Assembly (NCBI GenBank): GCA_018674655.1
Contig: JABGZQ010000056.1
Coordinates: 1-37,525, forward strand
Reading direction: 5' to 3'
From: Fidelibacterota bacterium
Lineage (GTDB): Bacteria; Fidelibacterota; Marinisomatia; Marinisomatales; TCS55
DNA length: 37,525 nt
This document shows, in pieces, positions 1-37,525 of this stretch. The notes beneath the pieces are model-generated. The model saw only the letters and a list, made by a program, of their open reading frames with translations, searched no databases and had not been told where the DNA came from. Positions within the stretch are counted from its first letter, which is position 1. Every line of letters starts with the position of its first letter. Made by a program: the position numbers and the translations under genes.

Positions 1-2553
1 CATGTCGGTGTTTGGTATCCAGGATCTACTAGTGCGCCAGACTTGGTTGATAACTTGGATAATCAAGCTACCCCCTCTCCAGCCCAAGGCTGGAATTTTC
101 AATTGAGTGGCATTGGTATTGTACCCAGCGGCGGCCCCTATGAGGTAGAGGCCTTTTTCGATCAGAACAATAATGATATGCCCGACGGGGGCGAATTTCT
201 AGTGAACCTTGATAATATATATACGGATAACCAGGGATATGCTTATACGGAAATTGATTTAGGTGGCGGTGGCGGTGGCGGTACAGGCTCAAATCTTTCA
301 GTATCACTCACGGTTGACGGTGTTGCTGATGGCATTAATGGGCAGGTGTTCATTGATGTACATCGTAATAGTGACGAAACACTAATCCAAGGATTTCAAT
401 TTGGCGAAACCACACCTATAACAGATATACATAAGGAATTCAATGTTCAAGGTGTATCTGATGGTGAAACCGTTTACTTGATGGGATTGTACACTGATAA
501 TGATAATAACCATGTATTGCTTGCAGAAGGCCAATCAAATACATTCAACTGGCCCCCCTCAGGAGATATAGATCTTGTTCTTGAAAAAGGAACTTATTCA
601 GGATCATTGAAGGCAACTATCACGGTGAATGGTACCGATGAAAGCGGGAGTCTTTCATTCAGAATATTTCCTGAAGGCACAGTAATAACTGATGAGATGC
701 CTGATTTATTTGGAGCGATATATGGCTATGATGATTCAGAAGTATATTCTTCGCCGCCCAGCAATCAAGAGATAGAGATTATGGATCTACTAAATGATGT
801 AGACTTCGGTATTTATCCAATTGTGGTGTGGTATGATGTGGGTTTAGATACAGGATGGGATCCTGATGAAGATCCTTTTGCCCCTGGTCAATTAACCTTG
901 AGCAGTGGACAGGATGCGCAAGTATCCATTGGGCCACTTAATATATTACCTGGGCCCAACATTCAATCAGCAAATCTTACTGGACTTACGCCCAATGAAG
1001 GTGACGATCTTACAATCTCAGTTAATGTTACTGCCCATTCCGGCCCATTGGCTGGGGAAGTGGGAAGCGTTGATTTAATATATTATACAGGGTCAGGCAG
1101 TTTTGGTGGTATTGGATGCAATAGCTCAACTCCAGGAACATACGATTGCACAATACCTGGTAATAATATCACTAACGCTGGTTTAGTAATAGGAATCGAG
1201 GCGTTTGATCAATACGGTGCTTTAGCTTCAGGCGGGCGATATGATGTGGCTGTTCAATTTGACTCAATGTATGTTTCTTCCGTACCAGCAGAACGTTATA
1301 TCATGGTTTCTGTCCCCGCTAATCTATCCAATACTTCTATAAATGGTGTGGTTGGCGACGAATTAGGTGAAGCAGACCCGACAATTTGGCGTAGTTTTAA
1401 ATGGATTAATGGTGCATACCAGGAAAATGCTGGTAATCTCGCTTTAGGTTCAGCAGTATGGCTCATAAGTAAGGAAGGTGCTTCAATTAATACTAGCAAT
1501 GGTTATTCGACCGCGCTCCTAAGCGGAAAAACTATCAATCTTTCGAATGGATGGAACCAAGTGGGTAATCCTTATAATTTTCCAATTCAGTTAACGGATG
1601 ATTCCCAAGTTCAGCTATCGACCACAGTAGAACAAAAACTCTACCAATATTCTGGTGGTGAAAACTATACGGAGTCTACCATTATGCAGCCAGGTAGCGG
1701 CTACTGGATTTTTTCCTCTGGTAGTGGTACTATTAAAATAAATCCGATATTTGGATTTATTTCTAGCGATAAACAACTTGCTAGTAAAACAACTGTTGGT
1801 TGGAAGGCAACTATAGAGGTCGTAGCTGGGTTGCAAAGAGATAAAGTAACAGCCTTTGGACTTCACCCTGAAGCTTCTAATGGTTATGATAGGCGAGACT
1901 TTCATGAACCGCCTGTTATCGGGGAATATATTTCAGCATACTTCAAGCACCCTGAAGCAGGAAGCCTTAATGAGGATATTCGTCTAGAAGGAGAGGACTT
2001 ATATACTTGGCCACTAGCCATTGAAACTAACCAGCGTGGTATTGCCGAAATATCTATCCCGGATATTTATGGAATCCCAAATTATCTTGAAGTAAAACTG
2101 TATGATCCTGTATCTCGAATTGTTTACAATATGCGGAACGAGGCATCAATACGTATTACATCTCAAGGATCAGAATACCCTTATTATTTAGAACTGCTGG
2201 TGGGTTCTTCTGAACAAATTGAAGATCAATTGGACGCCATGGGTATCGTCCCAAGTACATTCGAATTGGCGCAGAATATACCGAACCCATTTAACCCGGT
2301 GACGAATATTCGTGTTTCTATTGTAGAAGAAGCGAATGTTACGCTGAAGGTATATAACCTACTTGGGGAAGAAATAAATACATTAGCCCTGAACCGGTCC
2401 CTAAGTAAAGGAAACCATCGGTTTATTTGGGCAGGTAAAGATGATAATGGGAATCCACTGCCTTCCGGAGTATATCTATATCGGATGGAAGTGAATTCTC
2501 CTCATGGCCATCAACTATATCAAAGCACGAAGAAAATGGTCTTAATGAAATAA
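1..2553 (+). CDS. Large secreted/surface protein with C-terminal FlgD-like sorting domain (5' partial)
   Basis: The reading frame is open from base 1, so the N-terminus lies outside the window; the internal TTG at 43 is not a credible start. About 850 residues are visible. The protein is rich in Asp, Gly, Asn and Ser, with beta-sandwich-like repeats and a run of seven glycines coded at 262-282. The C-terminal region (about 2250-2553) has the motif NIPNPFNPVTNI, then a FlgD/Ig-like fold (LKVYNLLGEE, GNPLPSGVYLYRMEV) and a basic tail ending KKMVLMK. This layout is common to proteins exported and anchored by type IX-like systems in the FCB group, so a cell-surface or extracellular location is inferred. 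No catalytic domain is recognised. The stop overlaps the next gene's start by one base (TAATG), so the two are probably cotranscribed. Confidence 0.85.
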   Translation, partial: HVGVWYPGSTSAPDLVDNLDNQATPSPAQGWNFQLSGIGIVPSGGPYEVEAFFDQNNNDMPDGGEFLVNLDNIYTDNQGYAYTEIDLGGGGGGGTGSNLSVSLTVDGVADGINGQVFIDVHRNSDETLIQGFQFGETTPITDIHKEFNVQGVSDGETVYLMGLYTDNDNNHVLLAEGQSNTFNWPPSGDIDLVLEKGTYSGSLKATITVNGTDESGSLSFRIFPEGTVITDEMPDLFGAIYGYDDSEVYSSPPSNQEIEIMDLLNDVDFGIYPIVVWYDVGLDTGWDPDEDPFAPGQLTLSSGQDAQVSIGPLNILPGPNIQSANLTGLTPNEGDDLTISVNVTAHSGPLAGEVGSVDLIYYTGSGSFGGIGCNSSTPGTYDCTIPGNNITNAGLVIGIEAFDQYGALASGGRYDVAVQFDSMYVSSVPAERYIMVSVPANLSNTSINGVVGDELGEADPTIWRSFKWINGAYQENAGNLALGSAVWLISKEGASINTSNGYSTALLSGKTINLSNGWNQVGNPYNFPIQLTDDSQVQLSTTVEQKLYQYSGGENYTESTIMQPGSGYWIFSSGSGTIKINPIFGFISSDKQLASKTTVGWKATIEVVAGLQRDKVTAFGLHPEASNGYDRRDFHEPPVIGEYISAYFKHPEAGSLNEDIRLEGEDLYTWPLAIETNQRGIAEISIPDIYGIPNYLEVKLYDPVSRIVYNMRNEASIRITSQGSEYPYYLELLVGSSEQIEDQLDAMGIVPSTFELAQNIPNPFNPVTNIRVSIVEEANVTLKVYNLLGEEINTLALNRSLSKGNHRFIWAGKDDNGNPLPSGVYLYRMEVNSPHGHQLYQSTKKMVLMK
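262..282 (+). repeat. Short GGTGGC tandem repeat coding poly-Gly
   Basis: Three and a half copies of the hexamer GGTGGC lie inside the surface-protein gene and encode seven consecutive glycines. The stretch is probably a flexible linker between domains. A hexameric unit would keep frame on slippage, so length variation among strains is possible. Confidence 0.7.
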
Positions 2554-3311
2554 TGAAAAAACTGTTTTTCATTGCATTCTGTCTGAGCACTTTTGCCTTT
2601 GGGCAAAAGGAATTTGGGAAGATCACTTTACCCCTTGGACGTGTTCAGGTGCAAAAGGGCGGAACGGGTGATTTTAAAAAGGCCATGCCGCGAATGCCTA
2701 TACACGAAAAGGATGTGGTTAAAACATTGGCTAAATCCCGTTGTGAAATTTCATTAGTGGGCGGCGGAAAGTTGCGAATTGGTCAGAATTCGGAATTGGA
2801 AATCACCGAAGCCAATGTGAAGCCTATGGAAAAGAATTTTGGCGCCACGTTAAAAAAAGGGGATGTTTGGGTGGCGGCCAAAGCGGCTTTTGGTGAAAAG
2901 AAAAATGTATCAGTCCGAACCCCAACAGCTGTGGCAGCTATCCGAGGAACAAAATACCGCGCTAAAGCCGGTCAGGACGAAAGTTCGGTATTGGTCTACG
3001 ACGGCAAGGTGGATGTGAATGCGGCCAAGAATGTAACGGAAGCCCGTAAAGACCAGTTGAAACAGGGTTTCCAGCCGGGTGGTGGAAAACCAAAATTTAC
3101 ATTGGGTCCTGTTACTGAAGTTAAGGCGCCAGATCAAGTCTCCGGTCCCTATGAAGTATCATTAGAAGATTGGGTGAGCCTAGTAGAAGGGATGCAAATC
3201 AACATTCGTAAGGATGGGAAATATTCTATGTTCAAATTTGATCAAGATGCGGACACAGGGCTTGATTTTGTAAAATGGAATAAAGAACAGGATGCCAAGG
3301 ATGGAAAATAG
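2553..3311 (+). CDS. FecR-domain protein, exported
   Basis: A 252-residue protein starting at the ATG that overlaps the previous stop by one base. Residues 1-18 (MKKLFFIAFCLSTFAFGQ) are a clear signal peptide, cleaved probably before the Gln. Residues about 45-155 form a FecR domain: a buried GGGKLRIGQNSELEI strand pair, then LKKGDVWV, SVRTPTAVAAIRGTKY and VLVYDGKVDV, the usual order of the family. The rest is charged and not recognised. FecR domains outside iron signalling are often found on periplasmic proteins beside CHASE2 cyclases, and a CHASE2 cyclase follows here after a terminator. A periplasmic sensing or scaffold role is inferred. No lipobox cysteine is visible at the cleavage site. 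Confidence 0.85.
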   Translation: MKKLFFIAFCLSTFAFGQKEFGKITLPLGRVQVQKGGTGDFKKAMPRMPIHEKDVVKTLAKSRCEISLVGGGKLRIGQNSELEITEANVKPMEKNFGATLKKGDVWVAAKAAFGEKKNVSVRTPTAVAAIRGTKYRAKAGQDESSVLVYDGKVDVNAAKNVTEARKDQLKQGFQPGGGKPKFTLGPVTEVKAPDQVSGPYEVSLEDWVSLVEGMQINIRKDGKYSMFKFDQDADTGLDFVKWNKEQDAKDGK

Positions 3312-3338
3312 GTGAACCAAAAAATAAATACCAAATTG

Positions 3339-3369
3339 GAGGTGTTAAGTTTTAACACCTCTTTTTTTT
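3339..3369 (+). terminator. Intrinsic terminator after FecR gene
   Basis: GAGGTGTTAA (3339-3348), a 3-base loop and TTAACACCTC (3352-3361) make a perfect 10-bp stem, followed directly by eight T (3362-3369). It lies 27 bases past the FecR stop and should end the surface-protein/FecR transcript. Confidence 0.92.
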
Positions 3370-3385
3370 ATAAATCCCCATCTGG

Positions 3386-3420
3386 CTTTGGGATCTTCCC
3401 CATTTTGGGGGAACCCAAAG
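3386..3420. other. Strong bulged hairpin in intergenic region
   Basis: CTTTGGG (3386-3392) pairs with CCCAAAG (3414-3420), and TTCCCC (3396-3401) with GGGGAA (3408-3413), giving 13 base pairs with a 3-base bulge (ATC). It is not followed by a T run on the plus strand, so it is not a plain terminator. It may be RNA structure in the cyclase leader or an intergenic repeat. Confidence 0.6.
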
Positions 3421-3446
3421 GGGATAAAAAAAATGGGAATAAAAAG

Positions 3447-3502
3447 CCTGTCTACCGCCTGCCTGAATGGGGAAGTCGGACAGGTCGCACCAGCGTAGGC
3501 AG
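3447..3502. other. Interleaved inverted repeats (possible pseudoknot) upstream of cyclase
   Basis: CCTGTC (3447-3452) matches GACAGG (3479-3484), and CTGCCT (3459-3464) matches AGGCAG (3497-3502). The two stems interleave, which is the topology of an H-type pseudoknot if both form in RNA. The cyclase start is 41 bases downstream. No known riboswitch class was recognised, and six-base stems may be chance. Confidence 0.3.
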
Positions 3503-3543
3503 AGAATCAAAAAATACGACGTATTATCGATCTTTAATATATA

Positions 3544-5856
3544 ATGTCTGATTTCTTAAAACGAATTGGTATTGGTGGTGCAATTGGATTGGGAGTCGCC
3601 ATCCTGGTTGGATGGGGATCCTATGAAGTCTCTTTTGTAAAATCTCTTTTAGATGGCTATGAATTTTTGTCTTATGATGGCCGTATGCGCGCCAGAACAG
3701 CCGGTGTAGAACAAATGTCCATAGAAGATGTGGTCATTGTAGATATTGACAATACGTCTGTCGCCCCACCAGAAGAAGGGGGATTGGGCCATTACTTTGA
3801 TTGGCCTCAAGCATATCACGGTCGATTAATCAATACTGTTTCTTCTGGCAATCCCGCAGCGCTCCTGTTTGATATTATCTTTGATAAAGAGAACACATTT
3901 AACTATGACTTGGTCAACGCACTTACATCAGAAAATGTGCCACAAAGAGAAGCCTTATCGGACGTAACTAATCAATATTTGGCAACCAATGATCCTTCAA
4001 TATTTTTAGAAGAAACCTATAATTCTCAAAAAGCCTACCATGCATTGGTTTTCGAAGAGGAAGATACGCTCAATTTTCTCTATAAAATGGATGCTGAACC
4101 GGAAGGCTATTATTATGAAAACCATATCATCCATGGCATATCAGAGGAAGCAAAGTCTAAACTCCCCAAAGCGGATCGGGTTGGAAACACATACGTAGAT
4201 TTATTATCTGCTGCAGTTGGGGCTGGGTCAGCGAATTTTCCTCAGGATGAAGATGGTATTATTCGCCGGTCTCCGACTGCTATTTATTTTGAAGGGCCAG
4301 ATCATGTATATCCCAGCCTCGTCATGTCAGCTGCCATTGATATTCTTGGTATTAAAAAGGATGGTGGATTCGATTATGATTTTGAAGATCAAGTTTTACG
4401 GCTGATTGATACAACCAATACTGTTGTCCGTGAAATTCCTATTGATGAGCATGGACGTATGTATGTGAATTACTACGGTCCATTTCAGACTTTCTATTAT
4501 TTACCCTACATGTATTGTTTTGACCCGGAAATGCTTCCCCCAGAATATTGGGAGGGAAAGGTGGCTTTTGTGGGTGCTTCTTTGCCAGGGTTGATGGATT
4601 TACGAAACACACCAGTTCAGGAAACATTTGCAGGTGTTGAAATTCATGCAAATGTGATGCAAAGTTTACTGAAAGGAGAATTTGTTCAGCCCAAACACCG
4701 GTCAGAGACATTTTGGGTAATAATATTCACCTGCATTGTATTGGGTATTGTTGTTAGTCTACCGGAAAAACCGTTATTTACCTTACCTGTTCCCATTGTC
4801 GGAGTTGTGGCGTGGATTTTATTCACATACAGTCAGTTTTTCTCATCGTTAATTATGTGGGAAATTGTACGACCGGCTTTGGCTATGATGGGGACTTATG
4901 GGGGTATATTCCTTTACAATTTTCTTATAGTGGAAAAAGATAAGCGATTTTTAAAGGATACATTCGGTGCTTATATATCTCCGGAGCTTATCGATCAGAT
5001 GTTTGATGCAAAAGAAGAACCATCTTTGGGCGGTAACGAAGGATATCATACTGCTTTCTTCACGGATATTCAGAGCTTCTCAGCTTTTTCAGAAAAATTA
5101 TCTGCCAGCGACTTAGTCGAGCTGTTGAATGATTATCTCACAGATATGACGGATATACTTTTGGAGAATAAAGGAACGTTAGATAAATATATCGGTGATG
5201 CGATTGTGGCATTTTATGGTGCCCCTGCCCCTGTGGATGACCATGAATACTGGGGATGTATTACGGCATTAAAAATGCAGGAGAGTTTGGATCAATTGCG
5301 AAAAAAATGGCAGAGCCAAGGAGATCGTTGGCCAGAGATCGTCCATCACATGCAAAATAGAATCGGTATTAATAGTGGGCCCATGGTTACGGGAAATATG
5401 GGATCAACCATGCGCATGAATTATACCATGATGGGAGATACAGTCAACTTGGCGGCGAGGTTGGAAGCATCAGCGAAACAATACGGTATTTATATTCAAG
5501 TCGCAGAAGAAACATATAAAGTCTGCAAAGATAAATTTATCTGGCGTGATTTAGATTATGTGATTGTGATGGGTAAATCAGAACCGGCTCAAGTGTTTGA
5601 ACTGATTGCTGAAAAAGGGGAAATGCCTCCAGGGTATGATAAACTATTAGATACATATCATGAAGCATTGGCTTTGTATCGAAGCCAAGAATGGGAAAAA
5701 GCAATCGAAGGATTTAAAGCGTCGGATAAGTTAGAGGATATGTTTCCGGGAAGAAAAACAAACCCAAGTCGTATTTATATTCCTCGATGCGAACATTACA
5801 GAGATAACCCTCCCGGCGATAATTGGGATGGTTCGTGGGCACTAACGAAAAAATAA
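3544..5856 (+). CDS. CHASE2-domain class III adenylate/guanylate cyclase
   Basis: A 770-residue membrane enzyme making a cyclic nucleotide, most likely cAMP. One N-terminal membrane segment (about 8-28) is followed by an extracytoplasmic CHASE2 sensor domain (about 40-375), three membrane segments (about 388-465), and a class III cyclase domain (about 495-670). Visible catalytic elements are the metal-binding Asp in FTDIQSF (about 505), the Asp in KYIGDAIVAF (about 550) with the preceding Lys expected to contact adenine, and the GDTVNLAARLE motif near 633 with the transition-state Asn and Arg. The C-terminal about 80 residues resemble a TPR-like helical pair (YHEALALYRSQEWEKAIEGF). Substrate choice between ATP and GTP is inferred from the Lys. 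It sits alone between two terminators, beside the FecR gene. Confidence 0.92.
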   Translation: MSDFLKRIGIGGAIGLGVAILVGWGSYEVSFVKSLLDGYEFLSYDGRMRARTAGVEQMSIEDVVIVDIDNTSVAPPEEGGLGHYFDWPQAYHGRLINTVSSGNPAALLFDIIFDKENTFNYDLVNALTSENVPQREALSDVTNQYLATNDPSIFLEETYNSQKAYHALVFEEEDTLNFLYKMDAEPEGYYYENHIIHGISEEAKSKLPKADRVGNTYVDLLSAAVGAGSANFPQDEDGIIRRSPTAIYFEGPDHVYPSLVMSAAIDILGIKKDGGFDYDFEDQVLRLIDTTNTVVREIPIDEHGRMYVNYYGPFQTFYYLPYMYCFDPEMLPPEYWEGKVAFVGASLPGLMDLRNTPVQETFAGVEIHANVMQSLLKGEFVQPKHRSETFWVIIFTCIVLGIVVSLPEKPLFTLPVPIVGVVAWILFTYSQFFSSLIMWEIVRPALAMMGTYGGIFLYNFLIVEKDKRFLKDTFGAYISPELIDQMFDAKEEPSLGGNEGYHTAFFTDIQSFSAFSEKLSASDLVELLNDYLTDMTDILLENKGTLDKYIGDAIVAFYGAPAPVDDHEYWGCITALKMQESLDQLRKKWQSQGDRWPEIVHHMQNRIGINSGPMVTGNMGSTMRMNYTMMGDTVNLAARLEASAKQYGIYIQVAEETYKVCKDKFIWRDLDYVIVMGKSEPAQVFELIAEKGEMPPGYDKLLDTYHEALALYRSQEWEKAIEGFKASDKLEDMFPGRKTNPSRIYIPRCEHYRDNPPGDNWDGSWALTKK

Positions 5857-5924
5857 ATCAAAAATGATAATTCCTGTTTCAAGTTTCCTAAAAAGGTAAG
5901 AATTTCAGTTATGGATATTTTTAC

Positions 5925-5963
5925 AACGGCCGTCCTTTTGTTAAAGGGCGGCCGTTTTTTTTT
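5925..5963 (+). terminator. Intrinsic terminator between cyclase gene and carA
   Basis: AACGGCCG (5925-5932) pairs with CGGCCGTT (5949-5956), extended by TCCTTT/AAAGGG (one G-U pair) to a 14-bp stem with a 4-base loop, followed by a run of nine T (5955-5963). It lies 68 bases after the cyclase stop and 45 bases before carA. Confidence 0.92.
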
Positions 5964-6007
5964 AACTTTTAATCCTCTTCCATTTGAAAATCCTTGGGTC
6001 CTTTTGA

Positions 6008-7105
6008 ATGATTAATCAGGAAAAAGCCATTTTACTTCTTGAAGACGGCCGATCATTTACTGGTAAAGCATTTGGATATCTTGGTGAAACAACGGGTGAA
6101 GTCTGTTTTAATACCGGCATGACCGGTTATCAGGAAATATTAACAGACCCATCTTATTGCAAGCAAATCGTCACTATGACGACACCTCACATTGGGAATT
6201 ATGGAATAAACCCTGAAGATGTTGAATCAAACCATATTCAAGTTGCCGGATTTGTTATTAAAGAAGAAACTGACATCCCATCCAACTGGCGATCTACGCA
6301 ACCTATCGGAGAATACCTTAAAGAACAAAAAATAGTGGGTATCCAAGGAATTGATACGCGAGCGCTCACCCGGCATATCCGTGATAATGGTGCGATGAAT
6401 GGCATAATATCAACGGTGGATACCCAAATTGAATCTTTAATAAAGAAGCTTAAAAATGCGCCCCAAATGGCAGGACTAGATTTGGCCAAAGACGTAACCT
6501 GTAAAGCCGCCTATAAATGGAATGAAATAGAAAAAAAACAATTTAAAGTGGCCGCCATCGATTTTGGAATAAAACATAATATTTTACGATTATTGGAAAG
6601 TAACGATTGTGACACGACAGTATTTCCAGCAAATGTCACCTCAAAAGAAATAATGGACTTTAACCCGGATGGTGTGTTTTTAAGTAATGGTCCCGGAGAT
6701 CCATCTGCAGTGACTTATGGCATTAGAATGGTGAAAGATATTTTAGGAAAGAAACCCATATTTGGAATTTGTCTTGGACATCAAATATTAGCATTAGCAT
6801 TGGGCGCTAAAACATTCAAATTAAAATTCGGACATCGTGGATGTAATCACCCTGTGAAAAATATAAATTCAGGGAAAGTGGAAATCACAAGCCAAAACCA
6901 TGGATTTGCCGTGGATTTAGATTCGCTTCCACCCAACGTGGAAGCAACACATGTGAATTTAAATGACAATACTTCTGAGGGGATTCGATGCACAGACTTA
7001 CCTGCATTCTCTGTGCAGTATCATCCGGAATCCAGTCCCGGTCCTCATGATAGCCGTTATCTATTTCAACAATTTATAGAACTAATGAAAAGCAAAAACA
7101 CATGA
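6008..7105 (+). CDS. carA: Carbamoyl-phosphate synthase small (glutaminase) subunit
   Basis: A 365-residue CarA, normal length. It hydrolyses glutamine and channels ammonia to CarB for carbamoyl phosphate, shared by arginine and pyrimidine synthesis. The N-terminal CPSase small-chain domain (about 5-140: LEDGRSFTGKAFG, TGMTGYQEILTDPSYCKQIV, IQGIDTRALTRHIRD) precedes a class I glutaminase domain (about 180-360) with the nucleophile Cys255 in GICLGHQ and the His/Glu of QYHPESSPGPHD. The ATG at 6008 begins at the canonical N-terminus; no strong SD is visible. carB is not adjacent but 2.5 kb downstream, beyond an ABC exporter and a LolA-like gene on the same strand with minimal gaps. Confidence 0.97.
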   Translation: MINQEKAILLLEDGRSFTGKAFGYLGETTGEVCFNTGMTGYQEILTDPSYCKQIVTMTTPHIGNYGINPEDVESNHIQVAGFVIKEETDIPSNWRSTQPIGEYLKEQKIVGIQGIDTRALTRHIRDNGAMNGIISTVDTQIESLIKKLKNAPQMAGLDLAKDVTCKAAYKWNEIEKKQFKVAAIDFGIKHNILRLLESNDCDTTVFPANVTSKEIMDFNPDGVFLSNGPGDPSAVTYGIRMVKDILGKKPIFGICLGHQILALALGAKTFKLKFGHRGCNHPVKNINSGKVEITSQNHGFAVDLDSLPPNVEATHVNLNDNTSEGIRCTDLPAFSVQYHPESSPGPHDSRYLFQQFIELMKSKNT

Positions 7106-7163
7106 TTGCAGATTTATCAATAATTAAAAACGTCCATAACCGCCATGTATCGATGATTATAAA

Positions 7164-8069
7164 ATGATACTTGAAACCAAAAATCTGACAAAAACATTCG
7201 GCCTCCGAAAAGCAGTGAATGCTCTGAATCTGGAGATCCCGAATGGGTCGGTCTATGGATTTTTAGGCCCAAATGGCAGTGGAAAATCCACAACCATTCG
7301 AATGATGACAGCGTTGATTTCACCCGATCAAGGTGAGGTATTAATTAATGGACAATCAGTACAAAAATTGGGTAATAAAGCATTGTTGAGCGTCGGGGCA
7401 CTCATAGAAAGAGCAGATTTTCATAAGCATCTTTCAGGTGAAACAAATCTTAAAATGTTAGCCCGTATGGATGGCACAGATGAATCTCGGGTTCAGGTTG
7501 TATTAAATCGAACAGGATTAGGAGAACGGGGAAAAGATAAGGTTAAAACTTATTCTCAAGGGATGAAGCAGCGGTTGGGTATTGCACAAGCCATATTATC
7601 CAACCCAAAATTGTTAATATTAGATGAGCCTACCAATGGTCTTGACCCACAAGGGATGAAAGAAGTGAGAGATTTGGTCCGTGAATTAGCGGCAGAAGGA
7701 ATTACCATTTTTATTTCATCTCATTTATTAGATGAAGTTCAAAAAATATGTTCTCACGTAGCTATGATTAGTCAGGGGGAATTGAAAACGGCAGGCCCCA
7801 TTGAGGTATTACTTAAAAACTCAGATTTACTGGTGACGGAAATCCATGTGGACCCAATTGCACCAGCAATCAAACTATTATCGACCCAAAGCTGGATCCA
7901 TCGATGTGAAGAAAAAAATGGGTTATTAAATGTTGGGGTTAGCCTTGATAAAATATCAGACTTAATCCAGTTGCTGGTTCAAAATAATTTTCAGGTTTCT
8001 GCTGTTATACCTCGCACCAGCTTAGAAGATGTATTTCTATCTAAAGTAGGAGAGGAAAGCCAAATCTAA
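7164..8069 (+). CDS. ABC transporter ATP-binding protein
   Basis: A 301-residue single-domain ABC ATPase of the CcmA/NatA/GldA kind that powers export or membrane remodelling. Walker A is GPNGSGKST (about 36-44), the signature is YSQGMKQRLG, Walker B with catalytic Glu is LLILDEPTNGLDP, and the switch His is in FISSHLLDE. About 80 C-terminal residues form the usual extra domain of this family. It overlaps the following permease by one base (TAATG), which identifies the partner. Substrate is unknown. It lies inside the carA-carB interval, 58 bases after carA. Confidence 0.93.
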   Translation: MILETKNLTKTFGLRKAVNALNLEIPNGSVYGFLGPNGSGKSTTIRMMTALISPDQGEVLINGQSVQKLGNKALLSVGALIERADFHKHLSGETNLKMLARMDGTDESRVQVVLNRTGLGERGKDKVKTYSQGMKQRLGIAQAILSNPKLLILDEPTNGLDPQGMKEVRDLVRELAAEGITIFISSHLLDEVQKICSHVAMISQGELKTAGPIEVLLKNSDLLVTEIHVDPIAPAIKLLSTQSWIHRCEEKNGLLNVGVSLDKISDLIQLLVQNNFQVSAVIPRTSLEDVFLSKVGEESQI

Positions 8070-8905
8070 TGCTGGGTTTAATTCAAAATGAATTATTAAT
8101 CATTATCGGACGGTGGCGAAGTTATATAGGATTTATTGGTATTTCGATTTTGATGCCACTCATATTGTGGGGGTTTTCTGTGGGCGGAGAAGAACTCCAC
8201 CAAGATTATGCTAAGGAATTGGGAGGTACTTTTATGGTCGTGGGTTCCATAATTAATTCATTTTTGGCCACCTACGTTATCATGAATACTTTATGGATCC
8301 ATATCCCGTTTTTAGTCACATTAGCCGCAGGCGATTCTGTAGCGGCAGACGGGGCCAATGGAATTTTCAGAATTACACTTACCCGATCAGTAAGCCGGTT
8401 TAAAATTTTGGTATCCAAATTATTGGCCAGTTATATCTATACAGCAACACTGCTCATTTTCTGTGCATTTTGGAGTTTGGGTATTGGGAGCTTTGTATTG
8501 GGGACGGGAGATTTGATTGTCATTAATAATGGGATATTAATATTGGATGAATCCCAAGCATGGGTACGAATGGCATTTTCATTTTCTCTTGCAATTTTTG
8601 TTATGTGTATGGTTGCCACACTTTGTTTTATGTTTTCGACCATGGTTAGTAATGCGGTTGGTCCAATTATTGGAACCATGTTTCTAATTATAATAGGGTA
8701 TATGATTATAGGGATTCCGCTAGAAATATTTGAGAAAATCGAACCATATGTTTTTGTGAAGTATTTCAATGTCTGGTGGGATGCATTCAAAGATCCAATA
8801 CCATGGGGAGAAATTGGCAAGAAACTTGGCATACTTGGAATTTATTTGGTCGTTTGTTTTGGGATTGCCACATATGTGTTCTTAAAGAAGGATATTAAAT
8901 CGTGA
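8069..8905 (+). CDS. ABC-2 type transporter permease
   Basis: A 278-residue polytopic membrane protein with about six hydrophobic segments (roughly 20-38, 53-78, 115-147, 168-190, 193-222 and 252-274). This spacing, and a short cytoplasmic stretch resembling the coupling region (GANGIFRITLTRSVSRFKILVSKLLASY), match ABC-2 permeases. It starts by overlapping the ATPase stop by one base and ends with a 4-base overlap (GTGA) with the next gene, so the three are translationally coupled. The transported substrate cannot be told from sequence. Confidence 0.9.
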   Translation: MLGLIQNELLIIIGRWRSYIGFIGISILMPLILWGFSVGGEELHQDYAKELGGTFMVVGSIINSFLATYVIMNTLWIHIPFLVTLAAGDSVAADGANGIFRITLTRSVSRFKILVSKLLASYIYTATLLIFCAFWSLGIGSFVLGTGDLIVINNGILILDESQAWVRMAFSFSLAIFVMCMVATLCFMFSTMVSNAVGPIIGTMFLIIIGYMIIGIPLEIFEKIEPYVFVKYFNVWWDAFKDPIPWGEIGKKLGILGIYLVVCFGIATYVFLKKDIKS

Positions 8906-9666
8906 GTCGTTTGATTCTTTCAGTTTTATTTATTTCATCCTCACTATTGGTGGCTCAAACACCATCCATTGAACAAATTCGAGATAATATCATTTCTCAA
9001 TTTGATCGGATTAATGATTATCAGGTGGATATAAAAATATCGGTAAAAATGACGGGTTTCCGAATGCCGAATAAAAAGATTCATATGTATTATAAGAAAC
9101 CGGGAAAAATTAAAGTAAAAACACGAGGATTTGCCATCTTGCCTAAAACGGGTGCGGGTGGAAATCCTAGTGAATTCTTGGATATGTTAAAGCACGTATC
9201 AGAAATCAAAAGAACCATTCGTGACAATAAACCATTTTACAAAATTATGGGAAAGGTGAATCAGGATTCTTTGAAAATTCCATTGCCAGTAAAAAAGGAT
9301 GAATTTCCTGATATAACGATGAATGTTTTTGTGGATGCGAAAAAATGGGTCATTACAGAAGTGGGTGTTTACTTGGATTCAGAAAGTGTATTTACATTGC
9401 AGACAGATTATATTGAAGAAAGTGGAATGATGGTGCCAGAAAAATCCGTATTCAAGGTTGGTGTAAAGGGGATTAGTCGATGGACGACTCAAAATCCATT
9501 TGATTTCGGTGGACCAGGCTCAGATCGACAAGAATTTGAAAATATAGCCAAGAAAGCTGGGTTTGATGCAGAAAAAGATGAATTTGTTGGTGAAATGATT
9601 ATGATTTTTTCTAAATATAAAGTGAACCAAGGAATTGATGATGTATTGTTTATTGAAGAAAACTAA
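8902..9666 (+). CDS. LolA-like exported protein (outer-membrane lipoprotein-sorting fold)
   Basis: A 254-residue protein starting with GTG inside the permease stop (GTGA overlap). Residues 1-19 (MSRLILSVLFISSSLLVAQ) form a signal peptide. The mature part has the LolA/LolB/YdhA-like pattern: an amphipathic helix (IEQIRDNIISQFDRINDYQVDI) followed by beta strands (HMYYKKPGKIKVKTRGFAILP, VFVDAKKWVITEVGVY). Proteins of this fold bind acyl chains or lipoproteins in the periplasm. With the adjacent ABC ATPase and permease it suggests a small envelope lipid or lipoprotein export system; this is inference. It ends exactly one codon before carB starts, with no intergenic base. Confidence 0.75.
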   Translation: MSRLILSVLFISSSLLVAQTPSIEQIRDNIISQFDRINDYQVDIKISVKMTGFRMPNKKIHMYYKKPGKIKVKTRGFAILPKTGAGGNPSEFLDMLKHVSEIKRTIRDNKPFYKIMGKVNQDSLKIPLPVKKDEFPDITMNVFVDAKKWVITEVGVYLDSESVFTLQTDYIEESGMMVPEKSVFKVGVKGISRWTTQNPFDFGGPGSDRQEFENIAKKAGFDAEKDEFVGEMIMIFSKYKVNQGIDDVLFIEEN

Positions 9667-12600
9667 ATGCCAAAACGAACTGATTTAGAATCAATATTAA
9701 TTATTGGCGCAGGCCCCATAGTGATTGGCCAAGCCTGTGAGTTCGACTATTCTGGGACCCAGGCGACCCGCGCATTAAAAGAAGAAGGATATCGCGTCAT
9801 ATTGGTGAATTCTAATCCAGCAACGATTATGACCGATCCAGATCTTGCGGATGCCACCTATATTGAACCCATTACTCCGGAATATGTGGAAGCCATTATA
9901 GAAAAGGAAAGGCCAGATGCCATTCTGCCAACAGTGGGCGGGCAAACGGCCCTAAACCTTGCCATGGATTTACATAAAAATGGCATCTTGAAAAAATATA
10001 ACATTCAACTTATTGGTGCTCAGGTGGATGCAATCGATAAGGCAGAAGATCGGGAACGATTTAAAGAAGCCATGGATGCGGTTGGCATCGAAACGGCTCA
10101 TGGCGGATTTGTGCATAGTTGGGTAGAAGCGGAAGCATCCTTGGATGATATGCAATTCCCTATCATTATTCGCCCGTCATTTACCATGGGGGGGACGGGT
10201 GGATCCGTCGCCTATAATTATGAAGAATTTCAGGAATTGATTGAAAATGGATTGAGTGCAAGCCCCACAACAGAAGTCCTAATTGAAGAATCATTACTTG
10301 GGTGGAAAGAATTTGAAATGGAGGTCGTTCGAGATAATGCAGATAATGCGATTATTATTTGTTCTATCGAAAATATTGATCCCATGGGAGTTCATACCGG
10401 AGATTCAGTAACCGTAGCTCCGGCATTGACGTTAACCGACAAAGAATACCAGAAAATGAGAAATTGGTCTATTCAATGTTTGCGAACGATTGGTGTGGAA
10501 ACGGGAGGTTCCAACGTGCAATTTGCGGTGAACCCTGAAAATGGACGAATGATTGTGATCGAAATGAATCCTCGCGTGAGTCGGTCATCAGCCCTTGCTT
10601 CAAAGGCCACTGGATTCCCCATCGCAAAAGTGGCGGCAAAGTTGGCCGTTGGTTATACTTTGGATGAACTTCCCAATGATATTACCGGAAAAACCTTAGC
10701 GGCATTTGAACCGACAATCGATTATATTGTCACCAAAGTACCGAGGTTTGATTTTGAAAAATTCCCATCAGCGTCTGGGCACCTGGGGGTACAGATGCAA
10801 AGCGTTGGGGAAGCCATGTCCATCGGCAGAACCTTCCGGGAATCTCTTCAGAAAGCTTTTCGATCGTTGGAAGTAGGATTGGAGGGGTTGGAATCCAAGC
10901 CACTGGCAGAGGGAGATCCAGACGTGATTCGTGCACGACCGTTGGATATGTCTACTTTACGTTACGGCACCGCATTTAGGTTATTAAAAGTCCGCCAGGC
11001 ATTTGTAGAAGGTCAATCTGTAGAAGATATATTTAAAGCCACAAAAATAGATCCTTGGTTTTTGCATCAGATTAATATTCTCGTAGAGACGCAGTACAAT
11101 TCAACGCTGAAAGAATTAAAAAAAGATGGATACTCTGATAAACAAATCGGGCGGATGACTGGAAAAACTGAATTGGAAATACGTGCCCAGCGAAAAGAAG
11201 AGTTGATTTACCCATCTTACAAAGTCGTGGACACTTGTGCCGCTGAATTTGCCGCACAGACGCCCTATTGCTATTCCACATATGATGAAGAAAATGAGAT
11301 TAAACCCATCGATGGGAAAAAAGTCATAATACTGGGTGGGGGTCCCAACCGAATTGGGCAAGGTATTGAATTTGATTATTGCTGTGTTCAGGCAGTATTT
11401 GGATTGCAAGACCAGGGATATAAAACAATTATGGTGAATTGTAATCCAGAAACGGTGAGTACAGATTTTGATTTGGTAGATCGGCTCTATTTTGAACCTG
11501 TCACCTTTGAAGATGTACTTAATATTGTGGAATTTGAAAAACCAGATGGTGTGCTGGTTCAGTTTGGGGGACAAACGCCATTGAAGATCGCAAATGCGTT
11601 GGCAGACGCCGGTGTTCCAATTATCGGGACGTCTCCGGAAAATATTGATTTAGCTGAGGATAGAAAAAAGTTTGGGAAAATTTTGGATAAACTAAGTGTC
11701 ACTTGTCCGAAATATGGGACAGGAAGAACATTGGATGAAGTGGTGGTGGTGGCAGAAGAAATTGGCTTCCCTGTATTGGCGCGCCCCAGTTATGTATTGG
11801 GTGGCAGAGCAATGGAAATTGTATACGCCAAGGAACAACTCATTGATTATATTTCCCGAAACGCAGATGTGACCGAAGGGCATCCTATCCTGATAGATGA
11901 ATTTTTAGAGGATGCCTTTGAGTTTGATGTGGATGCTTTATGTGATGGTGAATCAGTTCATATCGGTGCCGTGATGCAGCATATCGAGGAAGCTGGGATT
12001 CATTCCGGAGATTCAGCATGTGTTTTGCCACCATACCGAATTACCACTGAAGCCATGGATGAAATTATTCGGATCACCAAATCATTAGCGCGTGAACTGA
12101 ATGTGATTGGTCTTATTAATCTCCAGTTCGCTTTTAAAGATGGTATCATTTATGTATTAGAGGTAAACCCTCGAGGGAGTAGAACCGTTCCCTTTGTGAG
12201 TAAGGCGACCGATAAGCCTTTAGCGAGAATTGCTGCACAGCTGGCAACAGGCGCTAAACTATCTGAATTTGATTTAAATAGTTGGGATGACAATAATCAT
12301 GTAGCAGTTAAAGAAGCGGTTTTACCATTTAATAAATTTCCTGAAGAATCTATTTTTTTAAGTCCAGAAATGAAATCCACAGGTGAAGTTATGGGAATAT
12401 CCAACACCATGGGTGAATCATTTAGGAGAGCTTCAATTAGTGCGGGAAACCAATTGCCAGATTCTGGGACAGTATTTATTTCTGTGAATGATTCCGACAA
12501 AATGAATGTTATTCCCATCGCAAGAGATCTTCATGAAATTGGATTCAAATTGGTGGGGACATCAGGTACGGCAAAAGAATTAAACCGGAATGGTATTCCA

Positions 12601-12855
12601 GCGATGTCGGTATTTAAGGTGGGTGAGGGTCGCCCAAATGTAGTGGATGGAATCAAAAATGGGGAAGTGAATTTGGTGATTAATACCCCCATGGGTGCCC
12701 AGGCAAGATATGATGAAGAAGCCATCGGACGATCCTGCATCCAAAAAGGGATCCAAGCCATCACAACGCTTTCCGGCGCTGCAGCAGTTGTGAGAGCTAT
12801 TCGGTTGGCGGGGAAGAAAATTGAGGTAAAATCGATTCAGGAATATCATAATTAA
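9667..12855 (+). CDS. carB: Carbamoyl-phosphate synthase large subunit
   Basis: A 1062-residue CarB, close to the usual 1070. It makes carbamoyl phosphate from bicarbonate, ammonia delivered by CarA, and two ATP. Two homologous halves are visible: [19 protein letters not shown] at the N-terminus and [16 protein letters not shown] near residue 556, each followed by an ATP-grasp domain (about 128-320 and 670-860) with [16 protein letters not shown] and [16 protein letters not shown] loops. Residues about 930-1062 are the MGS-like allosteric domain ([17 protein letters not shown]). The ATG directly follows the LolA-like stop. It is followed after 41 bases by the arginine leader peptide controlling argGH, so arginine and pyrimidine precursors are made from one region. 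Confidence 0.98.
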
Positions 12856-12857
12856 TG

Positions 12858-12884
12858 TTGGTTCCTGTTCTCATTATCTATTAT
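12858..12884 (+). promoter_or_regulatory. Possible promoter for the argGH leader
   Basis: TTGGTT (12858-12863) as a -35-like box and TATTAT (12879-12884) as a -10-like box are 15 bases apart, slightly short of the ideal. The leader ATG is only 12 bases after the second box, so the mRNA would have a very short 5' end, consistent with the absence of an SD sequence. Weak, based on consensus only. Confidence 0.3.
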
Positions 12885-12896
12885 TTTCCTTTCGTT

Positions 12897-12965
12897 ATGT
12901 TAGACAATCAACGTAGGAATAGAGTAGAACGACGCCGTCCCAATGAATGGGAGGGACATCGGTAG
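12897..12965 (+). CDS. Arginine-rich leader peptide of argGH attenuator
   Basis: A 22-codon ORF from ATG 12897 to TAG 12963-12965. Arg occupies residues 6, 7, 9, 12, 13, 14 and 22: seven of 22, with one pair and one triplet, coded by CGT, AGG, AGA, CGA, CGC, CGT and CGG. It begins MLDNQRRNRVERRRP. It lies between carB and argG and is followed by an intrinsic terminator 18 bases before argG, exactly where a regulatory peptide sensing charged tRNA-Arg would be placed. Codons 18-20 contain the strand that can pair with the terminator's 5' arm. No SD precedes it. It is judged functional as a translated regulatory element rather than as a protein product. Confidence 0.85.
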   Translation: MLDNQRRNRVERRRPNEWEGHR

Positions 12966-13033
12966 CGCTTGTCGTTAAGTCATTAAAAAAGATTTAAAAA
13001 TAAAGCCCTCCGGATGTTCCGGGGGGCTTTTTG
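12928..13033 (+). promoter_or_regulatory. Arginine-responsive transcription attenuator of argGH
   Basis: Four competing segments can be drawn. Protector (1:2): GTCCC 12937-12941 with GGGAC 12953-12957, closed by GCC/GGT and AACGAC 12928-12933 with GTCGTT 12971-12976. Antiterminator (2:3): GGAGGG 12950-12955 with CCCTCC 13006-13011. Terminator (3:4): 13002-13014 with 13018-13030. A ribosome stalled at the Arg triplet (12930-12938) covers segment 1 and frees segment 2 for the antiterminator. A ribosome reaching the stop at 12963 covers segment 2 and lets the terminator form. This reproduces trp/his-type logic. Pairings were read by eye, without energy calculation. Confidence 0.82.
13002..13033 (+). 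terminator. Intrinsic terminator in argGH leader
   Basis: AAAGCCCTCCGGA (13002-13014) pairs with TCCGGGGGGCTTT (13018-13030) in a 13-bp stem (one G-U pair) with a 3-base loop and a short T tract (13028-13032). It ends 18 bases before argG, too close to be only the carB terminator, and its 5' arm is the target of the antiterminator strand. Confidence 0.9.
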
Positions 13034-13050
13034 TTATTGAAAGGAAAAGG

Positions 13051-14313
13051 ATGAAAAATAAAAAAATAATACTGGCCTACAGTGGAGGACTTGATACCTC
13101 TATTATTTTAAAATGGCTGGTGAACAAAGGATATGATGTTATCTGCTTTATTGGTGATGTGGGGCAGAAAGATGATTTTAAAGCGGCAGAATCAAAAGCA
13201 TTGGATTTAGGTGCGTCAAAGGTCCATGTGAAAAACCTTCAAAAGGAATTTGTTACGGACTACATATTCCCGGCACTTCAAGGCAACGCACTTTACGAAG
13301 GGCGATATTTATTAGGGACATCCCTGGCTCGGCCCGTACTGGCAAAAGCTCAGATTAAAATTGCTCATGAAGAGGGAGCTACGATTGTATCTCATGGATC
13401 TACGGGGAAAGGAAACGACCAAGTCCGATTTGAGTTGGCCTATTATGCTTTAGATCCAAATATTCAAGTATTCGCCCCTTGGAAGGATATTGAATTTTTA
13501 GAACAGTTTAAGGGCCGGAATGATTTACTTACCTATGCGGATGAGTGGAATATTTCTGTGACAGCAACAAAAAAAATGCCATATAGTGAAGACGAAAATC
13601 TCATGCATATCAGCCATGAAGCGGGTGTATTAGAGGATCCATCTGCCCGCCCGGATGCATCTGTATTTAGCATGACCAATGGGATTAGCGATGCACCGGG
13701 AAAAGAGACATTATTGGAAATTGAATTCGAAAATGGAATGCCGACACAGGTAAAAAACTTGGATGATGGAACGATAAAAATCGATAGTCTAGAAATGTTT
13801 TTATATCTGAATGAAATGGGAAGTCTCCATGGTATTGGTCGAGTGGATATGGTGGAAAACAGATTTATTGGTATCAAATCCAGAGGTGTTTATGAAACAC
13901 CCGGGGCTACCATCCTCTGGGAAGCACATAGGGATCTGGAAGGGGTTGCCATGGATAAAGAAGTGATGCATATCAGAGATATGTTAATTCCGAAGTTTGG
14001 AGAATTGATATATAATGGGTTCTGGTTTTCTCCGGAAATGGATTTTCTGTTGACATCAATCAATAAAAGCCAAGAGGCTGTAGATGGCACGGTGCGGGTG
14101 GCACTATTAAAAGGGAATGTGATATCTATCGGGAGGGAATCACCCACATCATTGTATGATCAAGATATGTCCAGCATGGATATAGAAGGCGGATTTGACG
14201 CAACGGATTCTCAAGGATTCATCAATATTAATGCCATTCGACTCAAAGCACATAATCTGGTATTGCACAGAAGAAATCCATATAAATGGAGAAAGGAATC
14301 AAGTGATGAGTAA
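13051..14313 (+). CDS. argG: Argininosuccinate synthase
   Basis: A 420-residue enzyme joining citrulline and aspartate with ATP to argininosuccinate, the penultimate step of arginine synthesis. The N-terminal PP-loop SGGLDTS is at residues 11-17, with [19 protein letters not shown] (citrulline/aspartate-binding region) and IEFENGMP in the second domain. Length is normal. ATG 13051 is preceded by AAAGGAAAAGG, a good SD with short spacing. It overlaps argH by eight bases. Expression is probably controlled by the arginine leader peptide and terminator immediately upstream. Confidence 0.97.
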
Positions 14314-15490
14314 ACTTTGGGATAAGGGTGTCGATCTTGATAAAGCAGTGGAAGCATTTACGGTGGGAAAAGATCCTGAATTAGATAATGTTTTAATTCC
14401 TTATGATTGCAAGGCATCCATTGCCCACGCCCGGATGTTGGGTGAAATGGGATACCTTGAAAATAATGAAGTTGAAAAATTGGTGATGGAACTTGAAAAT
14501 ATTATCACCTTTCACAGAGAGGATAATTTTACCATAAAGGTATCCCAAGAAGATTGCCATACAGCCATTGAAGAATATTTGGTTGAGCAATTAGGGGATG
14601 TAGGTAAAAAAATTCATACGGCTCGATCTCGAAATGACCAAGTCCTAACTGCCCTCCGGCTCTATTATAAAGAAGCATTACAAGAAATAATTGATCTGGG
14701 TGAAAGCTGGATAAAAGTCTTGGAGAAATTTGGAGAAGAGAATTATGATGTTTCTTTTCCCGGCTATACTCATATGCAAAAAGCGATGCCCTCTTCAATG
14801 GCCATGTGGGCAGGTGCTTATGTCGATGGAATGAAAGACGATTTATCCATGCTTAAATCAGTTGCAAAACTGATTGACCAATCGCCCTTAGGTTCGGCTG
14901 CCGGGTATGGCGTGCCCATTAAAATTGATAAAGAAATGACAGCAAAAGAAATGGGATTCGATCGGGTTCAAAACAATCCTATTTACTGCCAGCTAAGTCG
15001 TGGAAAATTCGAATTATCTATTTTGCATAGTTTGAGCCAGATTATGTTGACTATTAATCGTTTGGCTTCAGATTTGATTTTATACTCCATGACTGAGTTT
15101 GGGTATATCTCTCTACCGGAAGAATTCTGTACGGGCAGTTCAATCATGCCCCAAAAGAAAAATCCCGATGTGCTGGAGCTATTACGGGGAAGTTATCACA
15201 TCATTTCTGGGTATGAAACCCAGGTGAAAGGATTAACGGCCAATCTCATTTCCGGCTATAACAGAGATATACAACTATCCAAAGAACCTATCATGCAGGG
15301 GATAAACTTGGGGATTGATTGTTTTAAAATCAGTGCGGCTGTTATTGAAGCATTAAAGGTGAATAAAGATATTTGTGACGCTGCCATGACAGATGAACTT
15401 TTTGAAACAGAAAAAGCATATAAACTTGTTGAAAAAGGGATCCCATTTCGGGAAGCATATCGGCAAGTGGCAGATGCCATCAAAAAGTAA
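14306..15490 (+). CDS. argH: Argininosuccinate lyase, short form
   Basis: Argininosuccinate lyase releases arginine and fumarate. The start is placed at ATG 14306, eight bases inside argG, after GAAAGGA; the protein then begins [21 protein letters not shown], as in homologues, whereas the frame upstream is argG sequence in another phase. Fumarase/aspartase superfamily marks: [34 protein letters not shown] and the signature [12 protein letters not shown] with the catalytic Ser near 278-279. At 394 residues it is about 60 shorter than E. coli ArgH, ending after [15 protein letters not shown] where others carry a further helical C-terminal segment. The stop abuts the convergent aroQ stop. Confidence 0.95.
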
Positions 15491-15913
15491 TTAATTAATT
15501 AGGCGTTGTATTCCTTTTAAATAACCTATTTTTCCTAATCCGGAAATTTGATCAAGACATACATCCTTAATGACCGAAATTTCCCGAAAATCTTCCCGAG
15601 TATTAATATCACTTAAATGAACTTCCACGGTGGGAACGTTTATAGCTGAGATGGCATCACGTATGGCATAGGAATAATGGGTGAATGCGCCAGGATTAAT
15701 AACGATACCGCCCACATTACCCATGGCACCGTGGATGAAGTCAATGAGTTCACCCTCATGGTTGGACTGAAACCAGGTGATGGAATGCCCATCTGATTCC
15801 GGTTGATCGTTTAACCAATTCTCAATATCAGATAATGATTCGCTACCATAGATATCTGGTTCACGAATACCAAGTAAATTCAAATTAGGCCCATTGATAA
15901 TAAGTATTTTCAA
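15491..15913 (-). CDS. aroQ: 3-dehydroquinate dehydratase, type II
   Basis: A 140-residue type II dehydroquinase, the dodecameric small form, converting 3-dehydroquinate to 3-dehydroshikimate. Motifs: NGPNLNLLGIREPDIYG with catalytic Tyr22, WFQSNHEGELID, VINPGAFTHYSYAIRDA (carrying the active-site Asn) and VEVHLSD with catalytic His near 101. It is the last gene of the minus-strand aromatic operon, overlapping the aroB stop by four bases (ATGA). Its stop is immediately next to the argH stop, with no space for a conventional terminator between the convergent units. Confidence 0.96.
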   Translation of the reverse strand: MKILIINGPNLNLLGIREPDIYGSESLSDIENWLNDQPESDGHSITWFQSNHEGELIDFIHGAMGNVGGIVINPGAFTHYSYAIRDAISAINVPTVEVHLSDINTREDFREISVIKDVCLDQISGLGKIGYLKGIQRLIN

Positions 15914-16980
15914 TTGAGCGCCTTCAACGATTCTTGAATTAATTCTTCAGTTACATCTGTAGAGGATAAGGCGTTTCCCAGGCCATCTAATAGTACAAAA
16001 TTCAGGACACCTTTTTCTGATTTTTTATCGGTCTTGATAAATGGCATTAAATGATTTCCGTTTATATGGGATAATTGTGGTAAGGGTAATTGATTAATAG
16101 TCTGGCTCAAAGTTGACAGTTCTTCTTTTGAAAGCAGATTCAGTTTTTGAGAAATAAACCCAGCGCATTTCATACCCAGAGCCACGGCCTCTCCATGACG
16201 AATTTTTCCATAACCTAAGTGAGATTCAAGAGCATGTCCAATTGTGTGGCCAAAATTAAGGATGCGTCGCAGATCACCTTCCCGCTCATCTTTAGAAACA
16301 ACTTCTGCCTTGATTTTACAGGATTTACGAATGGCGTCTTCAAAAGGGAAAGAATCAATGTTTTCCAACCAGGTGGATATATCAATTAAAAAGGCTTTAT
16401 TCCAAATTGCGCCATATTTTATAACTTCACCCAACCCGGAAAAGACTTCTTCTTGGGGAAGGGTTTGTAAAATATCTGGATCAACTATTACGCCTTGTGG
16501 TTGATATATCGACCCGACAAGGTTTTTCCCCTCGGCGATATTGATTCCGGTCTTTCCGCCAATGGAAGAATCTACCATGGCCAATAATGTTGTTGGGATT
16601 TGGTAATAGTCTATTCCACGCATAAACGTTGAAGATAAAAAGCCTGCTACATCTCCAACAACGCCACCCCCAAGGGCCAAAATATTTGTTTTTCGATCAC
16701 AGCTAAACTCAACCATCTGACTGATAACACGACTAAACTCATTGAGGCTTTTGGCTGCTTCCCCTATAGGTAGGGTGATGAATTCACAATCAAACCCCGA
16801 CGCTTTCAAATTATTTACGAGATCAAACCCAAATAATTCCATTAATCGATATTGAGAAATCACAATCCATTTTTGGCCCTCATTATTATCGGAAAGAATA
16901 GAGGGGACATGATTCAAAAGGCCCGATTCTACGTGAATAGGGTATGATCGTTCTTCAAGGTTTACTTGGATTGTATTCAT
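15910..16980 (-). CDS. aroB: 3-dehydroquinate synthase
   Basis: A 356-residue NAD- and metal-dependent enzyme converting DAHP to 3-dehydroquinate. Motifs: LALGGGVVGDVAGFLSSTFMRG (NAD-binding), IPTTLLAMVDSSIGGKTGIN, LVGSIYQPQGVIVDP, GLGEVIKYG and RRILNFGHTIGHALE (metal-binding His). Length is normal. The ATG overlaps the aroK stop by one base and the end overlaps aroQ by four, so it is translationally coupled within the operon. Confidence 0.97.
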   Translation of the reverse strand: MNTIQVNLEERSYPIHVESGLLNHVPSILSDNNEGQKWIVISQYRLMELFGFDLVNNLKASGFDCEFITLPIGEAAKSLNEFSRVISQMVEFSCDRKTNILALGGGVVGDVAGFLSSTFMRGIDYYQIPTTLLAMVDSSIGGKTGINIAEGKNLVGSIYQPQGVIVDPDILQTLPQEEVFSGLGEVIKYGAIWNKAFLIDISTWLENIDSFPFEDAIRKSCKIKAEVVSKDEREGDLRRILNFGHTIGHALESHLGYGKIRHGEAVALGMKCAGFISQKLNLLSKEELSTLSQTINQLPLPQLSHINGNHLMPFIKTDKKSEKGVLNFVLLDGLGNALSSTDVTEELIQESLKALN

Positions 16981-17477
16981 TAATTGATTTGATTATAAAT
17001 ATTAATTGCCACTTCTTCGGCGGTGCTTTGATTCGTATTTACGGAAAAATGACAAGTGTCTTTATATAAGTTTTCTCGATCAGCCCATAATCGGCTTAAT
17101 TCGTTTTCTACTTCTTTACCACCCAGCAAGGGTCTATCTATTACAGATTGGAGGCGTTTTGCCAATACCGGGATTGATGTATCTAAAAAAATCACTTTTC
17201 CTGAAGAAGCAAGTTGATTTCGATTCGTTTGATTTAATACAATGCCACCACCACAGGCAGCGACCACATTAGAATTCTCGATTGTCTCCAATACCTCAGA
17301 TTCTAACTGTCGAAATCGTGATTCTCCATCTTCTGTAAAAATTTCTGAAATTGTTTTATGGGCTTTCACTTCTATATAGTGATCTATATCTAAAAAAGGG
17401 ATCTCTAATTTTTTTGAAAGTATTTTACCGACTGTTGATTTGCCAGAACCCATCATACCAATTAAATAAATATTCAT
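16980..17477 (-). CDS. aroK: Shikimate kinase
   Basis: A 165-residue kinase phosphorylating shikimate at the 3-OH. The start is set at the ATG at 17477, overlapping the aroC stop by one base (TAATG) and giving MNIYLIGMMGSGKST with the P-loop at residues 7-15; the frame extends 31 codons further upstream but that stretch is aroC sequence in another phase. Other marks: FLDIDHYIE (shikimate-binding Asp), ESRFRQLE, AACGGGIVL and the lid region RPLLGG. Length is typical for AroK. Confidence 0.96.
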   Translation of the reverse strand: MNIYLIGMMGSGKSTVGKILSKKLEIPFLDIDHYIEVKAHKTISEIFTEDGESRFRQLESEVLETIENSNVVAACGGGIVLNQTNRNQLASSGKVIFLDTSIPVLAKRLQSVIDRPLLGGKEVENELSRLWADRENLYKDTCHFSVNTNQSTAEEVAINIYNQIN

Positions 17478-18637
17478 TAATATTTTGCTGTTGCTTTCAG
17501 GTGCGCTTTTAGTTGATCCATGGAATCGCCACCAAATTTTTCTAATAATGCATCTGCCAAAACGAAACACAGCATGGTTTCTGCAATTATAGACGCCGCT
17601 GGTACGGCGCAGGAATCGGTTCGCTCTTTATGGGCATCCTTTTCATTTTTTGAATTAATATCAACAGAGCGAAGGGGTTTGATCAATGTAGGAATCGGTT
17701 TCATCGCCATTCGCAATAAAATGGGTTGAGCATTACTCATGCCACCTTCAATACCACCGGCATTATTAGAATAACGAGTGTACTTTTCACCATCATGCCC
17801 GATTTCATCGTGGACTTCACTACCAAACTTTCTTGCATCACCAAACCCACCGCCGATCTCAATCCCCTTGAATGCATTTACACTCATCATTAAAGCGGTA
17901 ATGCGAGCGTGTAATTTTCTATCCCATTGTGTATAAGATCCGAGACCATAGGGCAGTCCAGTGGCAATCACTTCAAAAACACCGCCAACGGAATCCCCTG
18001 CTTTTTTTGCATCATCGATTGTTTTGACCATTGCGGCCTCTGCTTCTTTATCTAGGCATCGAACAGAGGAGGCATCCGCCCTTTTACTTAGCTGATTCGG
18101 GTTAAGGTTATTCGGGACTATGCTTTCATCTTTCACATCATGAATCTCCAAAACTCGACTTCCCACTTCTACACCCACATCCTCTAAGAGTTTTCTGCAG
18201 ATGGATCCCAATGCAACTCGCATGGTTGTTTCTCGGGCGCTGGATCGTTCTAGCACATTTCGAATATCGTCAAACCCATATTTTTGAATACCGGCTAAAT
18301 CTGCATGGCCGGGCCGGGGGACTGTCACTTTATGAATATCCTCATTTACAGCTGAAATAGACATTTTTTTTGTCCAGTTTTCCCAATCTTTGTTTCGAAC
18401 GATAAGTCCTGTCGGTGTTCCCAGCGTTTCACTATGTCTTACACCGCACCAGATTTCCGCATGGTCTTTTTCGATATTCATTCGTCCACCACGACCATGG
18501 CCCATTTGTCTCCGTTCCAATTGAACACCAATATATTCTTCTGAGATTTCCAACCCCGCTGGTATACCATCCAAGATTCCTAAAAGGCCTTGCCCATGAG
18601 ATTCCCCTGCGGTTAAAAACTTTAATCGAGTTAACAT
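17477..18637 (-). CDS. aroC: Chorismate synthase
   Basis: A 386-residue FMN-dependent enzyme converting EPSP to chorismate. Family signatures: GESHGQGLLGILDGIPAG, RRQMGHGRGGRMNIEKD, GVRHSETLGTPTG, RPGHADLAG, RSSARETTMRVALGS and the C-terminal HKERTDSCAVPAASII. Length is slightly above E. coli AroC and typical of other bacteria. The start ATG lies seven bases inside aroE. Confidence 0.97.
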   Translation of the reverse strand: MLTRLKFLTAGESHGQGLLGILDGIPAGLEISEEYIGVQLERRQMGHGRGGRMNIEKDHAEIWCGVRHSETLGTPTGLIVRNKDWENWTKKMSISAVNEDIHKVTVPRPGHADLAGIQKYGFDDIRNVLERSSARETTMRVALGSICRKLLEDVGVEVGSRVLEIHDVKDESIVPNNLNPNQLSKRADASSVRCLDKEAEAAMVKTIDDAKKAGDSVGGVFEVIATGLPYGLGSYTQWDRKLHARITALMMSVNAFKGIEIGGGFGDARKFGSEVHDEIGHDGEKYTRYSNNAGGIEGGMSNAQPILLRMAMKPIPTLIKPLRSVDINSKNEKDAHKERTDSCAVPAASIIAETMLCFVLADALLEKFGGDSMDQLKAHLKATAKY

Positions 18638-19416
18638 AATACTGTATCTAATTCCTTTTTAATCGGTTCCAATTTAATTCTTTCTGAAATCTTATCTTTA
18701 AACCAAATATCCGCAGATGCCAACCCCTGTGCAATAAACATATCTAGTCCACCCACAGTTTTAGCACCAAACTTTTGTCCTGCTTTTAACCACGCAGTCT
18801 CTATGGGGTTATAAATTGTATCTACCAAAACTTGATTAGGTGTGATATCAAGATCAGGCATAGGCTCTGTATCTGGCCACATACCTACAGGGGTGCAATT
18901 AATAACAATATCTGGATCATTAGTTGATGTTGGGTTGGGGTAAAAAGATTGCACCCAATCTAATAATTGCGCTGCTTTTTCTTGTGTACGGTTTTTTATA
19001 GAAATAGACTTTACGCCATTGTTAGCTAAAGCAAAAGCTATTGCTCTTGCAGCACCCCCAGCGCCAAGGATTAAACAATTTTTACCCTTTAATTCTATAT
19101 GGTTTAAATCCATGGCTATTAAAAACCCAATCCAGTCAGTATTAAACCCCTTTCCGTTATGAACACAATTCACAGCACCAATAATTTTTGCAGATTCATC
19201 TAATTTATTCAAAAATGGAATCACCGATTGTTTATGTGGAATGGTCACATTGAAACCATCCAATTCATTTGAATTTATGAATGAATGAAGATTGTTAGGA
19301 TGAATATGGATTCTCTCAAAAGAGGCTATTAGATTAAGTTGCCGAAAAACTTCATTATGAATAGTTGGACTTAAACTATGGGCAATGGGGTCTCCGATTA
19401 CAGCAAAGGTCTTCAT
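18631..19416 (-). CDS. aroE: Shikimate dehydrogenase
   Basis: A 261-residue NADP-dependent enzyme reducing 3-dehydroshikimate to shikimate. Motifs: GDPIAHSLSPTIHN (substrate-binding Ser residues), NVTIPHKQSV with the catalytic Lys, LGAGGAARAIAFAL (Rossmann dinucleotide-binding) and INCTPVGMWP. Length is near the usual 270. It overlaps aroA by four bases and aroC by seven. Confidence 0.96.
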   Translation of the reverse strand: MKTFAVIGDPIAHSLSPTIHNEVFRQLNLIASFERIHIHPNNLHSFINSNELDGFNVTIPHKQSVIPFLNKLDESAKIIGAVNCVHNGKGFNTDWIGFLIAMDLNHIELKGKNCLILGAGGAARAIAFALANNGVKSISIKNRTQEKAAQLLDWVQSFYPNPTSTNDPDIVINCTPVGMWPDTEPMPDLDITPNQVLVDTIYNPIETAWLKAGQKFGAKTVGGLDMFIAQGLASADIWFKDKISERIKLEPIKKELDTVLC

Positions 19417-20660
19417 GATTGTAAACGATCCAACTCTTTATAGAACTCTGGATAAGAAATGGAAACGCATTCAGGATGGTCTAAAACCACATCACCTTCA
19501 GATACGAGTCCGGCGATTGTAAATGCCATGGCGATACGATGGTCATGAAATGTTTCAATTTCAGCACCATTTAATGGTGTTGGACCATTGATGATAAATC
19601 CATCATCCAATTCTTCAATCTCTGCACCCATTTTATTCAGGTTGACGCACAGAGCATGGATTCTGTCACATTCTTTGATCCTTAATTCTTCAGCGCCACG
19701 AACTATTGTTTTTCCATTGGCTTGAGTCGCGAGAACTGCAATAACAGGCAACTCATCAATTAATCCGGGGACTTCATCTTTTGTGATGGTAATACCCTTC
19801 ATCGGTTGATAAGAAATATTCAAATTCCCAATCGTTTCACCAGCTTCTTCCCATTGTTCAAGATACTTTACATTGATGCCCATGCTTCCAAGTGCCCGAA
19901 AAACCCCAATTCTTGTTGGGTTTATTAAAATGCAATTCAATTGTATATCAGAATGTGATACCAAGGCTGCTGCTGCGGCAAAAAATGCAGCAGTGGAAGG
20001 ATCACCAGGAACAGATAATTTAAAGGGTGTAAGGGGAGACATTAAATTTGAAACAGCGGTCGTTAATCCATCAATTGAAACTTTTCCCCCAAGACCGTCC
20101 AACATTTTTTCTGTATGATTTCTAGATAAAATTGGCTCGGCAATTGACGTTTTACCTTTGGCGCCAAGACCCGCTAATATCACAGCAGATTTCACTTGGG
20201 CGCTGGCAACCGGAGATTCATAATGGATACCACACAACGTACTTTTATTAATTGTGATTGGTAATTTTCCATTTTTGCTTTCTGATTTTAATCCCATCTG
20301 AGAAAGTGGATCTAAAATACGATCCATTGGTCGAGATGATAATGAGTCATCTCCAACGAATGTGGCGTTAATACCTTGACCTGACAAGAGTCCTAATAAT
20401 AATCGTGTGGTTGTGCCGGAATTGCCGCAGTTTAATGGTTGATCTGGATCAATATAATCACCACCCTGAAGGATAACATCATTTTTGTTATCCTCAATTA
20501 TGACACCACAGGCTTCTAAACATTTTCGAGTAGTCTGAACATCGGCACCGGTAGACAAATTGGAAATCCGTGATTCTCCACCAGCTAAAGATGCTAGCAT
20601 AAGTGCCCGGTGGGAGATAGATTTATCTCCCGGCAATGATATTTTTCCTCTAATGGCCAT
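19413..20660 (-). CDS. aroA: 3-phosphoshikimate 1-carboxyvinyltransferase (EPSP synthase)
   Basis: A 415-residue enzyme transferring enolpyruvate from PEP to shikimate-3-phosphate. Motifs: [77 protein letters not shown] and [14 protein letters not shown]. The family is usually 425-445 residues; the N-terminus is short but intact through the PGDKS motif. The start lies 11 bases inside the DAHP synthase gene. Confidence 0.96.
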
Positions 20661-21999
20661 TTGTTTTTAGTTCATCTGCAATAAGGAAAGCCAGTTCAAT
20701 GGCTTGATTTGCATTTAGTCGTGGGTCACAATGGGTGCGATATCTATCGGATAAATCCGATTCAGAAATATCAGCTAACCCACCGGTACATTCGGTTACA
20801 TTTTGTCCCGTCATTTCCAAATGTATACCACCAGCGTGGGATCCTTCTCCTCGGTGAATTTGGATATTTTGTTTCACCTCATCCAATATTTGACTGAATG
20901 GGCGTGTTTTTATTCCATTACTACTTTTGATTGTGTTTCCATGCATAGGATCACATGACCATATAACTGTACGGCCTTCTTCCTGTACTTTTCGAATCAG
21001 GGAAGGTAGAATAGATTCAATTTTATTACTTCCAAATCTCGTAATTAACGTAATCCGGCCCGCCTCATCATTTGGATTCAAAATATCTAATAATTGGATG
21101 AGTTCATCTGGATCCATAGTTGGCCCGCATTTAATACCAATGGGGTTTTGAATCCCCCGGCAAAACTCTACATGAGCACTTTCTGCGAACCGAGTTCTAT
21201 CTCCTATCCATACAAAGTGTGCGGATGTATTATAAATATCTCCGGATGTAGAATCGATTCTTGTTAATGCTTCTTCATAGGGCAGGAGGAGCGCTTCATG
21301 GCTTGTAAAATATTTAACCCGACGAAGTTGAGGTGTATTAGAGGAATGAATACCCAGGGCTTCCATAAAATTCAGACTTTCTTGAACTTGATCTGCTAAA
21401 TGGCGGTAACGTTCTCCTTGAGGGCCGCTTTTTACAAAGCCCATATTCCATGATTGTACATGTCGAAGATCTGCATACCCGCCATCGGCAAAAGCTCTCA
21501 GTAAATTCAATGTAGAGGCAGCTTGAGAATAGGCTTTCAACATTCGCTCAGGATTGGGAATTCTTTTTTCTTTATGGAACTGTATGTCATTTATAATATC
21601 GCCAGTATAACTGGGGAGTTCAACACCATCAATTGTTTCTGTGGGACAAGATCGGGGCTTGGCAAATTGGCCAGCCATACGCCCAATTCTTACAACGGGC
21701 ATATTTGTACCATTTGTTAATATCACGGCCATTTGGAGAATAACGCGAAAAGTATCTCGAATGTGATCAGCATGAAATTCAGAAAAACTTTCGGCACAAT
21801 CACCTCCCTGTAGCAAGAACCCATTTCCTTCTGTTACTTCAGCCAATGTTCTCTTTAAGGAACGAACTTCGCCCGCAAAAACCAGAGGTGGAAAACCTTG
21901 AAGCGTTCTAACCACTTCTTTTAAATGATTTTGATCTGGATAATCAGGTAAATGTTTTATAGTAAAATTTCTCCAACTATCTGTTTGCCATGGAGTCAT
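20650..21999 (-). CDS. 3-deoxy-7-phosphoheptulonate (DAHP) synthase, class II
   Basis: A 449-residue plant/mycobacterial-type (class II) DAHP synthase, catalysing the entry step from PEP and erythrose-4-phosphate. Marks: [30 protein letters not shown] (metal-binding Cys), [43 protein letters not shown] and [15 protein letters not shown]. It is shorter than plant enzymes because it lacks a transit peptide. No separate regulatory domain is visible, so feedback control may rest on the leader attenuator. It overlaps tyrA by four bases. Confidence 0.95.
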
Positions 22000-22724
22000 G
22001 ATTGTAATTCCTTTAAGCGATTATCCAAAGTATTCGTTGATTCTTTCAAATTCATAATCATTTTTTTTGTATAGGGATTATATAATTGCAAATCAGTGTA
22101 TAGCTCCCAACTATCATTACAGGTTTGGTCAACCAAATCTAATAGATCTCGAAATCCCTGTGTATCAATTGACGTTTTTTTAATGCCAAACTCTTTTAGC
22201 ATTCGCCCTAGAAAATGGGTAACGCCTTGGGTTTGTGCTGCCATTCGATCATGGTCATCAGCTGTCATTTCAAGAACTTGTATTCCTTGGTCTACAAAAA
22301 ATCTTTTCCAGAAATCAAATTGGTTATGAGAGTCTCTCGTTTTATCCATCATCATTTTCAAGCGATTATTTGTTATAAAAGAATCAGGGCCAAACAGAGG
22401 ATGAGTTGCAATGATACCTATTTTTTCCGATAAATGTTTTTCCATGACTTCCACAGGGTGTTTTTTCACAGAACAGACATCAATGATGGTTGTACCATTA
22501 GAAAGTTTTGGTGAAATAGATTTGATTATTGATTCAAAATGACGAATGGGTACAGCTACAAATATTGCTTTTTCTTTTAATAAATCATCCAATTCAACAA
22601 AGGTTACATTGGGGAATAGCTTCGGGGAAGAAAGGTCAAACGCTTTGATGGAAAATCCTTTTTGAAGAATATTGGCCAAAACTTTACCAAAACGGCCAAA
22701 CCCTATTATGCCAACGCTATTCAT
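21996..22724 (-). CDS. tyrA: Prephenate/arogenate dehydrogenase, plant-like
   Basis: A 242-residue oxidoreductase for tyrosine synthesis. The N-terminal Rossmann motif [16 protein letters not shown] is followed by [34 protein letters not shown] (active-site His) and the C-terminal helical part [12 protein letters not shown] with [19 protein letters not shown]. The pattern resembles the compact plant arogenate dehydrogenase domain rather than the longer bacterial TyrA with an ACT domain. Whether it uses prephenate or arogenate, NAD or NADP, cannot be settled by reading. It overlaps the pheA-like gene and the DAHP synthase gene by four bases each. Confidence 0.88.
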
Positions 22725-23293
22725 GAATCTCCCAATTTTTTCACCCCAAGAAATAGGGTCAGGTTATGTTTTAAATCATGGATGCTTTCTTGGAGAATAT
22801 CCAATTCGTATAAATCTGCACAGGCTTTATTCGCAATTACACCTGCGGTAGAAGGGAGTTTCCCTTCTGACAGTCGTCTTGCAGCCTCAGCCGTATCATC
22901 TTCTTCAATCAGTGGTCGCGTCCAAAAATGTTCACTCAAGTAATCCTTACATTGACGAAGTGCTTGTTGATGGGAATGGATTTCTGTGATATCACCCACA
23001 TGAGTCCCTACAAGTCCAAGAAGGTTTTGATCTACTGCAATATGGAACATCTCAAGGATGTCGCAACGATATTTTGCAAGCGCTTCAACACTTTCAATCA
23101 CGACGCCACCTTGTGCATTCTCCATAGCAAAAATGCCATAATCGGTATTCCCGGATTCTACCCCGGCCAATACTTGTTCAGATGAAATCTGGTATACGAT
23201 TTTGGCGCCTTCTATTCCGTGATTATGGGCAAACTCGTGAGCGGCCTGTTCGGAGAAGCTTCCTTTCCCGCCCTGAATTCCTATTGTAATCAT
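22721..23293 (-). CDS. pheA: Prephenate dehydratase-like protein, no ACT domain
   Basis: A 190-residue protein with the periplasmic-binding-like prephenate dehydratase fold: GIQGGKGSFSEQAA at the start, DYGIFAMENAQGGVV where typical enzymes have PIENSxxG, and NLTLF at 177-181 where the family has the catalytic TRF. The Thr is kept but the Arg is Leu. It ends directly after this motif, so the usual 80-residue ACT domain that senses phenylalanine is missing. Position as first gene of the aromatic operon supports a role in phenylalanine synthesis; a divergent active site or a narrower role is possible. The ATG at 23293 is 36 bases downstream of the leader terminator. Confidence 0.75.
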   Translation of the reverse strand: MITIGIQGGKGSFSEQAAHEFAHNHGIEGAKIVYQISSEQVLAGVESGNTDYGIFAMENAQGGVVIESVEALAKYRCDILEMFHIAVDQNLLGLVGTHVGDITEIHSHQQALRQCKDYLSEHFWTRPLIEEDDTAEAARRLSEGKLPSTAGVIANKACADLYELDILQESIHDLKHNLTLFLGVKKLGDS

Positions 23294-23329
23294 AATTATA
23301 ATTTCATTGTTTAATTAATTGTTTATTCC

Positions 23330-23359
23330 AAAAAAAAACCCCGATCAAAGCCGGGGTTT
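23330..23359 (-). terminator. Intrinsic terminator in aromatic operon leader
   Basis: Read on the minus strand, AAACCCCG (23359-23352) pairs with CGGGGTTT (23343-23336) across an 8-base loop, and the stem runs into nine T (complement of 23338-23330). It stands between the leader peptide and the first operon gene, which makes it an attenuator rather than an end-of-gene terminator. Confidence 0.92.
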
Positions 23360-23404
23360 CAAAGCAGTCAACATGTACAGGTCTCCCTGGGACTACAAAA
23401 CCCC
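23330..23404 (-). promoter_or_regulatory. Tyr/Phe-responsive attenuator: antiterminator versus terminator
   Basis: On the minus strand GGGGTTTT (23404-23397), the last sense codons of the leader peptide, can pair with GAAACCCC (23360-23353), the 5' arm of the terminator: seven Watson-Crick pairs plus one G-U. The looped-out segment has its own hairpin, AGTC/GACT closing CAGG-GAGA-CCTG with a GNRA-type tetraloop. A ribosome stalled at the Tyr/Phe codons leaves the antiterminator free to form; one that reaches the stop covers it and the terminator forms. No convincing 1:2 protector stem was found, unlike the arginine leader. Confidence 0.82.
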
Positions 23405-23452
23405 TTCGCGGCTAAAAAACCGATACAAGCTATAATAATTTTCTTTGTTCAT
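23393..23452 (-). CDS. Tyr/Phe-rich leader peptide of the aromatic operon
   Basis: A 19-codon ORF, MNKENYYSLYRFFSREGVL, with Tyr at 6, 7 and 10 and Phe at 12 and 13. The operon it precedes makes exactly these two amino acids. The stop (TAG) is 33 bases before the terminator hairpin, and the last codons (GGG GTT TTG) form the antiterminator strand. No SD precedes the ATG; the region upstream is short. The design parallels the pheA leader of enteric bacteria, but with mixed Tyr and Phe codons. A regulatory, not structural, role is inferred. Confidence 0.88.
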   Translation of the reverse strand: MNKENYYSLYRFFSREGVL

Positions 23453-23469
23453 GTTAATCATAGGTGGGA

Positions 23470-23499
23470 ATATTAAGACAGGGTTTCATCAGATACCAA
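23470..23499 (-). promoter_or_regulatory. Candidate promoter of the aromatic operon
   Basis: On the minus strand TTGGTA (23499-23494) and TAATAT (23475-23470) are separated by 18 bases, resembling sigma-70 -35 and -10 boxes. Transcription would begin about ten bases before the leader-peptide ATG. The boxes lie just past the chorismate mutase stop, so the operon would be independently transcribed. An alternative -10, TATGAT, lies nearer the ATG and would give an almost leaderless message. Confidence 0.4.
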
Positions 23500-23506
23500 C
23501 CTTATT

Positions 23507-23776
23507 TTATTTCTTTTGCAGTTTTTTTGAAATGTGATATACAGGCCCAAAAATAGCAGAAATATCGTCACGATCTAATTTCCCTTTTAACCGTTCGGTC
23601 AACCGGTCAATAATCTCTCTTTCCCGATTGGGGTCGCCAACCGCTAAATTATTTGATTCTTTTATGGCGCCAATTTGTATAGAAACTGTGAATCGCTTTA
23701 CCAATAGATCTACCATTTGATTATCGCATTCATCGATCATCTCGCGTAGATGGTTGATTTTTTCCTTTGAATCCAT
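23507..23776 (-). CDS. Chorismate mutase, AroQ class
   Basis: An 89-residue all-helical chorismate mutase converting chorismate to prephenate, the substrate of the two genes downstream. Visible features match the AroQ fold: helix 1 with LREMIDECDNQMVDLLVKRF (conserved Arg and the Asp-xx-Ile/Leu pattern), then VSIQIGAIKESN, and helix 2 with DPNREREIIDRLTERL. The start is put at the second Met (MDSKEKINHLREMID); an ATG seven codons upstream is also possible and neither has an SD. It lies upstream of, but apart from, the attenuated operon, separated by the candidate promoter and leader. Confidence 0.9.
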   Translation of the reverse strand: MDSKEKINHLREMIDECDNQMVDLLVKRFTVSIQIGAIKESNNLAVGDPNREREIIDRLTERLKGKLDRDDISAIFGPVYHISKKLQKK

Positions 23777-23858
23777 GAAAAAAAGTACACAAGCCATTTG
23801 CTGGGGTGAAACGTTTTTTAATGTAATTTCCGCCCCGTTATTTTAGCCACGAATAAAG

Positions 23859-25151
23859 ATGAGTACACCAACCAAACGCGTCGCATTCCACACTTTGGGA
23901 TGCAAACTAAACTTCTCAGAAACAGCCACTATTTCTCGTGATTTTATTCGTCATGGATTTGAAAAGGTCGATTACCGAGATGAAGCAGATATTTATGTGT
24001 TGAATACCTGTTCCGTTACAGAAAATGCTGACAAGGAAGCCAGAAAGCTCATCCGCAAAGCCAAACGTCGGAACCCCAATTCATCTGTTGCTGTGATCGG
24101 TTGTTATGCACAACTAAAACCCAATGACATTGCAGAAATTGATGGTGTGGATATTATTTTGGGTGCGGAAGAGAAATTCAATCTACTGAACCATTTAAAT
24201 GAAATCGACCTCAATAGTGGGACCAAAGTAATTCAGACTGAGATTGACCATGTGCATAAATTCACACCCTCATATTCCTCAGGTGAACGAACGCGCTCTT
24301 TTTTAAAGGTACAGGATGGATGTGACTATACCTGTTCCTTTTGTACGATTCCGTTAGCCCGAGGAAAGAGTCGCAGCGATTCAATTGAGAATACGATGAA
24401 GATTGCTCGGGAATTGGCTAAAACAGATGCACGAGAAATAGTGCTAACTGGTGTCAATATTGGGGATTTCGGTAAAGGGTCTGACGAATCATTTTTTAAC
24501 CTTATACAGCAATTGGATAGTTTGGATGGTATAGATCGCATTCGCATTTCATCTATCGAACCAAATTTGCTTACCAATGACATAATCAATTTCTGTGCTT
24601 CGTCTCGCAAATTTATGCCACACTTTCACGTGCCACTCCAATCAGGATCAGATAAAATATTAGGCGCCATGCGCCGGAGATATAAAAGGAATCTATTTGA
24701 AGAAAGAGTGACAAAAATAAAATCAATTATACCAGATGCTTGTATCGGTGTGGATGTTATTGTAGGGTTCCCAGGAGAAACAGATGTGGATTTTCTTAAG
24801 ACCTATAATTTTTTAAATGACTTAGATATTTCTTATCTACACGTTTTTAGTTATTCAGAGCGACCGAACACAGATGCCGTGGAAATGGGTGGCGTTATAT
24901 CAAAAGAAAAACGAACAGAACGAAGCAAAATGCTCCATATTTTATCGGATAAAAAACGGCGATACTTTCACGATAAATTTGTAAATACTAAAAGACCAGT
25001 TCTATTTGAAAACATGAAGAATGGAAAAATGTTGGGACACACTGATAATTATATACAAGTCCAAGTGGATGAGTCTATGACATTAATTAATACAATCCAT
25101 TTGGTGAAACTATCGCTAAATCACGGTACGGTTGTGAATGGGGAATTGTAA
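23859..25151 (+). CDS. mtaB: tRNA methylthiotransferase, MtaB type (radical SAM)
   Basis: A 430-residue enzyme adding a methylthio group to t6A37 of tRNAs reading ANN codons. The N-terminal UPF0004 domain has cluster-binding Cys15 (HTLGCKLNFSET), Cys51 (LNTCSVT) and Cys82 (VIGCYAQ). The radical SAM domain has CDYTCSFC with Cys155, 159 and 162. A TRAM-like C-terminal domain follows (KRPVLFENMKNGKMLGHTDNYIQV). The TLGCKLN start motif and lengths fit MtaB better than MiaB or RimO. It is divergently transcribed from chorismate mutase, whose start is 82 bases away. Confidence 0.92.
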   Translation: MSTPTKRVAFHTLGCKLNFSETATISRDFIRHGFEKVDYRDEADIYVLNTCSVTENADKEARKLIRKAKRRNPNSSVAVIGCYAQLKPNDIAEIDGVDIILGAEEKFNLLNHLNEIDLNSGTKVIQTEIDHVHKFTPSYSSGERTRSFLKVQDGCDYTCSFCTIPLARGKSRSDSIENTMKIARELAKTDAREIVLTGVNIGDFGKGSDESFFNLIQQLDSLDGIDRIRISSIEPNLLTNDIINFCASSRKFMPHFHVPLQSGSDKILGAMRRRYKRNLFEERVTKIKSIIPDACIGVDVIVGFPGETDVDFLKTYNFLNDLDISYLHVFSYSERPNTDAVEMGGVISKEKRTERSKMLHILSDKKRRYFHDKFVNTKRPVLFENMKNGKMLGHTDNYIQVQVDESMTLINTIHLVKLSLNHGTVVNGEL

Positions 25152-25171
25152 TCAATTCTTTTAACTAAACT

Positions 25172-27046
25172 ATGATTCGTCTCGAAAGTATATCTAAATC
25201 CTTCCCAGATGGGGACCTATTCAACAATGTGAATATTTTTTTAAAACGTGGTATGCGGGCCGGACTTGTGGGTCCAAATGGCTCTGGTAAAACCACCTTG
25301 CTCCGTATCATGTTGGGGCAGGAAACGCCCGACTCCGGGAATGTTCAAAAAGATAAAGCCATTACCATAGGCTATTTGGCGCAAGATATTGTGGTTGGTT
25401 CAGAAAGATCCATCTTGGAAGAAGTATTGGCGGGTTATCCGGAAGTAACTGATTTAGAAGGACAAATATTGACTTTATCCGAAGCCATCTCAAAAGATCA
25501 TGAAAATCTGGAATTGGTAAATCAATTGGGTGAAGTTCAAAATCGATTCGAGGCATTAGGTGGATGGACATTGGAAGAGAAAGCAAAAAAAATCCTGAGT
25601 GGTCTCGGTTTTTCAGAAGAAAAGTTTACAGAACCCATGGATGTATTCTCTGGTGGTTGGCGTATGCGTGTGGCATTGGCAGCCATCTTACTACAGGAAC
25701 CAGACATCTTGTTTTTAGATGAGCCCACGAACCATTTGGATTTAGAAGCAACAATTTGGTTGGAATCATTTCTGGCAGAATGGCGCGGAGGAATGGTTAT
25801 GATAAGTCATGATCGCGCATTCTTAGATCGATCGGTGAATCACATACTTGAAATTGATTTAAAAAAGATAACATTATTCACAGGGAACTACACCAAGTAC
25901 ACTGAAGAAAAAATGCTTCGGATAGAACAACACAGAAATGCATATCAAAACCAGCAAAAACAGATTAAAGATACAGAACGGTTCATTGAACGATTCAGAT
26001 ATAAAAACACCAAAGCCACACAAGTTCAAAGTCGAGTGAAAATGCTGGATAAATTGGAAAAAATTGAAGCGCCTACAGAACAAAGTCATACCATGAATTT
26101 GAAATTACCTCAACCCAGTCGACCTCCTTTGAATGTGGTTTCCTGCCGAAATGTGACCAAACATTATGGCGATATCGAAGTGTTCAATGATATGGATATG
26201 TTGGTAGAGCGGGGACAGAAAATTGGCTTGGTAGGCCAAAACGGTGCCGGGAAATCTACATTACTCAAAATGCTTGCCGGCGTAGAGTCAGTGACGTCCG
26301 GTGCGATTCGAATGGGGAGAGATATTAATAGTGCCTACTATGCGCAACATCAACTGGAAACGCTCGATCCGAATGATACAGTTTTTGAATCTATCCAGAA
26401 AGTGAGTCCAGGTTGGAGTGAAACCGAAATGCGGAATTACTTGGGGAGCTTCATGTTTTCGGGAGATGAAATTGAAAAATATGTGAAGGTGCTATCAGGA
26501 GGAGAGAAAGCTCGGGTGGCCTTAGCACGAATGCTGGTGGAGCCATCTCATTTGCTTTTATTAGATGAACCCACAAACCACCTAGATATGGTGACAAGGA
26601 ACGTAGTTGAGAACGCTTTGGTCCAATTCACAGGTGCTATTGTTTGTATATCTCATGACCGTCACTTTTTGAATAATGTTACAAACCTTACCTGCGAAGT
26701 TGGTGGTGGTGGTATTCGAGTATTTGAAGGAAATTATGATTATTACGACTGGAAAAGACAGGATAGGCAATCTGCCAAGACAAATGTGCCAATACAAAAA
26801 ACCGAATCCAAGGGGAAATCAGCCTTTAAAGATCGTAAGAAAATTCGCAACCGTTTGGCATGGATTGAAAAACGATTCAATATCATAGAATCTGAATTAG
26901 ATGATCAGCGATCGATTACCCAGGATTCATCCAATGGAGATAATTACGACTTGCTCCAACAGACCATGGAAACCATGAATATCCTAGAGGCGGAATACTT
27001 AGAATTGATGGAAGAGCAGGAAAAATTATATTCTAATCTCGGGTAA
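25172..27046 (+). CDS. ABC-F family ATPase (ribosome-associated type)
   Basis: A 624-residue soluble protein with two ABC domains and no membrane segment. First domain: Walker A VGPNGSGKTT (about 34-43), signature FSGGWRMRVALA, Walker B ILFLDEPTNHLD. The linker (about 235-315) is charged and helical, as in the P-site tRNA interaction motif. Second domain: VGQNGAGKST, LSGGEKARVALA, LLLLDEPTNHLD. Residues about 535-624 make a coiled-coil tail (RKKIRNRLAWIEKRFNIIE to LEAEYLELMEEQEKLYSN), as in Uup. Members act on translating ribosomes; the exact subfamily is not settled here. The gene overlaps yaaA (convergent) by 14 bases. Confidence 0.93.
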   Translation: MIRLESISKSFPDGDLFNNVNIFLKRGMRAGLVGPNGSGKTTLLRIMLGQETPDSGNVQKDKAITIGYLAQDIVVGSERSILEEVLAGYPEVTDLEGQILTLSEAISKDHENLELVNQLGEVQNRFEALGGWTLEEKAKKILSGLGFSEEKFTEPMDVFSGGWRMRVALAAILLQEPDILFLDEPTNHLDLEATIWLESFLAEWRGGMVMISHDRAFLDRSVNHILEIDLKKITLFTGNYTKYTEEKMLRIEQHRNAYQNQQKQIKDTERFIERFRYKNTKATQVQSRVKMLDKLEKIEAPTEQSHTMNLKLPQPSRPPLNVVSCRNVTKHYGDIEVFNDMDMLVERGQKIGLVGQNGAGKSTLLKMLAGVESVTSGAIRMGRDINSAYYAQHQLETLDPNDTVFESIQKVSPGWSETEMRNYLGSFMFSGDEIEKYVKVLSGGEKARVALARMLVEPSHLLLLDEPTNHLDMVTRNVVENALVQFTGAIVCISHDRHFLNNVTNLTCEVGGGGIRVFEGNYDYYDWKRQDRQSAKTNVPIQKTESKGKSAFKDRKKIRNRLAWIEKRFNIIESELDDQRSITQDSSNGDNYDLLQQTMETMNILEAEYLELMEEQEKLYSNLG

Positions 27047-27785
27047 AAACCCAATCGTTTTCAGTAGAGATAGAGGAATTAAATGTATATCCACTTTCTG
27101 TATAATTTTTCAATAAATTCGGGTTCGAGATAAAGTTTTTCACTATATAATGTATCATTTTCCCTCGTGCTTTCTTCGCATAAATACCAACAACTTTGTA
27201 TTCATTATTTTTTAGTTCTTTAAACTGAATTGAAATGAATTTGGCCTTTAATTGATCCAATTGGATTGAATTAATATACTCTTTAGAGGCAAGGTTAATT
27301 ACGATATTCTTTTCATCATTATTCAAGGTAGCTGTTATCGTTTTTTCCCAAAATTTGGTCAATGATTTTGAATTTCTTATTTTCAATTTTGAAGCCATTT
27401 CTAATCGATAAGGCTGGATTAGGTCTAAAGGTCTCAATACACCATATACCCCAGATAAAATGCGAAAATGTGATTGGCAAAAGTTTAACTCATCGCCATT
27501 AAAAGATTGTGGGTTTATTTTGTTGAAAACTTCTCCTGTATAAGCAAAAATGGCCTGTTTGGTGATCCCATTTGATGGGTTGTTCTGGAATTTTTGAATA
27601 TTTCTATAGGTTTCTATTCCCAACTTTTGACTGATCGACATGAAGGAAAATATTTCATCTTTATTCATATTTTTTAAGATGGCAACAATCTCATTTGTTT
27701 GTTTTTTAAACCTTGGGTTTGTAGAACCCCTAAAAGAATATGCTGAAAAATTTTGTGTTTTTGAGGGAGATAGAATAACAAGCAT
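27033..27785 (-). CDS. yaaA: YaaA family peroxide-stress/DNA-binding protein
   Basis: A 250-residue member of the YaaA (DUF328) family, in E. coli induced by peroxide and limiting free iron. Family marks: MLVILSPSKTQNF at the start (usual ILSPAKTL), FQSFNGDEL-like YTGEVFNKINPQSFNGDEL, HFRILSGVYGVLRPLDLIQPYRLEMASKL, INLASKEY and the C-terminal KKARGKMIHYIVKN. Length is usual. Composition is Lys/Asn-rich and more AT-rich than neighbours. The 3' end overlaps the end of the ABC-F gene by 14 bases on the opposite strand. Confidence 0.93.
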   Translation of the reverse strand: MLVILSPSKTQNFSAYSFRGSTNPRFKKQTNEIVAILKNMNKDEIFSFMSISQKLGIETYRNIQKFQNNPSNGITKQAIFAYTGEVFNKINPQSFNGDELNFCQSHFRILSGVYGVLRPLDLIQPYRLEMASKLKIRNSKSLTKFWEKTITATLNNDEKNIVINLASKEYINSIQLDQLKAKFISIQFKELKNNEYKVVGIYAKKARGKMIHYIVKNFISNPNLLKNYTESGYTFNSSISTENDWVFTRD

Positions 27786-27792
27786 TTTACTA

Positions 27793-27817
27793 TTTTTTAA
27801 TCAAATCGATTAAAAAA
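27793..27817. terminator. AT-rich hairpin between gcvP and yaaA
   Basis: TTTTTTAATC (27793-27802) and GATTAAAAAA (27808-27817) form a 10-bp stem with a 5-base loop in the 36-base gap after gcvP. The stem is nearly all A-T and carries its own T run, so it may act as a weak terminator of gcvP. Confidence 0.45.
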
Positions 27818-27821
27818 AGAA

Positions 27822-30650
27822 TTATTTGTTATATTGTTCAATCGGCGGACAAGTACAGATCAAATTTCGATCACCATGCGCATTATCAATTCGTCCAACA
27901 CTTGGCCAGTACTTATGGTTCTTTAAATATGACGATGGGTAGGCCGCTTTTTGCCTTGAATATGGACGATCCCATTTGTCCGAAGTGACGTCAATTGCTG
28001 TATGCGGGGCGTTCTTTAGGGGATTGTTTTCGGCATCCATTTCCCCGGAGATAACATTATTTATTTCGTTTTTGATTGAAATCATGGCATCACAGAAACG
28101 ATCTAATTCGGCTTTAGATTCACTTTCAGTCGGTTCAACCATCAGTGTGCCAGGGACGGGAAAGGACATAGTCGGCGCATGGTAACCATAATCAATTAAT
28201 CGTTTGGCCACATCTTCATCAGATATGCCCGATTCTTTTTTAATCGGCCGTAAATCTAAAATAAACTCATGGGCTGAATATCCTTGCGATCCTCGGTAAA
28301 GTATGGGGAAATGAGTCTGTAACTGATGGGCCATATAATTGGCATTCAAAATCGCCACTTCTGTCGACGCTTTTAGCCCCTCATCCCCGAGCATAGCAAT
28401 ATAGGCCCAAGATATGGGCAAAATACCTGCACTGCCCAACGGTGCGGCTGAAATGGCATGAATTGCTTTTTCACCATTATTTGAAATTGGATGCCCTGGC
28501 AAAAATGGAACCAAGTGGCCAGCGACACAAATAGGCCCCATCCCGGGACCACCACCACCGTGTGGGATAGCAAATGTTTTGTGGAGGTTAATATGGCAGA
28601 CATCAGCCCCGAAGTCACCAATACGAGCCAATCCAACCATAGCATTCATATTGGCGCCATCTAAATATACTTGTCCACCATTTTCATGAACAATATTACA
28701 AATATCTCCGATGGCTTCTTCGAATACACCATGGGTAGAAGGATAAGTGACCATAATGGCTGAAAGCGTTTCTTTGTGGTGTGTTGCTTTTGATTTTAAA
28801 TCTTCAATGTCAATATTACCATTATCATCACATCGGACAACGACGACTTTCATGCCACACATGACAGCACTGGCTGGGTTTGTTCCATGGGCCGAGGCAG
28901 GAATTAAACAAATGTTTCGATGGCTATCTCCATTGTCGATATGGAAAGCACGGATAACCAGAAGTCCCGCATATTCTCCTTGGGCGCCGGAATTGGGTTG
29001 GAGAGAGCATCCTTGCAACCCAGTCATATCCATGAGCCACTCCGAAAGCGTATTGGCTAATTCTTCATAGCCTTCTGATTGATTTTCCGGTGCAAAAGGG
29101 TGAAGGAAAGCAAACTCAGGCCAGGTAATGGGCATCATTTCTGCTGCTGCGTTGAGCTTCATTGTACATGAACCCAACGAAATCATGCTGGTATTCAGGG
29201 TTAAATCTTTGGTTTCGAGTCGATGGAGATATCGCATCATTTCAGTTTCGGAATGAAACGCATTAAAAATAGAATGGGTGAGGTAGCCTGTTGTCCGTAT
29301 AAGTTGTAAATCAAATTCATTGGTTTTACTCGTTTTATCAACGTCGAACACACCAAGGATATCAGATAGGTCATCGGGAGATACAGTTTCATCCAGAGAT
29401 ATTCCAATATCGCCATTTTCATAATAACGGAAATTCATATTGGCTGTTTCTGCCCGATTTTTCAATTTTTCCATAGAAATCTTATTTAATCGAATTCTAA
29501 TTGTATCAAAAAATTGATTGTATATAATGGAATGGCCACCCTTTGATAAGGCAATAGCTAAATCCTTTGTTTTTTTATGTATTCGTTCCGCAATGGCGCG
29601 AATACCTTCAGGTCCATGATAAACTGCATACATACCCGCCATGACTGCCAATAAAACCTGAGATGTGCAAATATTAGATGTAGCACGATCTCGGCGGATA
29701 TGTTGTTCACGAGTTTGGAGTGCCATGCGATAGGCTGGATTCCCATGGCGATCTACTGAAACACCGATGATTCGTCCCGGAATTTTACGTTTATAATTTT
29801 CTTTTGCTGCTATGAAAGCAGCATGAGGTCCTCCAAATCCCATGGGGACACCAAACCGTTGGGAACTACCAATTGCCACATCAGCACCGATTTCATTTGG
29901 GGAGGGGAGAAGGGCCAAGCTTAATAAATCTATGGCAACAACAATGGAGACATCCTGTTTGTGTGCCTCATTACATAAATCTGAGTAGTCAATAACGTTC
30001 CCGTCGGTAGCGGGGTATTGGACTAAAGCACCAAAAATATCATCACTAAATTCAAATGTTTCAGGAGATTGAACCAATAATTCAATCCCAATTGGATTTG
30101 CGCGGGTTTTTAACACATCAATGGTTTGGGGATGGCAATCTTCGGCCACGAGAAATCGCTTCTTTTCTCGGGCTGAATGAAAAAGCATAATCATGGCTTC
30201 TGCCGCAGCAGTGGCCTCATCTAAGAGGGATGCATTGGCGATATCCAAACCTGTCATTTCTGTTACCATTGTTTGAAAATTCAGTAAAGCTTCCAGACGG
30301 CCTTGAGATATTTCAGCCTGATAAGGAGTATAAGCTGTATACCATCCGGGGTTTTCTAAAATATTACGCTGGATAACTGGGGGTGTAATCGTGCCATAAT
30401 ATCCCATGCCGATATATGATCGGGCAACTCTGTTTTTTGATGCCACACCTTTGATTTTTTTCAAGAGTGAAAACTCATCTGATCCCGGCCCAACGTTGAG
30501 TGATGATTTAGTTCGGATGCTCCGGGGAATTGTCTTATCAATTAATTCCTCTATTGATGAAAACCCCAACTTGGCAAGCATCTCCTCCTGCTCAATTGAT
30601 GTTGGCCCAATATGCCGACGTGAAAAATCTTGGGTAATATCTTTTAACAA
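27822..30650 (-). CDS. gcvP: Glycine dehydrogenase (decarboxylating), P-protein
   Basis: A 942-residue single-chain P-protein of the glycine cleavage system, which decarboxylates glycine with PLP and passes the aminomethyl group to the H-protein lipoate. The N-terminal half begins [21 protein letters not shown]; the C-terminal half carries the PLP lysine in [20 protein letters not shown] (Lys691). Both gcvPA-like and gcvPB-like halves are present. The start is TTG at 30650: an in-frame stop lies seven codons upstream and no ATG intervenes, and this start gives the family's N-terminus. gcvT and gcvH are not in the window. It neighbours the corrinoid module, divergently. Confidence 0.95.
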
Positions 30651-31143
30651 TGAATTATCTTTATGATTCTATTAAATATATTGGATTAAAATATGCCAAT
30701 AAATTAAGGATGACCCATTGGTTTCCCCATTAATAATTTAAGAATCGAACTATAGTCGAGAACTATCTGAAGTAGGGATTCGGGATTTTACCAATATGAA
30801 AACAGTTTATATTCAGTAAATTTTAAACGTAATCGATTATTTATTTAGTTTGCTCAAATAATATTTATCATAAGCGGCGAGCAAACTGTCCTGTCCGGAA
30901 TAAGGCGTAGGGGCATATTTTTTAATTGGATACCCATTCCTTCAAGCCTTTAAAAGAAAGTTATGTAAAATATTGTATCGTGATTATGTTTGGAGTTCAT
31001 CTTTTTAAAATGATAGAATCAACACATAGGAATCGGCATGCAAATGACATTATATAAAAAGGGTTTAAAATGGATAATGTACAATCTGTTAATTAAGAGA
31101 TAACCTACCCATGGATAAAATAAATTAAAGAAATAATGAGACG
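30651..31143. other. 493-bp intergenic region between divergent gcvP and the corrinoid protein gene
   Basis: AT-rich non-coding spacer that must hold promoters for both directions, none of which stands out. ATAGT-CGAGA-ACTAT makes a small hairpin (about 30751-30765). A 9-bp perfect inverted repeat is annotated separately. The glycine riboswitch core was looked for upstream of gcvP and the B12 box upstream of the corrinoid gene; neither was recognised. Short ORFs in it have no coding-like character. Confidence 0.7.
30847..30887. other. 9-bp inverted repeat, possible operator or RNA stem
   Basis: AGTTTGCTC (30847-30855) and GAGCAAACT (30879-30887) are perfect inverted repeats separated by 23 bases. 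The next bases, GTCCTGTCCGGAATAAGG, are unusually GC-rich for this spacer. No T tract follows at once, so an intrinsic terminator is unlikely; an operator for a dimeric regulator or a structured RNA element are both possible. Confidence 0.45.
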
Positions 31144-31791
31144 ATGAATTATCTTGAAAAGTTACATGATGCTGTTTTGAATGGCAATCCTACGATAGCC
31201 GTGGAAATTACGGAAAAAGCGCTTAGGGAAAAAATTGACCCACATATATTGATCAATGAATATATGATTCGGGCCATGGATGAAGTGGGAGTACGGTTCG
31301 AGCGTTTTGAATATTTTATTCCACAGCTACTTATGTCAGCGAAAGCCATGAAAAGCGCTATGGCTTTGATACGTCCGCTTCTTATAAGTGAAGGTGAGGA
31401 AGACAATTCTATATGCGCCATAACCGGAACGGTAAAAGGCGATGTCCATGATATTGGAAAAAATTTATTGGGGGCACTTTTAGAGGGCGGCGGGTTTCGA
31501 GTGGTAGACTTAGGTACCAATGTTTCCCCTGAACAATTTATTGAAGCAGTTGAAACACACAAAGCAAAACTGGTGTGTATGTCTGCATTATTAACCACGA
31601 CCATGCCAGGAATGAAAACAACAATTGATGCATTTAAGGATGCAGGCATAAGAGATGAAGTGATTATGCTGGTTGGTGGCGCACCTGTTACGCATCATTT
31701 TGCAAAAGATATTGGCGCCGATGGATATAAGGATAATGCAAGTGCAGGCGTCGTATTGGCAAAAAAATTACTCGGTGTTGGGCAAAAATGA
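31144..31791 (+). CDS. Corrinoid (B12-binding) methyltransferase protein, MtbC/MtgC-like
   Basis: A 215-residue corrinoid carrier that shuttles a methyl group between methyltransferases. Residues about 1-85 form the B12-binding-2 cap helices (KLHDAVLNGNPTIAVEITEKAL, FIPQLLMSAKAMKSAM). Residues about 88-215 are the B12-binding Rossmann domain with the axial-ligand motif DVHDIG (His102), then the GGGFRVVDLGTNV, MSALLTTTM and VGGAPVT signatures. Length is typical of MttC, MtbC and MtgC proteins. It overlaps the DUF1638 gene by four bases, and a RACE activator follows, so the three form one unit with the MttB-family gene 3 kb away. Confidence 0.95.
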   Translation: MNYLEKLHDAVLNGNPTIAVEITEKALREKIDPHILINEYMIRAMDEVGVRFERFEYFIPQLLMSAKAMKSAMALIRPLLISEGEEDNSICAITGTVKGDVHDIGKNLLGALLEGGGFRVVDLGTNVSPEQFIEAVETHKAKLVCMSALLTTTMPGMKTTIDAFKDAGIRDEVIMLVGGAPVTHHFAKDIGADGYKDNASAGVVLAKKLLGVGQK

Positions 31792-32534
31792 ACTTCAAAT
31801 TAATTAGTTGTGAAGTGTTCAAACATGAATTGCTTCATTGTATCAATAAATCCAATAATAATATTGATACTGAATTTATTGCCAAAGGTATCCACGATTT
31901 AAATAGTAAGGGTATGCAGAATCGAATTGTTAAATCCATTCAAAAAGCAGATCAAAAAAGGTTTGATGCAATTCTGTTGGGATATGGTCTTTGCAATACA
32001 TGGATATATGGGTTGGTCGCCCACAAAACGCCACTTATTGTTCCCCGAATCCACGACTGTATTGGCGTTCTTTTTGGAAGCAAACAAAAGTATTTGGATT
32101 ATTATTTTGAAAACCCCGGGACCTATTATCAATCGGTGGGGTGGATGGAAAATACAGAAAACAAACCAATCATTAAAAAAAGATCATTGCAAAGACTGTA
32201 TGGAATGGATATGCCCCAGGATGAACTTAAAGCGCAATTTGGTGAAGAAAATTTAGATTACCTGAATAATGCAATGGATCAGATAAAGCATTATTCAAAT
32301 ATGGCATTTATTGATACGGGGTTGGATTCCCAACATAATTATCAAAAGAAGGCGATGGCGAAAGCAGAAATAAAGAATTGGAGTTTTGATGTTTTAAAAG
32401 GGAGTAAAAAACTCCTTCAACAACTTATTAATGGAGATTGGCCTGAATCAGAGTTTCTTGTTGTGAAGCCGGGGAGCAAGGTAGAACAATCTGTTGGTGA
32501 AGATTTAATGACCGCTGTCCCATTAATATTTTAA
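31788..32534 (+). CDS. DUF1638 family protein
   Basis: A 248-residue protein starting in the ATGA overlap with the corrinoid gene. It matches the DUF1638 pattern: an N-terminal ISCEVFKHEL, ILLGYGLCNTWIYGL with a Cys near 69, IVPRIHDCIGVLFGSKQKYL with His-Asp-Cys near 89-91, and NPGTYYQSVGWMEN. The conserved Cys and His could bind a metal or cofactor. The family is known as a frequent neighbour of corrinoid proteins and MttB-type methyltransferases; no function is established to my knowledge. Context suggests a part in methyl transfer, corrinoid handling or cofactor delivery. Confidence 0.88.
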   Translation: MNFKLISCEVFKHELLHCINKSNNNIDTEFIAKGIHDLNSKGMQNRIVKSIQKADQKRFDAILLGYGLCNTWIYGLVAHKTPLIVPRIHDCIGVLFGSKQKYLDYYFENPGTYYQSVGWMENTENKPIIKKRSLQRLYGMDMPQDELKAQFGEENLDYLNNAMDQIKHYSNMAFIDTGLDSQHNYQKKAMAKAEIKNWSFDVLKGSKKLLQQLINGDWPESEFLVVKPGSKVEQSVGEDLMTAVPLIF

Positions 32535-32546
32535 CAATTATTTTTG

Positions 32547-34070
32547 ATGGCTAAAAAAGTCAGTATCACCTTATTGCCTTTAAATCAAAGTTTCGAGGTT
32601 GCAAAAGATTCTCAACTCCACGATATACTTTTTAGTTATGGTGTAGAATTCCCCTGTGGTGGTCATGCCAGATGCAGAGGATGCCGCATTCGGATAAAAG
32701 AAGGCCATTTACCCATTACAGATTCCCAGAAAAATATCCTGGATGATAAGGAATTGAATGAAGGATGGCGTCTTGCATGCGAAGGAAGAGTTCAAGATGA
32801 TCTAATAATTGAATTGGATCAATGGAAATCCGATGTATTGTCGGATGATTCAGATTTTCAATTTTCACCTATGCATGGGTTTGGGGTCGCCATCGATTTG
32901 GGTACCACAACTTTGGCTGCCCAATTGGTAAATAGGGAAACAGGTGAAGTGTTGGCTATAGAAACCGCCATTAATCCTCAGGCCAAGTATGGTAGTGATA
33001 TAATGACGAGGATTGATGCAGCATCCAGATTAGTAAAACAGAATGAAATGCAGTTGCTCATTCGATCGAAAATAAATGATATGATTATTGATTTATTTCA
33101 CAGTTCGAATGAAAATATTTCAAGATTGAAACGCATCATTATCGTTGGGAATGCAGTAATGCATAATATTTTTTGCGGGATAGATGTGGAACCCATGGGG
33201 TATCATCCGTTTGAGCCAGTTTCAAATGATCTGGAATTATATACACCTTCAGAATTGAGGTGGGATTTGAATGAAGATGTAACTATAGAGTTTCTCCCGG
33301 GTGTAGGCAGCTTTATTGGGAGTGATATCTTAATTGGTGTGTGGGCAAAAAAGATAATAGAAAGTGATGGCATTAAGGTATTGGTGGATTTGGGCACTAA
33401 TGGCGAAATCATGGTTGGGAATAAAGATAAATTTTTGGCTGCATCTACAGCTGCGGGTCCAGCTTTTGAAGGTGCGGGGATATCTATGGGTATGCGTGCG
33501 GCAACAGGTGCTATCTCCACCGTTATGACGAGGAATGGTGAAATAATTCCAAAAGTATTGGGGTCTGAAAAAGCAAGGGGGATATGCGGTAGCGGACTTG
33601 TGGATGCGATTTCTGCTTACTTGGATGACGGATCTATCAAGGCGGACGGTAGATTTTTAAATGGAGAATCTATTATGGTTATGGATCCGGTGGTGATTAC
33701 CCAAAAGGATATACGAGAGCTCCAGTTGGCCAAAGGAGCTATTGCTACAGGGATTCGATTATTATTAAAAGAGTTTAATGCGGAAGAAAAAGATGTATCG
33801 GAAGTGTATTTATCCGGAGCATTTGGGAATTATATCAGTAAGCGTAGTGCCAGAAGGATTGGTCTTTTAAACTTTCCGCAGAAAAAAATAACAACGGCAG
33901 GTAACACAGCCTTACTTGGGGCAAAAATGGCTTTATTTAACAAAAGCAAAATAAATAATTTTTATGAAATTAGAGAAAAAACAACACACCTTGATTTAAG
34001 TATGCATCCAGATTTTACAGATATTTTTGCAGAATTGGTGAACTTCCCTATAAAAAGGGAAATGGTTTAG
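32547..34070 (+). CDS. RACE-type corrinoid reductive activator (2Fe-2S plus ASKHA domain)
   Basis: A 507-residue ATP-dependent activator that returns inactive cob(II)alamin to cob(I)alamin. The start is ATG 32547, preferred over TTG three bases earlier. Residues about 4-85 are a ferredoxin-like domain with Cys37, Cys43, Cys46 and Cys78, the CX5CX2C plus distal Cys pattern of 2Fe-2S RACE proteins. The rest is the DUF4445/ASKHA ATPase: GVAIDLGTTTLAAQLV, VGNAVMHNIF, VLVDLGTNGEIMVG, STAAGPAFEGAGI and RGICGSGLVDAISAYL, VYLSGAFGNYI. This type serves O-demethylase and glycine-betaine methyltransferase systems, in place of the SAM/flavodoxin reactivation of MetH. The end overlaps the opposing homocysteine methyltransferase gene by four bases. 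Confidence 0.94.
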   Translation: MAKKVSITLLPLNQSFEVAKDSQLHDILFSYGVEFPCGGHARCRGCRIRIKEGHLPITDSQKNILDDKELNEGWRLACEGRVQDDLIIELDQWKSDVLSDDSDFQFSPMHGFGVAIDLGTTTLAAQLVNRETGEVLAIETAINPQAKYGSDIMTRIDAASRLVKQNEMQLLIRSKINDMIIDLFHSSNENISRLKRIIIVGNAVMHNIFCGIDVEPMGYHPFEPVSNDLELYTPSELRWDLNEDVTIEFLPGVGSFIGSDILIGVWAKKIIESDGIKVLVDLGTNGEIMVGNKDKFLAASTAAGPAFEGAGISMGMRAATGAISTVMTRNGEIIPKVLGSEKARGICGSGLVDAISAYLDDGSIKADGRFLNGESIMVMDPVVITQKDIRELQLAKGAIATGIRLLLKEFNAEEKDVSEVYLSGAFGNYISKRSARRIGLLNFPQKKITTAGNTALLGAKMALFNKSKINNFYEIREKTTHLDLSMHPDFTDIFAELVNFPIKREMV

Positions 34071-34948
34071 TGTTCTTTTAAAGTTTCGGATAATAGTTTT
34101 ATATATGCAGGTGTTGAACCGCAACACCCACCCAATATTTTAATCCCCATTTTATATATTTCAACCATTCCATCTACAAACTGTTCTGCCGTTTGACCAT
34201 AATGAACAGTATTTCCTTCAAGAACCGGTTGACCTGCGTTGGGTTTAATGGATAAGGGTAAATCAGTAAGCGTTAAGGCTTCTTCAGCTAATTCAATTAG
34301 CTCAAAACTATCTAAATTACAATTGGTGCCTATAATATCAGCACCGGCATCTGTCAGTTTATTCACGCATTCTGACAATGGGTTACCCATGACAGTAAAA
34401 TATCCATTATCTGTTTTTGCATAAGTCATATTTGCAATGATGGATTTATTACTGACTTGTCGGATTGCTTTTACTGCAAGAACCGCTTCTTGAAGATCAA
34501 TCATTGTTTCCACACTAAATAGGTCTACACCGCTGTCTTCCAATATTTCCGCTTGGCGATTGAATGCATTTTTCAATTCATCGGGCTTGGCAGGCCCCAA
34601 GGGTTCAATCAATAAACCGGATGGGCCAATATCTCCAGATACCAAAGAATCTCCACCATAATTCCGGCAAATTTCAACGGCTTTTTGATTCACCAAATCA
34701 TGATGTTCTGCAATTCCGCATTCCTTCAGCCGATAATGAGAGGCACCAAAAGTATTCGTTTGTAAAATATCACTCCCGGCTTCATGATATAATTGATGTG
34801 CTTTACCAATGCGTTCCGGGTATTTCATAGACCATTCTTCCGGTGGTTGTCCGGAATGGAGCCCCATATCCATGAGCAAGGACCCCATGGCGCCGTCCAA
34901 TAAAACAGGCCCTACTTTCAATCGATCTTTAAGTGATTTTGGTGGCAT
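34067..34948 (-). CDS. Homocysteine S-methyltransferase, MetH-like stand-alone domain
   Basis: A 293-residue protein of the homocysteine-binding (S-methyltransferase) family. It starts at ATG 34948, seven bases after the MttB-family stop; the frame extends upstream 16 codons but overlaps mttB. Zinc ligands are visible: Cys210 in GTNCNLDS and Cys275-Cys276 in GGCCGS. Other marks are LLDGAMGSLLMDMGL, DILQTNTFGAS and SGDIGPSG. The sequence resembles the N-terminal module of cobalamin-dependent MetH more than betaine-homocysteine methyltransferase. Downstream MetH modules are absent, so it would have to accept its methyl group from another protein, plausibly the corrinoid carrier encoded nearby. 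Expected product is methionine. Confidence 0.9.
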   Translation of the reverse strand: MPPKSLKDRLKVGPVLLDGAMGSLLMDMGLHSGQPPEEWSMKYPERIGKAHQLYHEAGSDILQTNTFGASHYRLKECGIAEHHDLVNQKAVEICRNYGGDSLVSGDIGPSGLLIEPLGPAKPDELKNAFNRQAEILEDSGVDLFSVETMIDLQEAVLAVKAIRQVSNKSIIANMTYAKTDNGYFTVMGNPLSECVNKLTDAGADIIGTNCNLDSFELIELAEEALTLTDLPLSIKPNAGQPVLEGNTVHYGQTAEQFVDGMVEIYKMGIKILGGCCGSTPAYIKLLSETLKEH

Positions 34949-34955
34949 GCAAAAG

Positions 34956-36404
34956 TTATAATATAGTAGGAAGTGTTTCAGAACCCGCAATACCATTATT
35001 TATTATGGTACGAAGTTCTTTATCTATATGATCACCAATAGGGGATTCATTGTATTGGTCTAATAAATTTTGGATTGTTTCCCTCGCCCTGTCTTGCAAT
35101 GTTTTGCTCCCAAATTGTTTCCATTGATCCCAACTGGTTCGGTCTATCATAGGTCCCGGTAGATACAATTCTTTTGGCCAATATTCTAACGTGTGATCCA
35201 TGGTGCATATTTGCTGTTCGACCAGAACTTCATCAATGAAAGGTTTTATGGGAAGATCATCCTTGATTTTAATATCGCGCATAAAATGATGTGCATGCCC
35301 GCAGATTTCATCATCAAATACTAATTTTTCCAAACTGAAGCAGTTGACAAAATCCAACATCCCTGGTCCAGCCACTTGATTCATCCGACTCATGGCTGCG
35401 ATATAGGCGCCGCTGGCGGTTTCTGATCCTGCTTGGGGATCATTAAATTTCCCATCCCCTAACCCCATATAGCCTTGTGAAGGAATTTTTAAGTGGCGTG
35501 CAATTTGAGCATAGCCACTATAGAGTTGTAATGCCTCTACACCGGACATGGGTGCACTCATGAGTTGCATATGAAAAGCGCCTGGGGCACCACCAAATAT
35601 TACTGGGGCACCGGATTTTATCAGTTGTGTAAAAACAATTCCGCTTAATACTTCAGCCGTTTGCATGACCAATGCACCAACTGTAGTTACAGGTACAGCC
35701 AAACCAATCATGAGCACAGGAACCACTTCTACAACAATACCGTTTTCAACACAGTCAATCAAATTATGGCTGGAATCTAAACCCCACCGTAAGGGGCTGT
35801 TGGGGCAGCAGGTAAATACAGCCATTGGTTTTTCGATTAAATCATTTTTATCTTTGCGGAAACAGGTCATCATTTCAGCCATTCTATTCACACCATGGTG
35901 AGTAAATGCGCCGGTGACAACTGGTTTGCCACTATGTGCCAACATGAGGTAAAGCCGCCAGGCATCGGCAATATCTTGAGGAATATCATCTGTACTAAAT
36001 GCAGAAGCAGGATAAGAAATATGTTTAAGCTGGTCAGCAACTTTAATGTATTCGATAAAATCAGGTGTTTGGGCCGTGCGTCGTTCACCCGTTTTCCAAT
36101 CTAAAATATTTAACGCCGATGAACCTGGCACAAAATGGGTAGAGTCACCGCCAATAGTTGAAAAATGTTCACCACTACGATCATATAAATCAATAATCGA
36201 TGGAAGAGATTTGATACTTTCCTCAACAACACGTTTTGGGAATGTAATGCGGTTAGAATTTTTGTCAACATTTAAACCAGCTGATTCCATCCGTTCCATA
36301 AGTGCATCACATTGGACTTCCACCCCTGTGTCCTGAAGCAGTGATAAAGCTTCATTTATAATATTTTCAACAAGATTGTCTTCGAGTACTTTTAGTTCAA
36401 GCAT
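34956..36404 (-). CDS. MttB superfamily corrinoid methyltransferase, non-pyrrolysine
   Basis: A 482-residue TIM-barrel methyltransferase of the trimethylamine methyltransferase (MttB) superfamily. Marks: LLQDTGVEVQCDALMERM, FVPGSSALNILDWKTGERR, TFTHHGVNRM, CCPNSPLRW, IFGGAPGAFHMQL and the region PQAGSETASGAYIAAMSRMNQVAG. It is complete without any in-frame amber codon, so it is not a Pyl-containing MttB. It belongs to the non-Pyl branch, whose known members demethylate glycine betaine, proline betaine, carnitine or butyrobetaine; the substrate here is unknown. ATG 36404 is preceded by AGAAGGAG, a strong SD. It lies 25 bases after an FAD oxidoreductase and 7 bases before the homocysteine methyltransferase. 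Confidence 0.93.
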   Translation of the reverse strand: MLELKVLEDNLVENIINEALSLLQDTGVEVQCDALMERMESAGLNVDKNSNRITFPKRVVEESIKSLPSIIDLYDRSGEHFSTIGGDSTHFVPGSSALNILDWKTGERRTAQTPDFIEYIKVADQLKHISYPASAFSTDDIPQDIADAWRLYLMLAHSGKPVVTGAFTHHGVNRMAEMMTCFRKDKNDLIEKPMAVFTCCPNSPLRWGLDSSHNLIDCVENGIVVEVVPVLMIGLAVPVTTVGALVMQTAEVLSGIVFTQLIKSGAPVIFGGAPGAFHMQLMSAPMSGVEALQLYSGYAQIARHLKIPSQGYMGLGDGKFNDPQAGSETASGAYIAAMSRMNQVAGPGMLDFVNCFSLEKLVFDDEICGHAHHFMRDIKIKDDLPIKPFIDEVLVEQQICTMDHTLEYWPKELYLPGPMIDRTSWDQWKQFGSKTLQDRARETIQNLLDQYNESPIGDHIDKELRTIINNGIAGSETLPTIL

Positions 36405-36429
36405 TTTTCTCCTTCTAAATATAAACCAA

Positions 36430-37525
36430 TCACTTCAAAATTTCTCTCGCCGCATTAAATCCATTTGTGCCATGTAATCCACCACCAGGATGAGTTCCAG
36501 AACCACAAAGATATAGATTCTCAATGGGCGATTTATATTGAGCTGCACTCATGGTTGGTCGCATGAAGAAGAACTGGTCCAACGTCATTTCACCGTGATT
36601 CAGGTTGCCTTCCGTTAGCCCAAATTTATCTTCTAAATCTTTAGGTGAAAGAACTGATGTCACTTCAATTAATGATGAGAAATCAGGAATGTAATTATCT
36701 AAAACGCGAACCACATTGTTTTTTATTTGTTCATTCAGTTCAAATGACCATACTTGATCTCTCAAATGATAAGGTGCGTATTGAACGGTAGCAGAAAGAA
36801 CATGTTTTCCATCTGGCGCAAATTCAGGGTTTATTACCGAAGGAATGGAGAATTCCACATAAGGATCTTCAGCGAGCCGTCCATATTTAACCGAATCAGA
36901 CGTTCGTTCTAAATATTCAATAGAAGGGCTGGCAGAAAAAACAGTACCCATTTGATCTTCAGTAACACCCTTGATTTCCGGAAGTGCATTTAATGCAAAA
37001 TGAATTCGGGCTGTGCTGCCCCGGTATTTGATATTTCGCAGTTGGGTTGCAAAAGTTGGATTCAGTTTTGATGGCCCCACCAAATTAATAAAGGTATTCT
37101 GTGGGTCTAATCCTGATACGACTTGATTGGCTTGAATTGTTTCGCCACTTTCCAAGGTTACACCGCTACAAACATCACCTTCCACATTGATGTCACTGAC
37201 GCTTACATTTGTTCGGATTTCAACATTGACGGATTCGGCAGATAATTTTAAAGCATTCGCAAATTGTCCCGTTCCCCCCTTGATAAATTTGGTGTTGTGA
37301 AATACGCCGTCGCTTTGGACGTGCTGATGCAGTAAGTTGTATCCTGTACCCGCAGAAAATGGGCCAAATGAAAGATGATGTATACCTGCCGTAGACACAG
37401 CGGAGCGAAGTAATGTATTTTCGAACCACTCATCCATAAGTTCTGGCATCATCATGGGGGCCACCCGCATAAAATCAGTTAATCCTCTCGTCCCGTGTCT
37501 CCAAATGGGGGATAACATAGCGCGC
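36430..37525 (-). CDS. FAD-dependent oxidoreductase, PYROXD2/phytoene-desaturase-like (5' partial)
   Basis: The visible 365 codons are the C-terminal two thirds of a flavin amine-oxidase-like protein; the reading frame is open to the window's edge and the N-terminal FAD-binding Rossmann motif lies outside. Marks: GGTGQFANALKLSAE, VSGLDPQNTFINLVG, RIHFALNALPE and the C-terminal FAD-contact LYLCGSGTHPGGGLHGTNGFNAAREIL. This matches bacterial PYROXD2-like NAD(P)/FAD oxidoreductases. Being first in the mttB-homocysteine methyltransferase unit, it may oxidise a related amine or a demethylation product, but this is inferred from position only. Confidence 0.88.
   Translation of the reverse strand, partial: RAMLSPIWRHGTRGLTDFMRVAPMMMPELMDEWFENTLLRSAVSTAGIHHLSFGPFSAGTGYNLLHQHVQSDGVFHNTKFIKGGTGQFANALKLSAESVNVEIRTNVSVSDINVEGDVCSGVTLESGETIQANQVVSGLDPQNTFINLVGPSKLNPTFATQLRNIKYRGSTARIHFALNALPEIKGVTEDQMGTVFSASPSIEYLERTSDSVKYGRLAEDPYVEFSIPSVINPEFAPDGKHVLSATVQYAPYHLRDQVWSFELNEQIKNNVVRVLDNYIPDFSSLIEVTSVLSPKDLEDKFGLTEGNLNHGEMTLDQFFFMRPTMSAAQYKSPIENLYLCGSGTHPGGGLHGTNGFNAAREILK

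Follow-up and report, generated by a model that had tools for sequence, protein, structure and literature searches.

A predicted arginine-codon transcription attenuator before argGH in Candidatus Marinimicrobia

Arginine synthesis is a textbook case of repression by a DNA-binding protein, and the attenuation of amino-acid operons by translated leaders (trp, his, leu, thr, ilv, phe) is classical. The stretch of DNA analysed here, 37,525 nucleotides long and referred to below as the window, raises the question of whether arginine genes can also be placed under the second kind of control. An earlier note on this DNA had proposed ribosome-mediated attenuation of argGH. That proposal is supported by conservation, by complementarity and by folding, and it is from these that we infer the function.

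The leader between carB and argG

The window belongs to a Candidatus Marinimicrobia genome of 2.13 Mb (90.8% complete). It carries carA, then three more genes, among them an ABC transporter pair, and then carB; 195 nt separate carB from argG, and argH comes after argG. The argininosuccinate synthase gene argG (13051..14313, + strand), which matches NCBIfam NF001770 and TIGR00032 above cut-off, is the proposed first controlled gene. The argininosuccinate lyase gene argH (+ strand; TIGR00838 above cut-off) runs from a putative start at 14252 to 15490, and the longest form of its ORF begins at 14195.

The Arg-rich ORF that had been reported between carB and argG, with seven Arg including a triplet, is confirmed at 12897..12965 on the + strand. 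Its 22 codons encode MLDNQRRNRVERRRPNEWEGHR, followed by a stop, and seven of them are Arg codons (CGT AGG AGA CGA CGC CGT CGG). The triplet CGA CGC CGT at codons 12-14 (12930..12938, +) is the proposed site of ribosome stalling. On both strands of the window, this is the sole small ORF with at least seven Arg at 28% or more of its residues. When the gap was resampled from a Markov model, however, an ORF of at most 36 amino acids with at least seven Arg arose in 151 of 20,000 resamples (0.75%), and therefore the Arg-rich composition alone is only moderate evidence. The decisive evidence for the leader ORF is instead its conservation across species. An in-frame upstream extension of the window's ORF is broken by stops in most relatives. 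Counting against the attenuator, no clear Shine-Dalgarno sequence precedes the leader ATG in the window.

Downstream of the ORF lies an intrinsic terminator (segments 3:4; 13002..13030, +) of 13 pairs with a T-rich tail, which occupies an equivalent position in all compared leaders. The earlier note had placed it correctly upstream of argG, but its end is 20 nt from the argG ATG at 13051, not 18. The 171-nt leader folds far better than its shuffles (z = -5.9), and the terminator is its strongest helix.

Two further segments can pair in alternative ways. Segment 1 (TCCCA; 12938..12942, +) is the 5' half of a protector hairpin whose other half is TGGGA at 12948-12952, and a 28-nt piece of the leader folds into this hairpin at -11.5 kcal/mol. 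Beside the triplet, a hairpin recurs in relatives with changed bases (TCCAA/TTGGA, CTCTAA/TTGGAG). The additional AACGAC/GTCGTT stem proposed earlier is confined to the window species, and we have dropped it as not conserved. Segment 2 (TGGGAGGGACATC; 12948..12960, +) forms both the 3' half of the protector and the 5' half of the antiterminator. No other part of the leader complements the terminator's 5' arm as well, and it overlaps the final leader codons, as had been described.

The alternative partner of segment 2 is segment 3 (13002..13020, +), which takes in the terminator loop and the arm 5' of it and offers either CCCTCC (13006-13011) or GATGTTCC (13013-13020). The antiterminator as first drawn, GGAGGG (12950-12955) with CCCTCC, is indeed complementary, but the window species prefers a longer, overlapping pairing of GGGACATC (12953-12960) with GATGTTCC. 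For the 73-nt antiterminator segment, the folding energy is -22.6 kcal/mol (z = -3.1). Against the attenuator, the window's own leader stands out only modestly from shuffles in its complementarity (p = 0.12).

These elements suggest the following scheme. If charged Arg-tRNA were scarce, a ribosome would stall on the Arg triplet and cover segment 1; segment 2 would then be free to pair with segment 3, the terminator would be blocked, and argGH would be transcribed. If Arg-tRNA were ample, the ribosome would reach the leader stop codon and cover segment 2, so that the terminator would form and transcription would end before argG. That is, from the sequences and the folding models we infer that the leader ORF is translated, that ribosomes stall in vivo at its Arg codons, and that read-through rises in arginine shortage.

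The energy folding that the earlier note had recommended agrees with switching controlled by a ribosome. For each position of the ribosome, we masked the RNA as far as 12 nt from the A-site codon, counted from its first base, and we folded the RNA transcribed by the time the terminator loop emerges. Among 13 Marinimicrobia leaders treated in this way in silico, the antiterminator pairing is 0.74-0.93 when the A site lies on the clustered Arg codons. It drops over the codons after the Arg cluster, and with the ribosome at the stop codon it is at most 0.04 in 11 of the 13 leaders; the other two, L026 and L008, retain 0.26 and 0.31, respectively. The modelled footprint geometry is that of the trp and his attenuators. 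With no ribosome present, the antiterminator is still predicted in the window's leader (0.75); this counts against the attenuator, whose scheme does not account for an off state in untranslated RNA. In family f1, the hairpin that immediately follows the Arg triplet (TCCAA/TTGGA, with variants) might sequester segment 2 in the absence of a nearby ribosome; because the window's ribosome-free fold favours the antiterminator, this role of the protector is hypothetical.

Conservation within the genus and across the phylum

We compared the six genomes of the genus in which the region 5' of argG is assembled. The comparison, which the earlier note had suggested as a check for Arg-codon enrichment, shows that the Arg codons are conserved. 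All six leaders contain, in the equivalent place, an ORF of 21-22 codons with exactly seven Arg, followed by a terminator. Codons 12-14 vary among CGA, CGC and CGT in their third positions, synonymously, so that each is Arg in every species. Elsewhere the residues move: codon 5 is Gln in the window species and Arg in the other members, and codon 7 is Arg in the window species and Asn in the others. Over codons 5-14 the N/S ratio is 0.31. Among the leaders compared, L009 carries one additional base, after the triplet and ahead of segment 2, that changes the frame of the peptide's end; despite this change GGAGGGAC is kept, and a stop follows.

Across the phylum, argG is preceded in four further genera by divergent leaders that combine a run of Arg codons with a terminator and a segment complementary to it. 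Their peptides are MKIITRNHAIERRRSIIFGGT (family f1, genus g3), VTILRNNKKLSRRTLNILEGVR (f1, g6), MVERRRQVRRSRTPRQNWRFRGIL (f10, g21) and, for example, MTRHMNLTIIRRRRPSLEGTGV (f30, g83). We tested 15 leaders from several lineages for complementarity. In all 15, the stretch that best complements the 5' arm of the terminator falls between the last clustered Arg codon and a point just past the stop; for the seven divergent leaders, the Fisher combined p-value is 1.3e-8. Against the attenuator, L007 shows little complementarity when the 5' arm is taken by itself (p = 0.71).

The paired sequences themselves differ between lineages. The end of the ORF and the terminator arm match as GGAGGG/CCCTCC in f1, as GGAACCGG/CCGGTTCC in f30 and, with one mismatch, as AGGTTCCGCGG/CCCCGGAACTT in g21. 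Antiterminator complementarity is therefore maintained by changes on both sides, which answers the earlier call for compensatory changes. The MAFFT columns misaligned L008 and L009, and a column-wise table of pairs is left out of the evidence.

A terminator without an Arg-rich ORF in relatives had been named in advance as an observation that would speak against attenuation. It occurs in one genus only, the AT-rich g17 of f10 (L091, L094), where, beside a persisting terminator and complementary segment, the ORF is rich in Lys (MGIILNQLKRKKNSKKK in L094) and may be a leader that has decayed or been re-specified.

In L008, and in L027, L029 and L030 among the four f30 leaders, the neighbouring gene upstream is divergently oriented. 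In f30, moreover, sigma-70-like promoters (for example TTGCAC-18-TATAAT) lie no more than tens of bases away from where the leader begins. Together, these arrangements imply that the terminator acts on the leader's own transcript. In the f30 leaders L025, L027, L029 and L030, elements resembling a -10 box stand very near the leader ATG, and their position suggests that these peptides may be translated from nearly leaderless RNA.

It is important to weigh these observations against other accounts of the locus. The best of these supposes that the sensor is the sequence of the nascent Arg-rich peptide and not the charging of tRNA: the peptide, with free arginine as its ligand, would itself stall the ribosome, as in the fungal arginine attenuator peptide or TnaC. 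Part of the peptide is in fact conserved in the genus (RRNNRQNRRRSN..EGHR). Between lineages, however, only the Arg run is common, and L009 preserves the RNA although its peptide ends in a different frame. Moreover, a stall at the triplet under high arginine would give read-through in excess, which is the wrong sense for a biosynthetic gene, and we consider this account improbable.

Still less probable is another translation-linked route, in which ribosome pausing leads to Rho-dependent termination or to mRNA decay. The Salmonella speF leader orf34 uses consecutive Arg codons in just this manner (PMC6386406), but here a strong intrinsic terminator and a mutually exclusive antiterminator are conserved. 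Least credible of all is that a chance Arg-rich ORF stands beside a terminator that simply closes the carB operon: although the window's terminator does sit 3' of carB, and the resamples yield comparable ORFs, this is contradicted by the conservation of the Arg codons and of the alternative pairing, and by the recurrence of the arrangement where the upstream gene is divergent.

We conclude that the locus is very probably a ribosome-mediated transcription attenuator of argGH that senses the charging of Arg-tRNA, as judged from sequence comparison and modelled folds. This reading draws its support from the conserved Arg codons, alternative pairings and arrangement behind divergent genes, as well as from the failure to detect ArgR, to which we now turn.

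ArgR and other leaders

The search for argR that the earlier note had called for found none: neither PF01316 nor PF02863 has a match in the 90.8% complete genome or in the genus, and no ArgR was found in the family. A weak ArgR match in genome G026 reads as a Fur-like protein and was set aside. In the phylum as a whole, ArgR is present in 23 of 245 genomes, all of them in families f23, f27 and f29; no ArgR is detected in the lineages that carry the Arg leaders. The match adjoins argG in 22 of the 23, and in the remaining genome the two are on separate contigs. The ArgR gene stands directly upstream of argG in these families (for example in L031, L034 and L036), and none of their scanned argG regions contains a leader with a terminator. 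Thus, the repressor gene and the attenuator share one place, since ArgR lies next to argG in some families and the leader lies there in others. The exchange is not universal, because some lineages that lack ArgR have argG with no leader either (for example L010, L011, L019 and L024), and this counts against the attenuator. For argG, then, a single phylum offers a natural comparison of control modes: some lineages have a repressor gene beside it, and others apparently an RNA switch.

Other arginine genes gave no second case. Before carA there is a strong terminator-like hairpin (5925-5956, + strand of the window, about 50 nt 5' of the gene) with no Arg-rich ORF, and an Arg leader was rejected there; the hairpin might mark where the gene upstream ends, or it might belong to a further attenuator. 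A leader before argF was likewise rejected, as argF sits behind hslU and the leader is absent. In the 13 genomes of genus g1, there is no match for ArgJ and none above cut-off for ArgC, and argG is undetected in seven. The early arginine pathway of this genus may be missing or unusual, or else the MAGs are incomplete.

The window also contains a leader for a different pathway. On the - strand, an ORF encoding MNKENYYSLYRFFSREGVL and a stop (23452-23393), rich in Phe and Tyr codons, precedes the prephenate dehydratase gene pheA, and its terminator (23360-23335, -) precedes a cluster of pheA, a tyrA-like gene and a DAHP synthase gene. The sequence GGGGTTT of this leader can pair with AAACCCC of its terminator, in the same layout as the Arg leader. 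Leaders rich in Phe and Tyr, with terminators, precede pheA in genera g1, g5, g6 and g8 of the family. These leaders support a general use of leader attenuation in these bacteria; Marinimicrobia appear to apply it to Phe/Tyr as well as to arginine.

Outside the phylum, a MAG labelled Thermotogaceae (L052) has an Arg-triplet leader ending in NIRRRLKGRWVPIGT and a stop, at about 2803-2960, with argG at 2998. It combines a site resembling a Shine-Dalgarno sequence, a promoter-like sequence and a terminator, followed by argG-argH-argC-argJ, and no ArgR was found in that genome. It is a tentative idea, which we rate a little short of evenly balanced, that bacterial lineages without ArgR, beyond Marinimicrobia too, have repeatedly put Arg leader attenuation in its place at argG.

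Comparison with known systems

Among known controls of arginine genes, ArgR/AhrC acts on the same pathway, and its gene lies just 5' of argG in other Marinimicrobia; it differs in being a DNA-binding protein, and one not found in the window's genome, genus or family. The fungal arginine attenuator peptide (the arg-2/CPA1 uORF) stalls translation in eukaryotes through the peptide itself. It resembles the present leader as a short upstream ORF set over arginine synthesis, but it governs translation rather than transcription termination.

In Salmonella, the speF leader ORF orf34 (SpeFL) contains consecutive Arg codons that sense arginine (PMC6386406), as the Marinimicrobia leader is predicted to do. 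It controls ornithine decarboxylase through Rho, exposure of a ribosome-binding site and RNase G, and its conserved core is HIRRT (PMC6386406). Here, by contrast, the downstream gene is argG, the pathway is arginine synthesis and the terminator is intrinsic, and HIRRT is absent from the window's peptide.

No Rfam leader, riboswitch or T-box family matches the window at gathering score, and in the open-access literature we found no earlier report of a bacterial Arg-codon attenuator on arginine synthesis. We therefore regard the arginine specificity as new and the mechanism as known.

The closest relatives of this leader are attenuators of the trpL/hisL type, which likewise set a short ORF, with cognate codons in a run, before a biosynthetic gene for the same amino acid, together with antiterminator and terminator segments and a protector, which in the present leader is putative. 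Several parts correspond in detail. The ORF is conserved and rich in the cognate codon, with seven Arg in 21-22 codons in six species and Arg runs in four further genera; an intrinsic terminator separates it from the first structural gene in all compared leaders; the antiterminator, exclusive with the terminator, draws its 5' half from the ORF's end in 15 of 15; and in the footprint folding, a ribosome at the control codons allows the antiterminator, while one at the stop prevents it. What differs here is the specificity for arginine, the controlled genes argGH and the host, Candidatus Marinimicrobia. Arginine thus appears to join the amino acids that are sensed by leader attenuation before their own biosynthetic genes.

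Follow-up and report, generated by a model that had tools for sequence, protein, structure and literature searches.

We hold with good confidence that an attenuator found throughout the Fidelibacterota, translated without an untranslated 5' leader, uses one peptide to read Tyr, Trp and Phe and governs a complete aromatic superoperon, and that its codons are re-tuned to the genes it controls: Trp codons decay after trp loss, and a split of the operon leaves one Trp leader and one Phe/Tyr leader. The leader in the window would be a reduced end state of this series. It is highly probable that this leader is a ribosome-mediated transcription attenuator for aromatic biosynthesis whose Phe/Tyr specificity derives from an ancestral Tyr/Trp/Phe leader. 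The window, meaning the whole 37,525-nucleotide stretch of DNA that was analysed, is contig 72 of a 2.1-Mb genome (91% complete). Its phylum, formerly Candidatus Neomarinimicrobiota, Marinimicrobia or SAR406, belongs to the FCB group in the NCBI taxonomy.

The leader and operon in the window

Nine genes in the order pheA-tyrA-DAHP synthase-aroA-E-C-K-B-Q follow a short aromatic-rich ORF and an intrinsic terminator (Table 1). A preliminary description made from the window alone had placed ORF, terminator and operon correctly; all lie on the minus strand. Its statement that the first operon enzyme lacks an ACT domain agrees with the domain content of that protein. It had started the leader peptide at the second ATG, giving 19 residues; this ORF is present, but judged from the sequence the 22-residue version is likelier because its ATG lies 8 nt downstream of the TAATAT box.

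Table 1. Leader and operon features in the window, listed in the direction of transcription.
Feature	Position	Strand	Basis
Chorismate mutase gene, upstream of the leader promoter	23507..23797	-	PF01817
Promoter-like site: -35 TTGGTA (23499-23494), 18-nt spacer, -10 TAATAT (23475-23470)	23470..23499	-	sequence
Leader peptide ORF, MINMNKENYYSLYRFFSREGVL*, 22 codons	23393..23461	-	sequence; kept in relatives
Alternative shorter leader ORF from ATG 23452, 19 codons		-	sequence
Control codons Tyr-Tyr-Ser-Leu-Tyr-Arg-Phe-Phe	23414..23437	-	sequence and comparison with relatives
TTG and CGG at the positions holding TGG (Trp) in trp-bearing relatives	23428-23426; 23422-23420	-	
Antiterminator 5' strand GGGGTTTTGTAGTC: last codons, stop codon and two further bases	23391..23404	-	covariation
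Small inner hairpin CAGG-GAGA-CCTG within the antiterminator	23378..23389	-	comparison
Antiterminator 3' strand GACTGC...AAACCCC	23353..23369	-	covariation and stalled-ribosome folds
Intrinsic terminator GAAACCCCGGCTTTGATCGGGGTTT, T9 tract 23338-23330	23330..23360	-	sequence and folding
pheA-type prephenate dehydratase without ACT domain, first structural gene past the leader	22721..23293	-	PF00800, residues 4-186 of 190
tyrA-type prephenate dehydrogenase	21996..22724	-	PF02153
Class II DAHP synthase	20650..21999	-	PF01474
aroA, aroE, aroC, aroK, aroB, aroQ (remaining shikimate pathway)	15491..20660	-	PF00275, PF08501, PF01264, PF01202, PF01761/PF24621, PF01220

The end of the ORF can pair with the terminator: GGGGTTTT (23404-23397) is able to pair with AAACCCC (23359-23353), which is common to the antiterminator 3' strand and the terminator 5' arm, and the stem continues where GTAGTC (23396-23391) pairs with GACTGC (23369-23364). 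Each folded in isolation, the antiterminator reaches -20.7 kcal/mol and the terminator -13.4 kcal/mol. The minimum-energy fold of the window leader alone, a check proposed in the preliminary description, proved unimpressive (z = -1.3; 26 of 200 shuffles, or 13%, were equally stable); the window sequence by itself is therefore no proof of an attenuator, and the comparison of relatives carries the case instead.

In the mechanism we propose, RNA polymerase would start at or beside the leader AUG with a ribosome following. When charged tRNA-Tyr or tRNA-Phe is scarce, this ribosome would stall at the Tyr or Phe codons and leave the ORF end (GGGGUUUUGUAGUC) free to pair with GACUGC...AAACCCC, so that the terminator would be blocked and the nine-gene Phe/Tyr/shikimate operon transcribed. 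With both tRNAs plentiful, a ribosome at the stop codon would cover the ORF end, the terminator would form and transcription would stop.

Elsewhere in the window (31144-36404), genes that by eye resemble those for corrinoid proteins, a ferredoxin-like activator, and homocysteine and trimethylamine methyltransferases lie on both strands.

Conservation and covariation of the leader across the phylum

The window pheA was compared with 40 genomes of the same family, 19 of which matched: the window's own genome, 17 close relatives and one distant one. Same-family relatives with a readable leader region carry an aromatic-rich leader ORF and a terminator upstream of either pheA or trpE. With 15 same-family leaders as its basis, a covariance model matched 98 of 245 genomes in the phylum at E <= 0.1, with 26 at E < 1e-12 that span three families. 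Many of the weaker matches in family f9 were real leaders on inspection and others were not aromatic leaders; the weak matches L080, L137, L138 and L139 were rejected as resembling ordinary terminators, and the one at L083 belongs to a leader of another kind, described below. The regions upstream of trpE in deeper families yielded additional leaders, and the final dataset comprises 70 leaders with their downstream genes, 22 of them from one genus-level group, in genomes that are all uncultured and mostly MAGs. The ORF, its codon content, the pairing of the ORF end and the terminator recur in more than ten families. Within the 1.5 kb examined, no leaders were found before separate pheA loci in deep families, and no leader was detected at the trp-bearing loci of L104/G157 and G155.

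Across this dataset the ORF end and the terminator arm fit each other within individual leaders. Summed pairing of each ORF end with its own terminator arm amounted to -549 kcal/mol, compared with -403 +/- 16 kcal/mol for permuted partners, and 0 of 20,000 permutations of a set with one leader per genus were as good (one leader per family also gave 0 of 20,000); the mean was -18.9 kcal/mol within a leader versus -13.7 kcal/mol for mismatched partners. The pairing of the ORF end with AAACCCC, already proposed in the preliminary description, is thus supported by covariation. In the window-type set, 92.8% of antiterminator cells pair versus at most 48% when the strands are slid, and the compensatory changes include a stop codon change from TAG to TAA that is matched on the other strand. 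The inner hairpin has 88.9% of its cells paired in the alignment, and two of its pairs have changed on both sides.

When the complete leader was folded to equilibrium with ribosome masks, the outcome was mixed, since such folds take no account of the antiterminator being able to form before the terminator 3' arm exists; they were replaced by folds of a transcript cut after the terminator 5' arm. In these predicted folds, the ORF end keeps hold of the terminator arm in 64 of the 70 leaders when a ribosome is stalled midway in the aromatic run; the antiterminator was not predicted in G156 and was short in G032 and G198. The freeing of the arm by a ribosome at the stop codon follows from masking the ORF end, which is an assumed geometry and not a free prediction.

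The relatives therefore bear out the attenuator reading: they have the ORF, they keep the Tyr and Phe codons, and the segments 23397-23404 and 23353-23360 covary. Three observations had been named in advance as speaking against an attenuator, namely homologous loci in close relatives lacking the ORF, random replacement of the Tyr/Phe codons and lack of covariation between these segments, and none of the three checks refuted it. The leaders combine three features of this class of mechanism, an ORF with end-product codons, an intrinsic terminator before the first gene, and a covarying antiterminator that overlaps the ORF end; a fourth, relief of termination when the charged tRNAs run short, is predicted for them. 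A plain terminator of the chorismate mutase gene, next to an ORF that is aromatic-rich by chance, would account for a terminator placed downstream of that gene, as well as for a window leader fold no better than about 13% of shuffles. We give this explanation almost no weight, as a promoter-like site lies between chorismate mutase and terminator, and it is contradicted by conservation across the phylum, including loci where chorismate mutase is not upstream of the leader.

A TAATAT-like box ends 6-9 nt upstream of the leader start in 55 of the 70 leaders, against an expectation of 6.4 and a maximum of 19 among 200 shuffles; a Shine-Dalgarno-like core is found in one of the 70. With ordinary spacing the transcript would start at, or one or two bases from, the leader AUG, which makes leaderless translation of the ORF probable.

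Several observations on neighboring loci were made during this survey. Complete trp-phe-tyr-aro superoperons in L104, L144 and L146 (JASMKZ record/G157, G155; family f16) have no leader that could be found before trpE, and G156, from the same genus, does carry one (EFWWY). Two contigs labelled Gammaproteobacteria (L118, L119) contain a pheA 61-67% identical to that of the window, with no leader detected, possibly through transfer or as misbinned contigs; in L119 the gene lies downstream of a chorismate-mutase-like ORF. In L185 (G045), L184 (G046) and L186 (G043), prephenate dehydrogenase and dehydratase share one frame of 466-470 residues, an apparent tyrA-pheA fusion, followed by AroA. A TPP riboswitch (RF00059, 62 bits) lies on the opposite strand near the G142 leader (L082:2267-2365). 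On the minus strand of G033 contig 8 (L083:15684-15830), a Lys-rich leader (MNYKTDKSTLIKNIKRRKTFNKKWYL) with a GGGG segment and a terminator precedes a lysW-like gene and a LysX-like ORF (names by eye); it is a candidate for an attenuator different from the aromatic ones, and a lysine leader of this kind would be unusual in itself.

Parallel loss of Trp codons and trp genes

In most relatives the gene order is chorismate mutase, leader, trpEGDCFBA, pheA, tyrA, DAHP synthase and aroA-E-C-K-B-Q, which is seven trp genes beyond the window. The leader peptide of this superoperon mixes Trp with Tyr and Phe codons, reading NYYSWYWFF in many genomes; other Trp-bearing stretches include SFYSWFWFYF, FSIWYWYF, KFNNWCWY, RFWGYYWYF, CYYWWFF, FFYYWWF and EFWWY. 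Among the 70 leaders, Trp codons are present in all 37 that precede trp genes and absent from 28 of the 31 without trp genes, an association that is strong before any correction for ancestry (p = 4.5e-16, Fisher's exact test). The exceptions are G039, with one Trp codon and no trp genes, and G027 and the JABMOV contig, each with a single Trp codon located after the last Phe/Tyr codon; two genomes with trp deletion remnants have leaders that still hold one or two Trp codons. Genome searches found no trpA in the window's genome or in the other trp-less leader genomes searched. The Phe/Tyr leader of the preliminary description was accordingly right in kind and too narrow in scope, being a reduced form of the Tyr/Trp/Phe leader of a trp-containing operon.

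Codon content also varies with operon content in other ways. The small genomes of family f9 carry two leaders, KTWKWYF ahead of the trp operon and another (FNYYYFYF, FYNYYFYF and similar) ahead of chorismate mutase, DAHP synthase, aro, pheA and tyrA; Trp codons occur in 0 of the 17 compiled leaders of the latter kind. G032, where trp, DAHP synthase and aro genes occur without pheA, has a leader (WWYNY) that lacks a Phe codon, while G045 has only trp genes behind a leader whose control stretch, NRWWKN, contains no Tyr. Trp-only leaders hold 1-4 Phe and Tyr codons, compared with mostly 5-8 in superoperon leaders (p = 0.0012; four versus 27 leaders, not corrected for ancestry). In one genome of this survey (L121, G081), trpA contains several stops behind an intact KTWKWYF leader, possibly a fresh loss or the result of sequencing errors.

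A rival reading is an arrest of the TnaC type, in which the nascent peptide senses a free aromatic amino acid and not uncharged tRNA. Aromatic residues are often active in arrest peptides, and close relatives share a fairly conserved NYYSWYWFFxxxGVL. Across families, however, neither sequence nor spacing is fixed (IWYW, NNWCWY, WWYNY, YYYFWF, KTWKWYF, FNYYYFYF), and the aromatic content, which alone is kept, tracks the downstream genes. Because sequence and spacing vary while aromatic content stays, we favor codon counting and regard peptide arrest as quite improbable.

Within codon counting, the closest relatives keep the Tyr and Phe codons, with changes that are synonymous or between Phe and Tyr; for the lack of other nonsynonymous control-codon changes, the evidence lies in the aromatic columns only, since choosing leaders by pattern makes the Ser and Trp columns partly circular. 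An attenuator that senses tRNA-Phe alone, with the Tyr codons as passengers, would resemble enteric pheL or AroR of C. glutamicum, and the accessible text on AroR, a Phe-Tyr-Phe leader before aroF, reports a response to Phe and not to Tyr (PMC11802643, PMC4046766). The Phe pair is also the closest to the antiterminator strand. We nevertheless think a Phe-only attenuator unlikely: the Tyr codons are as conserved as the Phe codons and come first (YY, Y), the two swap at the same positions, a stall at the Tyr codons frees the antiterminator in the folds, and the operon holds genes for both amino acids. Because AroR, itself a mixed leader, reportedly does not respond to Tyr, Tyr sensing by the window leader is something that we infer, and a dual Phe/Tyr leader is the reading we retain.

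The correlation between Trp codons and trp genes could also reflect shared ancestry and not selection on codon content, as a leader is passed on along with its operon, and one genus-level group supplies 22 of the 70 leaders. On a ten-gene tree of 31 genomes, the trp state changes 11 times, each change being forced by well-supported branches, and the trp label is scattered over the tree, with no more clustering than after shuffling. In 11 independent pairs, the presence of at least two Trp codons changed with the trp genes in 8.5, against them in 0 and remained unchanged in 2.5 (median sign-test p = 0.004); for at least one Trp codon, the corresponding numbers were 6.5, 0 and 4.5 (p = 0.03). 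This tree replaced a two-gene tree (PDT+TyrA), which pointed in the same direction with only 5 independent supported pairs, because the latter had too few supported branches. The agreement of independent pairs, with none opposed, and the intermediate leaders of genomes with trp remnants make shared ancestry alone a very improbable explanation.

The trpE-trpA remnants of G125 and G018 lie directly behind intact leaders. Of the cases grouped under the label INTERMEDIATES (G125, G018 and G026), the G125 leader has both Trp codons and is followed by a truncated trpE joined out of frame to the end of trpA (L140:2850-3100). G018 carries an in-frame trpE'-'trpA remnant of 122 aa (L025:140-620, minus strand) behind a leader with one Trp codon, the other TGG now being GGG, and its trpE-trpA junction differs from that of G125. 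G026 retains about a dozen trpE codons, and its leader has no Trp codon. In sequence, the three look like successive stages following trp deletion, with assembly error possible for the G125 and G018 fusions. Their ancestor would have been a phylum leader with Tyr, Trp and Phe codons before one superoperon, trpEGDCFBA-pheA-tyrA-DAHPS-aro; once trp genes were lost, Trp codons would decay because stalling there would no longer be corrected by the operon.

Relation to known attenuators

Ribosome-mediated attenuation is classical (trpL, pheL), and to our knowledge aromatic attenuation has been studied mostly in enterics and Actinobacteria, where a leader is usually tied to a single amino acid. No Rfam family, T-box included, was matched at its gathering threshold by the leader in the window or in the six relatives scanned. 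The window leader scored 21.1 bits against Phe_leader (RF01859, gathering 55) and 14.6 bits against Trp_leader (RF00513, gathering 41), L021, L065, L081 and L032, with leaders that stand before trpE, gave no Trp_leader match, and matches at lax thresholds were discarded as sub-threshold scores at chance level. The open-access literature, with subscription papers and much comparative-attenuation work outside its scope, contained no trivalent aromatic leader and nothing on Marinimicrobia attenuation. As far as could be checked, two things are new: a leader with Tyr, Trp and Phe codons ahead of a complete aromatic superoperon, and the repeated disappearance of codons in parallel with genes.

In this uncultured marine phylum, signals for the entire aromatic family appear to come together in a single leader. 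The repeated natural gene losses amount to a mutational test of the codon-counting model, in which the matching codons are gone where the genes are gone, and codon content offers a readout, from sequence only, of the amino acids that an attenuator senses. A surplus of Trp codons in a leader marks a fresh loss of trp and may thereby flag a recent amino acid auxotrophy, and the natural variants make the weighing of several stall signals within one leader directly testable.

The enteric ilvGMEDA attenuator, which exerts multivalent Ile/Val/Leu control, is similar in that one leader serves several end products of a branched pathway and differs in that these are branched-chain amino acids. Candidate attenuator peptides made without a Shine-Dalgarno sequence are known from Actinobacteria, where they concern cysteine or valine control: leaderless cysteine-rich uORFs in mycobacteria (PMC4633059) and, according to the citing text (PMC4046766), the ilvBNC leader of C. 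glutamicum, which is translated with no ribosome binding site. Within the FCB group, the claim of the preliminary description that no example had been described was too strong, as work on Flavobacterium psychrophilum reports clues to leader-peptide attenuation, in addition to a conserved 5' element with structure that lies upstream of pheA (PMC9723704); that case likewise involves pheA, and differs in that its main text gives clues without an analysis of codons or structure.

The same description had one peptide reading both Phe and Tyr, for which the conservation of both codon sets speaks, but a mixed Phe/Tyr leader was already known in AroR (Neshat et al. 2014), which also stands over an operon with a DAHP synthase. 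As far as its accessible descriptions go, AroR differs in belonging to another phylum with a separate trpL for the trp operon, in its reported response to Phe only and in having no link drawn between codon and gene content. E. coli pheL-pheA and trpL-trpEDCBA (RF01859, RF00513) share the arrangement of a leader peptide rich in the end product, an antiterminator over the ORF end, a terminator and biosynthetic genes; in comparison, the Fidelibacterota combine Tyr and Phe (window) or Tyr, Trp and Phe (relatives) in one leader, have no Shine-Dalgarno sequence and place the whole common pathway under its control.
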